Shown piece by piece: positions 1-64,000 of a stretch of DNA of 64,000 nt. The notes under the pieces were generated by a model. The model had not been told where the DNA came from, did no database searches, and saw nothing but the letters and a program-made list of their open reading frames with translations. Numbering within the stretch: position 1 is the first letter of the stretch; the number at the start of each line of letters is the position of its first letter. The stretch comes from Clostridia bacterium (GTDB lineage Bacteria > Bacillota > Clostridia > TANB77 > CAG-508): assembly GCA_017528085.1 (NCBI GenBank), contig JAFXPH010000002.1, positions 531,898 through 595,897 of the forward strand, given 5' to 3'. The translations under genes were made by a program, and so were the position numbers.

Positions 1-413
1 GATATTAAGTTTAATAGGCTTTCCTTTTTAACTAAATCAATTTTATTAATAACTAAAATTGTTGGTTTTTTAACTTCTTTTATTCTATCTAATATTAACT
101 GATCTCCTTTACCAATGTCTTCAGATGTTGCTTCAACTACAAATAAAATTGCATCAACCTCTGAAAGCATAGTAAATGCAGTATCCACCATAACCTCACC
201 TAATTTTGATTTTGGTTTATGAATACCTGGAGTATCAGTTATTATTATTTGATAATTATCATCATTTAAAATTGCTCTAATCGCAGTTCTTGTTGTTTGA
301 GGTTTTGCTGTTGTTATAGCTACTTTCTCTTTCACAAGAGAATTGATTAATGTTGATTTTCCAACATTAGTTCTACCTATAATTGATACAAAACCAGATT
401 TAAAATCACCCAT
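1..413 (-). CDS. era: GTPase Era, N-terminal part (cut by window edge)
   Basis: Era is an essential GTPase that binds 16S rRNA and helps assemble the 30S subunit. The frame opens at an ATG at 413 and runs off the window start without a stop, giving about 137 N-terminal residues. Visible GTPase motifs are G1 GRTNVGKS (Thr where Pro is usual), the switch region with TTRTAIRAI, G3 DTPGIHKP and G4 NKID. The DTPGIHKPKSKLGE stretch is typical of Era rather than Der. The C-terminal KH domain lies outside the window. It is the last visible member of a minus-strand cluster with ybeY and dgkA, the usual Bacillota neighbourhood. A DUF3048 gene separates it from dgkA. Confidence 0.9.
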   Translation of the reverse strand, partial: MGDFKSGFVSIIGRTNVGKSTLINSLVKEKVAITTAKPQTTRTAIRAILNDDNYQIIITDTPGIHKPKSKLGEVMVDTAFTMLSEVDAILFVVEATSEDIGKGDQLILDRIKEVKKPTILVINKIDLVKKESLLNLI

Positions 414-428
414 ATTAATTACTACTTT

Positions 429-1511
429 CTAAAAAGTAACATCAGCATCTATAGGACAAACATTAATCCAAGTATTGCCATCATTTATTTTGATTTCATT
501 TCCGTTCAAATCTGTATATTTTGTTTGAGATCTTCTTGTATCTTTAGTACATTTTATTTTGATAGCTCTACCATTTGTTAAATAATATCCGTCTAAAGTA
601 CCTGTTGTTATAACATCTTGTCTACCTTTATTTTCTGTATCTGGTAAATTAAAGTTCTTAGCAAATGTAATTATTAAGTTCTTTGTTGTTGCATCTTCAC
701 CAGTTTCTCTATCAGTTTGTTTTACACCTTTAGAATATCTAGTATATCTTCCTGTTTCTTCGTTATAAACATATTTAACTACATGTCCTCCACCATATGG
801 GATTGAAACTTGAGCAGCTTCAAAAGAACCTTCTTGATCTAATTTAACTTCTTCATGAGAATATTTAAGTGGTGTTCCTGTATTTGTTTGGAATGGATAT
901 CCATATTGTTTTGCAGCAATAGGAATTGTCTCTAAGCTTGTATATGCATTATGTGGAGCTTTTCTAGATTTATCTCTCCAATAAATTGATCCATCATGTC
1001 TATCTTTTCCATCATCAAAGAATTGACCATTGATTGCAGAAATACCGAATGATGCCATATCTTCTCCTGCTTTAGGACTTAATCCTAAGTGTGCATAAAT
1101 TGCATCATATTCCATAGCATAATCCAAGAAATAGTGTCTTGAACTTCTAATTGGTCCAACTTTACCTTCATCTATATCTTTGAATATTGCCATCAATCTT
1201 GTTTCGTTACCTTCAACAATTATTTCATAAACAACAAATGCTTTATTAATATTTGATTGTGGTTGAGCATTTTTGTTGTTGTCTATCATAAATGCGATAG
1301 GTCTATTGTTACTGTTGCTGAATATTTTAAATTCTGATTCATCAGTTTTAGTAACTTTCTTTTCTGTTTTTACAACATTATCTGTTGATGCATCTGCAAC
1401 AACTTGTCCGTCGGATTCTCCACCATTTGTGAAGTATAGTGCGCATCCTACTCCTAATCCAATAATAAGTAGTGCTACAACTACTAAAATTGCAATTTGT
1501 TTTTTCTCCAT
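429..1511 (-). CDS. DUF3048 (YerB-like) membrane-anchored extracellular protein
   Basis: 360 aa. One hydrophobic N-terminal segment (about residues 6-24) ends in VGC, which is a weak lipobox at best, so the protein is either an anchored or a lipid-modified surface protein. The body matches the DUF3048 family (B. subtilis YerB): RPIAFMIDNN, then GPIRSSRHYFLDYAMEYDAIYAHLG and a C-terminal all-beta half ending in the GNTWINVCPID motif. The biochemical role of the family is not established. The start is supported by AAGGAG just upstream of the ATG at 1511. It lies 13 bp downstream of dgkA and 15 bp before era, so it is probably co-transcribed with them. Family assignment is confident, function is not. 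Confidence 0.85.
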   Translation of the reverse strand: MEKKQIAILVVVALLIIGLGVGCALYFTNGGESDGQVVADASTDNVVKTEKKVTKTDESEFKIFSNSNNRPIAFMIDNNKNAQPQSNINKAFVVYEIIVEGNETRLMAIFKDIDEGKVGPIRSSRHYFLDYAMEYDAIYAHLGLSPKAGEDMASFGISAINGQFFDDGKDRHDGSIYWRDKSRKAPHNAYTSLETIPIAAKQYGYPFQTNTGTPLKYSHEEVKLDQEGSFEAAQVSIPYGGGHVVKYVYNEETGRYTRYSKGVKQTDRETGEDATTKNLIITFAKNFNLPDTENKGRQDVITTGTLDGYYLTNGRAIKIKCTKDTRRSQTKYTDLNGNEIKINDGNTWINVCPIDADVTF

Positions 1512-1524
1512 ATTTTTTTCTCCT

Positions 1525-1914
1525 TTATCCCCCGTATATATTTAAAAAAGTTATTAACTTTGGTAAGAACATCATAATTCCAACAATTACTGATAATAAA
1601 GATGACAATGTAACAGCTCCTGCTGCTACATCCTTGACCATTTTAATTTTTTCATTATAATTTTCATCAACTGCATCAGATAAGTCTTCAATTGCTGTAT
1701 TAAATAGTTCACAAATTAGTACAATAAAAATAACAACAGCAAGAATCATCCACTCGACAAGTGATATTTTAAAAAATATTCCACATATTATTGCAATAAC
1801 TGCGAATATGGATTGAATCAAAATATTTCTCTCATTTTTATATGTATGTCTTATTCCACTAATAGCATTTTTAAAACTACTTAAAAAATTACGATTTTTA
1901 AACTCTGATTTCAT
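1525..1914 (-). CDS. dgkA: Undecaprenol/diacylglycerol kinase, DgkA family
   Basis: 129 aa, the usual length for the small integral membrane kinase DgkA. In Gram-positives this family phosphorylates undecaprenol to recycle the cell-wall lipid carrier. Three membrane segments are visible (about residues 32-50, 54-72 and 99-122). The catalytic signature is ELFNTAIEDLSD (about 70-81), a close variant of ELxNTAIExxxD. An N-terminal SFKNAISGIRHTYKNERN amphipathic stretch is also typical. The ATG at 1914 begins one base after the ybeY stop (TAATATG), so translation is probably coupled. ybeY-dgkA-era is the standard Bacillota order. Confidence 0.93.
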   Translation of the reverse strand: MKSEFKNRNFLSSFKNAISGIRHTYKNERNILIQSIFAVIAIICGIFFKISLVEWMILAVVIFIVLICELFNTAIEDLSDAVDENYNEKIKMVKDVAAGAVTLSSLLSVIVGIMMFLPKLITFLNIYGG

Positions 1915-1915
1915 A

Positions 1916-2389
1916 TTATTCCCTATTGATATTTAAACTCTTTAATACTACTTCTTCCTTAGCACGCATATGTTCTTTTTCATCTTCCTTCATATGATCT
2001 TCTCCCATAAGATGGTAAAAACCATGCACAATCATGTAAGAAAGTTCTCTTTCAAAACTATGTCCATATTCTTCTGCTTGCTCTTTTACTCTTTCAAGTG
2101 AAACAACTATGCTTCCAAGAGCATCTTCTATCTCTTCCGCTTTAGCCATTTCTATTTCGTCTTTTTCAAACATTGGAAAAGAAAGTACATCAGTTTCTTT
2201 ATCAATATTTCTAAATTCTTTATTATATTTTCTAATATTTTCTGGATTTGTTAGAGTCACCTCTACATACAAATTAGTATTATCTAATGCTTCTATCTCA
2301 AAGCACTTAGATAATACTTTATTTATCAAATCCACATATTCTTTATTTTCATCAACATCAAGAAAATCTATTTCACAAATATTTTTCAT
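1916..2389 (-). CDS. ybeY: Endoribonuclease YbeY (16S rRNA maturation)
   Basis: 157 aa, family length. YbeY is a zinc-dependent single-strand endoribonuclease involved in 16S rRNA 3'-end maturation and 70S quality control. The metal site HGFYHLMGEDH (about 121-131) matches the family HGxLHLxGxDH pattern, and DVLSFPM upstream is also diagnostic. AGGAG lies at good spacing before the ATG at 2389. It is followed directly by dgkA and the era cluster, so this operon combines ribosome assembly with lipid-carrier recycling. Confidence 0.95.
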   Translation of the reverse strand: MKNICEIDFLDVDENKEYVDLINKVLSKCFEIEALDNTNLYVEVTLTNPENIRKYNKEFRNIDKETDVLSFPMFEKDEIEMAKAEEIEDALGSIVVSLERVKEQAEEYGHSFERELSYMIVHGFYHLMGEDHMKEDEKEHMRAKEEVVLKSLNINRE

Positions 2390-2398
2390 CTATAACTC

Positions 2399-3586
2399 CT
2401 AACTAGCTTTTACAAATCTTGAAGATTCTCCTGTTATAGCGGGACTCTTAAGTGTCCTCATTTCACCATACTCTACCAATTTAATTTTATAGATTTTTCT
2501 TAGTGCGCTATATTTATCTGATTCTTCTGATGTATCGTGTAATTCCCTTCTTAAAGCAAGGATTTCTTTTTCTTCTCCAGTTTTAGCTGTGCTGTATTTT
2601 TTCCAGAATTCTTTATATAGCGTTCTTTCTTCTGGTTTATCCCAGTATACTTTTGTAGATAATAGTTTTACATTATAGTCTTCAATTAGTTTTAGAAGAA
2701 TTCTATAAACATCTTCTTTCTTCTCTTTGTTTTGAGTAGAGATTAGAAGACTTCTTGTATCTCTTAAAAGTTTGTTATAGCATTGTTCCGCTGCAACAAG
2801 TGGTAAGCTGTGAGTAAATAATACTCTACTTAATCCTAAAAGAATCATATTCTTTTCTACAAAATCTTTCTCATCTAATTTTCCAACTGAGAATTTATCA
2901 AACTCTTCGTATTCTTTAACTATCTTGTCTTGATTTTCAAATGTTTTTTCTTCTAACTTGTATGGAAGAATTGTCTTTACGTAATCATCTAATGTATCGA
3001 ATATATTCTTGTATAAGAATATTTGATTAGCTTTCTTTGTTCTTATTCCGTCTGCTAATTTAACAGAATAATTTTTTAGAATTCCTTTATAAAGTGAATC
3101 TTCTTTTTCGATATAAAGATTTTTTAATTTTTCAAAAATTCTTGCTTTGCCTGATTCCTTAACTGTTCCAAAATCAACATCTATTAAAAATTTTTGTTTT
3201 CTGTACTTGTATTCAAGATACTCAGTATCTTTCAAATGGATAATTGTATAATACTTAGAAAGTGCGTCCTTCTCAAATGCATTAGCAGTATCGTTCTTAA
3301 CTTTCTTGTATATAGAATCCATAATATATCTATCTATAGACTCAAGGTATAATGAATATGCTTCATCATATCTTTTATTTGCAGCTTCTTTTTTATCAAC
3401 ATCCGTAGACTCTTTCAATTCTTTTACTTGGTAATATGCTTTGATCAAAGCGTTTCTTTTGATTGAAATAAGTAAACTATTAATTCCAACTTTTGTAGGT
3501 GTTAATAGCTTTGTTAGTGTTAGTGATATTTTATTAAAAAAAGTTGTCTCTTCAGCGTATACTTTTAAACTTCTCTCTTCTGGCAT
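2399..3586 (-). CDS. Unknown 395-aa helical, charged protein
   Basis: Not recognised. The product is rich in Lys, Glu, Leu and Tyr and appears almost entirely alpha-helical, with no signal peptide and no convincing membrane span. A mildly hydrophobic amphipathic stretch near residues 14-45 (FFNKISLTLTKLL) could associate with a membrane or a partner. The ATG at 3586 has GAGAGGGAG upstream. The gene ends 10 bp before ybeY and could be co-transcribed with it. The roughly 260 bp upstream is AT-rich and holds only the terminator of the next gene. The N-terminus (MPEERS) resembles that of the DUF4116 protein upstream (MPERNE), possibly by chance. Confidence 0.7.
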   Translation of the reverse strand: MPEERSLKVYAEETTFFNKISLTLTKLLTPTKVGINSLLISIKRNALIKAYYQVKELKESTDVDKKEAANKRYDEAYSLYLESIDRYIMDSIYKKVKNDTANAFEKDALSKYYTIIHLKDTEYLEYKYRKQKFLIDVDFGTVKESGKARIFEKLKNLYIEKEDSLYKGILKNYSVKLADGIRTKKANQIFLYKNIFDTLDDYVKTILPYKLEEKTFENQDKIVKEYEEFDKFSVGKLDEKDFVEKNMILLGLSRVLFTHSLPLVAAEQCYNKLLRDTRSLLISTQNKEKKEDVYRILLKLIEDYNVKLLSTKVYWDKPEERTLYKEFWKKYSTAKTGEEKEILALRRELHDTSEESDKYSALRKIYKIKLVEYGEMRTLKSPAITGESSRFVKAS

Positions 3587-3810
3587 GTTTTTCTCCCTCT
3601 CACAAAACTAATTGTATTTAGTTTCTATTTTCTCTCGTACCCGTAAATAAGCCTTTAATAAAATACTCTTCAAATTAATAAAATTTCAAATTTTATTTTA
3701 TATTTAACAACTGAAAATAGATGTATATTTTACACACCCCTATTGTATCATAAAATCAAAAATTTAAAAGTGTTTTATTAAATATTTTACTAAATTATTT
3801 AATATATTTG
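3587..3810. other. AT-rich intergenic gap
   Basis: About 220 bp without an ORF of note. A possible minus-strand -10 (TACAAT in TGATACAATAGG, near 3745) could serve the 395-aa gene, but no good -35 is visible. Nothing else is seen here. Confidence 0.4.
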
Positions 3811-3842
3811 TAATAAAAAAATCCACTTTAAAAAAAGTGGAT
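3811..3842 (-). terminator. Rho-independent terminator after DUF4116 gene
   Basis: Inverted repeat ATCCACTTT / AAAGTGGAT with a 4-nt loop at 3821-3842. Read on the minus strand it is followed by a run of seven T. It ends the DUF4116/clpB transcription unit. Confidence 0.8.
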
Positions 3843-3847
3843 AATTT

Positions 3848-4387
3848 TTATTCTAATAATTCTTTAATTTTCTCATTTTGCTGTATGTCCGTAGGGAAAA
3901 AGTCGAGTATTGTTTTTCTTAATTTTCCTCCTGCACTATTCATTGCTAAAAGTGCAATTTCTAAATTACTTCTCAATCTTAAAGATGCATATTTAATAAT
4001 TAGTGGTTTATTTGAAATAGCTTCTTTAACTACATCTTCATCATCTCTTAATTTTTCTGATGCAAAGTATAATGCTTGGCCATCACTTTTGACAGCCTCA
4101 AGCATTACATCCTTATCGTCTCTTAATCTATCACTATAGTACACAGCAGTCCAACCGCCATTTTTTGCAGCTTCAATTACTACATCTTTATCATCTTTAA
4201 GATCATCGCTTGAAAATTCTAAAGCACCTGCATCTAATTTTACTGCTTTAAGCATTACTTCTTTATCATTACGGATATCTGCGTTTGCCCATTCTATTAA
4301 TAGTGGATCTTCTTCAATTATTTTTAAAAAATACTCTTTATTATCTTTGTTTTTTCTTGCTTCAATTACTTCGTTTCTTTCTGGCAT
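3848..4387 (-). CDS. DUF4116 repeat protein
   Basis: 179 aa made of tandem helical repeats of the form LRDDKDVMLEAVKSDGxAL, at least four copies with roughly 24-residue spacing. This matches DUF4116, a repeat family abundant in protists and bacteria with no settled function, presumably forming a helical scaffold for protein contacts. No signal peptide or membrane span is seen. The ATG at 4387 has AGAGGG upstream and lies 12 bp after the clpB stop, so it is probably transcribed with clpB from the heat-shock promoter. A role in protein quality control is therefore possible but is inferred only from position. Confidence 0.8.
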   Translation of the reverse strand: MPERNEVIEARKNKDNKEYFLKIIEEDPLLIEWANADIRNDKEVMLKAVKLDAGALEFSSDDLKDDKDVVIEAAKNGGWTAVYYSDRLRDDKDVMLEAVKSDGQALYFASEKLRDDEDVVKEAISNKPLIIKYASLRLRSNLEIALLAMNSAGGKLRKTILDFFPTDIQQNEKIKELLE

Positions 4388-4399
4388 TTATACGTCCCT

Positions 4400-7126
4400 C
4401 TATTTATTATCTGCGTTATTCTCTGTGTTATTCATCATATTATTTAGTTGATCATTATCTATTATTGTACTTTCTTCTTCGGCTTCTTCCTCTTTTGCTG
4501 GTTTTTCTTCTTCTACAATTTCTACTTTAGATAAGTCTATACAATCTTCTTTTTTATTGTAGTCTACTTTTACAGTATCCCCAGGATTTATTTCCTTCGC
4601 AATCAATTTCTTAGCAAGTAATGTTTCAACATCACTTTGTACAATTCTCTTTAATGGTCTTGCACCAAAGTTAATATCATAACCATTATCTATTAGGTAT
4701 TTCTTTGCAGCATCTGTTACTTGAAGTTCAATACCTTGTTCTTTAATTCTTGTTGCTAATTCACCTAAGATCTTATCAACGATACCAACAACAACTTTCT
4801 TATCAAGAGCATTGAAGTAAATTATATCATCTAATCTGTTTAAGAACTCTGGTCTAAAGTGTCCTTTTAATGCGACATCTATCTGTTCTTTTGCTTCATC
4901 AACTATTTCTCCATATTGTTCAATACTGTCTAATATTAGTTTTGAACCTATGTTAGATGTTAATATGATAATTGTATTTTTAAAGTCTACTAATCTACCT
5001 TGAGAGTCTGTTACTCTACCATCATCAAGTATTTGTAAAAAGATATTAAATACATCTGGGTGAGCTTTTTCAACCTCATCAAATAGTAGAACTGAATATG
5101 GTCTTCTTCTTACGGCTTCAGTTAATTGTCCACCTTCTTCATATCCAACGTATCCTGGAGGTGCACCAATTAATCTAGTTACACTAAACTTCTCCATATA
5201 CTCTGACATATCGAATCTGACCATGTTTTTTTCATCATCAAATAGTGTTTCTGCTAATGTTTTTGCAAGCTCTGTCTTACCAACACCAGTAGGTCCTAGG
5301 AACAAGAATGATCCTATAGGTCTATTTGGATTTGCTATACCAGCTCTTGCTCTCATAATAGCATCACTAACTTTTTTAACTGCTAAGTCTTGACCCATAA
5401 CTCTCTTATGAAGTGTATCTTCAAGACCCATAAGTTTAACTCTTTCACCTTCTTCTAGTCTGTTAACAGGAATACCTGTCCATCTAGAAACAACGTTTTC
5501 TATTTCTTCTACAGTTACTTTGTTTCTTAGTAGTTTTGCTTTTCCATTTTGACTCTTCTCTATTTCTTTTTCTTCTTGAGCTAATACTTGTTTTAAGTTT
5601 GGAAGAGTTGAATATTTAAGTTCAGCTGCTTTGTTTAAATCATAGACTCTTTCAGCTTGCTCTATTTGAGCATTTACATCATCTATTTTCTCTTTTAATT
5701 TTTGAATCCTTGCAATATTCTTTTTCTCAGTTTCCCATTTGATATTCATTTCTTGGAATTGAGCTCTTAATTTTTCAAGTTCAGCTTCAATTTTGGCAAT
5801 CTTCTTATTTGTTACTTCATCTTCATCGCCTCTTTTTAATGATTCTTGCTCGATTTGAAGTTGCATAATCTTTCTAGAAATCTGGTCTAATTCAATTGGC
5901 ATAGATTCAACTTCAGTTCTAATCATAGCACAAGCCTCATCAATTAGGTCGATAGCTTTATCTGGCAAATGTCTATCTGTGATATATCTGTTTGATAACT
6001 TTGCTGCTGCAATTAATGCATCGTCAGTGATTTTAACACCATGGAAAATCTCGAATTTTTCTTGAATACCACGTAAAATTGTAATTGCATCTTCAACAGT
6101 TGGTTCTGCAACAAATACTTGTTGGAATCTTCTTGTTAAAGCTGGATCTTTTTCCATGTATTCTCTATATTCATCTAGTGTTGTTGCACCAATACAGTGT
6201 AACTCACCTCTTGCAAGCATTGGTTTTAGTAAGTTACTTGCATCCATTGATCCATCACCGCCGCCTCCGGCGCCAACAATGTTATGAATCTCATCAATAA
6301 ACAGTAATATTTTACCATTAGATTTATCTATTTCTTTTAAAATAGTTTTTAATCTTTCTTCGAATTCACCTCTATACTTAGCACCTGCAACCAATGCACC
6401 TAAGTCTAGAGAAAAGATTGTTTTATCCTTTAAGCTTGTAGGAACATCTCCTCTTACAATTCTTAAAGCTAATCCTTCAACAATAGCAGTTTTACCAACA
6501 CCAGGTAAACCTATTAAAACAGGGTTATTTTTAGTCTTACGAGTTAAGATTCTTATTACATTTCTAATTTCTTCATCTCTACCAATAACTGGGTCTAATT
6601 TATTATCTCTTGCGGCTTTTGTTAAGTCTCTACCAAACTTTTCCAACACATCATATGTCTCTTCTGGGTTTTCTGAAGACACATTAACATTTCCACGGAT
6701 TTCTTTTAATTGTTTTAAGAAACTATTTGTAGTTACTTTATTTAATTTAAGAATTTCTCTAATCTTACTTGAACCTTTTTCAAGAATACCTAGCATCAAA
6801 TGCTCTACTGAAATATATTGATCCTTCATATTCTCACTTTGTTTTTGAGATTCATCTAGAATTACAGCTGCCTCATTAGAAAAGCTAAGTGCAACTGGTC
6901 CAGAAATTTTTGGAAATCCATCTATTTCATTTTGAATTGAGTTTTTAAGTGCATCTATATCTACCTGCATTTTACTCAATAGTACACAAACTAAACCTTG
7001 TGAATCTTCTAGAAAAGCAAACATTAAATGGAAATCAGTTACTTGTGCATTTCTATTTCTAATAGCTATATTACTTGCATTAGATAGAATTGCCTTAGAT
7101 TTATCTGTAAAATTTGAAATATCCAT
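4400..7126 (-). CDS. clpB: ATP-dependent disaggregase ClpB
   Basis: 908 aa Hsp100 chaperone that, with DnaK, threads aggregated proteins through a hexameric pore. Domain order: N-terminal Clp repeat domain (1-150), AAA1 with Walker A GLPGVGKT (about 206) and Walker [10 protein letters not shown], a long coiled-coil middle domain (about 400-530, heptad-rich, Glu/Lys/Leu), AAA2 with Walker A GPTGVGKT (about 615) and [16 protein letters not shown], then a D2-small domain with the arginine finger region GARPLKR. The full-length middle domain and absence of a UVR or zinc motif make ClpB a better call than ClpC. The C-terminus has an unusual acidic/Asn-rich tail (about 45 residues, EEEEAEEES then [10 protein letters not shown]). 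Control is by the CIRCE operator upstream. Confidence 0.96.
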
Positions 7127-7158
7127 AAAACATCACTCCTTTCATCCTTAGTGAAAAT

Positions 7159-7201
7159 ATTATACATTATCAAATTAGCAATGTCAAGTCGAGAGTGCTA
7201 A
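7159..7201 (-). promoter_or_regulatory. clpB sigma-A promoter inside a CIRCE (HrcA) operator
   Basis: On the minus strand, TTGACA (7182-7187) is separated by 17 bp from TATAAT (7159-7164), a perfect consensus promoter. The -35 lies inside an inverted repeat with the exact 9-9-9 CIRCE geometry: TTAGCACTC (7193-7201 read on minus), nine bases, then CATTGCTAA (7175-7183). The CIRCE consensus is TTAGCACTC-N9-GAGTGCTAA, so one arm is perfect and the other has two mismatches. This implies repression by HrcA and heat-shock induction. The ribosome binding site is AAAGGAG. Confidence 0.88.
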
Positions 7202-7210
7202 TTTTCTAAC

Positions 7211-7242
7211 TAACTAAAAGGAGTTTGAATAACTCAAACTCC
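7211..7242 (-). terminator. Rho-independent terminator after the DUF6056-like gene
   Basis: Stem GGAGTTTGA / TCAAACTCC with loop ATAAC (7220-7242). On the minus strand it is followed by TTTTAG. It insulates clpB from the upstream membrane-protein genes. Confidence 0.75.
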
Positions 7243-7261
7243 CCTCATTTTAAACGTTCTA

Positions 7262-8653
7262 TTATAATTGAGTAATTGCTACAAAAATTAAAACATTTAT
7301 ATATTGTAATATTGCTCCTGCCTCTGTTGCAAAGAATAATCTATTTTGAACTTTTTTATCGATTTTATCTTCTTTATTCAAATATTCTTCCCAAATCATG
7401 TAAGCACAAATAAGCATTGCAAATTCAAGGTAAATGAAAGTCCTATTTGTTGATGCAAATATTGTTGGTGAGAATGCCATTTCCATTCTTGTAGCGAAAC
7501 CAATAAGTAGAATAACTACTGGTAACATTTTACCAAATTTCTTAAATATCAATGCTAAAGATATGATCATTGAACATATAACTATTAATGAACTAACTAG
7601 TGGAACAAAGTTAATTAAGCTCACATAGTTAGATGCATTAATCATAGGTTGTTGAAGTACAATTATATTTCTATAGTATCCTGAATAGTATGGGAATAAA
7701 TTTGCAAATACATCTTTAAACACTCCCAATACTGATACTGCTAGAAGTGGAATTGCAGCATTAAGTCTAATGATTCTATCTTTATAATTATTAAATATAA
7801 CTATTGCAATGTATAGACATAGTACGATAAATGGTACATTTGAATTAACAATTAGTTCAGAAACTGTTGATGTTATTCCTAATGATACCTTATCAAAGAA
7901 TGATAATGTCTTGTACTCTGGATATGTAGATGCAACTTCGTTATCGAATCTTGCAGCATTTCCAGGACAAGTTAATATGAATATTAAACTTGCTACTATA
8001 ATTGCAATTTGTACATATATAAATTTATTAGTTTTCTTCTTATCTCTCATAGTTAATAGTACTGCAAATAGTACATATACAATAAACATTATAACTATGA
8101 CTTGTTCTTGGTTACATCCAAGTAGAAGTGATATTGCATAAAGAATATATAAAACCCATGAAATCTTTTCACCTGTCCACATCTTCTTTATTGATATCGT
8201 TGAGAAAAGTCCAAGTGCAAATGGCCAGATATAATTAACTGTAGTAGCTCCCCAGCCTGCACTAGACATTCTATCTAGTGGATATAACATGAAAAGGAAG
8301 ATAATTAATAAATAATTTTCTTTCTTATCCTCATTAACAAATAACTTAATAAGTGAATATCCAATAAGTGTCATCAAAGCTGCTTGTAATATAATCCATA
8401 AATATTTTGATGTTTTTAGTACAAAGCATAGTGTGAATTCAATCATTACTCTTGATGTCCATGTTGCATATCTTTCACCTACGAAATCCACGATTGATCT
8501 ATTAGAAATGTTTCTAATATAAAATTCATCGTCATATCTATTAGGTGTTATGATTAAACATACAACCAATTGTAAGATAAAAAGTAATAATAGGATTTTT
8601 CTACTATCTTTACTAAAAAACTCTTTAACTCTCTCTTTCATCATAAACCCCAT
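7262..8653 (-). CDS. Polytopic membrane protein, DUF6056-like
   Basis: 463 aa with about ten to eleven hydrophobic segments starting near residue 18. An extracellular-loop motif NRYDDEFYIRNISN follows the first span, and an aromatic/charged stretch with WTSRVMIEF follows it, as in DUF6056 proteins (predicted GT-C-type, glycosyltransferase-like membrane proteins). No catalytic assignment is justified. The start codon overlaps the stop of the upstream 163-aa gene by one base (TAATG), so the two are translationally coupled and likely act together at the cell surface. A second Met (residue 4-5) is an alternative start. Confidence 0.65.
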   Translation of the reverse strand: MGFMMKERVKEFFSKDSRKILLLLFILQLVVCLIITPNRYDDEFYIRNISNRSIVDFVGERYATWTSRVMIEFTLCFVLKTSKYLWIILQAALMTLIGYSLIKLFVNEDKKENYLLIIFLFMLYPLDRMSSAGWGATTVNYIWPFALGLFSTISIKKMWTGEKISWVLYILYAISLLLGCNQEQVIVIMFIVYVLFAVLLTMRDKKKTNKFIYVQIAIIVASLIFILTCPGNAARFDNEVASTYPEYKTLSFFDKVSLGITSTVSELIVNSNVPFIVLCLYIAIVIFNNYKDRIIRLNAAIPLLAVSVLGVFKDVFANLFPYYSGYYRNIIVLQQPMINASNYVSLINFVPLVSSLIVICSMIISLALIFKKFGKMLPVVILLIGFATRMEMAFSPTIFASTNRTFIYLEFAMLICAYMIWEEYLNKEDKIDKKVQNRLFFATEAGAILQYINVLIFVAITQL

Positions 8654-9144
8654 TAATCTATTCCTAATACAATTCCTGTATCGGCAAGAATATTTTCTTT
8701 ATCATTGTTATAAAGTACACATACATCATATGTGCCCTTACTTAATCCTACTATAAAGCATCTAGCATGCATTCCTGAATTAGAACAATCATACATACCA
8801 TCAACACTCATAAGTTCAGGAACTTTTTCCATAGATGTTTTCATTTTATACATCTTCCCTGTTTCCTGATTTCTAAGCACATAACAACTATTAAATATTT
8901 CTATTTTTTGTCCTTGTTTATAAGCCCAACCTTGAATCTCGATCATTTTTGAACCACGTTCCAAAATAGAAATTCCTGTTCTTATATTCTCATCATTAGT
9001 AATAGTTTCTGGTCCTAATGTATATTGACTCAAAAACGAATAAGAAATTAAGTTTATCAAGGCATAGATAAAGATTAAAACTACTACAATAATCATTACC
9101 TTTTTAGCCATTGACTCGTTAATTTCTATGTCTAAAAAATCCAT
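8653..9144 (-). CDS. Single-span membrane protein with extracellular domain, unknown
   Basis: 163 aa, unrecognised. One membrane span (about residues 13-35) near the N-terminus with a short charged cytoplasmic tail suggests a type II topology with a roughly 125-residue outside domain. That domain looks beta-rich and contains CYVLRN, CSNSGMHARC and VCVLYNN, giving four cysteines that could pair. The ATG at 9144 has AGGAG upstream. It is coupled to the polytopic DUF6056-like gene through a TAATG overlap, which suggests an accessory to that protein. Confidence 0.7.
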   Translation of the reverse strand: MDFLDIEINESMAKKVMIIVVVLIFIYALINLISYSFLSQYTLGPETITNDENIRTGISILERGSKMIEIQGWAYKQGQKIEIFNSCYVLRNQETGKMYKMKTSMEKVPELMSVDGMYDCSNSGMHARCFIVGLSKGTYDVCVLYNNDKENILADTGIVLGID

Positions 9145-9212
9145 CGTTTTTCTCCTAATATAAAATTCTGCCCTATTATACTACAATTTGTTTTAAAATT
9201 CAACAAATAAGC

Positions 9213-9626
9213 CTATTTGAATAAACTCCTTATCTTATTTAGTATCTTATTCCACCAATTAACACTCTCAATTGTTTGAATTTGCGTTTCAACATTATCT
9301 TTAAATACATCATCTGGATTGTATTTTTCTTTTGCTTTTGTTTGAACATATTCTTCGTTTTCTTTTAGTACTTGCTTTAGCTCTTCCTTTTCATCATCAT
9401 CTGCAAGATACTTTAAAAACATGAATGCAAGATAATTCTTTGTTTGTGGGTCTAACTTATCATTATTAACATCCGAAATAGAATTAACATTTATGTTTAC
9501 AGAATCATCTTTATATTTTCTAAATATATCTTTAAAATCATCTGGAATTTCACTTTGTTTTTCAGGTGATAATAAATCTATTATTTTTAACATTTCATTT
9601 GCAACTCTTGGTTCTATTGTACTCAT
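9213..9626 (-). CDS. Unknown acidic soluble protein with amphipathic C-terminal tail
   Basis: 137 aa, unrecognised. Acidic and helical, without signal peptide. The last 15 residues (VNWWNKILNKIRSLFK) form a basic, aromatic amphipathic helix of the kind that docks on membranes or partners. The start overlaps the stop of the 317-aa gene upstream by four bases (ATGA), showing translational coupling, so the two products probably work together. It might be a short-lived adaptor, but nothing in the sequence fixes a function. Confidence 0.65.
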   Translation of the reverse strand: MSTIEPRVANEMLKIIDLLSPEKQSEIPDDFKDIFRKYKDDSVNINVNSISDVNNDKLDPQTKNYLAFMFLKYLADDDEKEELKQVLKENEEYVQTKAKEKYNPDDVFKDNVETQIQTIESVNWWNKILNKIRSLFK

Positions 9627-10576
9627 AGTTTTCTTTCCTCTCTTACTGGTGGGTAATGATCTGGTTCATCAATTCCCTGTTCTCTTTGCTGTTCTTTTAA
9701 TATTTCTCTAGCTGCAACGTCATGACCAGATTTAGAAGCTGTTGAAGCAACTGTTAGAATGTTTTGCTCTAATTCGTCATCACCAATTGGTCTATCATCT
9801 GGATCATTAATTAATGGGTCTAGTTCCTTTATATTTTTCTTAACATGAAGCTCAAAGAAATCTTTTGCTTTCTCAAGTTGAGATTCAAATAAGTCTACAA
9901 ATCTACTACCAAATAATTTTGTTAGCTTATTTATTTCTTCTGTTCTATTTAATGCTTTTAATGCAAAGAAACTAGCAAAAATACTTCTGAAGACATCTTC
10001 TTGAGTTACTGGTCCTTGAGATTTTTCAGCTAAATCCATTCTTGGTAGTTTGCAAATATTATCTTCTGTATTAATCTTAAAGGCACTTTGTCCTAAAACT
10101 TGAGAAATAACATTTGAAACAGGTCCTCTCTCTGCTTCTGTAACATTTCCCGAATTATCTTTAGCTAAATACTCAACATATTTTTTGAAAAATCCAATAT
10201 TATTTGGATCTTTAACATGTTGAATCGCATCTCTAGTAAAAGTATCTACTTCTGCAGGCATTTCTTTTACTGTTGCCCTTTGGAATACATCTCCAACTAA
10301 GTGCAAAACTACACTGTCTTCTGCTTTTGGTCCTACAGATAATCTGTTGATTGCTGGTTTATAATCATTTGGTCCATCTGATATTTTCAAAAATGGCGAA
10401 ACAAAGCCTATCTTATCAAAATTTTGAGCAACATATCTAATGCTCTCATCATCACTTTGTTCTGCTGTTCTTATAAGTCCAGACAAGTGCTGTAATAGTG
10501 GCTTGTTTGACCTTTTAATACCAGGACCAATTACTTCTTCTTTTCCATAAATTTCTTCAAATTTTACTGAATCCAT
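9623..10576 (-). CDS. Unknown 317-aa soluble protein
   Basis: Not recognised. Predicted mostly helical and soluble, with a Pro/Glu/Arg-rich C-terminus (EPDHYPPVREERKL). No catalytic motif stands out. The ATG at 10576 follows GTGGAAAG, a modest ribosome binding site. It heads a two-gene unit with the 137-aa protein (4-bp overlap). No regulatory sequence is obvious in the 80 bp upstream beyond the terminator of the previous gene. Confidence 0.65.
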   Translation of the reverse strand: MDSVKFEEIYGKEEVIGPGIKRSNKPLLQHLSGLIRTAEQSDDESIRYVAQNFDKIGFVSPFLKISDGPNDYKPAINRLSVGPKAEDSVVLHLVGDVFQRATVKEMPAEVDTFTRDAIQHVKDPNNIGFFKKYVEYLAKDNSGNVTEAERGPVSNVISQVLGQSAFKINTEDNICKLPRMDLAEKSQGPVTQEDVFRSIFASFFALKALNRTEEINKLTKLFGSRFVDLFESQLEKAKDFFELHVKKNIKELDPLINDPDDRPIGDDELEQNILTVASTASKSGHDVAAREILKEQQREQGIDEPDHYPPVREERKL

Positions 10577-10654
10577 CTTTCCACTTTCTTCTTCATCTAA
10601 AATTTCTAATTATATTCTATTTATAAAAGAATGAATAGTCAATTACAATTATGT

Positions 10655-10685
10655 TAAAAAAAAAGAATATATGTAACATATATTC
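10655..10685 (-). terminator. Rho-independent terminator after the pseudouridine synthase gene
   Basis: Stem GAATATATG / CATATATTC with a 3-nt loop (10665-10685), followed on the minus strand by nine T. It starts directly at the stop codon of the upstream gene. Confidence 0.8.
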
Positions 10686-10686
10686 C

Positions 10687-11364
10687 TTATTTTTGGTCAT
10701 TTAAAATTGTCCAACTTCCAACTTCTTCCGGATAATCTTCAAAAGTCATTTCTTCCTTGGTTGTCGGATGTGTGAAAGTAAGTGAATAAGCCCAAAGAGC
10801 AAGTTGTTTTCCTCTTCCTCTTGTACCATATTTTTGATCTCCAGAAAGAGAATGTCCCCTAGATGCCATTTGAACTCTTATTTGATGGTGTCTCCCTGTA
10901 TGTAAATTAACTTTAAGTACAGACATATTTATCTCTTCATTATATTTTACAACCTCATAATCTAGAACAGCTTCTTTTGCATTTTTTGTACCTTCCTTAA
11001 CTACTTTACTTGTATTAGTTTTTTCATTTTTAAGAAGATAATCTCTATATTCGCCCTTTTCATTTTCCATTTTACCATCTACAATGCATAAGTATTTTTT
11101 ATGCATCTTACCTTCTCTTATTTGCTCGCTAAGTCTTGAAGCAGCTTTAGATGTTCTTGCAAAAACCATTACTCCACCTGTTGGTCTATCTAGTCTATGA
11201 ACTAAGCCTAAATAAACTTCACCCGGTTTATTATATTTTTCTTTAATATATTCTTTAACCATTGTAAGTAAATCTAAATCGCCAGTTTTATCACCTTGAG
11301 ATGGAATATTAACTGGTTTTTCTACTACTATTATGTGATTGTCTTCATATAAAACTTTAAGCAT
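10687..11364 (-). CDS. RluA-family pseudouridine synthase (no S4 domain)
   Basis: 225 aa. The RluA/RluD catalytic block VHRLDRPTGGVMVFART (about 55-71) contains the nucleophilic Asp that isomerises uridine to pseudouridine in RNA. LHTGRHHQIRVQMAS and GDQKYG are the other conserved motifs. There is no N-terminal S4 RNA-binding domain, so it is a short family member of the YqcB/TruC-like type, and the exact rRNA or tRNA target cannot be assigned. The ATG at 11364 has AAAGGGAG upstream. It stands alone, with a terminator directly after it. Confidence 0.88.
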   Translation of the reverse strand: MLKVLYEDNHIIVVEKPVNIPSQGDKTGDLDLLTMVKEYIKEKYNKPGEVYLGLVHRLDRPTGGVMVFARTSKAASRLSEQIREGKMHKKYLCIVDGKMENEKGEYRDYLLKNEKTNTSKVVKEGTKNAKEAVLDYEVVKYNEEINMSVLKVNLHTGRHHQIRVQMASRGHSLSGDQKYGTRGRGKQLALWAYSLTFTHPTTKEEMTFEDYPEEVGSWTILNDQK

Positions 11365-11449
11365 TTTTTCTCCCTTTATTAATCAATTTAACTATACAGG
11401 CAAAACTTCCATATACCTACTTCTTATGTATCACCATATTTAATTCTAT

Positions 11450-11902
11450 TTACAATCTGCCAAACCAATAATAACCACAATAAGATGCTATTGCTACGAA
11501 AGCAATTGTGAAAAATATAATTATGGCAATATTTATACGTTTTTTAATAGTAATATTTCTGCTCAAATTTTTTATAAGTATTAAAATTGATGGTAGTAAT
11601 AATAAAATCATTCCAACTAAATTTATTAAAGAATCAAATGCATAAATACCATCTTCAGCAATAACTGATATTGGAAGTATTCCAAATACTATTACTAGTA
11701 CATAATTAATTATTTTTATAAATATATTTGTTTTTTCTTTTTTTAATAATATGTGCTCTATTACGCTAACAATTATTGATATACCCAATATAGCACACCC
11801 AATAATAGTAAAAGCTAATATAACACTAGCAAGGCCTGGACCAGTACCACTTGTATCTGTTGCTATAGCTCCAGCATATTCATTTGAACCTGTATAATCC
11901 AT
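11450..11902 (-). CDS. Four-span membrane protein, unknown
   Basis: 150 aa, not recognised. It has an extracellular-looking Gly/Ser/Thr-rich N-terminus of about 24 residues, then four hydrophobic segments (about 25-50, 63-80, 88-110 and 124-146). The start is secure, with AAGGAGG seven bases before the ATG at 11902. It lies downstream of the methyltransferase gene on the same strand, with 32 bp between, so co-transcription is likely. No functional motif is visible. Confidence 0.7.
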   Translation of the reverse strand: MDYTGSNEYAGAIATDTSGTGPGLASVILAFTIIGCAILGISIIVSVIEHILLKKEKTNIFIKIINYVLVIVFGILPISVIAEDGIYAFDSLINLVGMILLLLPSILILIKNLSRNITIKKRINIAIIIFFTIAFVAIASYCGYYWFGRL

Positions 11903-11934
11903 ATAATTCCTCCTTATTTTAATATTTTCTTATA

Positions 11935-12795
11935 TTAACTTTCCCATCTTCCATATATACCACAAGGTAAAACTAACTTAGAATCCTTCATTGGAAGTCC
12001 TATTTCTCCACTTGAAAGTTTTCCATCTTTTCTATCTAGTTCTAAATATAAAATATCTTCTAATACTCTTGAAGAAATACCTGTTGTGTATGAGTTAATT
12101 AAGAAAAATAATGGTTTATCTGATAGTACTTGTTTGCACAAATTGACTAAGTCAGCAATGTTATTTTCAAATTGCCATACTTCACCATTTTTTCCTCTTC
12201 CATATGAAGGAGGATCCATGATTATAGCGTCATATTTATTCCCTCTTCTAATTTCTCTTTCAACAAACTTTCTAACATCATCTACTATATATCTAATTGG
12301 TTTATCTTTAAGGCCTGATGTTTCAGCATTTTCTTTTGCCCATGTCACCATTCCTTTTGAAGAATCTACATGAACAACTTTAGCTCCTGCATAGCTACAA
12401 GCAACTGTCGCTCCACCAGTATAAGCAAATAAATTTAAAACATTTATCTCTCTTTTTGCATTTTTAATTTTATCTATCATCCAATCCCAGTTAACAGCTT
12501 GCTCTGGGAATAAACCTGTGTGTTTAAATCCCATTGGCTTAATATTAAATGTTAGATCTTTGTATTTAATTTTCCAAGAAGCAGGAACTTTTTTATTATA
12601 CTTCCACATTCCGCCTCCCGTGTTAGATCTTACATATGTAGCATTTGCTGTCTTCCATTTTTCTGGGAAAGATTTGTTCTTCCATATTATTTGTGGGTCC
12701 GGTCTAATTAGAACGATGTCTCCCCATCTTTCTAATTTTTCTCCATCTGCCATATCTAAAATTTCATAGTCTTTCCAATCGTTTGAAATTTCCAT
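11935..12795 (-). CDS. Class I SAM-dependent methyltransferase, RlmI/RlmK-like
   Basis: 286 aa. The SAM-binding fold shows motif I NLFAYTGGATVACSYAGA (about 122-139), then HVDSSKGMVTWAKENAE and the catalytic DPPSYGRG (about 194-201). This arrangement is that of the RlmI/RlmK group of rRNA methyltransferases (COG1092), which modify cytosine or guanine in 23S rRNA. The N-terminal PUA domain of E. coli RlmI is absent and replaced by a roughly 100-residue beta-rich region. The substrate is therefore not certain. The ATG at 12795 has AGAGG upstream and is 12 bp from the preceding gene. Confidence 0.85.
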   Translation of the reverse strand: MEISNDWKDYEILDMADGEKLERWGDIVLIRPDPQIIWKNKSFPEKWKTANATYVRSNTGGGMWKYNKKVPASWKIKYKDLTFNIKPMGFKHTGLFPEQAVNWDWMIDKIKNAKREINVLNLFAYTGGATVACSYAGAKVVHVDSSKGMVTWAKENAETSGLKDKPIRYIVDDVRKFVEREIRRGNKYDAIIMDPPSYGRGKNGEVWQFENNIADLVNLCKQVLSDKPLFFLINSYTTGISSRVLEDILYLELDRKDGKLSSGEIGLPMKDSKLVLPCGIYGRWES

Positions 12796-12807
12796 TTTAA
12801 ACCTCTT

Positions 12808-13521
12808 TTATAAAATAATTTTTTTAAGTAAAAATTTATAAATCTGATAAAAGAAAATATGTATGATAACAACTGTTGCCATTAGTACTAGATAGCCTAT
12901 ACGTGATCTATCTATAAAAGTAGTTGCAACGATTAAACAAAGTAGCATCATAACGCTTACTACTAGCCAAAGAATGATTGGTTTAATAATAAGATTATAT
13001 AATACCCTTGCTAATTTGTTTTCTTTTATAGGCGACTTATTTATCTCAGATACAAATTCTATATCTTGATTTACTGTCTTAGAAAATTCTATGTTATCAA
13101 TAATAATCTCTTCACCATCTATATAAGCTTCAACAATATTAGATTTTACTTTTCTTGGATTAAAGTTCAAGTTATCAATAACAAATTCTCTGTCATCACA
13201 TCTAATATATGTTTTATAGATTGGTATCTTACTATTTTCCTTGTAGCATAAAACCACCTTAGTTATTACCGCACTTTTCTTTACTCCGTGGCTTATTATT
13301 CTTTCCTTTTTATCAATAAAGTCATACTTGATATTAGTATCTTTAATAAAGAATAGCCATGTAAGAATCATGAAGATAAGTGGCATTGCCACAGATTCAA
13401 TATCTCTATATATAATTAAAGTGTACACACATACTGCAAAGTACCATAGTTCAGAAATATATAAAAAAGCATCTTGGTCTTCTTCTTTGTAGTATTTCTG
13501 TTTTTTCTTTCGTTTTTCCAT
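12808..13521 (-). CDS. Membrane protein with cytosolic beta domain, unknown
   Basis: 237 aa, unrecognised. A very basic N-terminus (MEKRKKKQKYYKEED) precedes two close membrane spans (about 24-58). A roughly 110-residue soluble region follows, then two more spans near the C-terminus (about 178-232). This hairpin-domain-hairpin layout resembles small PH-like membrane proteins, but no family can be named. It sits 11 bp after ispH and 12 bp before the methyltransferase gene, so it is part of the ispH operon. Confidence 0.65.
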   Translation of the reverse strand: MEKRKKKQKYYKEEDQDAFLYISELWYFAVCVYTLIIYRDIESVAMPLIFMILTWLFFIKDTNIKYDFIDKKERIISHGVKKSAVITKVVLCYKENSKIPIYKTYIRCDDREFVIDNLNFNPRKVKSNIVEAYIDGEEIIIDNIEFSKTVNQDIEFVSEINKSPIKENKLARVLYNLIIKPIILWLVVSVMMLLCLIVATTFIDRSRIGYLVLMATVVIIHIFFYQIYKFLLKKIIL

Positions 13522-13532
13522 AAACTCTTCTC

Positions 13533-14387
13533 TTATATTTTTTCTAAATATTCTTTTACTTCATTAATTATTTCTCTTGGTGTAGATGCTCCAGCTAAAA
13601 GTCCAACTTTATCATCACTACTAAATGAAACATCTTTTAAATCATCTAATGTTTGAATGTGATAAACATCTTTTACATCTTTTTGTGCAATTTCAACAAG
13701 TTTAACTGTATTGGCGCTATTTTTTCCACCTATTACTACCATTTTGTTAACCATCTTTGAAATTTCAGCAGCTTCTTTTTGTCTTAACTCAGTTGCATCG
13801 CATATAGTTTTTTCAAAAGTAACATTTGCTTCTGCAAAGTTATCCTCTATCTCTTTAACTAATTCGTCAAATTTTGTAGATGAGAATGTTGTTTGTGCTA
13901 CAACAAATACTTCACCAACACTTTTTTCTTCATACTTCATATAAGCGTCTAGAATGTCAGATTCATCTTGTACGACATATGAATAGTCTCCAGCAAATCC
14001 TTGTGTACCGACAGTCTCTGCATGGCCTTTCTCACCTATTACAATTATGAAAGCATCTTTTGATTTTTCTAAAACTTTATCGTGAATTTTTTGAACTTTA
14101 ATACATGTCAAATCTTCAATATTTAAGTTCTTTTCCTTTGCTCTTTCGTATACATGTTTTGCAACTCCATGAGCTCTTATAATTACATTGGATCCATCTG
14201 GAATTTCTTCAATATCTTCTACTGTTTTCATTCCTTGACCTTCTAATTTTCCAACTACTTGCTTATTGTGAACTAGTTCTCCTAAAGAATAAACATTTTC
14301 TTCTTTTTCTACAATTTCATATGCCTTAGTTACTGCATTATAAACTCCAGCACAGAAACCAGAAAACTTTCCTAAAATTACTTCCAT
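13533..14387 (-). CDS. ispH: 4-hydroxy-3-methylbut-2-enyl diphosphate reductase IspH
   Basis: 284 aa. IspH carries out the last step of the MEP isoprenoid pathway, reducing HMBPP to IPP and DMAPP with a [4Fe-4S] cluster. The three cluster ligands are visible: Cys12 (GFCAGV), Cys95 (LTCIKV) and Cys196 (ICDATELRQ). Substrate residues include HNKQVV (His40), RAHGV (His73), GHAETVGTQG with Glu124, and AQTTF. The usual DATCP at the second Cys is LTCIK here, a mild divergence. It lacks the C-terminal S1 domain fusion common in other Clostridia. AAGGAG precedes the ATG. It depends on the Suf machinery encoded further along this window. Confidence 0.95.
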   Translation of the reverse strand: MEVILGKFSGFCAGVYNAVTKAYEIVEKEENVYSLGELVHNKQVVGKLEGQGMKTVEDIEEIPDGSNVIIRAHGVAKHVYERAKEKNLNIEDLTCIKVQKIHDKVLEKSKDAFIIVIGEKGHAETVGTQGFAGDYSYVVQDESDILDAYMKYEEKSVGEVFVVAQTTFSSTKFDELVKEIEDNFAEANVTFEKTICDATELRQKEAAEISKMVNKMVVIGGKNSANTVKLVEIAQKDVKDVYHIQTLDDLKDVSFSSDDKVGLLAGASTPREIINEVKEYLEKI

Positions 14388-14459
14388 TTTTGACTCCTTA
14401 AATTTTTATAAATTAATTATATATATGAATTAAATTCTTTTCAATATAATAACAAGAAA

Positions 14460-14485
14460 GCGGTTTGGAAAATTATCCAAGCCGC
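14460..14485 (-). terminator. GC-rich terminator of cassette 1
   Basis: Nine-pair stem GCGGTTTGG / CCAAGCCGC with an 8-nt loop. On the minus strand TTTCTTGTTATTATA follows. The stem is far more GC-rich than terminators of neighbouring core genes and resembles that of cassette 2 (GCGGTTTGA). Confidence 0.85.
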
Positions 14486-14502
14486 TTCCTGTTTCCTTGT
14501 TT

Positions 14503-15204
14503 TTACGGAAGAAAATACATTTTTTTCGCTACATCAGGCGGCATAATGACTAATGCGCTGTATCCCATAAAAAGAGTTTCGTAGGTGATTACTTCAACCG
14601 CCATGCTCTTGGGTCCCACGCTATTCTTGATAAGCATTTTGTTTTCCCATGAGATATCGTTCCCGTCAATCAGGATTACGATAGATCCCATATAGTCGAT
14701 CACACGGTACTTGTACCTTTTGCCTCCCAAGAGGCTTTCGCGATCGTAATAGAAAGGATTATTGACCTCGACAGGATAAAATCCATGTCCAAGTTCCTTT
14801 CTGCTTACAAGAAAGCAGTTGCATACATTCAGTGCATCGTGCCAATGGTTGATTTCCGGGAAAACGGAGATCAGTGCTTTGTCAGCAGTTCCATATCCCG
14901 GAATAAGGATTAACGCTTTTGATAGTTCTTCGGAAGTGGGTTCTCTTGTCGCACTGGAATTCGACCGCAAGTAGTCGAGAGAAACTTTTCCAAACACATA
15001 CTGTTGGCCGTTCACTCTTCTAAAGTGATTGCCCAGGCCATATTTGGAATCGATTTCTTTGTCTACCATGGTCATAGTGAGCTGAATCACCTCACCTGCA
15101 GAGGTTTCCGGAAGAGTTTGCAGCATTGCTATTGCTTTAAATTTCCCGAAATCCCGTTCAAAGAACTCCTCGCCTGTTGGATTTAAAACTTTTTTCCATT
15201 CCAT
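14503..15204 (-). CDS. Cassette 1: GC-richer orphan gene, unknown 233-aa protein
   Basis: Not recognised. The chosen start is the ATG at 15204 (MEWKKVLNP), because AAGGAGGAAAGATTTT precedes it; a longer frame to 15288 would run through the promoter. Codons ending in C or G (ATC, GGC, TTC) are frequent, unlike the flanking ispH and uvrC. The soluble product has no signal peptide. Notable stretches are LILIPGYGTADKAL, NHWHDALNVCNCFLVSRKELGHG and a hydrophobic C-terminal third. It is a self-contained transcription unit with its own promoter (15260-15288) and terminator (14460-14485), sitting between two core genes. Composition and layout suggest acquisition from elsewhere. Confidence 0.75.
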   Translation of the reverse strand: MEWKKVLNPTGEEFFERDFGKFKAIAMLQTLPETSAGEVIQLTMTMVDKEIDSKYGLGNHFRRVNGQQYVFGKVSLDYLRSNSSATREPTSEELSKALILIPGYGTADKALISVFPEINHWHDALNVCNCFLVSRKELGHGFYPVEVNNPFYYDRESLLGGKRYKYRVIDYMGSIVILIDGNDISWENKMLIKNSVGPKSMAVEVITYETLFMGYSALVIMPPDVAKKMYFLP

Positions 15205-15259
15205 AAAATCTTTCCTCCTTAAATATTGTGTGGAAATGAAAAACATCGAGGATGGTGAT

Positions 15260-15288
15260 ATTATACCATATTTTATGTAAATTAGCAA
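15260..15288 (-). promoter_or_regulatory. Promoter of cassette 1
   Basis: On the minus strand, TTGCTA (15283-15288), 17 bp, then TATAAT (15260-15265) preceded by TGG. The same TGGTATAAT block is present in cassettes 3 and 5. Confidence 0.75.
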
Positions 15289-15292
15289 ATAA

Positions 15293-15315
15293 AAAAGCCT
15301 ATTTAATAGGCTTTT
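15293..15315 (-). terminator. uvrC terminator
   Basis: Stem AAAAGCCTAT / ATAGGCTTTT with a TTA loop, overlapping the uvrC stop codon. On the minus strand a T-rich tract follows. It abuts the cassette 1 promoter. Confidence 0.75.
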
Positions 15316-17098
15316 ATAAATTATCTTTTATTTTTTTAGCTAAATCTAAATTAATTCCTTTTACTTCTGCTATCTCTTCTGCTGTTGCTTCTTTTATTTT
15401 CTTAACACTACCAAACTTTTTAAGAAGTAATGTCTTCTTCTTATCTCCTATTCCTTCGATGTCATCTAATTTAGATTTTGTCATTTCTTTATCTCTTAGT
15501 TTTCGATGATATTCAATTGCTGTATTATGAACTTCATTTTGGAAATTAGTAATCCATAAGAATAGTCTCTCAGATATTTGCTTCTCTTTCCTATTTTCAT
15601 CAATCAAAGCTCTAGTTGAGTGAGTATCATCTTTTACCATACCATAAACAGGAATATATACTTCACATTCTTTTAGTGCTTTTTTAATAGCTCTTATTTG
15701 AGTAATACCACCATCTGCAAGGATAAGGTCTGGAAGAGTTCCAAATCCTCCCTTAGGATCTTCTAAACTTCTTTTTATTCTTCTTGTTACTACCTCTTCC
15801 ATACATCTTGGATCATCTTGGCCAAAAACAGTTTTAATTTTAAATCTTCTTGAAAGATTTCTTTTTACTACACCTTTTTCAGCTACACACATACCTGCAA
15901 CTATAAATGTTCCAGATATATTTGAAATATCAAAACTTTCAATTTTATATGGTAGTTTTTCTAAATCTAATACTTCTTTTAATTCTTCTAATATTTCTGA
16001 TTTATCTTTAAGTTTATTTTCTAAAGTAATTCTACTATTTTCTTCTGCCATTTCCACAAATCTTAGTTTTTCACCTTTTTGTGGAGATTTTATTTCTACT
16101 TTTCTTCCTGCTTTATTTGTTAGCCAATTTTCTATTGATTCTTTATCTTCTAGGTCATATCTAATCATTATTTTGTTTGGAAGATTTTTCTCATTAAAGT
16201 AGTATTGTTTAATGAAACCTGAAACTATTTCTTCTTCATTCATGTCTCTTAAATCATCAAAGAAATAATGATCTCTTCCAACCATCTTACTTCCTCTTAC
16301 CAAGAAGACTTCTATACATACTGTAACATCGTTTTTAGCTACACCTATGACATCTATATTATTCTCTGAAATATTTGATACTTTTTGTTTTTCAGTTACT
16401 CTTTCAATACTGAAAATTCTATCTCTTATATCTGCAGCTTTCTCATACTCTTGGTTTTTAGCAGCTTGAGCCATATCTTTTTCAAGTTCTTTAATTATCT
16501 CGTCTACTTTACCTTCAAGTAATTTTATTATCTGAGATATTTGTTTTTTATAATCCTCTTCAGAAATTAGTCCCATGCAACAACCAGGACATTTTTTAAT
16601 GTGGTAATTTAAACATACTCTATCTTTATATTTAAAGTTTTTGCATTGTCTTATTTGGAATTTTTCCTTAACAAAATCTAGCATTTCTTTTGCACTACCA
16701 ACATTAGGATATGGTCCAAAATATTTTGAACCATCATTAATAATCCTTCTTGTCATTGTTACTGTTGGATATTTGCTCTTTACATCTATTTTGATATAAG
16801 GATATGTTTTATCATCTTTAAGCAAAACATTAAACTTAGGTCTATATTTCTTTATTAAGTTACATTCTAGTATTAAAGCTTCGTCTTCAGAACCAACTAC
16901 AATATATTCAAAATGGTCTATTAAAGAGACCATTTTTTTGATTCTTTCAGTTTTATTTGTTTTCCTAAAATAAGATCTTACCCTATTTCTTAAAACAACA
17001 GCCTTGCCTACATATATAACAGTGTCATTCTTATCATGCATTATATATACGCCAGGTTTTTGAGGAAGCTTTTTTAGTTCTTCTTCAATATCAAACAT
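15314..17098 (-). CDS. uvrC: Excinuclease ABC subunit C
   Basis: 594 aa. UvrC makes both incisions around bulky DNA lesions in nucleotide excision repair. Visible parts are the GIY-YIG nuclease (KPGVYIMHDKNDTVIYVGKA, about 12-31), a Cys cluster (RQCKNF, RVCLNYHIKKCPGCCMG, about 150-176), the UVR motif (EYEKAADIRDRIFSIE), the RNase H-like nuclease half and C-terminal helix-hairpin-helix motifs (DDIEGIGDKKKTLLLKKFGS). I choose the ATG at 17098 (MFDIEEEL), which has GGAG seven bases before it, over the GTG at 17110 that overlaps the hpt stop codon. It is linked to hpt upstream. Confidence 0.95.
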   Translation of the reverse strand: MFDIEEELKKLPQKPGVYIMHDKNDTVIYVGKAVVLRNRVRSYFRKTNKTERIKKMVSLIDHFEYIVVGSEDEALILECNLIKKYRPKFNVLLKDDKTYPYIKIDVKSKYPTVTMTRRIINDGSKYFGPYPNVGSAKEMLDFVKEKFQIRQCKNFKYKDRVCLNYHIKKCPGCCMGLISEEDYKKQISQIIKLLEGKVDEIIKELEKDMAQAAKNQEYEKAADIRDRIFSIERVTEKQKVSNISENNIDVIGVAKNDVTVCIEVFLVRGSKMVGRDHYFFDDLRDMNEEEIVSGFIKQYYFNEKNLPNKIMIRYDLEDKESIENWLTNKAGRKVEIKSPQKGEKLRFVEMAEENSRITLENKLKDKSEILEELKEVLDLEKLPYKIESFDISNISGTFIVAGMCVAEKGVVKRNLSRRFKIKTVFGQDDPRCMEEVVTRRIKRSLEDPKGGFGTLPDLILADGGITQIRAIKKALKECEVYIPVYGMVKDDTHSTRALIDENRKEKQISERLFLWITNFQNEVHNTAIEYHRKLRDKEMTKSKLDDIEGIGDKKKTLLLKKFGSVKKIKEATAEEIAEVKGINLDLAKKIKDNL

Positions 17099-17109
17099 TT
17101 TTTTCTCCA

Positions 17110-17640
17110 CTAATTTTCTATATATCCGATATATGGAATGTTTCTATATTTTTCATCTATATCAAATCCATATCCTACTACGAACTTATTTGGTATAGAA
17201 AAACCAACATAGTCTGCATCTAAATCTACTACTCTTCTTTCTTTTTTATCAAGAAGAGTAACTACTTTCAAAGACTTTGGATTTCTATTTAAAAGTTCTG
17301 TCTTTAGTGTATTTAATGTCCTACCAGTATCGATAATATCTTCAACTATTAAAACATTTTTTCCTTCGATATCTTCTTCTAAATCTTGTTTTAAAGTAAT
17401 TATTCCTGAGCTTTCTGTACCTGTATAACTAGATACTCTCATAAAATCAATAATCATTTCACAATCAATATTTTTTACTAAATCTGTTGTAAAAAATGCA
17501 GCACCTTTTAAAATACAAACGACTATTAGTTCTTCTCCTTTATAGTCGTTAGATATTTCTTCTCCTAACTCTTTTATTCTTTTTTGAATCTCTTCCATAG
17601 TATATAAAACTTTATGATTTTTAATGAGATTATTTTCCAT
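17110..17640 (-). CDS. hpt: Hypoxanthine phosphoribosyltransferase
   Basis: 176 aa, typical length. The enzyme salvages hypoxanthine and guanine with PRPP. The PRPP-binding signature VLIVEDIIDTGRTL (about 99-112) is complete. The N-terminal Lys-Gly element (CILKGAAFFTTDL) and the C-terminal DADYVGFSIPNKFVVGYGFD base-binding loop are also present. AAGGAGG precedes the ATG at 17640. The gene is followed at once by uvrC. In many Bacillota hpt sits with tilS and ftsH, so this location differs. Confidence 0.94.
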   Translation of the reverse strand: MENNLIKNHKVLYTMEEIQKRIKELGEEISNDYKGEELIVVCILKGAAFFTTDLVKNIDCEMIIDFMRVSSYTGTESSGIITLKQDLEEDIEGKNVLIVEDIIDTGRTLNTLKTELLNRNPKSLKVVTLLDKKERRVVDLDADYVGFSIPNKFVVGYGFDIDEKYRNIPYIGYIEN

Positions 17641-17649
17641 TATACCTCC

Positions 17650-19428
17650 TTATAACTCTGGTTCATCATTTTCAGTTTTTTCAGAAATATTCTTTTCTCC
17701 ATCTTTACTTGGTACATTTTTATCTAAATTTTTAGCAAGTGTTTCATTATCTAGTCTAGGTCTTTTATCTTCAGACACAACTCCAAATATTTCATTATAT
17801 TTTTCTCTTTCTTCCTCATTTGCGAAAAATGGAGCATCGGTTTTAGACTCTGATGTTGATATTTGTGGTTGTTCTTCTGATTGCTTACTAGGTTCGTTTT
17901 GACCTTTTCCAGCTCCAAAAGCTTCTCTTATTCTTCCAATTATTCTACTAAAGAAATTAGTTTTGGCAGGCAGTGAATTATCATTAACATTATTTCCAAT
18001 AGTGCTGTCAATATTATTATCCATATTGCTCTCTATAGCTTTTTTCTGATCATATGCTTCTATAGCTTTCTCAACCATATCTTCAACCCTATCATTGTAC
18101 CATCTAGAAAGTGGGAAATCTCTTCTTCCTATATTATCTATATCTACACGAGTTGTTAAGAAATAATCTTCTGGTGGTTCCTTAGCTAAATCAACTCCAA
18201 ACTCACTTAAATCCCTACCTTCTAAATTTGGAAAGAGTTCTTTCGCAAGATTATAATTTTCTAAGTTTCCAGAAGCAGCCCAGTTAAATAGTCTTTCTCT
18301 ATCTGTGCCAAGACTCTTAGCACGAGATACCATATCTTCATGATTAATTATTTTTTTCAAGTGTCTATCTTTTTCTTGAACCCTTTTACTCTTGGCTATT
18401 TTTTTATCATATCTTTTTTTCATTCTCCAAGAAGCAAAACTTTCTCCTTCTTTTAGTGCATCTTTTAATTTATTGTAATGATACTTGTCTCTTGCAGCTA
18501 ATAACCTTAAGTTGGATCCATTAACTTCTCTTCTAGAAATTCTTTCATCAAAGAACTCACGTGTCATTACTTCAATATTTTCCAATGCTTCTTTAACCAT
18601 TTTAGGTTGTAATCTTTTTGAAATTTTAGGTAAAGATGGATTTGAATAATAAATTGCATGAAGTACTGCTGCATTGGCATCAATTCCATCTAAAAACTTT
18701 GCTGTTTCATATGGTGTACGGTGAGAACTATGTGATAATAGCTTTATAACTTCATCATATCCGTTAAATGCTACCCTCATAAAAGCTTTATCTGTTACTC
18801 CGCATGATGCTGCCAAAGCATCAATAACATAAGTCATTCCACCATATCCAAAAGCTTTTGTATTGTACGGAGCTGCTTTCTCATCGACAGTACTATAGGC
18901 AACTCTATGTGAAGCCTTTTCTATTATTCCTTCAAGTATAGCGCTATTATAAGCTACTTCTCCATTTTTTGATGTATATCCATTTACATGTAGCAACGTG
19001 TCTCTACCATATTCATCATGAGACATTGCATGAAATAATTCATGAGCTAATGTTTGGAAAGCCTTAATTTTACCACCAGGTTGATTCATTTGTTCTTTAA
19101 AATAACTAGCTCTTAATGTTATTTTTTTCTCACTTGGTGTATATAGGCCTGATGCTGTTTTATAACCATCAGACATTTCTCCTATTTCAATAGATTTTAA
19201 GTTAGCTTTTAAATTCTTTAAATCTCTATCAATTTCACTCATACTAAGCTTATATTCATAAGCTCTTCTTACAACTACTTCAGCAACTAAAGGTTTAAAT
19301 TCATCATCTATTGAAAGAGCATCTACAGCTGCTATTATTTTCTCATCAACTTCTTGGTTATTATATGCTAATCTTTCGGCAAATCTTCTGCCTTCTTGGG
19401 TAATTCTTACTCCATTTATCGTTTGCAT
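17650..19428 (-). CDS. Putative gluzincin-type metallopeptidase with long disordered tail
   Basis: 592 aa, family not recognised. Residues 127-135 read TLAHELFHA, a zinc-metallopeptidase HExxH (His129, Glu130, His133). EGIIE at 166-170 offers a plausible third ligand (Glu166 or Glu170), as in gluzincins. The N-terminal 230 residues form the catalytic region. Residues 280-470 are helical and strongly charged, followed by an Asn/Ser/Asp linker, a basic amphipathic segment NFFSRIIGRIREAFG (about 490-504) and an acidic tail. No signal peptide is present, so it acts in the cytosol. It lies in a row with a 91-aa gene upstream and hpt downstream. The ribosome binding site is distant (AAGGAG about 15 nt before the ATG). 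Its substrate is unknown. Confidence 0.65.
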   Translation of the reverse strand: MQTINGVRITQEGRRFAERLAYNNQEVDEKIIAAVDALSIDDEFKPLVAEVVVRRAYEYKLSMSEIDRDLKNLKANLKSIEIGEMSDGYKTASGLYTPSEKKITLRASYFKEQMNQPGGKIKAFQTLAHELFHAMSHDEYGRDTLLHVNGYTSKNGEVAYNSAILEGIIEKASHRVAYSTVDEKAAPYNTKAFGYGGMTYVIDALAASCGVTDKAFMRVAFNGYDEVIKLLSHSSHRTPYETAKFLDGIDANAAVLHAIYYSNPSLPKISKRLQPKMVKEALENIEVMTREFFDERISRREVNGSNLRLLAARDKYHYNKLKDALKEGESFASWRMKKRYDKKIAKSKRVQEKDRHLKKIINHEDMVSRAKSLGTDRERLFNWAASGNLENYNLAKELFPNLEGRDLSEFGVDLAKEPPEDYFLTTRVDIDNIGRRDFPLSRWYNDRVEDMVEKAIEAYDQKKAIESNMDNNIDSTIGNNVNDNSLPAKTNFFSRIIGRIREAFGAGKGQNEPSKQSEEQPQISTSESKTDAPFFANEEEREKYNEIFGVVSEDKRPRLDNETLAKNLDKNVPSKDGEKNISEKTENDEPEL

Positions 19429-19432
19429 AATC

Positions 19433-19708
19433 TTATCTATCTATTTCTCCTTTGTTATCTTTACTTCTAACTACATCAGTTGTTAAATTGCGATAAAGTG
19501 ATAATATTTCATCAATTAATTTTTGATTACTATCATTCACTTCAACTTCTTGTCTTTCACCTCTTTTTACTGAGTATATTTTTCCGTCAGAACAAATTTG
19601 GTATTCTTTCCCTCTAATATATCTTGTTGTAATTACTTGAAGTTCTTCTTCTTTTGGGTATTCTTCTATGATTTTTCCTGTTTTAGGGTCTATTTTTGGT
19701 TTATCCAT
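19433..19708 (-). CDS. Small unknown protein upstream of the HExxH protein
   Basis: 91 aa, charged, unrecognised. A short beta-rich centre (ITTRYIRGKEYQICSDGKIYSVKRG) follows a Pro/Lys N-terminus. GGGAG lies well placed before the ATG at 19708. Four bases separate its stop from the 592-aa metallopeptidase-like gene, so they are co-transcribed and may be functional partners. Confidence 0.65.
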   Translation of the reverse strand: MDKPKIDPKTGKIIEEYPKEEELQVITTRYIRGKEYQICSDGKIYSVKRGERQEVEVNDSNQKLIDEILSLYRNLTTDVVRSKDNKGEIDR

Positions 19709-19782
19709 AATTATCTCCCATTTTGATTAAATTTTGACACTTTTATTATATATTTTAAATGCCTAAATATCAATATTCTCAT

Positions 19783-19811
19783 TTGACAAAATTCATGCTT
19801 TTTTATATGAT
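19783..19811 (+). promoter_or_regulatory. glmS promoter
   Basis: TTGACA (19783-19788), 17 bp, TATGAT (19806-19811). Transcription would start about 50 nt before the ribozyme core. Confidence 0.8.
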
Positions 19812-19865
19812 TATACAAATAAGAAAAGTGAATTTTGTTGTAAAGAAAGGAGTTATATTAAAACG

Positions 19866-20020
19866 ATTGTTAGCGCCCGGACTTATTTTTTAAGTTGACG
19901 AGGTCTAGGTTTATCGAAAGATTCGGCGGATTACCTAGTGGCTTTGGATTTTAGCCATATAGATATTTGAAAAACTAATAGTGATGTTAGAACAAAAATA
20001 TCTTATAAATCTATTTGCTT
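19866..20020 (+). ncRNA. glmS ribozyme/riboswitch
   Basis: The leader carries the glmS ribozyme core in order: AGCGCCCGGACTT (19872-19884), GACGAGG (19897-19903), TTATCGAAA (19911-19919), TTCGGCGGATTACC (19922-19935), and then a TGGCT...AGCCA stem for the P3 region. By analogy with known members, cleavage falls between A19872 and G19873. Glucosamine-6-phosphate acts as the cofactor for self-cleavage, which destabilises the glmS mRNA and gives feedback control. The 3' boundary is approximate. Confidence 0.92.
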
Positions 20021-20082
20021 TCTTATTTGTAGTTAAATAATAAAAAATACACGATTTAACTATTAAAGAAAGGTGGTAAAAA

Positions 20083-21921
20083 ATGTGTGGTATTATAGGA
20101 TACGTTGGGAATAAAGAAGCTAAGCAAATACTAATCAATGGACTTTTAAGACTTGAATACAGAGGATATGACTCTGCTGGTATTGCAACAGTATCCCCAG
20201 ACAATGTATTAAATATCGTAAAAAATAAAGGTCGTATTAAAGACCTTATGGAAAACAAAAATATTGATTCATTAAAAGGAACAGTTGGTATTGGTCATAC
20301 TAGATGGGCAACTCATGGTATTCCATCTGAGACAAACTCTCACCCTCATGTAGATCAAGATAAACTATTTACTGTTGTTCATAATGGGATTATCGAAAAT
20401 TATGCATTATTAAAAGATATGCTAATAAAAGCTGGATATAACTTCTATTCTCAAACAGATACAGAAGTTGTACCTAATTTAATCAATTACAATTTGAAGA
20501 AAGAAAAAGATCAATCTTTAGAATCAGTTTTACATGCTATTAAAGTAACATGTGATGAATTAGAAGGTAGTTATGCATTAGAGATACTATCTCCCCTAAT
20601 TCCAAATTATTTAATAGTTACTAGAAGAAATAGTCCATTAATAATTGGTTCTGGACATGGTGAAAACTATGTTTCATCAGATATACCTGCAATTCTTTCT
20701 TATACAAATAATTTCTATTTACTAGATAATAACGAATATGCTGTTATTACAAATAATAGTGTTGAGTTCTATAATGAAAGTCTAACAAAAATAGAAAAAG
20801 AAGTAAGAAACATTGCTTGGGATATGTCTGCAGCTGAAAAAGAAGGTTTTGATGATTATATGTTAAAAGAAATCTTCGAGCAGCCAAAATCTATAAGAGA
20901 AACTATAGGTTCTAGACTATTAAATGGAAAAACAAATCTTCCTGATTTTGAAATATCAGAAGAGAAATTAAAAGAAATAAATAAAATATATATTATTGCA
21001 TGTGGTACAGCAATGCATGCTGGTCTTGCATGTAAGAGATTATATGAACATTTATTAGGTATAGAAACTGTTGTTGAAGTAGCATCAGAGTTTAGATACA
21101 AAGACCCATTAGTAGATGATAAAACTCTTTGCATATTTGTAAGTCAATCGGGTGAAACTGCTGATACTATAGCAGCACTTAGACTTGCAAAAGAAAATGG
21201 AGCAACAACTATTGCAATTACAAATGTTATTTCTAGTTCAATTACTAGAGAAGCTGATTATACTTTGTATACTCATGCAGGACCTGAAATTGCAGTTGCA
21301 TCTACTAAAGCTTACACAGCACAAATAATTCTACTTACAATACTTGCTATTAATTTATCTGAGACTCTTCATATGAATTTAGTTCTTGGAACACAATTAA
21401 AACAAGAATTAGTAGAAATACCTTCAAAAGTTGAAAAGATATTAAGCAATATAGAACCAATAAAGAATTTTGCCTCAGAAGTTTATAAAGAAACAGATTC
21501 ATTCTTCATTGGAAGATTAGAAGATTATGCTGCAGCACTAGAAGGATCTCTAAAATTAAAAGAGATTTCATATATCCATTCTGAAGCATATCCTGCAGGT
21601 GAATTAAAACATGGTCCTATCGCCTTAATTGAAGACAATGTAACAATAATTGGATTAATAACAAATCCACTTACTGCTCCAAAAACATTATCTAATGTTG
21701 AAGAAGTATTAACAAGGGGTGCTAAAGCATTAGTTATTACAAATCAAATTGTTGATCAGTCAAAATTTGATTTAGTGTATACAATACCAGAAATATCAGA
21801 GTACTTATCTCCTGTTCTTTCTGTTATTCCACTTCAACTATTTGCTTACTACATCTCTAAAGAAAAAGGATTAGATGTTGATAAGCCAAGAAACTTAGCA
21901 AAATCAGTTACAGTTGAATAA
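20083..21921 (+). CDS. glmS: Glutamine-fructose-6-phosphate aminotransferase GlmS
   Basis: 612 aa. It makes glucosamine-6-phosphate from fructose-6-phosphate and glutamine, the first committed step of amino-sugar and peptidoglycan synthesis. The N-terminal MCGIIGYVG places the catalytic Cys at position 2, and GIGHTRWATHG is the glutaminase motif. Two SIS sugar-isomerase domains follow (SQSGETADTIAAL about 350; SEAYPAGELKHGPIALI about 505). The C-terminus KSVTVE is canonical. AAGGTGG precedes the ATG. It is one of few plus-strand genes here, monocistronic, and controlled by the ribozyme in its leader. Confidence 0.97.
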   Translation: MCGIIGYVGNKEAKQILINGLLRLEYRGYDSAGIATVSPDNVLNIVKNKGRIKDLMENKNIDSLKGTVGIGHTRWATHGIPSETNSHPHVDQDKLFTVVHNGIIENYALLKDMLIKAGYNFYSQTDTEVVPNLINYNLKKEKDQSLESVLHAIKVTCDELEGSYALEILSPLIPNYLIVTRRNSPLIIGSGHGENYVSSDIPAILSYTNNFYLLDNNEYAVITNNSVEFYNESLTKIEKEVRNIAWDMSAAEKEGFDDYMLKEIFEQPKSIRETIGSRLLNGKTNLPDFEISEEKLKEINKIYIIACGTAMHAGLACKRLYEHLLGIETVVEVASEFRYKDPLVDDKTLCIFVSQSGETADTIAALRLAKENGATTIAITNVISSSITREADYTLYTHAGPEIAVASTKAYTAQIILLTILAINLSETLHMNLVLGTQLKQELVEIPSKVEKILSNIEPIKNFASEVYKETDSFFIGRLEDYAAALEGSLKLKEISYIHSEAYPAGELKHGPIALIEDNVTIIGLITNPLTAPKTLSNVEEVLTRGAKALVITNQIVDQSKFDLVYTIPEISEYLSPVLSVIPLQLFAYYISKEKGLDVDKPRNLAKSVTVE

Positions 21922-21929
21922 AAAATAAA

Positions 21930-21957
21930 ACCCTACCTATTTGGTAGGGTCTTTTTT
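21930..21957. terminator. Bidirectional terminator between glmS and engB
   Basis: Stem ACCCTACC / GGTAGGGT with loop TATTT (21930-21950), followed by CTTTTTTATT on the plus strand and TTTTATTTTTT on the minus strand. It serves both convergent genes. Confidence 0.85.
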
Positions 21958-22537
21958 ATTTTATTTTTTCTTCAATTACTTCCCAAACTTTATCCCCATA
22001 TATCTTTCTTTCTGAGGAAAATGGAAGACAAGTTGTATAGCTTATTCCCAATGTTTTCTTTATTCTTTCTATTTCTCCATCAACCTTTGTTATTGCAATC
22101 TTATCAGCTTTATTTCCAATTACAATAAAAGGAAGATTTGATTTTAAAATATAATCATACATAAGCATATCATCTGCTGTTGGATTGTGTCTTATATCTA
22201 AAAGTAAAATAATCAAAGAAATATTAGTTCCATTTTGAAGATAGTCTTCAATAAATTTTCCTGATGTTACCTTTTCTTCTTTGCTCATTTTACTATATCC
22301 ATAACCAGGTAAATCAACAAAATAGAATATATCATCAACATTATAGAAGTTAATTTGTCTAGTCTTTCCAGGTGTATTACTTGTTCTTGCTAAATTTTTT
22401 CTTCCAAGCATTGTATTTATAAATGATGATTTTCCTACATTTGATTTTCCAACTAGTACTATCTCTGGCCTATCCCCTTTTGGGTATTGTTTTTTACTTA
22501 CTGCAGATATTTCAAATTTTGGATTTTTAACTTGCAC
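21956..22537 (-). CDS. engB: Ribosome biogenesis GTPase EngB/YsxC
   Basis: 193 aa, family length. This essential GTPase is needed for 50S subunit assembly. G1 is GKSNVGKSS (about 31-39), switch SNTPGKTRQINFY, G3 DLPGYG and G4 GNKADK, the characteristic EngB pattern. It converges on glmS, with a shared terminator. The ATG at 22537 follows the 122-aa gene by 12 bp, with AAAAGGAG upstream. Confidence 0.95.
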   Translation of the reverse strand: MQVKNPKFEISAVSKKQYPKGDRPEIVLVGKSNVGKSSFINTMLGRKNLARTSNTPGKTRQINFYNVDDIFYFVDLPGYGYSKMSKEEKVTSGKFIEDYLQNGTNISLIILLLDIRHNPTADDMLMYDYILKSNLPFIVIGNKADKIAITKVDGEIERIKKTLGISYTTCLPFSSERKIYGDKVWEVIEEKIK

Positions 22538-22549
22538 TATTTACTCCTT

Positions 22550-22918
22550 TTAAAAATTTACTTTGAATAGTGTAGACATATCACTAATAAAATCATCCCA
22601 AACTTCAGGATATGATCCATCGCCATCTGAACGTTTATCTGTACCATCTGTAAATTTCATTCCCATCTCCCATTGATAACCGTTTAGAATCTTATTAGTT
22701 TTAAGTCTATATCTTCTTTTCCATTTACTTAATTTATACTTATTAATAATGCCTAAAAATTCCTCTAATTCTTCGGCATTAAATTCCTTACGTACCAAGA
22801 ATTGATTGAATCCATTTTTTTGCACCATATATGTAGCTTTATCACTAAAATCTACATCAATAGTGTTATTAAGTGAAGAAGTTCCAAATATTAAATTAAA
22901 ATGTATTATTTCACTCAT
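22550..22918 (-). CDS. Unknown 122-aa protein
   Basis: Not recognised. I start at the ATG at 22918 (MSEIIHFN) because AAGGAGATTGAAG precedes it; the longer in-frame extension to 22969 lacks a binding site. Probably an alpha/beta soluble domain, with KWKRRYRLKTNKILNGYQWEMGMKF in the middle and a Gly/Asp segment (TDGTDKRSDGDGSYP). It lies in an operon with engB. No function can be proposed. Confidence 0.65.
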   Translation of the reverse strand: MSEIIHFNLIFGTSSLNNTIDVDFSDKATYMVQKNGFNQFLVRKEFNAEELEEFLGIINKYKLSKWKRRYRLKTNKILNGYQWEMGMKFTDGTDKRSDGDGSYPEVWDDFISDMSTLFKVNF

Positions 22919-22998
22919 CTTCAATCTCCTTATAGATACTATAATAGCAAAAAAATAAATTTTTATCAAATTATTAAAAAAATTTTTTTGAAAAACAA

Positions 22999-23024
22999 AA
23001 GAAGCACCTTAATTGGTGCTTCTT
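22999..23024 (-). terminator. serS terminator
   Basis: Stem AAGAAGCACC / GGTGCTTCTT with a 6-nt loop, then a T-rich tract on the minus strand. Confidence 0.8.
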
Positions 23025-23036
23025 AAAAAGCAATTA

Positions 23037-24320
23037 TTATTTCTTTGTAATAACTTTTGTTCCACCCATATATGGCCATAATACTTCTGGTACTTTTACA
23101 CTACCATCTTCTTGATAGTTGTTTTCAATTACTGCTATTAATCCTCTTGGGCTTGCTACTACAGTATTATTTAAAGTAGCTACTAAGTAATTTCCTTTTT
23201 CACCTTTAGCTCTTATTGATAATCTTCTTGCTTGAGCATCACCAAGTGTAGAACAACTTCCTACTTCGAAGTATTTTTGCTGTCTTGGAGACCAAGCTTC
23301 AACATCACAAGATTTAACTTTAAGATCTGCTAAGTCACCACTACAGCATTCTAATGTTCTTACTGGAACATCTAAGCTTCTGAAGAATTCTACTGTCATA
23401 GCCCACATTTTGTTGTACCATTCCATTTGATCTTCCATCTTGCATAGTACGATCATTTCTTCTTTTTCGAATTGATGTACTCTATAAAGTCCTCTTTCTT
23501 CAATACCATGGCTTCCTACTTCTTTTCTAAAGCATGGAGAATAACTTGTCATACAAATTGGTAGTTCTTCTTCTTTAACTATTTGTCCTTTAAATCTACC
23601 TATCATAGAATGCTCACTTGTACCAATTAGGTATAAATCTTCACCTTCAATTTTGTACATCATAGCTTCTAATTCTTCAAAAGACATAACTCCATTTACA
23701 ACATCAGATCTAATCATAAATGGTGGTATAGCATATGTGAATCCTTTACCTATCATAAAGTCTCTTGCATAAGCAATCATTGCTTCATGAAGTCTAGCTA
23801 CATCTCCTAAAAGATAATAGAATCCGTTACCACTAGTTCTTCCTGCACTCTCTTTATCTAAGCCTCCTAGACTTTCAATAATGTCTGCATGATGAGGTAT
23901 TTCATATGGTGGAACCACTGGTTCACCAAATCTTTCATTTTCAACATTTTCTGTATCATCTTTTCCAACTGGAACAGATTCATCCATAATGTTAGGAATC
24001 TTCATCATTATTTCAGTAACTCTTGCTTGAAATTCTTCTTCTTTTACTTTATTTTCTTCAAGTTCTTCGTTAATATCATTAACTTCTTTTTTAATATCTT
24101 CAGCTTCAGCTTTTAATCCTTGTTTCATCAAATTACCAATTTGATTACTTAAGTTGTTTCTTTTATTTCTTAATTCATCACCTCTTAGTTGATATTCTCT
24201 ATTCTTTTTATCAAGTTCAATTACTTCATCAACTAATGGTAATTTATCCATTTGGTATTTCTTTTTAATATTTTCCTTTACTAATTCTGGGTTTTCTCTA
24301 ATTATTTTAATATCTATCAT
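23037..24320 (-). CDS. serS: Seryl-tRNA synthetase
   Basis: 427 aa class II synthetase charging tRNA-Ser (and tRNA-Sec where present). The N-terminal 110 residues form the long antiparallel coiled-coil arm that grips the tRNA. The catalytic domain shows motif 2 SPCFRKEVGSHG and EKEEMIVLC, and motif 3 NNTVVASPRGLIAVIENN. AGGAGG precedes the ATG. It is the second gene of a T-box-controlled operon whose specifier codon is UCU (Ser), in agreement with this identity. Confidence 0.97.
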   Translation of the reverse strand: MIDIKIIRENPELVKENIKKKYQMDKLPLVDEVIELDKKNREYQLRGDELRNKRNNLSNQIGNLMKQGLKAEAEDIKKEVNDINEELEENKVKEEEFQARVTEIMMKIPNIMDESVPVGKDDTENVENERFGEPVVPPYEIPHHADIIESLGGLDKESAGRTSGNGFYYLLGDVARLHEAMIAYARDFMIGKGFTYAIPPFMIRSDVVNGVMSFEELEAMMYKIEGEDLYLIGTSEHSMIGRFKGQIVKEEELPICMTSYSPCFRKEVGSHGIEERGLYRVHQFEKEEMIVLCKMEDQMEWYNKMWAMTVEFFRSLDVPVRTLECCSGDLADLKVKSCDVEAWSPRQQKYFEVGSCSTLGDAQARRLSIRAKGEKGNYLVATLNNTVVASPRGLIAVIENNYQEDGSVKVPEVLWPYMGGTKVITKK

Positions 24321-24332
24321 TTTAAATTCCTC

Positions 24333-24569
24333 CTAATTTTCTTCATATAATTCAAATCTATGTTTTTGTCCCGTTACATTATCTTCTCTACTCGATATAT
24401 CCGACTCATCACAGAACATCTTCTCAGGTCTAGCCCATAATTCATTCGTTCCTAAATGTTTATAAACAACCATATTCTCTAAAGTTTCCGAATGTTTAGC
24501 TACACCTAGTACTTCTACTAAGTGACCTTTAAAATGCATATATTTTTCTCCAGCTTTTACTTCTTTCAT
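24333..24569 (-). CDS. DUF1653 domain protein
   Basis: 78 aa. The pattern GEKYMHFKGHLVEVLGVAKHSETLE followed by MVVYKHLGTNELWARPEKMF is that of DUF1653, a small family with an SH3-like fold and no known function. It is the first gene behind the seryl T-box and precedes serS by 12 bp, so it is induced with serS when uncharged tRNA-Ser accumulates. AAAGGAG lies before the ATG at 24569. DUF1653 genes often accompany tRNA or translation genes in Bacillota. Confidence 0.85.
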   Translation of the reverse strand: MKEVKAGEKYMHFKGHLVEVLGVAKHSETLENMVVYKHLGTNELWARPEKMFCDESDISSREDNVTGQKHRFELYEEN

Positions 24570-24589
24570 TTTATTTCTCCTTTATATAA

Positions 24590-24817
24590 ACAAAAAGCCC
24601 TTATGCATATTTGCATAAGGGCGAATCTATCGCGGTACCACCTTAATTACTTAAAATAAGTATCTCTTATTACTATAACCTGTAATAACTCGGTCTACTA
24701 TTAATAGCCAGCTTAGGAGTAGATTTCATAAATGTCTTTGTTTGCTTACACCTACCGCAAACTCTCTTTAAAAAACTTATTTATTACTTAGTTCCTAATT
24801 AATTGTTTAAAATATGA
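24590..24817 (-). ncRNA. Seryl T-box leader (riboswitch)
   Basis: Minus-strand leader of DUF1653-serS. The invariant T-box sequence GGTGGTACCGCG lies at 24631-24642. The terminator is GCCCTTATGCA / TGCATAAGGGC (24597-24622) followed by five T. The Stem I base pairs TTAGGA with TCCTAA, and the specifier just inside is TCT at 24721-24723 in the context GAAATCTAC, a serine codon. Uncharged tRNA-Ser would bind and favour the antiterminator, raising serS expression. Confidence 0.93.
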
Positions 24818-24824
24818 TGTAATT

Positions 24825-24854
24825 ATTATAGCACATTTCAATTATCTTTGTAAA
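24825..24854 (-). promoter_or_regulatory. Promoter of the T-box operon
   Basis: Minus strand: TTTACA (24849-24854), 18 bp, TATAAT (24825-24830). Confidence 0.7.
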
Positions 24855-24871
24855 GGCCTAAAAAATAAACA

Positions 24872-24894
24872 GCGGTTTGAACGAGTCAAACCGC
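24872..24894 (-). terminator. GC-rich terminator of cassette 2
   Basis: Perfect nine-pair stem GCGGTTTGA / TCAAACCGC with loop ACGAG. On the minus strand TGTTTATTTTTTA follows. It is strikingly GC-rich for this genome. Confidence 0.85.
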
Positions 24895-24902
24895 CTTGGT
24901 GC

Positions 24903-25241
24903 TTAGAACCTACCAAAGAACTTTCGGATTTTATCCAAAAGCGTCACTTTATGAGTTTCTACTTTCCATGCATGTACTTTGACAATTTCTGGAACAAACT
25001 CATAGTGACAATACTCCTTTGTGATTCGTAAAGCATACCCTGTTTCCCGCATAAATCCGAGTAAGCATTCCTGCTTATACTCATCATCGGAAATGATTCT
25101 TGGAATGTCTTCGAAAAACCATTTCGTGTAATAAGAATACGGGATTTCCGAGCTTGTTGAGCCATAAAGGTGCAGGCCGTAGCCATTATCCTCTAAAGAC
25201 TCATCTAGGTGTACTTTCTGCATATCAATTGCCTCTAGCAT
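24903..25241 (-). CDS. Cassette 2: GC-richer orphan gene, unknown 112-aa protein
   Basis: Not recognised. I start at the ATG at 25241 (MLEAIDMQ) because GGGAGG stands upstream at good spacing; the longer form from 25259 lacks this. The soluble product is rich in Tyr and Glu, with YGSTSSEIPYSYYTKWFFEDIPRI at the centre and a basic amphipathic C-terminus (LLDKIRKFFGRF). Codon choice is more GC-rich than in the neighbouring serS or gltX. It has its own -10 (TATAAT at 25288-25293, weak -35) and terminator, lying between the T-box operon and DUF951. Confidence 0.72.
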   Translation of the reverse strand: MLEAIDMQKVHLDESLEDNGYGLHLYGSTSSEIPYSYYTKWFFEDIPRIISDDEYKQECLLGFMRETGYALRITKEYCHYEFVPEIVKVHAWKVETHKVTLLDKIRKFFGRF

Positions 25242-25287
25242 AAGTACGCCTCCCTTCAAATGTTGCCTGGTCTCGGGTTACATAATA

Positions 25288-25317
25288 ATTATATCACAAA
25301 AGAGTCTATTTTTCGAC
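25288..25317 (-). promoter_or_regulatory. Promoter of cassette 2
   Basis: TATAAT (25288-25293) preceded by TGTGA on the minus strand. The -35 is weak (GTCGAA or TCGAAA, 25311-25317). Confidence 0.55.
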
Positions 25318-25333
25318 CTTTTTCACATAAAAA

Positions 25334-25507
25334 TTACATTTTTTCTTTTATCATTTTTAATGCTTTTTCTCTATTTAACGTAATTATATGGCCACATCCA
25401 ACACATTTTAGTTTAAAGTCAACACCTACTCTTAGTATTTCCCACTTGTCTTCCCCACATGGATGTTTTTTCCTAGCCTTAATTATATCTCCAACATTAA
25501 ATTCCAT
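25334..25507 (-). CDS. DUF951 family zinc-ribbon-like small protein
   Basis: 57 aa. The sequence has VGDIIKARKKHPCGEDKWEI, then RVGVDFKLKCVGCGH, the hallmark of DUF951: an SH3-like domain with a CxxC knuckle (Cys35, Cys38) plus Cys17. The family is widespread in Bacillota and often lies near ychF or rpsF; its role is unknown, with RNA or DNA binding plausible. AGAGG precedes the ATG at 25507. It starts only 52 bp after gltX with the gltX terminator in between, so its expression may rely on read-through. Confidence 0.88.
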   Translation of the reverse strand: MEFNVGDIIKARKKHPCGEDKWEILRVGVDFKLKCVGCGHIITLNREKALKMIKEKM

Positions 25508-25527
25508 AATTACCTCTTTTTAAAAAA

Positions 25528-25548
25528 GGGAATACCTTAAGTATTCCC
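25528..25548 (-). terminator. gltX terminator (or attenuator before DUF951)
   Basis: Stem GGGAATAC / GTATTCCC with a 5-nt loop, then TTTTTT on the minus strand, directly followed by the DUF951 ribosome binding site. Confidence 0.8.
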
Positions 25549-25559
25549 TAGTTAGAAAT

Positions 25560-27188
25560 CTAAATTCTCTTTAATAATCTTTCTTTTCCAATTATTTTCA
25601 TAATCTCATATAGATCAGGTGTATTTGCTCTTCCTGTTAATGTAACTCTTATTACTGTACTTACATCTCCTACATGTCCTTTATATGCATCTGGATTTGC
25701 TTTATATTCCTTTACTTCTCTTGCATAGCCAAATTCTTTAGATAAGTCTTTTATTTTATTAAACCAAGTTTCTTTATCATCAGAATCATCATAATATTTA
25801 TCAAAATATGTTTTAACGATTTTTTCGATTTCTTCTTTATCAGTTATCTTTTGATATTCTTTTTCTGCATTCTTATCAAATTTATCATCGTACATATATG
25901 AAATAATATATTTAACATCAGACCATTTTGCGATGTCTTTTCTTGGTTTTTGATTTCCTCTTTCAATTCCTAAAACTTTTAAAGAATACTCTTTATCATC
26001 TAGCATTTCTTTTAGCTCTGGATCATATCTTTCTGCCCATTTATAAGCTTCATTATAAACTTCTTCAGCAGTAAATTTTGAAATAACATTTTTAGAAACA
26101 TCTTGCATTTTAACTAAGTCAAATAATGCACCAGATACTCCCATTTTGTTAAGTTCAAAAGTGAAATCTTTCATCATATCTTTATCTGGATTTTGTTTTC
26201 TCCAAATCTCGAAATTTGAGTTTGCAATATTCATTAAGTACTCTTTAACAGCTTCTTTAGGAATACCCTCTTCTGTGTAATAACTTACAGCAGCTTCAGG
26301 ATCTTTTCTTTTACTTAATTTACGTTTTGAATTATCTCCATCAAGTTTCATAAGTGGAGCTGTATGTCCATATCTTGGTACTTTAAATCCAAGTACTTGG
26401 AATAATTGTAAATGAAGTGGAACTGAAGCAACCCATTCATCAGAACGAGTAACAATTGTTGTTCCCATTAAATGATCATCTACAGCATGTGCAAAGTGAT
26501 ATGTTGGAAGTCCATCTGATTTGATAATAACTATATCTTGATCATTCTCAGGAAATTCTATACTTCCTTTAATGATGTCTTTATGTCTTATCTTTTTATC
26601 TGGATTTCCTGGTGATTTAAATCTAACGATATATGGATCACCATTTTTAATCTTCTCTATTGCCATATCAACAGGCATATTTCTACATTTTGCCCATTTT
26701 CCATAGTAACCTGTTCTTTCTTGAGCTTTTGTTTGATCTTCTCTTATTTTATCTAATTCTTCTGGAGAACAAAAACATGGATATGCATTTCCTTCTTCTA
26801 ATAACTTTTTAGCATATGATTTATATATTTCTTGTCTTTCACTTTGTACGTATGGGCCATAGTTTCCTTTTCCTACAGTTTCATCTGGAATAATATCATA
26901 TTCTTCAAATGCATTTAGAATTTCTTCTGCGCCGTTTTCAATTTTTCTTTTTTGATCTGTATCTTCAATTCTTACAAAGAATACACCACCAGTTTGTTCA
27001 GCTACTTTTTTAGCAACTAATCCTTGGAACAAACCTCCAACATGAATAAATCCTGTTGGACTTGGAGCTACTCTTAATACTTCTGCTCCCTCTGGTAAGT
27101 TTCTTGCAGGATACATTTCTTCATAATAAGTATAATCCTTAATATCAGGATATATTAAATCGGCTAATTCTTTTCTCTTCTCATCCAT
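25560..27188 (-). CDS. gltX: Glutamyl-tRNA synthetase
   Basis: 542 aa class I synthetase that loads glutamate onto tRNA-Glu. The HIGH-type motif is APSPTGFIHVGG (about 41-52) and the KMSKS-type motif is KRKLSKRKDP (about 288-297). FVRIEDTDQKR is typical for GluRS. It may be non-discriminating if the organism uses GatCAB, which cannot be judged here. The N-terminus has about 35 extra residues (ELADLIYPDIKDYTYYEEMYPARNLP) relative to short GluRS forms; this extension occurs in some Clostridia. AAGGAG lies upstream. No T-box is seen. Confidence 0.95.
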   Translation of the reverse strand: MDEKRKELADLIYPDIKDYTYYEEMYPARNLPEGAEVLRVAPSPTGFIHVGGLFQGLVAKKVAEQTGGVFFVRIEDTDQKRKIENGAEEILNAFEEYDIIPDETVGKGNYGPYVQSERQEIYKSYAKKLLEEGNAYPCFCSPEELDKIREDQTKAQERTGYYGKWAKCRNMPVDMAIEKIKNGDPYIVRFKSPGNPDKKIRHKDIIKGSIEFPENDQDIVIIKSDGLPTYHFAHAVDDHLMGTTIVTRSDEWVASVPLHLQLFQVLGFKVPRYGHTAPLMKLDGDNSKRKLSKRKDPEAAVSYYTEEGIPKEAVKEYLMNIANSNFEIWRKQNPDKDMMKDFTFELNKMGVSGALFDLVKMQDVSKNVISKFTAEEVYNEAYKWAERYDPELKEMLDDKEYSLKVLGIERGNQKPRKDIAKWSDVKYIISYMYDDKFDKNAEKEYQKITDKEEIEKIVKTYFDKYYDDSDDKETWFNKIKDLSKEFGYAREVKEYKANPDAYKGHVGDVSTVIRVTLTGRANTPDLYEIMKIIGKERLLKRI

Positions 27189-27280
27189 AACCTAAATCTC
27201 CTTGTTATTATAATCAGTTTATATATATTATCACAATTTTAATTAAAATAAAAGGTTTTTTAGCTTATAAAAACCAAAAT

Positions 27281-27309
27281 TTGAATTTTATGTAAATTTG
27301 TGGTATAAT
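27281..27309 (+). promoter_or_regulatory. Promoter of cassette 3
   Basis: TTGAAT (27281-27286), 17 bp, TATAAT (27304-27309) preceded by TGG. A leader hairpin GTCCC-TTTAT-GGGAC follows at 27331-27345. The whole promoter and leader is closely matched by cassette 4. Confidence 0.82.
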
Positions 27310-27374
27310 TATAGTGTTGATACATGTTGTGTCCCTTTATGGGACCTTTTTCCAATACTAAGGAGGAAGTTTTT

Positions 27375-27644
27375 ATGAGCGTAGCAGCACAGTTTAAGCC
27401 TTTTGATTCTAAGGGACTTACCGTCAAGAAGTTGGATGACTTTTCCATCAAGCTCTACTACCGGGGTGTGAAAGTTGATGCTCTCAAGAGCGCACTCAGC
27501 ACCTTGGCCATGCACACCAACTCTGTTGGTTATGAGCTCGTGTGGAAGGAACCCTGCTATTTCGTATATGTGATGCGCTTCTATTGTGCGCAGAACACGT
27601 ACAATGCGATGGGGATGGTTTCCGAGGTTCGTAAGGGTCTGTAA
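27375..27644 (+). CDS. Cassette 3: GC-richer orphan gene, unknown 89-aa protein (paralogue of cassette 4)
   Basis: Not recognised. I start at the ATG at 27375 (MSVAAQF), which follows AAGGAGGAAGTTTTT. The product shares PFDSKGLT, DDFSI, YRG, ALSxLAM and NTYNAM with its tandem neighbour, about half of all residues by eye. The pattern looks like one small alpha/beta fold: strand, strand, helix (LKSALSTLAM), strand, strand, helix (YNAMGMVSEVRK). Codons are GC-rich (CTC, ATC, GTG). It is on the plus strand between two minus-strand core genes, with its own promoter and terminator. Confidence 0.8.
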   Translation: MSVAAQFKPFDSKGLTVKKLDDFSIKLYYRGVKVDALKSALSTLAMHTNSVGYELVWKEPCYFVYVMRFYCAQNTYNAMGMVSEVRKGL

Positions 27645-27678
27645 TCTGTAACCTGTAAACTCAAAGCCAATACGGCTG

Positions 27679-27721
27679 TCAACAAAAAAGGCGGTGTCGC
27701 GAAAGCGGCACTGCCTTTTCT
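27679..27721 (+). terminator. Terminator of cassette 3 (copy 1 of an identical 43-nt element)
   Basis: Eleven-pair stem GGCGGTGTCGC / GCGGCACTGCC with a GAAA tetraloop (27690-27715), flanked by A6 upstream and TTTTCT downstream. All 43 nt are identical to 28114-28156. Confidence 0.93.
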
Positions 27722-27732
27722 ATTGTATTTGT

Positions 27733-27761
27733 TTGAGTTTTATGTAAATTTATGTTATAAT
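27733..27761 (+). promoter_or_regulatory. Promoter of cassette 4
   Basis: TTGAGT (27733-27738), 17 bp, TATAAT (27756-27761). Spacer and leader are nearly the same as in cassette 3, including TTTTATGTAAATTT and a CCC-ATTAT-GGG leader hairpin followed by CTTTTT. Confidence 0.82.
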
Positions 27762-27826
27762 TAAAGTGTTGATACACGTTGTTTCCCATTATGGGATCTT
27801 TTTCCACTACTTAAGGAGGAAGTTTT

Positions 27827-28096
27827 ATGAGCAGACAGACACAGGTAATACCATTCGATTCCAAGGGCTTGACAGCAAACAAGGTCGATGATTTCTCAAT
27901 CCGGATTTTTTACCGTGGGAGTAATCGTTCCGGTCTTAAAAATGCGCTTAGCGCATTAGCCATGTGGGCCTTTGGCGAATACGAACTCGAGAAAGATCAA
28001 CCCGATGAACTCATCTACAGGATGACGTTCAACTGCGCAGGTGATACCTACAACGCAATGAACAGGTTGGCTGATGCGAGGAAGTTACTCTGCTAG
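27827..28096 (+). CDS. Cassette 4: GC-richer orphan gene, unknown 89-aa protein (paralogue of cassette 3)
   Basis: Not recognised. Start ATG at 27827 with AAGGAGGAAGTTTT. Residues PFDSKGLT, DDFSIR, FYRG, LKNALSALAM, YEL and DTYNAMNRLADARK match the tandem cassette 3 protein, yet the codons differ widely, so the duplication is not recent. It ends in Cys. Soluble, no signal peptide. It is a complete plus-strand unit with its own promoter (27733-27761) and terminator. The terminator also ends the convergent rnjA transcript. Function unknown; the small size and duplication would suit an antitoxin-like, inhibitor-like or phage-cargo protein, but nothing proves this. Confidence 0.8.
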   Translation: MSRQTQVIPFDSKGLTANKVDDFSIRIFYRGSNRSGLKNALSALAMWAFGEYELEKDQPDELIYRMTFNCAGDTYNAMNRLADARKLLC

Positions 28097-28113
28097 AACC
28101 ATGAGGTTCAAAA

Positions 28114-28156
28114 TCAACAAAAAAGGCGGTGTCGCGAAAGCGGCACTGCCTTTTCT
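28114..28156. terminator. Terminator of cassette 4 (identical copy), also usable by rnjA
   Basis: Same 43-nt element as at 27679-27721; stem at 28125-28150. A tracts on one side and T tracts on the other make it work on both strands, so it also sits where the minus-strand rnjA transcript ends. Confidence 0.9.
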
Positions 28157-28163
28157 TTTTTTA

Positions 28164-30149
28164 TTAAACTTCCATTATAATTGGTAATACCATTGGATTT
28201 CTCTTTGTTTTTTGATAAATAAAATCTTTTAAATTATCCTTAATTGTAGATTTTATTGTTGCCCAATCTGTTATGTTTTTTTCAACACATTTATCTAACT
28301 CTAATACTATGTGGGCCTTAACTTCTTCCATTAAGTTTTCTGACTCTCTTACATATACGAATCCTCTAGATATAATATCTGGTCCAGCTACAATAGATCC
28401 GTTTGAGTCCATTGTAAGAACTACAATTATAAGACCATCTTGTGATAAGTGTTGTCTATCTCTTAATACGATATTTCCAACATCTCCTACACCAAGACCA
28501 TCAACCATTATCTTACCAAATGGTACTTTTCCATTAAACTTCCATTCGTTTTCATTAAGCTCTAATACTTTACCATTTTTCATAAGGATGATATCTTCTT
28601 GCTTATAACCAAGTGATTTTGCTGTTTCACTATGAGCTATAAGTTGTCTGTATTCACCATGAACTGGTATAAAGTATTTTGGTCTTACTAAAGAAATCAT
28701 TAATTTTTGTTCTTCTTGGCAAGCGTGTCCAGATACGTGAACATCTGCAAGTGAAGAATAAACCACTTCTGCTCCTATCTTCATAAGATCATCTATAACC
28801 TTAGCAACATATTTCTCGTTACCTGGAATAGGTGTTGCTGAGATAATTACTAAATCATGAGCTGTTATATTAACCTTTTTATGCTCGCCATTAGCCATTC
28901 TTGTAAGAGCTGACATTGGTTCACCTTGGCTACCTGTTGTTATAATAACTAATTGCTCATCTGTATAGTTCTTAATCATATCTATATCGATAAATACATT
29001 CTTTGGCACATTAATATATCCAAGTTCAATAGCTGTCTCTATCATATTTATCATACTTCTACCACATACAGCAATTTTTCTATTATATTTAACAGCTGAA
29101 TTAACTATTTGTTGAACTCTGTGAACGTTAGATGCGAATGTTGCTACAACAATTCTTTTCTTACAGTTCAAGAATAACTTATCAAAAACCTCTCCTACTG
29201 TCACTTCTGACATTGTATATCCTTTTCTTTCAGAGTTTGTACTATCTGAAAGTAATGCTAATACCCCTTTATTTCCAAGTTCTGCAAGTCTTCCAAAGTC
29301 CATTCTTTCACCATTAATTGGTGTATAATCAATTTTAAAGTCACCTGTATGAACAACAACACCAACTGGTGTATGAATTGCAAGTGCTACAGAGTCTGGA
29401 ATGCTGTGACAACTTCTAATGAATTCAATATTAAATACACCAAGTTTAATAGTATCTCCTTGTTCTACTGTAGTTAAGTTTGCTATTCTAGTTAAATTGT
29501 GTTCATCTAGTTTATTCTTTATTAATCCTATTGTTAATTTAGTTGCATAAATAGGTACGTTTAGTTGTTTTAAAAAATATGGTATAGAACCAATGTGATC
29601 CTCATGACCATGAGTTACAACTAAACCTCTAATTTTTTCTTTATTCTTTTCTAAATATGAGAAGTCTGGTATTACTAAGTCGATACCTAGCATATCATCT
29701 TCTGGGAATGCAACACCACAGTCTACTATGATAATATCATCACCATATTCAAATACTGTTATGTTCTTTCCTATTTCTTCAATACCACCTAGTGGTATAA
29801 TTTTTAAGTTTTCCTTCTTAAATCTAAAATCTTCTTTATTTGTTTCAACTTTTATAATGTCTTTTTTCTCAGATTTAGATAAACCTTTATTTCCTACGTT
29901 TGCAATTTCTCTTTTCTTTTGAACTTCTAAATATTTTTTATGATCTCTCTTTTCAATAGCTTTTTTTGATTTATCTACTACTGATACTTCTTTTCTTGGA
30001 GCGTGCATTATAGCAGTTCCTTCGTTCTCATTCTTAACAATATTTCTTTTTGAAACTACTCTTTTTTGAGGCTTTCTACCTGTTGGTTTCTTTGCAGGAG
30101 CAGCCTTCTTTGGTAACTTTTTACCAAATTTTTTCTCGTTTTTTTCCAT
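28164..30149 (-). CDS. rnjA: Ribonuclease J
   Basis: 661 aa. RNase J has 5'-to-3' exonuclease and endonuclease activity and is a main mRNA decay and rRNA maturation enzyme in Gram-positives. After a basic, Lys/Pro/Arg-rich extension of about 105 residues not found in B. subtilis RNase J, the beta-lactamase/beta-CASP core starts at LKIIPLGGIEEIGKN. Metal ligands are in THGHEDHIGS (about 179-188), with SCHSIPDSVAL, HTGDFKID, DSTNSE and the C-terminal HVSGHACQEE and PVHGEYRQ following. The basic extension may bind RNA or partners. Upstream lies an unusual structured leader or ncRNA (30205-30528). Confidence 0.95.
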   Translation of the reverse strand: MEKNEKKFGKKLPKKAAPAKKPTGRKPQKRVVSKRNIVKNENEGTAIMHAPRKEVSVVDKSKKAIEKRDHKKYLEVQKKREIANVGNKGLSKSEKKDIIKVETNKEDFRFKKENLKIIPLGGIEEIGKNITVFEYGDDIIIVDCGVAFPEDDMLGIDLVIPDFSYLEKNKEKIRGLVVTHGHEDHIGSIPYFLKQLNVPIYATKLTIGLIKNKLDEHNLTRIANLTTVEQGDTIKLGVFNIEFIRSCHSIPDSVALAIHTPVGVVVHTGDFKIDYTPINGERMDFGRLAELGNKGVLALLSDSTNSERKGYTMSEVTVGEVFDKLFLNCKKRIVVATFASNVHRVQQIVNSAVKYNRKIAVCGRSMINMIETAIELGYINVPKNVFIDIDMIKNYTDEQLVIITTGSQGEPMSALTRMANGEHKKVNITAHDLVIISATPIPGNEKYVAKVIDDLMKIGAEVVYSSLADVHVSGHACQEEQKLMISLVRPKYFIPVHGEYRQLIAHSETAKSLGYKQEDIILMKNGKVLELNENEWKFNGKVPFGKIMVDGLGVGDVGNIVLRDRQHLSQDGLIIVVLTMDSNGSIVAGPDIISRGFVYVRESENLMEEVKAHIVLELDKCVEKNITDWATIKSTIKDNLKDFIYQKTKRNPMVLPIIMEV

Positions 30150-30204
30150 TATTATCCCTTCTTTTCTCCTTAAGTTAATTTAAATATAATCATTCGTAAA
30201 GCAA

Positions 30205-30528
30205 AAATAATAAAAACCAAAATGCTAAAACATTTTGGTTACCAATTTTAATACATGAAATTATAAAATTACATAAAACAAAAATAATCCCTAAAATCAG
30301 CATCTTTTAAGGTTCATTCTTATTAACTATCATTTTCTACCGCCCACTTTGAATAATTAGACTAGCATCTATAGATATTTTTCTCATCTCTCATTATATA
30401 TCTATATAATCTAACTATTCTAAAAACGATAATAATCTTTTAAATAATTCACTAATTATTTATTTTCCGCTTACAAATTTTATTTTATATATAAATCTCA
30501 TTATTGTATCAATTTCTTGATAACCACT
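30205..30528 (-). ncRNA. Candidate structured ncRNA or attenuated rnjA leader (about 320 nt)
   Basis: No ORF, but a consensus promoter begins it and a terminator ends it (stem AACCAAAATG / CATTTTGGTT at 30215-30240, then a T-rich tract). Strong internal pairing is visible on the minus strand: GGTTATCA near the 5' end with TGGTAACC just before the terminator; hairpin AAATAATT-AGTG-AATTATTT; and a long hairpin with GAATAGTTAGA / TCTAATTATTC and TATAGATAT / ATATCTATA. The unpaired stretch AAAGTGGGCGGTAGAAAATGATAG (shown here as two motifs, AAAGTGGGCGGTAG and AAAATGATAG) is the least AT-rich part. It does not match T-box, RNase P, SRP or tmRNA signatures that I know. Confidence 0.6.
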
Positions 30529-30534
30529 AGTACA

Positions 30535-30563
30535 ATTATACTATATATGCCATTTTATGTCAA
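30535..30563 (-). promoter_or_regulatory. Consensus promoter of the ncRNA/rnjA leader
   Basis: Minus strand: TTGACA (30558-30563), 17 bp, TATAAT (30535-30540), a perfect sigma-A promoter. It lies directly behind the cassette 5 terminator. Confidence 0.85.
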
Positions 30564-30570
30564 ATTTAAA

Positions 30571-30617
30571 GCAAAAAAAGAACAGCCCTGCAGGCTGTAT
30601 TACTGGTCTGCAGGGCT
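30571..30617 (-). terminator. GC-rich terminator of cassette 5
   Basis: Ten-pair stem AGCCCTGCAG / CTGCAGGGCT with a 14-nt loop (30584-30617), followed on the minus strand by TGTTCTTTTTTTGC. Confidence 0.85.
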
Positions 30618-30628
30618 AAATACCACAA

Positions 30629-30850
30629 TTACACGAGTCGATAGAGCTGTCGCTTGAGATCAACCCTCTGGAGCCTATCCTTCAGTCCCAAATGGAACCT
30701 TTCGAAATTGACTCCCGAGTCGTATCTGACTTCGACCATATCGGGCTTGGCATCCGGAATCCTGAGTTCAATACCTCTTACGGTATAATCCATCTGAAAC
30801 CGTTTTGCCTTCACCGGGCTCTCGAATACAATTGTCATTGCTAGTGACAT
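30629..30850 (-). CDS. Cassette 5: GC-richer orphan gene, unknown 73-aa protein
   Basis: Not recognised. The ATG at 30850 follows AAGGAGG. The small basic protein alternates predicted strands (MTIVFES, FQMDYTVRGIELRIP, MVEVRYDS) with a C-terminal Arg/Leu-rich helix (LKDRLQRVDLKRQLYRLV), which might bind nucleic acid or a partner. Codon use (CTC, CGA, ATC, GAC) is unlike the AT-rich mazG-like and rnjA genes around it. It has its own promoter and terminator. A 5-bp stem (TGTAC-AAAC-GTACA on the minus strand, 30876-30889) lies at the start of the leader. Confidence 0.72.
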   Translation of the reverse strand: MSLAMTIVFESPVKAKRFQMDYTVRGIELRIPDAKPDMVEVRYDSGVNFERFHLGLKDRLQRVDLKRQLYRLV

Positions 30851-30894
30851 AAACTGTCCTCCTTGGTATTTTTTCTGTACGTTTGTACATCTTA

Positions 30895-30923
30895 ATTATA
30901 CCATTTTTAGGGCATTTTTTCAA
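30895..30923 (-). promoter_or_regulatory. Promoter of cassette 5
   Basis: Minus strand: TTGAAA (30918-30923), 17 bp, TATAAT (30895-30900) preceded by TGG. Confidence 0.8.
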
Positions 30924-30926
30924 ATT

Positions 30927-31286
30927 CTAGTACTCGTTGTACTTTTTATTCTTACCTTTAACAAGTTCTGCTGGATACTTTTTAACATTTTCTACCATCT
31001 TTGTATCTAAAGCAGTACTTATATCAATGTCATTTTTTTGAGCAAATCTAAGCACTCCAAAGAATAAATCAGCTACTTCATCTTCTACTTGTCTTCTTTT
31101 AGGGCCATTCATTATTTCTTCTACTTGCTTCTCATCTTTATATCTAAATATTTCTAGTAGTTCTGCCGCTTCAGTTGATAGCATTATTGCCAAATCTTTT
31201 GGATTATGGAATTGGTCCCAATCTCTGTCTTCGCAGAATTTTTGAACAATTTTCTTTTCATCTTCTATTGTTGCTTTATTGTCCAT
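30927..31286 (-). CDS. MazG-like nucleotide pyrophosphohydrolase
   Basis: 119 aa. This fits the RS21-C6/MazG-like single-domain group that hydrolyses non-canonical or excess dNTPs to NMP and PPi. The four-helix metal site is visible: LSTEAAELLEIFRYKD (EExxE-like, about 36-51) and then EDEVADLFFGVLRFA (ExxxD, about 68-82). The short HNPKDLAIMLSTEAAEL opening is typical. AAGGAG precedes the ATG at 31286. It lies 11 bp after the ROK kinase gene, so the two probably share a transcript. The natural substrate is not determinable. Confidence 0.88.
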   Translation of the reverse strand: MDNKATIEDEKKIVQKFCEDRDWDQFHNPKDLAIMLSTEAAELLEIFRYKDEKQVEEIMNGPKRRQVEDEVADLFFGVLRFAQKNDIDISTALDTKMVENVKKYPAELVKGKNKKYNEY

Positions 31287-31297
31287 TTTTTAACTCC

Positions 31298-32206
31298 TTA
31301 ATCTATTGTTGCTCCAATTATACCAGCATTGTTTTTAAATGTAGCCATAACTAATTTTGGAGGCTCTCCCTCATTGAATCTACCATTTAAAGCATAGTAT
31401 TTTGATTTAAAGTAATTTTCAAAAATCTCTGTTCCTTCGTAATATGAAAAGCTTCCACCAAAGCATATAATTTCTGGCTCAAATATATCAATTAGATTGT
31501 TTATACCTAAAACAATGCTATCTAAAAATTCATTCACTATTTTATTAATTTCAGGATTATTCATATCAAGAAGATTTTCTCTCATGTATCTTCCAGAAAT
31601 ATCACCTTCAAGATTTAAAGCACTAGTTACTTTATTTTTAAGTGATTTAATTGATGCATATCTTTCAAAGCAACCTTTTTTACCACATGTACACTCTATG
31701 CCATCTTTTTCTATAACCATGTGTCCAAACTCAAATCCAGAGTATCTTTTTGGTTCTAATAGTTTTCCACCTAAGAAAGCTGCTCCACCTACTCCTGTTC
31801 CAATATTTAGAAATAGTGCATCGTCGTAGTCTTTAAGTGATCCATAAGCTTTTTCTGCAAGAGCCGCACATTTGCCATCATTTCTTAAGTGCATTGGTTT
31901 ATCAAAATGTTCTTTTAATCTATCAAGTAGATTAAAATCTTTTAGTCCTAAATTCCCTGCTTTAACAATACTACCACCTGATATAGTTCCTGGAGAACCA
32001 ATACCAATTGATTCTATTTTATCCATAGTAATATTATTTTCTTCTAATATTTCATTAATTTCTCTTACTATTTTTTCAACGATAGCATCTTCTATATGCT
32101 CCCTATCTTCTGCCGAATATAGTTCAGATTTATCTACAATTAGATTATCATTTTCTACAAGTCCTACAGCAACATGTTGTCCACCTATATCTACACCAAT
32201 TTTCAC
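31298..32206 (-). CDS. ROK family sugar kinase (glucokinase-like)
   Basis: 302 aa, typical ROK length. The ATP site is MKIGVDIGGQHVAVGLV (1-17). The sugar site includes GIGSPGTI, LRNDGKCAALAE and the ROK zinc motif CTCGKKGCFERYAS (about 178-191), with EFGHMVIEKDG supplying the His. Glucokinase or N-acetyl sugar kinase activity is likely; the sugar is not certain. The start codon is GTG at 32206, nine bases after AAGGAG. Confidence 0.9.
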   Translation of the reverse strand: MKIGVDIGGQHVAVGLVENDNLIVDKSELYSAEDREHIEDAIVEKIVREINEILEENNITMDKIESIGIGSPGTISGGSIVKAGNLGLKDFNLLDRLKEHFDKPMHLRNDGKCAALAEKAYGSLKDYDDALFLNIGTGVGGAAFLGGKLLEPKRYSGFEFGHMVIEKDGIECTCGKKGCFERYASIKSLKNKVTSALNLEGDISGRYMRENLLDMNNPEINKIVNEFLDSIVLGINNLIDIFEPEIICFGGSFSYYEGTEIFENYFKSKYYALNGRFNEGEPPKLVMATFKNNAGIIGATID

Positions 32207-32259
32207 TTTTTCTTTCTCCTTATAACTTTTTCTTCATTATATATCATGTAATTATATTT

Positions 32260-32298
32260 TATCAATATAAAAAAGAGTAACTATAGAAGTTACTCTTT
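32260..32298 (-). terminator. Terminator of the pilus operon
   Basis: Stem AAAGAGTAACT / AGTTACTCTTT with a 5-nt loop (32272-32298), followed on the minus strand by TTTTTATATTG. Confidence 0.82.
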
Positions 32299-32311
32299 AT
32301 ACTTATTTCTA

Positions 32312-33664
32312 TTAGAATCCATATGCTGAGAATAAGAAACCACCCATGTATAATTGGATACATGGAACTAGTACGACGCATACGAAGAATACTAAAACAA
32401 TACCAACAACAGAATATGTTACTTCTGGTAGTAATTTAATAATTTTCTCCATAGCTAAGTCGATATCTGTTTCCATATAGACTAATAATTTATTCATCAT
32501 TTCTGTTAAGTCTGTTTGCATACCAATGTTAAGCATCTCATAAATCATAGGGCTACCAAATGTTGAATTTGCGAATGGTTCAATCCATGATTGACCTACG
32601 AATATATTGTTAATTGCTGTTTCTATCATGGCCAGCATAACAGAGTTTTTACATACGTTCTTACTTACTTCCAGAGAATCTTGAATTCTCATACCATTTT
32701 CTAGGTTTAATGTCATGTTTTTCATTAATCTATCAAAGTCCAGTGAATATATTAATGTTCCGAAAATTGGCATTTTATATTTGAAATGGTCGAAGTTATA
32801 TCTACCTTGCGGAGTACTAATATAAGTAAAGAATGCAACTAAGAGACCTACTATTAATCCTACAGGTATGAACCAATACTTCATAACTAAATCAACGAAT
32901 GCAGCGAATTGAAGAGTTAATTTTGGAAGTGAATCTTTTGATCCTAATGAATCAAATAAGTTTTGAATCATTGGAACACCTATGATTACCGCAATAATTA
33001 ACAATGCCCAAATACCAATAAACATACCTAAGTTAGGTAATAGAATTTTCTTTAATTTTCTTTTTAAGGCATCACTCTCATCAAGGTATCTAACGGCTTG
33101 CTCTAGTGATAATTCCAAAGAACCAGATAGTTCTCCTACTTTTATCATGTTAATGTATATGAACGGAAATACATTATCATAGTATTCCATAGTCTTATAC
33201 ATATAATCACCGGCCTCAACACCTGATAGAATATCTTCTAATATGTATTTAAGCTTATTATTCTCTGTTGCTTGAATAACAGTTTTAAGTGCATGAATAT
33301 TATTGAAACTAGCTTTCTTTAGTAGATAGAAGTTTTGAGTAAATACTCTTATGTCCCTTTCTGTTATCTTTTCAGAAGTAATATTCATCGCAAACTTATT
33401 AATTGCATCAATTGGAGAATCTTTAGTTTTTTTCATTACTCCAGCTGTACCTTTAAGCTTGTTCTCTTCAGATATTTTGATATTTTTTCTTTTCTTATGT
33501 GGTTGTGAACTAGTAACGTTTAAAGTTACTGCTTGTTGTAATGATATAGGTGTAAATCCATTTCTTTTTAGTTTCTTGATACAACCTTCTTTTGTTGCAT
33601 CTTGAATAGTTCCTTTAACTAACTTTTGTTGAGGACTTACTGCCTTATACTCATAAGTTGGCAT
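32312..33664 (-). CDS. pilC: Type IV pilus inner-membrane platform protein PilC
   Basis: 450 aa. PilC is the membrane platform through which the PilB and PilT motors extrude and retract the pilus. The N-terminus MPTYEYKAVSPQQKLVKGTI is the PilC/GspF signature. Two T2SSF domains follow (about 105-230 and 300-425) with three membrane spans (about 212-234, 262-284 and 420-445). VGELSGSLELSLEQAVRYL is the conserved domain 1 motif. The second Gly-Glu-rich motif is less conserved (NIGMQTDLTEMMNKLLVYME). An insert of about 50 Lys-rich residues lies before domain 1. Last gene of the operon, AAGGAGG before the ATG. Confidence 0.93.
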   Translation of the reverse strand: MPTYEYKAVSPQQKLVKGTIQDATKEGCIKKLKRNGFTPISLQQAVTLNVTSSQPHKKRKNIKISEENKLKGTAGVMKKTKDSPIDAINKFAMNITSEKITERDIRVFTQNFYLLKKASFNNIHALKTVIQATENNKLKYILEDILSGVEAGDYMYKTMEYYDNVFPFIYINMIKVGELSGSLELSLEQAVRYLDESDALKRKLKKILLPNLGMFIGIWALLIIAVIIGVPMIQNLFDSLGSKDSLPKLTLQFAAFVDLVMKYWFIPVGLIVGLLVAFFTYISTPQGRYNFDHFKYKMPIFGTLIYSLDFDRLMKNMTLNLENGMRIQDSLEVSKNVCKNSVMLAMIETAINNIFVGQSWIEPFANSTFGSPMIYEMLNIGMQTDLTEMMNKLLVYMETDIDLAMEKIIKLLPEVTYSVVGIVLVFFVCVVLVPCIQLYMGGFLFSAYGF

Positions 33665-33678
33665 TACTTACCTCCTTT

Positions 33679-34836
33679 TTATTTATCTTCTTCCATTGTG
33701 AATCCTTCTCCTAAATCATCATCTGAAGAAGAATCATTTCCCATCTTTAATTTTGTTTGGCTTATGATTCTTGAGAATGTCTCATAGTTTTTCTCTTCTA
33801 ATTGCATCTTACATGTATCTAAGTCTAAATCACCTTGAACATATAGTTTTGCAAGTGAATTCATAAGACCAACACTACCCTTTTCTAAGTTACTTTGGAT
33901 AGCATCTTCAATTTCTGATAAACTGAATTTTTCTTTTCTTATACATGCAGAAACTGTATTATCAACTACCATTACTTCTGGTACTAATACTAGTTTTGTT
34001 CCATCTGCACTTCTTAATAATCTTTGTGATATAACAAGTTTTAATAAACCTGATAGCAAGTTTTTGATTTGTGCTTGATCATGAACTTCATAGAAGTTTA
34101 ACATTCTGTCTACAGTCTCAGCACAAGATTTTGTGTGTAATGTTCCAATTACCAAGTGTCCAGACTCTGCCATATCTATAGCAGCTTCCATAGTCTTCTT
34201 ATCACGAATCTCACCGATTACTAAAACATCACAGTCCTCTCTTAAGGCGTTCATAACACCAATTCTATATTCTAAAACGTCTTTTCCAGGTCCTACTTCT
34301 TTTTGAACTATAATTGATTTCTTACTTGTATGTTTATACTCTATCGGACTTTCTAGACATAGTATCTTTCTATTTTGAGTTTGGTTTATGTGATCAACTA
34401 ATGATGATAGTGTAGTTGATTTACCAGAGTTTGTCTTACCTGTAATTAGCATAAGACCTTGTGGTAAGTATGTCATTCTTCTTACGATATCTGGTACACC
34501 TAATGATTCATATGGTGGTAATTCATTCTTGATAAGACGCATTGTAAATACTGGTATATCATCAGAGAATGAACAGTTTACTCTTAGACGTAAATCCTTA
34601 TACACTAGTGATGTATCAAGTCTTCTGTTTTCCTTATATTCTTGATCTTTTTCAACGTTTCCTTGAATTATGTATTCATATATTTCATATAAATCATTCT
34701 CTTCAAGTGGATCTACATCCTCTAGTTCTGTAAGTTTTCTAGATATTCTTAGTATTGGTTTTAGGCCAAATAAAAAGTGAATATCTGATGCATCTCTCTT
34801 CCTTGCTTCTTCAATAATGTGTTCAACAAGTAACAT
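33679..34836 (-). CDS. pilT: Type IV pilus retraction ATPase PilT
   Basis: 385 aa hexameric ATPase that depolymerises the pilus, powering twitching and DNA uptake. Walker A is GKTNSGKST (about 138-146), followed by the Asp box LESPIEYKH, Walker B VLVIGEIRDKKT and the His box SGHLVIGTLHTKS. The C-terminal part is divergent: the AIRNLIRE retraction motif of canonical PilT is not evident, and the tail ends in acidic residues (SSSDDDLGEGFTMEEDK). It follows pilB by 24 bp with GGAGG before the ATG. PilT rather than a second PilB is favoured by length and by the lack of a zinc tetracysteine. Confidence 0.9.
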   Translation of the reverse strand: MLLVEHIIEEARKRDASDIHFLFGLKPILRISRKLTELEDVDPLEENDLYEIYEYIIQGNVEKDQEYKENRRLDTSLVYKDLRLRVNCSFSDDIPVFTMRLIKNELPPYESLGVPDIVRRMTYLPQGLMLITGKTNSGKSTTLSSLVDHINQTQNRKILCLESPIEYKHTSKKSIIVQKEVGPGKDVLEYRIGVMNALREDCDVLVIGEIRDKKTMEAAIDMAESGHLVIGTLHTKSCAETVDRMLNFYEVHDQAQIKNLLSGLLKLVISQRLLRSADGTKLVLVPEVMVVDNTVSACIRKEKFSLSEIEDAIQSNLEKGSVGLMNSLAKLYVQGDLDLDTCKMQLEEKNYETFSRIISQTKLKMGNDSSSDDDLGEGFTMEEDK

Positions 34837-34860
34837 TTTTTAATACCTCCATTTTCATCT

Positions 34861-36495
34861 TTAGTATAATGCTAATTTTTTATTTACTTCGTTTAAAGTT
34901 AATTTACCATCTACTACTTTCTTTAAAGCATCAATATGAAGTGGTAAATATCCTTCTGATAATGCGATTTCTCTAATTTTGATACTTGATGCACCATCAG
35001 CCATAGCAGCTTTTATTGCATCTGTTATTTCTAATATTTCAAATACACCAAGTCTTCCTCTAAATCCTGTTTGGTTACATTCTTTACAACCTTTAGGTTC
35101 ATATGTGAATTTACCTGTAAAGTCAACTTTTTGTCCATATTTAGCAAGCATTTCTGTTATTATCTTTTTCTCTTCAGCTGTAAATGGTCTCTTTTCACCA
35201 CATTCTGGACAAATTGTTCTAACTAGTCTTTGTGAAATGGCTGTTGCTAAAGTAGATGCAATATCATACTCCGTTACACCCATTTTCTTAAGTCTTGTTA
35301 CAACCTCTACTGCATTAATAGTGTGTATTGTTGATAAAACATAGTGACCTGTTTGACCTGCTTGGAAAGCAATTTCTGCTGTCTCAAGATCACGAATCTC
35401 TCCTAAAAGAATAACGTCAGGGTCTTGTCTTAAGATAGTTCTTAAAGCATCAGCAAATGATTGCTTTGCATCAACCTCAATTTGGTTGATACCACTAACA
35501 CGAATTTCAACTGGGTCTTCAACAGTTGTAATGTTTATTTCTGGTTTGTTTAGGTAATCTAAAATACTGTATAGAGTTGTTGTTTTACCTTCACCAGTTG
35601 GAGCAGCTATAATTGTAATACTGTTCTTTTTATCAAAACATTTATGTAGGATTCCATCATCATTTGGGAAACCTAAATCAAATATATTTCTAATTCCTGA
35701 ATTTTTCTTTAAAAGTCTCAAACAGAACTTCTCACCATGTATTGTTTTTTGTGAAGAAGCACGGATGTTAAAGTCTTCATAAATAACAATTCTACCATCT
35801 TGGTTCTCTTGTTTTTCTTGGTGCATGTTTGATATAGCTTTTAATCTACCAACAAGTTGTGCTTGTTTTGATTTTTCTAAGTTTGCTACTGTAATCAAAT
35901 CACCGTCAATTCTGTATCTTACTCTAACTGAGTTTTCCATAGGTTCAATGTGAACGTCAGATGCTCTCTTGTCCATAGCTGTTTTCATTATTGTATCAAC
36001 TAATGAAGTGATATCTGTATTAGTTCTAATCTCTCCCTCACCCTCAGATCTACCTTCAAGTGATCTTAGTACTTGCTCTATATTTGATTCGAAAGTAAGA
36101 TATTTTTCCATAACTAGACCTTTTGTCATAAGTAAAAGTCTAATTTGTTCAATTGATTTTTTATTTGCAGTATCTGCAAAACAAACCAACATCTTTTTCC
36201 CTTCTATAACAAAAGGAACAGCAGAACAAGTCTTACAAACATCTAGTGATACATATTGTCTTACATCAATTTTTACTGTTTCTCTTGTAAGAAGCATTAC
36301 TTTCTCATCTAATATTTCACCCATCGCTTTGATAAGCTCTGTTTGGTTACATAGTCCTAAAACATTTAATATATCTCCTATTTTTTTGTTAGGATGATTT
36401 TTTTGATATTCTATGGCCTTTTCTATATCCTCTTGTGTAGCAACCCCTCTTTTAATTAATTCAATTCCTAAAGGAGCTTTATTCTTTCCTGCCAT
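34861..36495 (-). CDS. pilB: Type IV pilus assembly ATPase PilB
   Basis: 544 aa hexameric motor for pilus extension. The N-terminal GspE_N domain (GIELIKRGVATQEDIEKAIEYQ) is followed by the ATPase core at about 165-500. Walker A reads APTGEGKTTTLYS, with Ala instead of the first Gly of GxxxxGKT. The Asp box VEDPVEIRV, Walker B VILLGEIRDLETAEIAFQA and the His box TGHYVLSTIHT are normal. The zinc tetracysteine is CPECGE...CKECNQTGF (about 420-465). AGGAGG precedes the ATG. Confidence 0.94.
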   Translation of the reverse strand: MAGKNKAPLGIELIKRGVATQEDIEKAIEYQKNHPNKKIGDILNVLGLCNQTELIKAMGEILDEKVMLLTRETVKIDVRQYVSLDVCKTCSAVPFVIEGKKMLVCFADTANKKSIEQIRLLLMTKGLVMEKYLTFESNIEQVLRSLEGRSEGEGEIRTNTDITSLVDTIMKTAMDKRASDVHIEPMENSVRVRYRIDGDLITVANLEKSKQAQLVGRLKAISNMHQEKQENQDGRIVIYEDFNIRASSQKTIHGEKFCLRLLKKNSGIRNIFDLGFPNDDGILHKCFDKKNSITIIAAPTGEGKTTTLYSILDYLNKPEINITTVEDPVEIRVSGINQIEVDAKQSFADALRTILRQDPDVILLGEIRDLETAEIAFQAGQTGHYVLSTIHTINAVEVVTRLKKMGVTEYDIASTLATAISQRLVRTICPECGEKRPFTAEEKKIITEMLAKYGQKVDFTGKFTYEPKGCKECNQTGFRGRLGVFEILEITDAIKAAMADGASSIKIREIALSEGYLPLHIDALKKVVDGKLTLNEVNKKLALY

Positions 36496-36519
36496 TAATT
36501 ATATCCTCCTATTTTATCT

Positions 36520-37584
36520 TTAGTTAATAACATGTGTTAATATATTATATGATGTGCCATAACTATTATATGGTACCCATCTTCCTGCAACATGATCTCC
36601 TAGAATGTTATTAATTGTAGAACTTTCATCTACTGTTAACAGTCCTAATTTATCACTACTATCATTTGATCTTACTACATTTATTGTTTTTACTTCCCTA
36701 TCTGTATTTAAATATCCATATTTTACCTTATAATTTGGTGATGGTCCTACAACTTCACAAGCAGGAATCCATATATACATATTTTGTCTTGCTCTAGTAC
36801 TACTAATATCTAGTTCACCATCTGCATTAAACTCTGGCGTAAATGTATCTGTCGTAACAACCATATATGCTGCTCTAATACCATCTTCATCATAATTATA
36901 CCAAGATGGATCTGTAGGTGTTACTTTAGTAAATGTTGTGCCACTAAGACTATTTGTTTTTTTAAGGAAAGTAACTTCAACCAATCCTGTTATGTCCCTA
37001 CTTGATAAATCAGTTTTTGGAAGATTATTTCGCTTTTCTACTTTTTCTCTTCCCTTTACTGTAGTAAGTGCTACTTCTTTTGTTACTCCAGCAACATCAA
37101 ATTGTACCTTTACACTAATAGTTTTTACTAAATCGTATCCTTCTACTTCATTTGTACCGAAACTATTTTTAACTACACAATTTAATGTATAACCTCTAGG
37201 AATTTTAACTCCCAAAAACGATTGTGCTGAACCTACATTTGTATCACTAATTGTTTTTATAATATAAGTTCCATTTTCTGGTAATGCTGGTGTAGATGCA
37301 TCTCTTAAGAAGTAACAATAATCTGGATCAAGTGATGAAGTAAATTTTTTTAATTCATCAACTAATTGATCATAGTAGAACATGTCAATCTTCTCTACAA
37401 TTTGAGTAGCCACCCTAGTAGCACCTGATTTTCTAGTAACACTCTTGTTAGCGTTATTAATGTTAGTGTAAATACTAATAATAACGCCCATTGAAACTAG
37501 AATAATTGTAGATGCAACAACAATATCAATACCAGTTACACCCTTTTCACTTTTTAATTTCTTTTTAAATAATTTAAAATTCAT
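36520..37584 (-). CDS. Minor pseudopilin-like protein with large C-terminal domain
   Basis: 354 aa. After a basic leader (about 14 residues), EKG|VTGIDIVVASTIILVSMGVIISIY gives a prepilin-type cleavage site and a membrane helix (split here: KGVTGIDIVVAS and TIILVSMG). Position +5 of the mature helix is Asp where most pilins have Glu. The remaining roughly 310 residues are a beta-rich extracellular domain with several Asp/Thr-rich loops. It would be processed by the PilD encoded 13 bp upstream and may form the pilus tip or an initiation complex. Confidence 0.8.
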   Translation of the reverse strand: MNFKLFKKKLKSEKGVTGIDIVVASTIILVSMGVIISIYTNINNANKSVTRKSGATRVATQIVEKIDMFYYDQLVDELKKFTSSLDPDYCYFLRDASTPALPENGTYIIKTISDTNVGSAQSFLGVKIPRGYTLNCVVKNSFGTNEVEGYDLVKTISVKVQFDVAGVTKEVALTTVKGREKVEKRNNLPKTDLSSRDITGLVEVTFLKKTNSLSGTTFTKVTPTDPSWYNYDEDGIRAAYMVVTTDTFTPEFNADGELDISSTRARQNMYIWIPACEVVGPSPNYKVKYGYLNTDREVKTINVVRSNDSSDKLGLLTVDESSTINNILGDHVAGRWVPYNSYGTSYNILTHVIN

Positions 37585-37597
37585 CCTTTGTATTCCT

Positions 37598-38359
37598 TTA
37601 ATAATACATTATGAAATTCTTAAGAATTGTAGCCATAACAGTTACAATACCCAAGTAAAATATATATGGTATTTTTTCCTTTTTAATTATTTTTTGAACT
37701 AGAATTACAAAACCTGTAACTCCAAGAATACTCAAAAAGTATTTAATATCTTGAATAAAAATCAAAACATAAAGACTAAAAAGAAAAAAATCAGAAACAT
37801 ACTTATTCTTCTTTCTAATTAAGAAACTTAAGATTAGAACAAATAATCCGTATACCATCATATATATGCCATATCTATACATATTAGCAGGTTTTACTAC
37901 TATATATAGATACAAAATATATAGTAATTCCATAATAAAACCAAATACTAACACATTCTTTTGAAGTTTTCTATTTTCTTTGTCTATTCCAAGTATAATA
38001 GCAGTAGTTACATACATGAAAATAAAGTTAACTAAAGCTAATACCTGTATTAACGCAAAGAATGGATAGTTCATGTTAAATGACAAATATCCAACCAAAA
38101 AAACTATTCCAGAAAGAATTTCTAGTATCAAATATCTTGGTCTTATTGGCTCTTTACAATATCTACATTTTCCACCAAGAAAGATGTAACTAAAAATAGG
38201 AATCATATCTAGTGCTTCTAGTCTATGATTACATTTAGGGCAAAATGATCTTTCATGAGTGATATCTTTTTTTAGAGGTAATCTATATACAGCTAGTGTA
38301 AAGAAACTACCAAAAAATGTTCCCATTATAAAAATCATTATGCAAAAAAATGTATTCAT
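37598..38359 (-). CDS. pilD: Prepilin peptidase PilD, divergent active site
   Basis: 253 aa from the ATG at 38359 (MNTFFCIMIF), chosen because GGGGAAAT precedes it; the longer frame begins inside a hairpin. PilD removes the class III leader of pilins and N-methylates them. The methylase half has FGSFFTLAVYRLP and two zinc knuckles CPKC and CRYC (about 40-70). About six membrane spans follow. The first catalytic Asp lies in ILGIDKENRKLQKN, but the second motif, normally GxGD, reads KYVSD, with both glycines lost while the Asp remains. Activity is likely but not assured. It directly follows the major pilin gene. Confidence 0.85.
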   Translation of the reverse strand: MNTFFCIMIFIMGTFFGSFFTLAVYRLPLKKDITHERSFCPKCNHRLEALDMIPIFSYIFLGGKCRYCKEPIRPRYLILEILSGIVFLVGYLSFNMNYPFFALIQVLALVNFIFMYVTTAIILGIDKENRKLQKNVLVFGFIMELLYILYLYIVVKPANMYRYGIYMMVYGLFVLILSFLIRKKNKYVSDFFLFSLYVLIFIQDIKYFLSILGVTGFVILVQKIIKKEKIPYIFYLGIVTVMATILKNFIMYY

Positions 38360-38376
38360 ATTTCCCCTTTTTATCA

Positions 38377-38412
38377 ATATAGGCATATACATCATCATGC
38401 ATATGCCTATAT
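38377..38412 (-). other. Intercistronic hairpin between pilin and pilD genes
   Basis: Perfect 12-bp inverted repeat ATATAGGCATAT / ATATGCCTATAT with a 12-nt loop. No T tract follows, so it is not a simple terminator. It could protect the 3' end of a processed pilin mRNA. Confidence 0.7.
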
Positions 38413-38446
38413 GAAATTATTGTTATTTACTTAATACGTAAAGTTC

Positions 38447-38923
38447 CTATTTTAAAGTTGTTTTTGTAAATCCTGAAGGATTTGTGAAAGCTGTAGCAGC
38501 TTCTACTTTTTCAACAGTAACACTCTCTGTTGTTGGTTTTAAATCAACTACATATTTATTTCCATTTGTGTGTGTATACTGAATTTGTGCATCGTCTCCT
38601 GCAGCATTGATAAATACATCTACTTTACTTGCATTTGGAAATTCTTTTGACATTTTTGTAGAATTTTTTAATTCATTTACAATTGAAGATCTTCCTGTTG
38701 TATTTCCATATGTTGCATAGTAATTTGTTTGTACTGTAGTCATAGCCATTGAAACTTCATCTTTTACAGATGCAAGTTCTGTACTATTTACAGCATTATT
38801 TGCTTGAGATAAAACACCGTTATCTCCCATAACTAGTGATATAGATACACCAGCTAAGATTAATAGCACGATGATTGTAATAACAAGTGCTACTAATGTG
38901 ATACCTTTTTCTTGTTTAAACAT
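38447..38923 (-). CDS. Major type IV pilin-like protein
   Basis: 158 aa. A short basic leader MFKQEKG is cut before ITLVALVITIIVLLILAG, giving the conserved N-terminal pilin helix. Mature position +5 is Ala instead of the Glu typical of pilins, a form known from many gut Clostridia. The remainder is a small domain with Thr/Ser/Asn-rich surface and no cysteine pair. AAGGAGG before the ATG is the strongest ribosome binding site in the operon, as expected for the most abundant subunit. A stabilising hairpin follows downstream. Confidence 0.88.
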   Translation of the reverse strand: MFKQEKGITLVALVITIIVLLILAGVSISLVMGDNGVLSQANNAVNSTELASVKDEVSMAMTTVQTNYYATYGNTTGRSSIVNELKNSTKMSKEFPNASKVDVFINAAGDDAQIQYTHTNGNKYVVDLKPTTESVTVEKVEAATAFTNPSGFTKTTLK

Positions 38924-38994
38924 TTCTGTTCCTCCTTGTTTTTTTAAAATATTTGTATATATTTAAATATTAAATAAATATATCCTAAAATTAA

Positions 38995-39417
38995 TTATTT
39001 TGAACCAGATTTCTCAAAGAATGTTCCTTGAGATGCTGAAGTAGTATTTGTTGTTGTGTTTCCACCAACTCCTGCTACTGTTCCTGTTCCTTTTGTTAAT
39101 GAATTTGAATATAATTCATCATCTAGTTCTCTAAATGGATGGGCATTACCTTTGTCATATGATTTAGCGTATTCATAATTTTTTAAATCTGATTGCCCAA
39201 TTGCATAAGATTTTAATAAAGAACTAGTTCCTGCTTCTCTTGAAGAATTAATTTCTTCTATTGTAGCTGATGTATCTGAATCGGCTACATATTGAACTGA
39301 TTCTACAGCCTCTTGTGTTGGGTAATAATCATAAAAGAATACTGCTAAAGTAAGTAATATTACCACTGATAATAAGAAAAATATTAATAATTCTTTTACT
39401 ACAGTTCCTGCGTTCAT
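38995..39417 (-). CDS. Single-span membrane protein of the pilus operon, unknown
   Basis: 140 aa. One membrane helix (about residues 8-29) near the N-terminus and a Ser/Thr/Gly-rich extracytoplasmic region that looks disordered (GTGTVAGVGGNTTTNTTSAS). It is not a recognisable PilP. It lies between the PilO-like gene and the pilin, with GAAAGG before the ATG. It may be an alignment-complex protein that has replaced PilP in a monoderm, but this is inferred from position only. Confidence 0.65.
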   Translation of the reverse strand: MNAGTVVKELLIFFLLSVVILLTLAVFFYDYYPTQEAVESVQYVADSDTSATIEEINSSREAGTSSLLKSYAIGQSDLKNYEYAKSYDKGNAHPFRELDDELYSNSLTKGTGTVAGVGGNTTTNTTSASQGTFFEKSGSK

Positions 39418-39429
39418 TTTATTTCCTTT

Positions 39430-40134
39430 CTAACTATTTGAATCAACTGCGTTTATAATTTCGTTTGTTGCTTGAGCTGTGCTATTTGTTTCTTGGAAAG
39501 TACTTGCACTTACTGGAAGTTCTGTTGCTTTAAAGCAAGCTTTAACTTTCTTTTTTGCTTCTTCTGTTGGAATGTCATCTGGATAAATCTTCTCGATTTC
39601 TTCTTTTGAAACATTAATCATATTAAAATCTGAAAATTCAAATTTCATTCTATCATCATCTTCAACATCATATATAAATCCAACTAAATCTGCATAGTCA
39701 CCCATTCCTGTAAAAGTGATGTCGCACATTACATATTCATCAGATTGAGCTTCAATATTTGGTGATTTAGTAACATCTAATTGTAAAATAACATTTTGAT
39801 CAGATGCATAGTTTCCAATTATTGTCCATAAAAAGTCTAAATCATACAAATCTGTAGATTGAAGAGCAAGCTCCTTTTGAGAAGCTTCCATTGCTTCATA
39901 TTCAGCTTTTTTGTCTTTATAATTTTTAATTGAAGTTGCTAAATTTGCTTTTTCAGTTTCAAACAATACACCGTTTGTGTTATTCAATTTACCAACATTA
40001 GCTTCAAGCACCTTTTGTTCTTGTTCTAATCCTTCATAACTAGGAATCCTGAATTTTTCAAGACCATCAAATACCATAGTTACTCCGACGTAGATAAGCA
40101 TTGCTACTATAGCTACTATAATCAATTTTCTCAT
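39430..40134 (-). CDS. pilO: PilO-like alignment protein
   Basis: 234 aa. One N-terminal membrane span (about 3-24), a coiled coil (about 40-90, EQEQKVLEANVGKLNNTNG) and a C-terminal ferredoxin-like domain, the general PilO plan. Sequence identity to named PilO proteins cannot be judged, so the call rests on architecture and on its position next to PilM/PilN. The ATG overlaps the pilMN stop (ATGA). It ends in a Ser/Thr/Asn-rich tail. Confidence 0.72.
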   Translation of the reverse strand: MRKLIIVAIVAMLIYVGVTMVFDGLEKFRIPSYEGLEQEQKVLEANVGKLNNTNGVLFETEKANLATSIKNYKDKKAEYEAMEASQKELALQSTDLYDLDFLWTIIGNYASDQNVILQLDVTKSPNIEAQSDEYVMCDITFTGMGDYADLVGFIYDVEDDDRMKFEFSDFNMINVSKEEIEKIYPDDIPTEEAKKKVKACFKATELPVSASTFQETNSTAQATNEIINAVDSNS

Positions 40135-41750
40135 GGTAAATCTCCTTCTATTGTAACTTCGATAATGTCATCAGTTTTTATTCCACTAGTTGATTGAACA
40201 TTTACTAGTACTCCTTTTGTTCTTAATGAAGACATCAAGTAACCTAATTGTTCATATCTTCTAGAATCTGCTACAATTACAAAATGTTTATCATTTGGAT
40301 TAGTTATTGAAACAAGCTTAACATCTTGTGGACAATTGAACATTACTTGGCTTAACATGTTTGGTAATGCGTCTCTTGCAATAACTCTATTTGCATCTCC
40401 ACCTTGAATTTGTTCAGCAAGTTTTCTTAAGCTTTCCAATCTCATGTTGTAATTTGCTGTCTTATCATCAATAAACTTTTCTTGTGCTTTAATTTTTTCA
40501 ATTTCTAATTCACTAGCTTTAGTAGCTTGTATTACTTTATCATTCTTGTCCGCTATCTTACCTATAGTGAACAAGCTCATTGCTGCATATCCTACAATCA
40601 ATACTAAGAATACAGCACATATTCTTATCAATAATTTTTCTGAAACCGATACTCCTGTTTCTTCATTTCCAGTATCTGCTTTCTTAGATTTAATACCTAA
40701 TTTAGATAATAAACCTTTAACATTTAGCTCAACTGGAGGTTTTACTCCAAAATTAACTTCCTTATTTAATAATCCCATTCCGTTAAGTGCTAAAGCTATA
40801 GCAGAGTTAACTTCAATATATTCTTTTAATGGAACTTTTAATGAGTTAGTCTCTAAGAAATATGGTTTTAATAATTCACAGTCAATATTTGGTATATACT
40901 CTTGAAGATATAAATCTACATTGTTAATAATAGTACCACTACCTGTGATATAAACCTTATCTACATTTGTAAGTAAGCTTTCAATTATTTCCTTTAATTC
41001 TCTACCTATTGTATCTAATACAGGTGAAACGTCATTTGCATATTCGTTACCAGGTTGTCCAGCACCAACTGAATTTCCTTGAGAATATACTGTAACGTTT
41101 TTACATACTGCATAAGATTTTCTGTATGAGTTTTCTGTTTTCTCAATCTCTCCTAGTATTTGATTCATACCAGCTGATATAACATCAACTCTATATATTT
41201 GTCCTTCAACTACACTTGTAATTTGAGTTTGAGACTCAATATTTACAATAACAACGCTCTCATTATCTTTAATATCAATCAAGTTTGATACAGATGTTGA
41301 TACTGGTGTAATAGATCCAATCTTGTATCCTGTAAATGCTTTTGTTAAGTTGTTTAAGTCATCTTTATTTACAGCAACATGTAGTACCTTATACTTGTCT
41401 GAATTTTCTTTGCTGGCTGTTAATATAAATCTAGTATCTAATGCTTTTGCATTATATCCTTTTTCACCACATAGCAATTCAAAATCTATTTGAACTGAAT
41501 CTTTTATGTCTTTCTTTTCTAGCATTGAGAAGGCTTCAAAGTAATTGTATATTTCATTTGATACGTTTACATTTATTTGGTCATGCTCAGAATTTGTTTC
41601 CGAAATGATCTTTTTTAAGCTTGATATTAAATTCTCTTTTTCGTAGAACTCAACACTGAATGATTCTACCTTTATTACATCTTTGTCTTTTTTGAGCTTG
41701 GCATACTTAATTACCTTCTCATCGATAAAGATTCCTAAACTGCCGGCCAT
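40131..41750 (-). CDS. PilM-PilN fusion protein
   Basis: 539 aa. Residues 1-330 are an actin-like PilM/FtsA-type ATPase domain (SLGIFIDEKVIKYAKL, VVIVNIESQTQITSVVEGQIYRVDVISAG, KVYITGSGTIINNVDLYLQE). After a linker comes a membrane helix (about 376-395, LIRICAVFLVLIVGYAAMSL), a coiled coil and a small C-terminal domain (LVSITNPNDKHFVIVADSRRYEQLGYLMSSL) matching PilN. Canonical systems encode these as two proteins that bind through the PilN N-terminus; here they are one chain. It is the first gene of the pilus operon, and AGGAGAG precedes the ATG at 41750. Confidence 0.82.
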   Translation of the reverse strand: MAGSLGIFIDEKVIKYAKLKKDKDVIKVESFSVEFYEKENLISSLKKIISETNSEHDQINVNVSNEIYNYFEAFSMLEKKDIKDSVQIDFELLCGEKGYNAKALDTRFILTASKENSDKYKVLHVAVNKDDLNNLTKAFTGYKIGSITPVSTSVSNLIDIKDNESVVIVNIESQTQITSVVEGQIYRVDVISAGMNQILGEIEKTENSYRKSYAVCKNVTVYSQGNSVGAGQPGNEYANDVSPVLDTIGRELKEIIESLLTNVDKVYITGSGTIINNVDLYLQEYIPNIDCELLKPYFLETNSLKVPLKEYIEVNSAIALALNGMGLLNKEVNFGVKPPVELNVKGLLSKLGIKSKKADTGNEETGVSVSEKLLIRICAVFLVLIVGYAAMSLFTIGKIADKNDKVIQATKASELEIEKIKAQEKFIDDKTANYNMRLESLRKLAEQIQGGDANRVIARDALPNMLSQVMFNCPQDVKLVSITNPNDKHFVIVADSRRYEQLGYLMSSLRTKGVLVNVQSTSGIKTDDIIEVTIEGDLP

Positions 41751-41773
41751 AATCTCTCCTTTTAAACCAAAAT

Positions 41774-41833
41774 AAAAGTATATAGACGCTCCTATATACT
41801 TTTATTTATATTGATAAATCGGCATTTAGTCAA
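41774..41833 (-). promoter_or_regulatory. Promoter and 5' leader hairpin of the pilus operon
   Basis: Minus strand: TTGACT (41828-41833), 17 bp, TATAAA (41805-41810). Immediately after it lies a perfect 12-bp stem AAAAGTATATAG / CTATATACTTTT (41774-41803) with a 6-nt loop, then TTTTATTTTGG. It could end the fbp transcript, or attenuate or protect the pilus mRNA. Confidence 0.75.
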
Positions 41834-41877
41834 TATTTTTAAATAAAACTTAACTTAAATGTAATACCGCTGTAATA

Positions 41878-43839
41878 TTATCTTTCCTCTTTTAAATTTC
41901 CGTTAGAATAGGCAAATAATAATCTTTTTAAATCATCAATTTCACCTTGTAATTTATCACCTATATCTGTGTCTCTAACAGTCTTTCTATTTGCCACATT
42001 TTCTTTAAGTATTTCTTGACTTATAATATCCTTCCCTTCTGTGATTGCTTTATTTTTTGATTCAAAAGGTTCATTTGAAGCTAAAACTAAGCCGTGAGAA
42101 TTATATGTTAGTGTATAACCGGCAAGGCCTGTTGTTTTTTGATATGCTTTTGCAAAACCTCCATCTATAACAATTAATTTTCCTCCAGCTCTTACTGGAG
42201 TTTCTCCATCTTTAGCTTTTACTGGAATATGACCATTTATAATATGACCTTGTTCAATATCAACTCCAAAATCTCTTAAAATTTTTGTGCATACTTTTTC
42301 ATCATTTTGATAATCATAATAGTAATTCTTATTTTCCTTATGTGTTTCTTTATCATCTATAAAATACCTTTCGAAAGTTGCGGCTTTATCTTTTCCAAAA
42401 AGTGGTGACTTAGGTCCGCACCATAAATACCATAATAAATCTCTTGCATCCTCTACCTCTTCACTCACTTCTTTAACAGCAAAAGCTTTGTATGCAATAT
42501 TTTCTAAATGGTCTAAAAGTGCTTTTCCCTTAGCTTTCTTTCCCATTATTTCTAATTCTTCTAGCTCTCCATTTTTATCAAGTGGTATGCATCCATGATA
42601 CAAAATATTATTATTGTATATTTGGTACATATGTCCTTTTGAATATAAGAATGAAATATGTTTATATAGTTTCTCACTATTAACAAATGATCTTTGAAGT
42701 CTATCCATTATTTCTTGTTCTTTATCAGTTAATTTGTATGGATCATCTTTATCAATAGTAGGAAAGTTTGTATCATTTAATTTGTAAGCTTTCTTTCCTA
42801 CGTAAACATAGCCTTTCTTTAAATTCATCTTATCTAATAATAATCTATCTTCCATTTTATATTCTGGATGTTTCTTTATTAATTGCCCTTCTACTTTAAA
42901 TTGTATAACTGCCATAGCTTTTTGTATTTTTGATAAAACAACTTTATCAGTATTTGTGTATCTATTAATCTCAGAGTTTCTTGGAAGGAAAGCATTACAT
43001 GGATCATTTTTATATGTTTCGATTGCAAATAGAGATAGTGGCCTTATATTAATTCCATATCCCTCTTCTAGAGTTGCTAAATTATCATATCTACTACAAA
43101 TTCTAACTACATTTGCTATGCAAGCTAGGTTTCCACATTGTGCACCCATCCAAACTATGTCATGATTTCCCCATTGTATGTCCAAACTGTGGAATTCCAT
43201 AAGCTTATCCATTATTATTGGACCTCCTGGTCCCCTATCATAAATATCTCCAATTATATGAAGATGATCTATTGCCATTCTCTTTATTAAAGCGCTCATT
43301 GCAATAATAAAAGCATCGGCTCTACCAAGTTCAATTATACTATCAATAATCTGACTATAGTATCTATCTTTGTTATAATCTTCTCCTTGTGAATGTAATA
43401 ATTCATCAATAATGTAATCAAACCCTTCGGGCATTGCTTTTCTAACTTTTGATCTAGTATATTTTGAACTTACAGATCTTGTTACTTCAATTAATCTATA
43501 TAGTATGATTCTATACCAATCATTCATATTTTCTGTTTCTTTTTTTATAAGCTCTAGTTTTTCTTCTGGGTAATATATTAAAGTTGCCAAACTTTTTCTT
43601 TCACATTCAGTAATTGTGTTCCCGTATAATGATTCAATTTTACTTTTAATTATTCCTGAACCATTATTTAAAATATGTAAAAAAGCTTCATATTCTCCAT
43701 GTAAATCACTCATAAAAAGTTCTGTTCCTTTAGGCAAATTAAGTATTGCCTGAAGATTAATTATTTCTGTTGTAACCTCTTTAATATTTCTATATTTTTT
43801 ACTTAAAAGTTCCAAAAATTTTGTATCAGAATTGTTCAT
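41878..43839 (-). CDS. fbp: Fructose-1,6-bisphosphatase, class III
   Basis: 653 aa, the usual length of the Bacillota class III enzyme (B. subtilis Fbp), which catalyses the gluconeogenic hydrolysis of fructose-1,6-bisphosphate. The calcineurin-like metal motifs are SDLHGEYEAF (about 43-52), GDIYDRGPGGP (about 196-206), WGNHDIVWMGA and the late NGHIPVKAKDGETPVRAGGKLIVIDGG. GGGGG precedes the ATG at 43839. It stands alone upstream of the pilus operon. Confidence 0.95.
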   Translation of the reverse strand: MNNSDTKFLELLSKKYRNIKEVTTEIINLQAILNLPKGTELFMSDLHGEYEAFLHILNNGSGIIKSKIESLYGNTITECERKSLATLIYYPEEKLELIKKETENMNDWYRIILYRLIEVTRSVSSKYTRSKVRKAMPEGFDYIIDELLHSQGEDYNKDRYYSQIIDSIIELGRADAFIIAMSALIKRMAIDHLHIIGDIYDRGPGGPIIMDKLMEFHSLDIQWGNHDIVWMGAQCGNLACIANVVRICSRYDNLATLEEGYGINIRPLSLFAIETYKNDPCNAFLPRNSEINRYTNTDKVVLSKIQKAMAVIQFKVEGQLIKKHPEYKMEDRLLLDKMNLKKGYVYVGKKAYKLNDTNFPTIDKDDPYKLTDKEQEIMDRLQRSFVNSEKLYKHISFLYSKGHMYQIYNNNILYHGCIPLDKNGELEELEIMGKKAKGKALLDHLENIAYKAFAVKEVSEEVEDARDLLWYLWCGPKSPLFGKDKAATFERYFIDDKETHKENKNYYYDYQNDEKVCTKILRDFGVDIEQGHIINGHIPVKAKDGETPVRAGGKLIVIDGGFAKAYQKTTGLAGYTLTYNSHGLVLASNEPFESKNKAITEGKDIISQEILKENVANRKTVRDTDIGDKLQGEIDDLKRLLFAYSNGNLKEER

Positions 43840-43951
43840 AAATCCCCCTTAAATATCATGAAGTAATTCTATAGATTTATTATGAATAAATTATGAAAAA
43901 ATCATGTAATTTTAGGGAATTTTTAAGGATTTTATTTCAAGTCTATTACCT

Positions 43952-44019
43952 TCAAACCCCTTACGGATACGGAGTTTTAAATTTTTCAAAAAAAGTTTTT
44001 AGTGTTTTCAAGGGTTTGA
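43952..44019. repeat. Distant inverted repeat in fbp/DUF45 divergent region
   Basis: TCAAACCC (43952-43959) and GGGTTTGA (44012-44019) pair across 52 nt; an ACGGATACGGA direct repeat lies inside. It may fold in the fbp leader. No known riboswitch is recognised. Confidence 0.4.
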
Positions 44020-44050
44020 TAAAAAGCGAACAAATTTTCTCAAAAAGTTA

Positions 44051-44079
44051 TTGACAAACATTCGTTCTTTTATTAAAAT
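44051..44079 (+). promoter_or_regulatory. Promoter of the DUF45 gene with LexA-like box
   Basis: TTGACA (44051-44056), 17 bp, TAAAAT (44074-44079). CAAACATTCGTTCT (44055-44068) overlaps the spacer and matches the Gram-positive LexA box CGAACRNRYGTTYC at 11 of 14 positions. Confidence 0.6.
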
Positions 44080-44119
44080 TAAATCAAACAAAAGTTCTTA
44101 TAATTTTAGGAGGTAAAAA

Positions 44120-44818
44120 ATGAGAGTAGATAAGTTAAATAATGTAATAACATATACAGTTTATAAGACAAACACATCAAGTGTTCTTCTATCAATTGAA
44201 AATAACGAAGTAATCATTAAGGCCCCTAGTAATTATACAAACGAAGATATTGAAAAAATCTTACTTAGTAAAAGAGATTGGATAATTGAAAAATTAACTG
44301 GTACAAAAGAACAATCATACAAAGGAACTGTTCCATATAAACCAGATAATACAGATATTTTTGGAAAGAATTATAGAATTGATTTAGAATATGCAAACAT
44401 CTCATCACCAAAACTTACAGTAAATGATTCTAACATATTCATTCTTCTTCCTTTAGAATATAGACATACAAACAATTCTAACTTACTTAAAACAATGCTT
44501 ATCAAAATGCAAACAAAAATAATCGAATCAGAATTAGATTATATCTTTGAAGAAGCTAGAATTACTTTAGGAATTGCTCCTGAAGATATTATTGTTAAGA
44601 AGCTAAATGGTAGGGTTACTTATGTTACAGATGATAAGAAAATTATTATTGATCCTTCAATAGTTAGCTATGAAAAGACTATTATAGAATTCATCATTTT
44701 CCACACATTCTGTCATCTACTTTATAAAACACATTCAATTAAATTCAATAAAATCATGAAAGATTGTTTCGATAATTTAGATGAACTTTTACTAAAAACA
44801 AAGAACCTTAATTTCTAA
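44120..44818 (+). CDS. DUF45 (YgjP-like) metallopeptidase homologue with altered catalytic site
   Basis: 232 aa. The N-terminal half (VLLSIENNEVIIKAPSNYTNEDIEKIL, then KRDWIIEKL) and the C-terminal layout follow YgjP/DUF45 zinc peptidases. The family motif HExxH is HTFCH here (His195, Thr196, His199), with the third His at 205 in KTHSIKFN. The zinc ligands stay, but the general-base Glu is replaced by Thr, so ordinary peptidase activity is doubtful. AGGAGG precedes the ATG. It is plus-strand and monocistronic, with its own promoter. Confidence 0.82.
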   Translation: MRVDKLNNVITYTVYKTNTSSVLLSIENNEVIIKAPSNYTNEDIEKILLSKRDWIIEKLTGTKEQSYKGTVPYKPDNTDIFGKNYRIDLEYANISSPKLTVNDSNIFILLPLEYRHTNNSNLLKTMLIKMQTKIIESELDYIFEEARITLGIAPEDIIVKKLNGRVTYVTDDKKIIIDPSIVSYEKTIIEFIIFHTFCHLLYKTHSIKFNKIMKDCFDNLDELLLKTKNLNF

Positions 44819-44830
44819 ATAATACAACAA

Positions 44831-44865
44831 AAATCCACATTTGGTCAGCCAAATGTGGATTTTTT
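44831..44865. terminator. Bidirectional terminator between DUF45 gene and leuS
   Basis: Fourteen-pair stem AAATCCACATTTGG / CCAAATGTGGATTT with a TCAG loop (44831-44862), with A and T tracts on either side, serving both convergent genes. Confidence 0.9.
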
Positions 44866-44870
44866 ATTTT

Positions 44871-47378
44871 CTATTTTACTACTATATTAAAGATTTTTCC
44901 TTTAACATATATTTCTTTAACTACTGTCTTTCCTTCTAAGTAATTTATAATTGTTTCATCATTATGAACAAGTTCTTTAACTACATCCTCTTCTGCATCC
45001 TTAGGTGCCATAACCTTTGATTTTAATCTTCCATTTACTTGAATTGGAATAACAACTTCATCATCGATTACTTTAGCTGGATCAAATGTTGGCCAAGGTG
45101 TTTCATTAATAGTTTTATCTGATCCTAATTTACTAAATATTTCTTCTGTCATATGAGGTGCAAATGGATTTAATAATTGTAAGAATACTTTGTATTCTGC
45201 TTTATTAATCTTTTTATCTTTATAGAACTCATTTACCATAGTCATAAATACAGCAACTGAAGTATTGAACTTCATCTCCTCTATATCAGATGATACTTTC
45301 TTGATAGCTTTGTTCATCATTATTTCATGCTCTTTTGTAAATGTGTCTCCTTCTTCTACAAATTCTTGCATGTTCCATACTCTATCTAAGAATTTACCAC
45401 ATCCACGAATTGATTCCATAGACCATGGTGCTGTTTGATCAAATGGTCCCATAAACATTTCATATACTCTGAAAGTATCTGCACCAAATTCTTGAACTAT
45501 GTCATCAGGATTAATAACATTTCCTTTTGACTTAGACATCTTCTCACCATTTGTTCCTAAGATCATTCCATGAGAAGTTCTCTTTTTATATGGTTCTTTA
45601 GTTGGAACTACACCAATATCATATAAGAATTTGTGCCAGAATCTTGAATATAATAAGTGAAGTGTTGTATGTTCCATACCACCATTATACCAATCAACTG
45701 GTGACCAGTATTCTAATGCTTCTTTAGAAGCTAATGCTTTATCATTATGTGGATCCATGTATCTTAAGAAATACCAGCTAGATCCTGCCCATTGAGGCAT
45801 TGTATCAGTTTCTCTTCTTGCGTCTTTACCACAAACAGGACATTTTGTTTTAATCCATTCTGTTTGTTTTGAAAGTGGAGATTCTCCGTTTTCACCTGGT
45901 TCATAGTCTTCTATATCTGGTAATTTAAGTGGTAATTCTTCTTCTGAAATTGGGTTCCAACCACAATCTTCACAATATACCATTGGAATTGGTTCGCCCC
46001 AATATCTTTGACGAGAGAATACCCAATCTCTTAATTTATAATTAACTGTTTTCTTTCCTAAACCATTTTTCTCAATATATTCTGTAGCTTTAACTATAGC
46101 TTCACTAGATGGTAATCCATTTAAGAAGTCAGAGTTAATAGCTATACCATTTTCTATATCAGTAAATGCTTCTGTTAAACCATAATCTTTAAAGTGTTCA
46201 TCTTCTTTTGAAATTTTACTAAAGTCGTTTGCAAAATTATAATCAAATTCAGCTTCAACTTCTTTTAGTAAGTCAGAATCTTTTGGAATAATTACAGGTT
46301 TAATTGGTAAATTAAATTTCTTAGCGAATTCAAAGTCTCTAGTATCATGAGCAGGAACAGCCATAATAGCACCTGTTCCATAAGTAATTAATACATAATC
46401 AGAAATCCAAATTGGAATTTCTTCATTAGTTAATGGATTAATTGCTTTAATACCTTTAATTTCTACACCTGTTTTTTCTTTATTTAATTCTGATCTTTCA
46501 AAGTCTGATTTTAAAGCAGCTTTTTCTTTATATTCTTTAACTTCTTCTAAATTAGTTATTTTGTCTTCATATTTTTTAATAAATTCATGTTCTGGTGCAA
46601 CAACCATATATGTTGCTCCAAATATTGTATCTGGTCTAGTTGTATAAACTAGAAGTGAATCATCAGTTCCTGAAATTTTGAAATTAACTTCAGCACCTTC
46701 TGATCTACCTATCCAGTTCTTTTGTTGAATCTTAATTTTCTCTAAGAAATCAACATCATCTAAATCATCAATTAATCTTTGAGCGTATTCTGTTATTTTT
46801 AGCATCCATTGTGATTTTTCTTTTTGAACAACTGGACTACCACATCTTTCACAAACACCATTAACAACTTCTTCATTTGCAAGACCTACCTTACATCCTG
46901 TACAGAAGTTGATTGGCATTGTAGCTTTATATGCTAAGCCTTTTTTATATAATTGAATGAATATCCATTGTGTCCATTTATAATAGCTAGGATCTGTTGT
47001 ATTGATTTCTCTTGACCAATCGAATGAAAATCCTAAAGATTTTAATTGCTCTCTAAAGTGATTAATGTTCTTCTCTGTTGTTATTTTAGGATGAACATGA
47101 TTTTTCATAGCATAGTTTTCAGCTGGGAGTCCGAAAGCATCAAAGCCGATTGGATATAAAACATTATATCCTTCCATTCTCTTTTTTCTAGCGATAATGT
47201 CTAAAGCAGTATAACTTCTTGGATGTCCTACATGTAATCCTTGTCCTGAAGGATATGGGAACTCAATTAGTCCAAACCACTTCTTCTTATTTTTGAAATC
47301 TTGACTGGCATTAAATGTACCTTCTTCGTACCATTTTTTTTGCCATTTCTCTTCTACCTTTTTAAAATTGTAACTCAT
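44871..47378 (-). CDS. leuS: Leucyl-tRNA synthetase
   Basis: 835 aa class I synthetase for leucine. HIGH-type motif [16 protein letters not shown] (about 42-57), zinc-binding CTGCKVG...CERCG (about 160-183), the CP1 editing domain with [16 protein letters not shown] (about 243-258), a second Cys set (CEDCGW...CPVCGK) and KMSKSKGN (about 612-619). GGGAG precedes the ATG at 47378. The leader has no T-box, only a short hairpin. Confidence 0.97.
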
Positions 47379-47408
47379 AGTCTTTCTCTCCCTTTTTTAA
47401 ACTATTGC

Positions 47409-47464
47409 ATTGCGTCTTCGCAATTAATGATATAAATTATATATCTTTTCATCTTATTTTTCAA
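47409..47464 (-). promoter_or_regulatory. leuS promoter and leader hairpin
   Basis: Minus strand: TTGAAA (47459-47464), 17 bp, TATAAT (47436-47441), followed by a hairpin ATTGCG-AAGA-CGCAAT (47409-47424) near the start of the transcript. Confidence 0.78.
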
Positions 47465-47493
47465 GGATTTCTTTAGTATTTCAGTATTTTTAG

Positions 47494-47523
47494 GCATAAA
47501 AAAAAGAATATGAAAACATATTC
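47494..47523 (-). terminator. Terminator of infC-rpmI-rplT
   Basis: Stem GAATATG / CATATTC with an AAAA loop (47506-47523 with flanks), followed on the minus strand by a run of T. Confidence 0.8.
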
Positions 47524-47546
47524 TCTTTTTTATCTATTTTTTTGAA

Positions 47547-47897
47547 CTAAGCTTTTTTAGCGATTTCAGCTATCTCTGTAAATGCTTTTGGATCAGATAC
47601 AGCGATTTCTGCTAGCATTTTTCTATTGATTGTTACATTAGCTTTCTTTAATCCTGAGATTAATTTACTATATGTTAATCCATTTAATCTAGCTGCTGCA
47701 TTAATTCTTGCAATCCATAATTTTCTAAAGTTAGATTTTCTATCTTTTCTTCCTACATATGCATACATTCCTGATTTCATAACTGCTTGTTTAGCCATTC
47801 TGAATCTGTAATGTTTTGCTCCAAAATATCCTTTTGCTTGTTTTAAAACTTTTTTATGTCTTGCTCTTGTTGTTCTTGCTGTTTTTACTCTTGCCAT
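47547..47897 (-). CDS. rplT: 50S ribosomal protein L20
   Basis: 116 aa. [33 protein letters not shown] is the L20 N-terminal extension (here split at ARHKK / [10 protein letters not shown]), needed early in 50S assembly. L20 commonly represses its own operon by binding the leader RNA. AAGGAG precedes the ATG. Third gene of infC-rpmI-rplT. Confidence 0.97.
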
Positions 47898-47930
47898 TTA
47901 TATCAACTCCTTTACTCTCTAAATTAATAA

Positions 47931-48134
47931 TTAATTACCATATGGTAATAATCTCTTGATTCCTGCTTCAACTGTTTTATCAGCATAAGCATTTTGAATC
48001 TTTCCTGATTTTTTTTGTCTTGTTGTTTTTGTAGCTAAACGATGTCTTCTATTAGCTTTTGTTCTTTTTACTTTTCCTGTAGCTGTCATAGAATATCTTT
48101 TCTTTGCAGCTTTATTTGTTTTTAATTTTGGCAT
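47931..48134 (-). CDS. rpmI: 50S ribosomal protein L35
   Basis: 67 aa, very basic, starting MPKLKTNKAAKKRYSMTATG, the conserved L35 opening. It sits between infC and rplT as in most bacteria. The ribosome binding site is GAAAGGGG. Confidence 0.97.
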   Translation of the reverse strand: MPKLKTNKAAKKRYSMTATGKVKRTKANRRHRLATKTTRQKKSGKIQNAYADKTVEAGIKRLLPYGN

Positions 48135-48157
48135 AATCTAAAAACCCCTTTCATTTA

Positions 48158-48667
48158 TTATATTTTTTTTGATAGCATAATATACATGTTTTTACCTTCT
48201 AAGAATGGTTTTTTATCAACTGTTGCTACTTCAGCTAATTCATCGATAAATTTTTGTAATACTGCTTCACCAATGTGAGTATTATTCATTTCTCTACCTC
48301 TGAATCTTACAGTGATTTTAACCTTGTTGCCTGCTTCAATAAATCCTCTTGCATTTTTGCATTTGAAATTAAAATCATGGTCTCCAATATTAGGTGTAAC
48401 CCTGATTTCTTTGATTTCTACAGTTTTTTGATTTTTTCTAGATTCTTTTTCTTTCTTAGCTTGCTCGAATTTGTATTTACCATAGTTCATTAACTTACAA
48501 ACTACTGGTTTAGTATTTGGAGCAACCAAAACTAAATCTAATCCTCTTTCTGCCGCAAGATCTAATGCTTCATCAATGGCCATAACTCCTAGTTTTTCGC
48601 CATCGTCAGCAATTACTTGAACTTCTTTTTCTCTAATTTGTTCATTTATTGGCAATTCTTGTTTGAT
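48158..48667 (-). CDS. infC: Translation initiation factor IF-3, probable AUC start
   Basis: 169 aa. IF-3 binds the 30S subunit and rejects wrong start codons. The N-domain PINEQIREKEVQVI, the basic linker (KFEQAKKEKESRKNQKTVEIKEIR) and the C-domain (VRFRGREMNNTHIGEAVL) are all clear. No ATG or GTG opens the frame. An in-frame TTG at 48655 lies 19 nt after the ribosome binding site GGGGGTG (48675-48681), whereas ATC at 48667 lies 7 nt after it and adds the residues typical before PINEQ. infC often uses AUU, AUC or AUA, letting IF-3 repress its own translation, so I choose ATC. Confidence 0.9.
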   Translation of the reverse strand: MKQELPINEQIREKEVQVIADDGEKLGVMAIDEALDLAAERGLDLVLVAPNTKPVVCKLMNYGKYKFEQAKKEKESRKNQKTVEIKEIRVTPNIGDHDFNFKCKNARGFIEAGNKVKITVRFRGREMNNTHIGEAVLQKFIDELAEVATVDKKPFLEGKNMYIMLSKKI

Positions 48668-48684
48668 AGTAAAACACCCCCAAA

Positions 48685-48829
48685 ATAAAAAAAATTTGAC
48701 TTATTTTAAAAAGCCAAATCCACAAATAATCATTATTAAAATTAATATAATTATGTTTTCTAACCCTATACTTACAATATTGAAAATAAGGTGAGCTGTG
48801 GAGCTTCTTTTTAAAACATAATTAGTATA
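48685..48829 (-). ncRNA. L20-type attenuator leader of infC-rpmI-rplT
   Basis: The transcript from the promoter at 48824-48852 holds a long-range perfect 11-bp stem AATTATGTTTT / AAAACATAATT and, right before infC, a terminator hairpin ATTTGGCTT / AAGTCAAAT (48694-48719) followed by eight T. This arrangement is that of L20-controlled leaders in Bacillota, where excess L20 favours termination. The Rfam model was not run. Confidence 0.72.
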
Positions 48830-48852
48830 AATCGTTTTATCTCTTTTGTCAA
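48824..48852 (-). promoter_or_regulatory. infC operon promoter
   Basis: Minus strand: TTGACA (48847-48852), 17 bp, TATACT (48824-48829). Confidence 0.85.
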
Positions 48853-48858
48853 GCATTT

Positions 48859-49251
48859 TTATTCATTTTTCCCTAATTTTTCCATAGCTGTGCTAAATAA
48901 CACCATAATAATTGCATAAATTGCAATGGCATATCCAATTGCATTTAGGAAAAGTGCTTTATTCATAGTGATTACACCATTATAGAATGTGTAGTCTCTA
49001 TATAAAGATATTAAACATCCAATAATGATTCCAATAATAGCTACAATAATATGAGCTTTCTTCCTCTTTTCAAAAACTACTACTTTATAAAGTGTTATTT
49101 CTATTAGTTCATATACTATAATTTGAATAATTATATGAAGATTATACTTTTCGTATCCAACAAAACATAGTACAGCTGCTATAATTGCTAAAACTGTGCT
49201 TAGCAAGATTTTAGGTAATTCTTTTTTATCAAACAATTTTTCAAAATCCAT
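48859..49251 (-). CDS. Four-to-five-span membrane protein, unknown
   Basis: 130 aa, hydrophobic, unrecognised. Spans at about 14-30, 35-52, 65-84 and 98-120 with a short charged N-terminus (MDFEKLFDKKELPK). It starts one base after the coaD stop and so is translated from the coaD transcript. No motif suggests a substrate. Confidence 0.68.
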   Translation of the reverse strand: MDFEKLFDKKELPKILLSTVLAIIAAVLCFVGYEKYNLHIIIQIIVYELIEITLYKVVVFEKRKKAHIIVAIIGIIIGCLISLYRDYTFYNGVITMNKALFLNAIGYAIAIYAIIMVLFSTAMEKLGKNE

Positions 49252-49252
49252 A

Positions 49253-49735
49253 TTACATACCTACTGGACGATCTTTTATTAGTTCATATATCTCTTGAGG
49301 AACATATCCTGAAATATCTCTTCCATTTTGTAGTAATTGAACTACAAAACTTGAGCTAATATATCCTAAATTACCAGCTCTTATATAAATAGTATCTAAT
49401 CCTGATATTTCTTCATTAATTAAAGCCAAGTTTTCTTCATAGTCATAGTCCATACCATTTCTTATTCCTCTTATTATTAGTTCTGCCCCATTATCTCTTG
49501 CAGCATCTACAGTAAGATTATTATATGTAACTACTTCAACATTAGTTAAGCCTTCTCTTTCTAAAACTCTTTTAATTGCTTCTTTCATTTCTTCATGATT
49601 ATATCTTACTTTTTTGTCCTCATTTAAACCTATTCCAATTACTACTTTATCAAATAGTAAGCTAGATCTTTTTACAACTCTTAAATGTCCATTTGTGAAT
49701 GGATCAAAACTACCTGGATAGAAACCAATTTTCAT
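49253..49735 (-). CDS. coaD: Phosphopantetheine adenylyltransferase CoaD
   Basis: 160 aa. It converts 4'-phosphopantetheine and ATP to dephospho-CoA. The nucleotidyltransferase motif is YPGSFDPFTNGHL (about 6-18), then RGIRNGMDYDYE (about 89-100) and YISSSFVVQL (about 125-134; ISSS(F) replaces the usual ISSTLVRE but keeps the serine turn). AAGGAG lies before the ATG. In many Bacillota coaD follows rsmD; here it is alone with a membrane gene. Confidence 0.95.
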   Translation of the reverse strand: MKIGFYPGSFDPFTNGHLRVVKRSSLLFDKVVIGIGLNEDKKVRYNHEEMKEAIKRVLEREGLTNVEVVTYNNLTVDAARDNGAELIIRGIRNGMDYDYEENLALINEEISGLDTIYIRAGNLGYISSSFVVQLLQNGRDISGYVPQEIYELIKDRPVGM

Positions 49736-49837
49736 ATTAATTATTCTCCTTTTTATTAAAATTTAAATCCAAACACATTATATCATATCAAAAACTTTTT
49801 TAATATATGAAAAAAGCTTAAAATTTCTATTTTTCCC

Positions 49838-49866
49838 TTGACTTTTAGCTCTTTTTATATTAAAAT
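49838..49866 (+). promoter_or_regulatory. rplM-rpsI promoter
   Basis: TTGACT (49838-49843), 17 bp, TAAAAT (49861-49866). Confidence 0.78.
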
Positions 49867-49900
49867 AATTAAGCATTTGAGTAAAAATCTTAAAGTTTAA

Positions 49901-49924
49901 TGTTACTTCTCCCCGGTAGTAACA
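49901..49924 (+). ncRNA. L13-type leader hairpin candidate upstream of rplM
   Basis: Hairpin TGTTACT / AGTAACA with a C-rich loop TCTCCCCGGT, in the 110-nt leader of rplM. Bacillota often have an L13 leader here. The match to that family is by position and hairpin only. Confidence 0.5.
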
Positions 49925-49981
49925 GTGATTTTTAAGAGTTTTTACTATATAACGAAAATTATAATGGAGGGGTTAAATACC

Positions 49982-50419
49982 ATGAATAATAGAACATATA
50001 GTCCTAAAGCTTCTGAAATTGAAAGAAAATGGTATATAATTGACGCAACTGACAAATCATTAGGTAGAGTTGCAACAGAAGCAGCAAGATTATTAAAAGG
50101 AAAACACAAACCAACATATACAACACATATGGATGTTGGAGATAATGTAATTATAGTAAATTGTAAAGACGCTGTTTTAACAGGTCATAAATTAGAACAA
50201 AAAGTTTATAGACATCATTCAGGATACATCGGTGGAATGAAAGAAGTAGTTGCAAAAGATATGATGAGCAACACTCCTGAAAAAGCTATGTTCCTAGCAA
50301 TTAAAGGAATGCTTCCTCACAACAAATTAGGAAGACAAATGATCAAAAAATTAAGAGTTTATGCAGGTAGCGAACATGAACAAGCTGCTCAAAAACCAGA
50401 AGTTTGGGAGGTAAAATAA
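49982..50419 (+). CDS. rplM: 50S ribosomal protein L13
   Basis: 145 aa from the ATG at 49982 ([20 protein letters not shown]), chosen because GGAGGGG lies ten bases upstream. Conserved L13 motifs: [40 protein letters not shown] and [11 protein letters not shown]. It is followed by rpsI at one base, the universal pair. Confidence 0.97.
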
Positions 50420-50420
50420 G

Positions 50421-50825
50421 ATGGCAAAAAAATCTGAAAATATCGTATTCCAAGGAACAGGTAGAAGAAAAGAATCTATCGCTAGAGTTAGATTAGTAGC
50501 TGGTAAAGGTGAATTTACAGTGAATGGTGTATCACTTGATGAACATTTCAAATCAGAAATATTAAAAGTTGTTATAAATCAACCATTTGCAGTTACAAAC
50601 ACTGTTGGAAAATATGATGTAATTGTTAAAGTTACAGGTGGTGGATTATCAGGACAAGCTGGTGCTGTAAGACACGGTATCGCAAGAGCTTTATTAAAAG
50701 TTAACGAAGAATATAGACCAGAACTTAAAGCTGCTGGATTATTAACAAGAGATCCAAGAATGAAAGAAAGAAAGAAATATGGTCTTAAAAAAGCTAGAAA
50801 AGCACCACAATTCTCAAAGAGATAA
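50421..50825 (+). CDS. rpsI: 30S ribosomal protein S9
   Basis: 134 aa. Opening [17 protein letters not shown], middle [20 protein letters not shown] and the C-terminal [17 protein letters not shown] that reaches the decoding centre are all canonical. It is in an operon with rplM and ends at a strong terminator. Confidence 0.97.
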
Positions 50826-50835
50826 TTATTTATAT

Positions 50836-50863
50836 GCACTGTACGAAAGTACAGTGCTTTTTT
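50836..50863 (+). terminator. rplM-rpsI terminator
   Basis: Perfect nine-pair stem GCACTGTAC / GTACAGTGC with a GAAA tetraloop, followed by seven T. Confidence 0.93.
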
Positions 50864-50871
50864 TATGCATA

Positions 50872-50900
50872 AAAAAGAGAAGGTCTTCCCTTCTCTTTTT
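50872..50900 (-). terminator. Terminator of the 311-aa anchored protein gene
   Basis: Stem AAAGAGAAGG / CCTTCTCTTT with a short loop, followed by T on the minus strand. Confidence 0.75.
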
Positions 50901-50906
50901 AATTTT

Positions 50907-51842
50907 TTATACTTTATTTTCTGATTTAGTTGTGTTAGTTGTTTTCTTACTTGTATTAGTTGTATTTGTTGTTTTCTTTGTTGTGTTTGATGTAGTAGTA
51001 TTAGTTGTCTTTTGCTTCTCTTTTTCTATTTCATTTTTAGCTTTGTTTTCTGCATCAATTTCTGCTTCTTTTTCTTTTATCTCTTTATTATCTTTAACTA
51101 AATTAGATAACTTTGTTCCAAATCTACATATATATAAATCTTCGTTTCCATCATCTGTATTAAATTTAATTACAGTATAGTTACCATATTGGTATAAAGC
51201 ATATTGATCATCTACAAATGTATATTTAGAAATTAATCCACCTTCAGCATCATTTTCAGCTTTATTTAGTATTTGTTCTGCTTTAATATCGCCATCATTT
51301 AATGCATTCTTTAGTGTTAATGTTCTAGCTAAAATTCTTACATTAATACTACAATTATATAAGTACACATCATAGTCATAATCTTCATTTTTCTTTGAAT
51401 CAACTATTTTAACAAGTCCATTTTTGTTGTTTCCTATGATTAATTCGTAATCAGTACCTTGTGTCTCTTTCACTTGTACTTCTGCTATTACGAATTGAGG
51501 ATAAACATCTAAAGAAACTGAAGCAATATTTCCTGATTTATCTGAATAAAGAACTAAATCACCAATTACTTCCTTTTCTGGTTTATCGTACTCTTCTTTC
51601 ATTAGACTATCTAATGTACTTTCATAATCTGGTTTTATAATATATTTATTTTCTTCTAATTCTACCTTTTCTTCTCCGCTGAAGTTAACTTTAAAAATAG
51701 CCCCAACAGCTTTTGTAAAATCTTCCTCACCGAATATTTCTACTAGTTGATTAGCAGGTTCTCTAAATGATAAATAAGTAACTCCTAAAATTACTGCTAA
51801 TACAAGAACTATTATTCCTATTACCTTCAAAAATTTTTTCAT
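50907..51842 (-). CDS. Membrane-anchored extracellular protein with Thr/Asn/Lys-rich tail, unknown
   Basis: 311 aa from the ATG at 51842 (MKKFLKVIGI), which has AAGGAG upstream; an earlier Met lacks one. A single N-terminal span (about 4-22) with no lipobox. The outside domain (about 30-250) is beta-rich with repeated Tyr/Asp/Asn. The C-terminus switches to a charged helix (EIKEKEAEIDAENKAKNEIE) and then a low-complexity (T-N-T-K) tail of about 40 residues typical of disordered cell-wall spacers. Function unknown. Confidence 0.68.
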   Translation of the reverse strand: MKKFLKVIGIIVLVLAVILGVTYLSFREPANQLVEIFGEEDFTKAVGAIFKVNFSGEEKVELEENKYIIKPDYESTLDSLMKEEYDKPEKEVIGDLVLYSDKSGNIASVSLDVYPQFVIAEVQVKETQGTDYELIIGNNKNGLVKIVDSKKNEDYDYDVYLYNCSINVRILARTLTLKNALNDGDIKAEQILNKAENDAEGGLISKYTFVDDQYALYQYGNYTVIKFNTDDGNEDLYICRFGTKLSNLVKDNKEIKEKEAEIDAENKAKNEIEKEKQKTTNTTTSNTTKKTTNTTNTSKKTTNTTKSENKV

Positions 51843-51911
51843 TAGAATCTCCTTCATGCAAAAATACTAAATGATTATACCACATTTTACCAAGATATCA
51901 ATCTTTTTTGC

Positions 51912-52256
51912 TTAAAAACTACCATTAAGCATAGTCATTTCTGAGCTTAATATTCCGTTTAAAAAGCTTTTGATTTCATATCCATAGAAAAATACATCTA
52001 CAAATAAAACTATTACACATATTACGATTGTTATATTTGCTACTTTTGGCTCAATACTTTGCTTATTAATAAGAACAATTATAAGAACAATTCCAGCTAA
52101 AAGGAAAATAAATGTAGGTGCAAGCTCTCCTGAACCAAACATCTCTCCTATCTTTGAAAGTGTTGCTTGTCCTCTATTTGTTGTTGCGGCAAAACATATT
52201 GAAAATGTGCTCAATAGTATCAAAAAAACAGTTAAACTAATTGCAATTTTTCTCAT
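51912..52256 (-). CDS. Small membrane protein with signal peptide, unknown
   Basis: 114 aa. The N-terminus MRKIAISLTVFLILLSTFSICFA looks like a cleavable signal (site after CFA), followed by a short outside segment and two membrane spans (about 49-64 and 72-92). It could be a pilin-like or holin-like small protein, but no family is recognised. Weak ribosome binding site (GAGGAG a little upstream of the ATG). Confidence 0.65.
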   Translation of the reverse strand: MRKIAISLTVFLILLSTFSICFAATTNRGQATLSKIGEMFGSGELAPTFIFLLAGIVLIIVLINKQSIEPKVANITIVICVIVLFVDVFFYGYEIKSFLNGILSSEMTMLNGSF

Positions 52257-52320
52257 AATTAACTCCTCAAAAATTTACTACTAATATTATATTCTAAACA
52301 AAAAATAAAATAAATATATT

Positions 52321-53166
52321 TTACTTTTTTAGTAAATTTTCTCTTCTTTCATCATAATCATCTAGAAAATTGTACTTCATATCCCCTTTTTCATATGAAA
52401 TAAGAGTACTTAAATTAACATTTTGTGCACTATTAAAAATATTGACATCAATATTATCATAGTTCTCTTTTAGTTTATAAATTAGTTCTTTTATTTCTTT
52501 TCTCTTTGAATCATTTTCATCTTTTATTTTTTCTTCTGTCATTCTACATGCACATTGTAAGAAAACTAAACCATGTTTATCTCTCCATTTAATAATGTCT
52601 TTTTCTCTTATTAAATACATTGGTCTAATTAGTTCCATTCCAGGATGAGAAGTACTATTAACTTTTGGCATCATTGTTTGGAATTGAGCACCATATAGAA
52701 TACCCATTAGAATTGTCTCTATTACATCATTAAAGTGATGACCTAAGGCAATTTTATTACATCCAAGTTCCTTTGCTTTTTCATAAAGATATCCTCTTCT
52801 CATTCTTGCACATAAATAACAAGGATTGTCTTTAATGTTTTCTACTGATTTAAAAATAGTAGTTTCAAACATTTCTATGTCAATATTAAGAAGTTTTGCA
52901 TTTTCAATTATCTGCTGTCTGTTTTTCTCACTATATCCTGGATCCATTGAAATAAACGTAAGTTCAAAATCTTTTTTATTGTGTTTCTTAAGCTCTTGGA
53001 AACATTTAGCCATTAAGAATGAGTCTTTGCCACCTGACATACATACAGCAATTTTATCGCCATCTTTAATCATATCATAGTCACATATTGCCTTAACAAA
53101 CTTACTCCATATATCTTTCCTATATAGTTTAATTATATCTTTTTCGATTTCTTCTAGTTTTTCCAT
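52321..53166 (-). CDS. TtcA/TtuA-family tRNA thiolation enzyme
   Basis: 281 aa PP-loop ATPase. The motif is CMSGGKDSFLMA (about 38-49), followed by the CxxC pair CYLCARMRRG (about 117-126) and LGHHFNDVIET. CACRM near residue 198 supplies the third Cys. Together these three Cys match the [4Fe-4S]-dependent TtcA-like group that thiolates cytosine 32 or uridine 54 in tRNA. Exact target unclear. Fe-S and sulfur would come from the Suf operon nearby. Monocistronic. Confidence 0.88.
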   Translation of the reverse strand: MEKLEEIEKDIIKLYRKDIWSKFVKAICDYDMIKDGDKIAVCMSGGKDSFLMAKCFQELKKHNKKDFELTFISMDPGYSEKNRQQIIENAKLLNIDIEMFETTIFKSVENIKDNPCYLCARMRRGYLYEKAKELGCNKIALGHHFNDVIETILMGILYGAQFQTMMPKVNSTSHPGMELIRPMYLIREKDIIKWRDKHGLVFLQCACRMTEEKIKDENDSKRKEIKELIYKLKENYDNIDVNIFNSAQNVNLSTLISYEKGDMKYNFLDDYDERRENLLKK

Positions 53167-53236
53167 AAACTAATTCCTTTATTTAAAAATAATGCATATA
53201 TATTTTACTACTTTTCAGCTAAAAAAGCCACAAAAA

Positions 53237-53258
53237 GCGCCCTAATTCTTTAGGGCGC
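53237..53258 (-). terminator. veg terminator
   Basis: Stem GCGCCCTAA / TTAGGGCGC with a 4-nt loop, then TTTTTGTGGC on the minus strand. Confidence 0.82.
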
Positions 53259-53277
53259 CTTAAATTAATCTATTTAA

Positions 53278-53637
53278 TTAGTTTTCTTCTAGCATAGGCT
53301 CTTCATCTTGTGATTGAGCAACAGCTTGAGGTTTAATCAAATCTCTTCTAGTTTTCTTAATATCCATTTGAGGTGGTAATATTGGTTCAAAACTCTCACC
53401 GTTATACATACTTACCTCAACAGTTCTTGTAAATAAATCTGTATAATTATAAGAACCAACTCTATTAGCATCATCAAATTTAACTCTAAAATAGCTATTA
53501 TAAGTATTCTCTATTGTAGCTACTTTTTCTTGAGGTTTACTTCTCTTACCTGGTGATTCTTTAATTATAATTTTTTGTCCTATGTTATCTCCAATATTTT
53601 TTCTTAAATCTGCAATTTCAGATCTGTATATTCCCAT
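53278..53637 (-). CDS. veg: Veg family protein (DUF1021)
   Basis: 119 aa. The core (IGDNIGQKIIIKESPGKRSKPQEKVATIENTYNSYFRVKFDD, here split at KRSKPQ / EKVATIEN, then VGSYNYTDLFTRTVEV) matches the small Veg domain, which in B. subtilis promotes biofilm matrix gene expression and spore outgrowth. The C-terminal 35 residues are a species-specific tail ending in acidic residues. It has a strong promoter (53677-53705), as in B. subtilis, where veg is one of the strongest vegetative promoters. Confidence 0.85.
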   Translation of the reverse strand: MGIYRSEIADLRKNIGDNIGQKIIIKESPGKRSKPQEKVATIENTYNSYFRVKFDDANRVGSYNYTDLFTRTVEVSMYNGESFEPILPPQMDIKKTRRDLIKPQAVAQSQDEEPMLEEN

Positions 53638-53676
53638 TTACATCACCTACTTATTAATATTTATTCAACTGAAATC

Positions 53677-53705
53677 TTTATATCACGGATATGCCAATAT
53701 GTCAA
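53677..53705 (-). promoter_or_regulatory. veg promoter
   Basis: Minus strand: TTGACA (53700-53705), 17 bp, TATAAA (53677-53682). Confidence 0.85.
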
Positions 53706-53781
53706 AAAATTTTAGGTGTTCAAAAATCCGTCAAGTTGTTGGTATTACTATTATGCGTGGTTTTGTGGTGGTTGTTTATCT

Positions 53782-53814
53782 TTTGTGTTACATTAATATT
53801 TCATTTGTGTTACA
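53782..53814. repeat. Two direct repeats 22 bp apart upstream of veg
   Basis: TTTGTGTTACA occurs exactly at 53782-53792 and 53804-53814, a 22-bp period (two helical turns), in a gap with no gene. It may be a binding site for a regulator of veg. Confidence 0.5.
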
Positions 53815-53815
53815 A

Positions 53816-53852
53816 GATAAAAATAACCCTTATTAAACGGCATTAATAAGGG
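53816..53852 (-). terminator. Terminator of the suf-luxS-mnmA operon
   Basis: Ten-pair stem CCCTTATTAA / TTAATAAGGG (53827-53852) with a 6-nt loop, then TTATTTTTATC on the minus strand. Confidence 0.85.
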
Positions 53853-53858
53853 CTTTTT

Positions 53859-54911
53859 CTATATTAATTTTCCTCCACCAAGTACAATATCTCCTAAATA
53901 AAATACTGCTGATTGACCAGGTGTAACTGCTCTTTGTGGTTCATCAAATACTATTTTTATTTTATCATCATCTTCTTTAGAAATTGTAGCTGGAGCTTCT
54001 GTAGATGAATATCTTGTTTTAACATTTACTTTTAATGGTTCATTTAACTCATCGATTAAAAGAAGATTTATGTCATTGACATATGCTTCTTTTGTAAATA
54101 ATTCATCTTTTTCTCCAACAATTACTTCATTTTTAAGAGTATTAAAACCAATTACAAATAATGGTACTGGATTTGCAATACCAAGACCTCTTCTTTGACC
54201 TATTGTATAATTGTAAAGGCCTGTGTGTTTTCCAACAACATCTCCATTGCTTCTTACAATATTGCCAGGTTTTGGTTTTAGTGAAGAATTATTCTCTAAA
54301 AACTTCTTATAATTACCATCTGGTATAAAACAAATATCTTCACTATCTGGTTTGTTTGCAACCTTTAGGTTGTTATCACTTGCAATCTTTCTTATTTCAT
54401 CTTTTGATTCAAAGTCAAATAGTGGGAATATAATGTGTTCTAACATTTCCTTTTTTATATTCCATAGAACATAGCTTTGATCTTTCTTCCCTGCTTTAGA
54501 TTTTTTTAAAACATATCTATTATATTCATCACTATATTCAACTTTAGCATAATGACCTGTTGCTATATAGTCGCATCCTAATTCTTTTGCCTTGTCAAAC
54601 ATAAGTCCAAATTTTAAATATCTATTACATTCGATGCAAGGATTAGGAGTTTTGCAGTTTGAGTAGCACTCAATGAAATCATCAATTACATACTTTTTAA
54701 ATTCTTCTTTATAGTTATAAGTGAAATGTGGTATTCCGATTTGTTTGCAAACATTTTTTGCATCAATATATGTTTCTATATTGCAGCAACTGCTTCCAGG
54801 AAATAGTTCCATAGTAGATCCTATTACTTCATACCCTTGATTTTTTAATAAAAGAGCTGAAACAGAACTATCTACTCCTCCACTCATTCCTAATAATACT
54901 TTTTTATTCAT
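53859..54911 (-). CDS. mnmA: tRNA-specific 2-thiouridylase MnmA
   Basis: 350 aa. It thiolates uridine 34 of tRNA-Lys, Glu and Gln, using sulfur passed from cysteine desulfurase. PP-loop GMSGGVDSSVSALL (about 8-21), catalytic Cys pair in CNRYLKFG (about 97) and SEDICFIPDGNY (about 195), and YTIGQRRGLG. It follows sufU by one base at the end of the suf operon, so the tRNA thiolation enzyme is made together with its sulfur donor SufS. Confidence 0.96.
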   Translation of the reverse strand: MNKKVLLGMSGGVDSSVSALLLKNQGYEVIGSTMELFPGSSCCNIETYIDAKNVCKQIGIPHFTYNYKEEFKKYVIDDFIECYSNCKTPNPCIECNRYLKFGLMFDKAKELGCDYIATGHYAKVEYSDEYNRYVLKKSKAGKKDQSYVLWNIKKEMLEHIIFPLFDFESKDEIRKIASDNNLKVANKPDSEDICFIPDGNYKKFLENNSSLKPKPGNIVRSNGDVVGKHTGLYNYTIGQRRGLGIANPVPLFVIGFNTLKNEVIVGEKDELFTKEAYVNDINLLLIDELNEPLKVNVKTRYSSTEAPATISKEDDDKIKIVFDEPQRAVTPGQSAVFYLGDIVLGGGKLI

Positions 54912-54912
54912 A

Positions 54913-55422
54913 TTACTCCTTTTTTGTTCTTAAATCACAATGACCTAAGTTTTCAACATTATAAGAAAGTTCTTTTTTACCTTCATTACCAATATTCTTT
55001 TCTAATATATCCTCTAAAGTGTGCCATGCAAGAAGTGCACATTTAACTCTAGCTGGCATATTAGATATGTTCTTAAATGCAAATGCATCTTCTAGTAGTT
55101 TTTTTTCTTCTTCTGATATTTCTTCTCTTTGAATTAATCTAATAAATATATTAATAATCTTTTTAGCTTCTTCTATAGTCTTTCCTCTTAAAGTATCTAT
55201 CATTATAGAAGTAGATGCTTGACTTATTGCGCATCCATGACCATTAAATGCCATATCTTCTAGTATGTTTCCATCAAGTTTAACTTCAATAGTAATTTCA
55301 TCTCCACAGCTTGGATTATGTCCAAGTTCACAGAAATCTACTTTATCAAGTTTTCTTTTATTTTCTGAATTCATACTATGTTCCATTATTAATTCATTAT
55401 ATACTTGTTCTAATTCGTCCAT
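54913..55422 (-). CDS. sufU: Fe-S assembly protein SufU
   Basis: 169 aa. Zinc-containing sulfurtransferase of the Gram-positive SUF system that accepts sulfur from SufS. Ligands Cys39 (HNPSCGDEI) with Asp41, Cys64 (NGHGCAISQAS) and Cys128 (RVKCALLAW) are present. The C-terminus is about 25 residues longer than in B. subtilis SufU. It is between luxS and mnmA, with AGGGAG before the ATG. Confidence 0.94.
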   Translation of the reverse strand: MDELEQVYNELIMEHSMNSENKRKLDKVDFCELGHNPSCGDEITIEVKLDGNILEDMAFNGHGCAISQASTSIMIDTLRGKTIEEAKKIINIFIRLIQREEISEEEKKLLEDAFAFKNISNMPARVKCALLAWHTLEDILEKNIGNEGKKELSYNVENLGHCDLRTKKE

Positions 55423-55443
55423 TAATTATTCATTCTCCCTTAT

Positions 55444-55932
55444 TTAATTTGGGTACACTAAATTTTCTTCTTTCAAATTATATAATACTTCTTCTAAATA
55501 TTTTTTTGATTCATATCTAGCATTTAGTAAGTTTTGATCCAAATAATTACCACAAGAATATGGATCAGCCCCTGGAATGTCTCCCTCGAATGTTGACATG
55601 AACTCAAACATTTCAGTAATTATATCCTTCACATCTTCTGATTTTAAATCTCCCTTGAAGATTACGTAGAACCCTGTTCTACATCCCATAGGTCCAAAAT
55701 ATATAGTTTCATTTTTATATTTTTCATGATTTCTTAAAAAAGTAGCACCTAGATGTTCAATTGTGTGAAGCTCTGCTATATTAATAACTGGTTCACGATT
55801 TGGTTCTTTCATTCTAATGTCAAATGTTGTAGCAATTACTTTTCCAGTCTCATTATCATAATCTTTTCTAGATACATATATTCCTCTTTTTAATAATACA
55901 TGATTAACTTTAAAACTCTCAATTTTTTCCAT
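55444..55932 (-). CDS. luxS: S-ribosylhomocysteine lyase LuxS
   Basis: 162 aa. It cleaves S-ribosylhomocysteine to homocysteine and DPD, the precursor of autoinducer-2. The metal site HTIEHLGAT has His56 and His60, with Cys127 (YSCGNY); Cys84 in GPMGCRTGFY and Glu59 are the catalytic pair. The gene sits between sufS (10 bp) and sufU (21 bp) inside the suf operon, an unusual place that ties homocysteine recycling to cysteine-derived sulfur. AGGGAG precedes the ATG. Confidence 0.96.
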   Translation of the reverse strand: MEKIESFKVNHVLLKRGIYVSRKDYDNETGKVIATTFDIRMKEPNREPVINIAELHTIEHLGATFLRNHEKYKNETIYFGPMGCRTGFYVIFKGDLKSEDVKDIITEMFEFMSTFEGDIPGADPYSCGNYLDQNLLNARYESKKYLEEVLYNLKEENLVYPN

Positions 55933-55942
55933 AATAATCTCC

Positions 55943-57166
55943 CTAGGTTTTTATATATTCCTTAAACATATTATAAGCTTTATTTAATCCATTTACTAGC
56001 TTATCAACATCTTCTTTTGTATTATACATATAAAATGATGCTCTACATGTTGAGTCCACTCCAATAGATCTTAAAAGTGGTTGTGCACAATGATTTCCTG
56101 AACGTACACAAACATTTTCTGTATCTAATATACTTGCTACATCATGTGGATGAACACCTTTTATATTAAATGAAATTACTCCATTATGGTTTTCAACATT
56201 TGGAGTCATATATAGTGTTAAATAATCTAATTTTGAAAGTTCTTCTCTTGCATATGAAACTACTTCATCTTCAATTTTAGCGATATTATCATATCCGATT
56301 TTTTCTATATATTCTATAGCTGCTGCTAAGCCTACTACTCCACCTGCATTTTGAGTTCCTGCTTCAAATTTATTTGGAAGTGGCGCATAAGTTGTGTCTT
56401 GTTCATAAACATATTCAATCATATCTCCACCCATTAAAAATGGTGTCATTTGATTTAATATTTCTTTTTTACCATATAGTACACCTATTCCTAAAGGTGA
56501 TAATAATTTATGTCCTGAAAACACTAGAAAATCACAGTCTAAATCTTGAACATCTATTCTCATATGTGGGATACTTTGAGAAGCATCCACAAGTACTAAT
56601 GCTCCTTTTTTATGTGCATAACTTATAATTTTCTTAATATTATTTACAGTTCCTAGTACATTAGAAACATGTGTAACACCTACTATTTTAGTCTTATCTG
56701 TTATTTTAGATTCAATCTCTTCATCTGTTAATTCGTAGTTCTCATTAATGTACATATATTTTAGAGTAGCCTTTTTATCTTTAACTACTTTTTGCCATGG
56801 AACCAAATTTGAATGATGTTCCATGATTGAAAGAACTACTTCGTCTCCTTCATTAACATTTGAAAGACCATATGAATAAGCAACAAGATTCAAACTTTCT
56901 GTTGCATTTTTAGAGAAGATTATCTCTTCACGAGATCTTGCATTTACAAACTTTTGGATAACATCTCTTCCCTTTTCATATTCTTCTGTAGCTTTCATAC
57001 CTAATGTATAAGCTCCTCTATGAGGGTTAGCATTGTTTTCTTTATAAAACTCATTTACCTTGTCTAAAACATAATTTGGCTTTTGAGTTGTTGCTCCACT
57101 ATCTAAATATGAAATATTTTTATTCATAAGAAGTGGAAAATCTTTTTTAATTTCTAATGCATCCAT
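55943..57166 (-). CDS. sufS: Cysteine desulfurase SufS
   Basis: 407 aa PLP enzyme that takes sulfur from cysteine for Fe-S clusters and tRNA thiolation. LDSGATTQKP opening, EHHSNLVPW, PLP Lys in FSGHKLLSPLGIGVLYG (about 228) and catalytic Cys in VRSGNHCAQPLL (about 363), a group II pattern. It begins two bases after sufD. Confidence 0.96.
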   Translation of the reverse strand: MDALEIKKDFPLLMNKNISYLDSGATTQKPNYVLDKVNEFYKENNANPHRGAYTLGMKATEEYEKGRDVIQKFVNARSREEIIFSKNATESLNLVAYSYGLSNVNEGDEVVLSIMEHHSNLVPWQKVVKDKKATLKYMYINENYELTDEEIESKITDKTKIVGVTHVSNVLGTVNNIKKIISYAHKKGALVLVDASQSIPHMRIDVQDLDCDFLVFSGHKLLSPLGIGVLYGKKEILNQMTPFLMGGDMIEYVYEQDTTYAPLPNKFEAGTQNAGGVVGLAAAIEYIEKIGYDNIAKIEDEVVSYAREELSKLDYLTLYMTPNVENHNGVISFNIKGVHPHDVASILDTENVCVRSGNHCAQPLLRSIGVDSTCRASFYMYNTKEDVDKLVNGLNKAYNMFKEYIKT

Positions 57167-57168
57167 AA

Positions 57169-58233
57169 TTATTCTCCTAATCTTTCATCTATTAAAGAAT
57201 TTATCTTACACGTATATTCATCATCATGAATCTTTTCTAATATCTTGTTAAATTTTGCCTTTACTAATAATCTCATTGCTTCTTTCTTAGTAAGACCTCT
57301 AGACATTATATAGAAAAGTTCTTTCTCTCCTACTTTTCCAGCTGAGTTACCATGGCTTCCTTCAACATCTTCTTCACTGCAAAGTAAAACTGGCATAGCA
57401 ATACTTTTTGATTTATCTGAAAGAAGTGTACAAGATTCTTGCTCATTTCCTTTTGCTTTTTTACAACCTTTTTTGAAATCTATTATACCTTTAAAATGAT
57501 TCTTTGAAGTATCAGATAATGCTCCTTCAATGATCATATTAGTTTCTGATTTAACTCCTCTTAAATCAGTTAGGTAGTTTGCATCAAAAAGTTGATTTTC
57601 TTTTCCTAGAAATACTGTGTCAATATTGCTTATTGCTTCTTTTCCTATTACATTTGAATAGTAATTTGTTATACTATTTCTTCCACCAAACTCTACATAT
57701 GTATAACTTACTTTAGCAAAATCACATAGAGTATTTTCAATAGAAATAAAATTTAATGAATTAATATTAATTAAGCTAATTATATTTACTTTTATATCAG
57801 TATTTTCTTTAGCATTTACTCTAATTATTCCATTGTGGTAATATTCTCTATTACCTTCTGATTCTAAAACAATATTAATAGTTTCCCTGCATCCTTCTTC
57901 AGATTCAATATCAATATTATCTACCAATGTTTGATTGTTTTCATCAAACTTGTATCTAATATAAATATTTTTATTTGTTTTAGAATTAACATTTATTTTT
58001 AATTTATGATTTGCGTTTTCAAGTACTTCGTTTGTAAAAGCTTCATCAATTCCATATGTTAGTTTATCTTTTGAAACATCTTCTGAAATAACATCTTTAC
58101 CTGATTCTGAAATTACTTTAATATTCTTAAATTCTTTTATTTTTGGAATCTTTATATCAGATAATTTAATATTATTAATTAGATAGTTTCTAGCTGTTCT
58201 TGTACTTGATTCGTTAATTACTAAATCTTTCAT
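57169..58233 (-). CDS. sufD: Fe-S assembly scaffold subunit SufD
   Basis: 354 aa, member of the SufBD beta-helix family and shorter than E. coli SufD (about 420). The C-terminal motif GSHGNSAGKVGEKELFYIMSRGLTKKEAMRLL is diagnostic (split here at AGKVGEK / ELFYIMSRG). It would pair with SufB in the SufBC2D scaffold. Position between sufB and sufS fits. Confidence 0.93.
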   Translation of the reverse strand: MKDLVINESSTRTARNYLINNIKLSDIKIPKIKEFKNIKVISESGKDVISEDVSKDKLTYGIDEAFTNEVLENANHKLKINVNSKTNKNIYIRYKFDENNQTLVDNIDIESEEGCRETINIVLESEGNREYYHNGIIRVNAKENTDIKVNIISLININSLNFISIENTLCDFAKVSYTYVEFGGRNSITNYYSNVIGKEAISNIDTVFLGKENQLFDANYLTDLRGVKSETNMIIEGALSDTSKNHFKGIIDFKKGCKKAKGNEQESCTLLSDKSKSIAMPVLLCSEEDVEGSHGNSAGKVGEKELFYIMSRGLTKKEAMRLLVKAKFNKILEKIHDDEYTCKINSLIDERLGE

Positions 58234-58247
58234 TAATACTATCCTTT

Positions 58248-59651
58248 CTACCCTATTGCTCCTTTAAGTTCTAAATTAATTAAGTTATTCATTTCAACTG
58301 CATATTCTATTGGTAATTCTTTAGAAATAGGATATGCAAATCCTCTTACTATCATAGCTTTGGCATCCTCTTCAGTAAGGCCTCTACTCATCAAATAGAA
58401 TATTGCTTTATCACTTAGCTTTCCTATTGTAGCTTCGTGTGAAAATTCAACATCATCTGTTCTAATATCATTTACTGGAATTGTATCTGATACTGATATA
58501 TCATCTAACATTAAAGATTCACATGATACTGTTGATTTTGAGTTCTTTGCATTTTCTGCTATTCTAACTAGTGATCTATAAGTACACTTTCCACCATTTT
58601 TAGAAATTGATTTTGAATTTATAACACTTGATGTGTTTGGTGCATTGTGTATTACTTTAAATCCTGTGTCTAGGTTTTGTCCGCCACCAGCAAATGATAT
58701 ACCAGTATATTCTGTTTTTGCATTTTCACCATTTAATATACTCATTGGATATAACATTGATATCTTAGAGCCAAATGATCCAGATACCCAATCTACTTGT
58801 GCGTTCTTTCCTATTATTGCCTTCTTTGTATTTAAGTTAAGCATATTTTTAGACCAGTTTTCTATTGTTGAATATCTTAAATATGCATTATCTTTTACAT
58901 ATAATTCTACACAACCTGCATGTAGATTTACTTTATTATATTTAGGAGCACTACATCCTTCAATAAAGTGAAGTGATGCTCCCTCTTCAACTATAATTAG
59001 TGTATGTTCAAATTGACCAGATTCTGGTGAATTTAGTCTAAAGTATGATTGAAGTGGGAAATCTAATTTTACTCCCTTTGGAACATATACAAATGATCCA
59101 CCTGACCAAACTGCTGCGTGAAGTGCAACAAACTTATGATCATTTACTGGAACACATTTCATAAAATGTTCTTTAACAATATCAGGGTATTCTCTTACTG
59201 CTGTTTCCATGTCTGTATATATAACACCTTGTTTTATCAAGTCTTCCTTCATACTGTGATAAACTACTTCTGAATCATATTGAGCTCCAACACCAGCTAG
59301 AGATTTTTTCTCTGCTTCTGGAATTCCAAGTTTCTCAAAAGTATCTTTAATATCTTCTGGTACATCTTCCCATGAAGAATTTAATTTTGATTTTGGTCTA
59401 ACATAAGTTGCAATCTCATCCATATCTAAAACTGAAAGATCTGGACCCCATGTAGGAAGTTCAAGAGAATTATATATGTCTAGTGCTTTAAGTCTTATTT
59501 CTCTCATCCAGTCAGGATCATTCTTTTGTCTAGATATTTCCTCAACTATCTCTTTAGTTAGTCCCTTTTTTATTTTATAGTCATAATCATCTTTATTTTT
59601 AAAGTCATAGATATTTCTATCTACTTCTTCTAAATATGTCTTTTCTTCCAT
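58248..59651 (-). CDS. sufB: Fe-S assembly scaffold subunit SufB
   Basis: 467 aa from the ATG at 59651 (MEEKTYLEE), chosen because CAGGAG lies upstream and the start falls right after the sufC stop; an ATG at 59693 would overlap sufC by 41 bp. Family length and motifs (HAAVWSGGSFVYVPKGVKLDFPLQ, VNLHAGCVELYV, FSHEATIGKLSDKAIFYLMSRGL; the first listed here in part) are canonical. It assembles clusters in the SufBC2D complex. Confidence 0.96.
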   Translation of the reverse strand: MEEKTYLEEVDRNIYDFKNKDDYDYKIKKGLTKEIVEEISRQKNDPDWMREIRLKALDIYNSLELPTWGPDLSVLDMDEIATYVRPKSKLNSSWEDVPEDIKDTFEKLGIPEAEKKSLAGVGAQYDSEVVYHSMKEDLIKQGVIYTDMETAVREYPDIVKEHFMKCVPVNDHKFVALHAAVWSGGSFVYVPKGVKLDFPLQSYFRLNSPESGQFEHTLIIVEEGASLHFIEGCSAPKYNKVNLHAGCVELYVKDNAYLRYSTIENWSKNMLNLNTKKAIIGKNAQVDWVSGSFGSKISMLYPMSILNGENAKTEYTGISFAGGGQNLDTGFKVIHNAPNTSSVINSKSISKNGGKCTYRSLVRIAENAKNSKSTVSCESLMLDDISVSDTIPVNDIRTDDVEFSHEATIGKLSDKAIFYLMSRGLTEEDAKAMIVRGFAYPISKELPIEYAVEMNNLINLELKGAIG

Positions 59652-59652
59652 C

Positions 59653-64000: not shown

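What the first reader, a model, noticed from the sequence alone, without database searches (positions are those of the whole stretch)
30205..30563. Uncatalogued structured RNA between a consensus promoter and a terminator, directly upstream of rnjA
A perfect TTGACA-17-TATAAT promoter starts a non-coding stretch of about 320 nt ending in an intrinsic terminator 55 nt before the rnjA start codon. The RNA shows several strong stems, including pairing of its 5' GGTTATCA with TGGTAACC at the terminator base, so folding of the 5' end could compete with the terminator. rnjA has no convincing second promoter. This could be an attenuated leader through which RNase J senses its own level, or an independent small RNA such as a 6S-like rod. 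I recognise no known class.
Basis: partly seen in the sequence, partly recalled or inferred. Interest (0 to 1): 0.72.

Follow-up and report, generated by a model that had tools for sequence, protein, structure and literature searches.

The report
Conserved attenuator-like leader of RNase J gene
The stretch in front of the gene for RNase J, a main RNA-degrading enzyme, is the long folded start of that gene's own messenger; it is conserved across one family of gut bacteria, contains a probable built-in stop signal, and probably helps the cell control how much RNase J it makes.

Summary
On the minus strand a perfect promoter (30563-30535) is followed by ~314 noncoding nt, an intrinsic-terminator-like hairpin (30240-30215), then 65 nt to rnjA (start 30149). 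No Rfam family matches, even at E<=10. Comparison with 180 other rnjA loci shows a conserved mRNA leader in one family of uncultured gut Clostridia (67 of 76 family loci). Shared parts: consensus promoter; a covarying hairpin about 6 nt from the predicted 5' end (83 of 87 long segments; shuffled 28); an A(A/U)GAGAU box; (A/G)UUCGG motifs (72 of 115; shuffled 3.5); terminator-like hairpins (68 of 115; shuffled 3-10); and a long-range helix P1 joining the box to the strand before the Shine-Dalgarno site (72 of 115; swapped strands 41). A model of the 5' element finds almost only rnjA. It is not 6S: the genome has a canonical 6S elsewhere. Best reading: a leader that limits rnjA by premature termination and guards the mRNA 5' end, most likely autogenously, like rne and rny leaders. 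Termination and autoregulation are inferred, not shown.

The parts
30535..30563 (-). sigma-70-type promoter TTGACA-17-TATAAT
   Evidence: 12 of 12 matches; 89 of 115 distinct relatives' leaders also start at a perfect consensus, 23 with one mismatch, though loci were selected for <=3 mismatches
30150..30528 (-). rnjA leader, 379 nt from the predicted +1 (30528) to the start codon
   Evidence: fold -78.0 kcal/mol; +1 is inferred from the -10 position
30507..30522 (-). 5'-terminal hairpin UAUCAA-GAAA-UUGAUA
   Evidence: covariation in relatives; pair probability 0.58-0.86; model R1 40.7 bits
30492..30505 (-). conserved box AAUAAUGAGAUUUA
   Evidence: near the promoter in 67 of 76 family loci
30485..30497 (-). 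P1, 5' strand GAUUUAUAUAUAA
   Evidence: pairs with 30177-30189; swap control
30461..30472 (-). CGGAAAA motif (AAGCGGAAAAUA; relatives mostly UUCGGAAAA)
   Evidence: CGGAAA in 74 of 115 leaders, shuffled 4.8
30215..30240 (-). terminator-like hairpin, T-rich run to about 30202
   Evidence: pair probability 0.72-1.0
30177..30189 (-). P1, 3' strand UUAUAUUUAAAUU, behind the terminator and next to the Shine-Dalgarno site
30161..30173 (-). Shine-Dalgarno region UUAAGGAGAAAAG
   Evidence: sequence
28164..30149 (-). rnjA, RNase J, 661 aa with a basic N-terminal extension

Best explanation
It is the long 5' leader of the rnjA mRNA, a cis-acting control element peculiar to one family of gut Clostridia. 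Shown by comparison: the leader starts at a near-consensus promoter, begins with a conserved hairpin about 6 nt from the predicted 5' end, carries conserved A(A/U)GAGAU and UUCGGAAAA elements, often contains a terminator-like hairpin ahead of rnjA, and is closed by a long-range helix (P1) joining the 5' box to the strand just before the ribosome site. Inferred: many transcripts stop at the hairpin, read-through sets rnjA output, and the 5' hairpin plus P1 guard the 5' end of the read-through mRNA. Most likely, but inferred: the sensor is RNase J itself (a 5'-to-3' exonuclease and endonuclease), whose action on the leader lowers its own synthesis, in the manner of RNase E on rne and RNase Y on rny.
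For: Conserved parts above shuffled or swapped controls: 5' hairpin 83 of 87 vs 28 with double changes 32 vs 11; (A/G)UUCGG 72 of 115 vs 3.5; terminator-like hairpins 68 of 115 vs 3-10; P1 72 of 115 vs 41, max 51, and mean z -1.17 vs 0.08 in a control stretch. Few strong promoters behind the terminator: 2 of 64 with <=2 mismatches vs 5.0 shuffled. Dedicated to rnjA: of 32 model hits at E<=1e-4 in 144 genomes, 27 lie before rnjA by coordinates and 2 more in leaders cut by contig ends. Precedents: Synechocystis rne, B. subtilis rny, review list.
Against: No expression data; termination and feedback unmeasured. 47 of 115 leaders show no terminator by my criteria; 43 of 115 show no P1 of score >=10 and swapped strands often reach it. 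No conserved partner for the terminator arms: mean z -0.11 and -0.02. RNAalifold on 20 aligned own-genus leaders returned no consensus structure. Five own-genus loci (L064-L066, L068, L070) lack the box. Nothing ties RNase J to the leader except gene identity and precedent.
Confidence: 0.5

Rival explanations
1. Passive leader: the 5' hairpin and P1 only stabilise a long mRNA 5' end against 5' exonuclease, and the hairpins with U runs are processing sites or weak pauses. Output is not adjusted to any signal.
For: No conserved antiterminator; many terminator-like hairpins are AU-rich and weak, -4 to -9 kcal/mol; the 5' hairpin is the best supported part.
Against: UUCGGAAAA blocks conserved in sequence and dedication to one gene are more than stabilisation needs.
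Confidence: 0.2
2. Regulatory leader with another sensor: a small-molecule riboswitch, another RNA-binding protein, or the translation state controls termination or translation of rnjA.
For: Conserved sequence blocks in a closed multi-branched fold with a closing helix, as in aptamers.
Against: No Rfam riboswitch match; essentially one gene per genome, a decay enzyme, with no metabolic theme; middle of the leader varies strongly between clades.
Confidence: 0.15
3. Independent small RNA: the terminated product of about 314-325 nt acts in trans and rnjA merely follows it.
For: Perfect promoter and a terminator frame the RNA.
Against: Synteny with rnjA throughout; P1's 3' strand lies between terminator and rnjA: best partner after the terminator in 34, before in 9, overlapping in 7 of the 50 leaders that have both; 6S is elsewhere.
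Confidence: 0.1
4. Chance: AT-rich intergenic DNA that happens to fold.
For: The conserved sequence is limited to short blocks.
Against: Motif, hairpin, terminator and P1 counts all exceed shuffled or swapped controls.
Confidence: 0.03

Closest known systems
rne 5' UTR of Synechocystis, RNase E (PMC10989929, abstract and passages read)
   Same: Long leader of the gene of a main decay ribonuclease; reported control by cleavage in the leader and by premature termination before the gene.
   Different: Different enzyme, phylum and RNA; there a U-rich cleavage site, here a 5' hairpin, UUCGGAAAA motifs, an intrinsic-terminator-like hairpin and a closing helix; feedback not shown here.
rne 5' UTR of E. 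coli (361 nt, from passages of PMC10989929)
   Same: Long structured leader in cis, ribonuclease gene.
   Different: No sequence or model match: all Rfam families were scanned; that Rfam holds a model of this leader is recalled, not checked.
rny mRNA of B. subtilis, RNase Y (PMC10303841, abstract and passages read)
   Same: Autogenous control of a Gram-positive decay ribonuclease partly through its 164-nt 5' UTR, with RNase J1 taking part.
   Different: No comparable conserved hairpin, closing helix or terminator was described in the passages seen.
Riboswitch or protein-binding transcription attenuators of Firmicutes (recalled)
   Same: Intrinsic-terminator-like hairpin between the only strong promoter and the gene.
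   Different: No conserved antiterminator pairing found.

Membership tests
6S RNA (RF00013) | match to the 6S covariance model | tested here: not met
   no hit at E<=10 in 30100-30620; the genome's 6S is at G000:C15:76816-77007, 78.6 bits
Any Rfam 15 family | score at or near gathering threshold | tested here: not met
   for the window; 12 relatives' loci at E<=1: only sub-threshold hits, miRNA-like ones among them
Autogenous ribonuclease leader (rne, rny, rnc, pnp type) | lies in the long structured 5' UTR of a ribonuclease gene | tested here: met
   379-nt leader of rnjA, conserved before rnjA in relatives
Autogenous ribonuclease leader (rne, rny, rnc, pnp type) | the enzyme cuts or binds its own leader and lowers its synthesis | not testable with these tools
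   needs biochemistry or reporters
Transcription attenuator | intrinsic terminator between promoter and gene | tested here: met
   sequence prediction only: 30240-30215; 68 of 115 leaders
Transcription attenuator | no strong promoter behind the terminator | tested here: met
   2 of 64 with <=2 mismatches vs 5.0 in shuffles; window best 3 mismatches
Transcription attenuator | conserved antiterminator exclusive with the terminator | tested here: not met
   mean z -0.11 (5' arm) and -0.02 (3' arm), 67 leaders; candidates in the window alone (z -2.3 and -2.1)

The most novel reading that the evidence does not exclude
A new family of cis-regulatory RNA dedicated to RNase J: the leader measures 5'-exonuclease activity directly. 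The hairpin near the 5' end and the closing helix P1 decide whether RNase J can enter its own mRNA, and entry behind the polymerase, or loss of P1, feeds into termination and translation: a feedback loop for the 5'-to-3' decay enzyme.
Probability: 0.35. Interest if true: 0.75.

Novelty: new variant of a known kind. Interest (0 to 1): 0.6.

Why it matters
Autogenous leaders are reported for RNase E, RNase III, PNPase (PMC3997798) and RNase Y (PMC10303841). In the listings and passages seen here (searches, open-access library only) I saw none for RNase J, a main 5'-to-3' exonuclease of many bacteria. A conserved leader dedicated to rnjA gives a concrete, testable candidate with defined parts to mutate, and an RNA element without a match in Rfam 15.

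Tried and rejected
DNA similarity of the whole 381-nt region: only short blocks in relatives; the informative ones are the 5' element in front of rnjA. 6S: rejected. RNase P: a better place exists elsewhere in the genome, below its cut-off (47.2 bits). CGGAAAAUAUU pairing with AAUAUUUUCUG in front of the terminator: striking in part of the own genus (e.g. L032, L038, L049, L074) but weak overall (mean z -0.42, 86 leaders). Upstream ORF: AUGAGAUUU looks like a start codon, but many relatives have AAGAGAU. Consensus folding of 20 own-genus leaders gave nothing. Secondary R1 hits: those in G128 and G074 lie in ORFs; weaker ones (e.g. G050:C42, G118:C9) were fetched and only tested for RNase J by tblastn; G024's hit is unplaced; G385's (another family of the class, 36.4 bits) was not followed up.

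146 have the box, 121 distinct, 115 of 120-650 nt. These were chosen for a promoter with at most 3 mismatches and GAGAT within 60 nt, so promoter and GAGAU counts are partly circular (178 of 181 loci have some such promoter, weak evidence by itself); UUCGG, hairpin, terminator and P1 were not selection criteria. A1 holds 64 of 70 hand-picked 5' elements. The box count misses at least one locus that has it (L063, where an upstream promoter was picked), and two loci hold under 150 nt upstream.

Full report
OBSERVATION. The finding gives no strand; the RNA is on the minus strand. Promoter TTGACA-17-TATAAT spans 30563-30535 and matches the consensus at 12 of 12 positions. The predicted +1 is about 30528. 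A hairpin with a T-rich tail lies at 30240-30215 and rnjA starts at 30149. The transcript strand folds better than 100 dinucleotide shuffles (z -4.42). Rfam 15 has no match here at gathering scores (in the window only a T-box at 24614-24803 and a glmS riboswitch at 19861-20014) nor at E<=10 in 30100-30620 beyond two chance-level hits.

RELATIVES. The genome is a 1.64-Mb draft in 16 contigs. Named relatives are metagenome-assembled Clostridia, many from guts of rabbit, deer and sheep by their isolate names. From memory, and from no call, size and composition suggest the GTDB order TANB77; this was not tested. A DNA search of 96 genomes found only short matches, but the best ones cover the 5' part of the RNA and sit in front of rnjA. 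I therefore collected 100 rnjA upstream stretches from unnamed relatives and 80 named loci: 181 with the window, 146 with the box near a promoter, 121 distinct, 115 used for statistics.

ANATOMY. (1) Promoter: 89 of 115 leaders have the perfect consensus, 23 one mismatch. (2) A 5'-terminal hairpin, usually 5-7 nt from the predicted +1 and 4-7 nt before the box. Of 87 distinct long pre-box segments 83 hold a stem, against a shuffled mean of 28 (max 37); 53 different stem pairs occur, such as UUACC/GGUAA, UUAUCGC/GCGAUAA, UGCCA/UGGCA, UAGCAU/AUGCUA, UAUCAAU/AUUGAUA. On the model-fitted alignment A2 (68 matches from 70 sources) 86.9% of cells pair, with 32 double changes against 11 in shuffles; on the MAFFT alignment A1 the figures are 81.0%, 23 and 8.4. 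Part of the own genus lacks the hairpin and begins CAGUAUUAAUGAGAUUUAUA. (3) Box A(A/U)GAGAU, also a selection criterion. (4) Motif (A/G)UUCGG, mostly UUCGGAAAA: 72 of 115 leaders, shuffled 3.5; GUACGG 17 of 115, shuffled 0.8; GGUGUG 29 of 115, shuffled 1.6. (5) Terminator-like hairpin: 68 of 115 leaders, five shuffled sets 3-10; repeated forms are UUAGUUUAA..UUAAACUAAUUUUUU and AUAGUCUAGAAAUAGACUAUUUUUU. (6) Long-range helix P1: the 18 nt from GAGAU on pair with the 80 nt before the Shine-Dalgarno site: mean z -1.17, 37 of 115 below -2, against 0.08 and 5 of 96 for a control stretch. Swapping partner strands between leaders with different boxes: own partner in the top 5% in 28 of 115, control stretch 5 of 96; helix score >=10 in 72 of 115 against 41 swapped (max 51). 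Box flanks differ between clades and partner strands follow, e.g. AGAUUUAUGUAAGAA with UUCUUGCAUAAGUUU (L078), AGAUUAAAUUUGUAUAUA with UGUAUAUGAAUUUAAACU (L169), UUAAGUUUUAUGUAU with AUACAUAGAAUUUAA (L138). P1 is therefore supported as a group property, not in every leader.

WINDOW. With the complete leader the best fold (-78.0 kcal/mol) shows this plan: 5' hairpin 30522-30507, P1 between 30497-30485 and 30189-30177, terminator inside. So the 5' strand may change partner when the polymerase reads through, but nothing shows that it controls the terminator.

SPECIFICITY. Model R1 (45 positions, 5 pairs) finds one clear place in the window (40.7 bits; the next 17.6). In 144 genomes 32 places reach E<=1e-4: 27 in front of rnjA by coordinates, G119 and G111 in leaders cut by contig ends, G024 unplaced, G128 and G074 in coding sequence. 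In 341 genomes drawn from the class, 5 have a hit at E<=1e-4, four of them in the family; the fifth (G385) was not examined. Among fetched loci the box lies near a promoter in 38 of 45 (own genus), 29 of 31 (other genera of the family), 2 of 3 (f3), 0 of 3 (f2), 1 of 6 (f4; L105, not examined further), 0 of 13 (f5). The element thus belongs to one family, perhaps with traces in a sister family.

MECHANISM. Shown by comparison: a conserved cis leader with the parts above. Inferred: termination at the hairpin and read-through into rnjA, because strong promoters are not enriched behind the terminator (2 of 64 against 5.0 shuffled). Not found: a conserved antiterminator. Inferred further: RNase J as the sensor. 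Reasons are gene identity, the conserved 5' end (where a 5' exonuclease acts), the dedication to one gene, the basic N-terminal extension of these proteins (119 residues in the window, 38 K/R against 16 D/E; median 81.5 residues in the 80 of 154 ATG-start loci where the core motif was reached), and precedent. In Synechocystis, rne is reported to be controlled by cleavage in its leader and premature termination (PMC10989929, abstract and passages); B. subtilis RNase Y controls its own mRNA (PMC10303841, abstract and passages); a 2013 review lists rne, pnp and rnc as autoregulated (PMC3997798, passages).

LITERATURE LIMITS. Searches in the open-access library gave no described rnjA leader element or RNase J autoregulation in the listings and passages I saw; PMC12096830, PMC7283877, PMC5383250 and PMC3297567 were searched for passages only. 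Subscription papers and supplements were not seen.

VERDICT.

Noticed in passing
window 27324-27644 (+), 27827-28096 (+), 30629-30850 (-): Small ORFs near rnjA in stretches of higher G+C (about 0.37-0.46 against about 0.30 around), without Pfam hits. The first two are paralogues (50% identity), with no other copy in the genome at E<=0.01.
   Followed up: partly
window 28164-30149 (-): RNase J carries a lysine/arginine-rich N-terminal extension of 119 residues before the core motif; relatives have one too (median 81.5 residues). Possible RNA-binding tail.
   Followed up: partly
L032-L052 (own-genus clade), just before rnjA: A hairpin (GUAUAUUAA..UUAAUAUAC) lies between the Shine-Dalgarno site and the start codon in most of these leaders, seemingly shortening the spacing.
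   Followed up: no
L064-L066, L068, L070: Variant leaders in the own genus: promoter followed at once by AGUUUAAA(A/U)UGUUCGGAAA, without hairpin and box.
   Followed up: no
window 24614-24803 (-) and 19861-20014 (+): T-box leader and glmS riboswitch/ribozyme above gathering score.
   Followed up: no
window 30190-30303 (-): A 37-aa hydrophobic ORF runs over the leader terminator; not checked in relatives.
   Followed up: no
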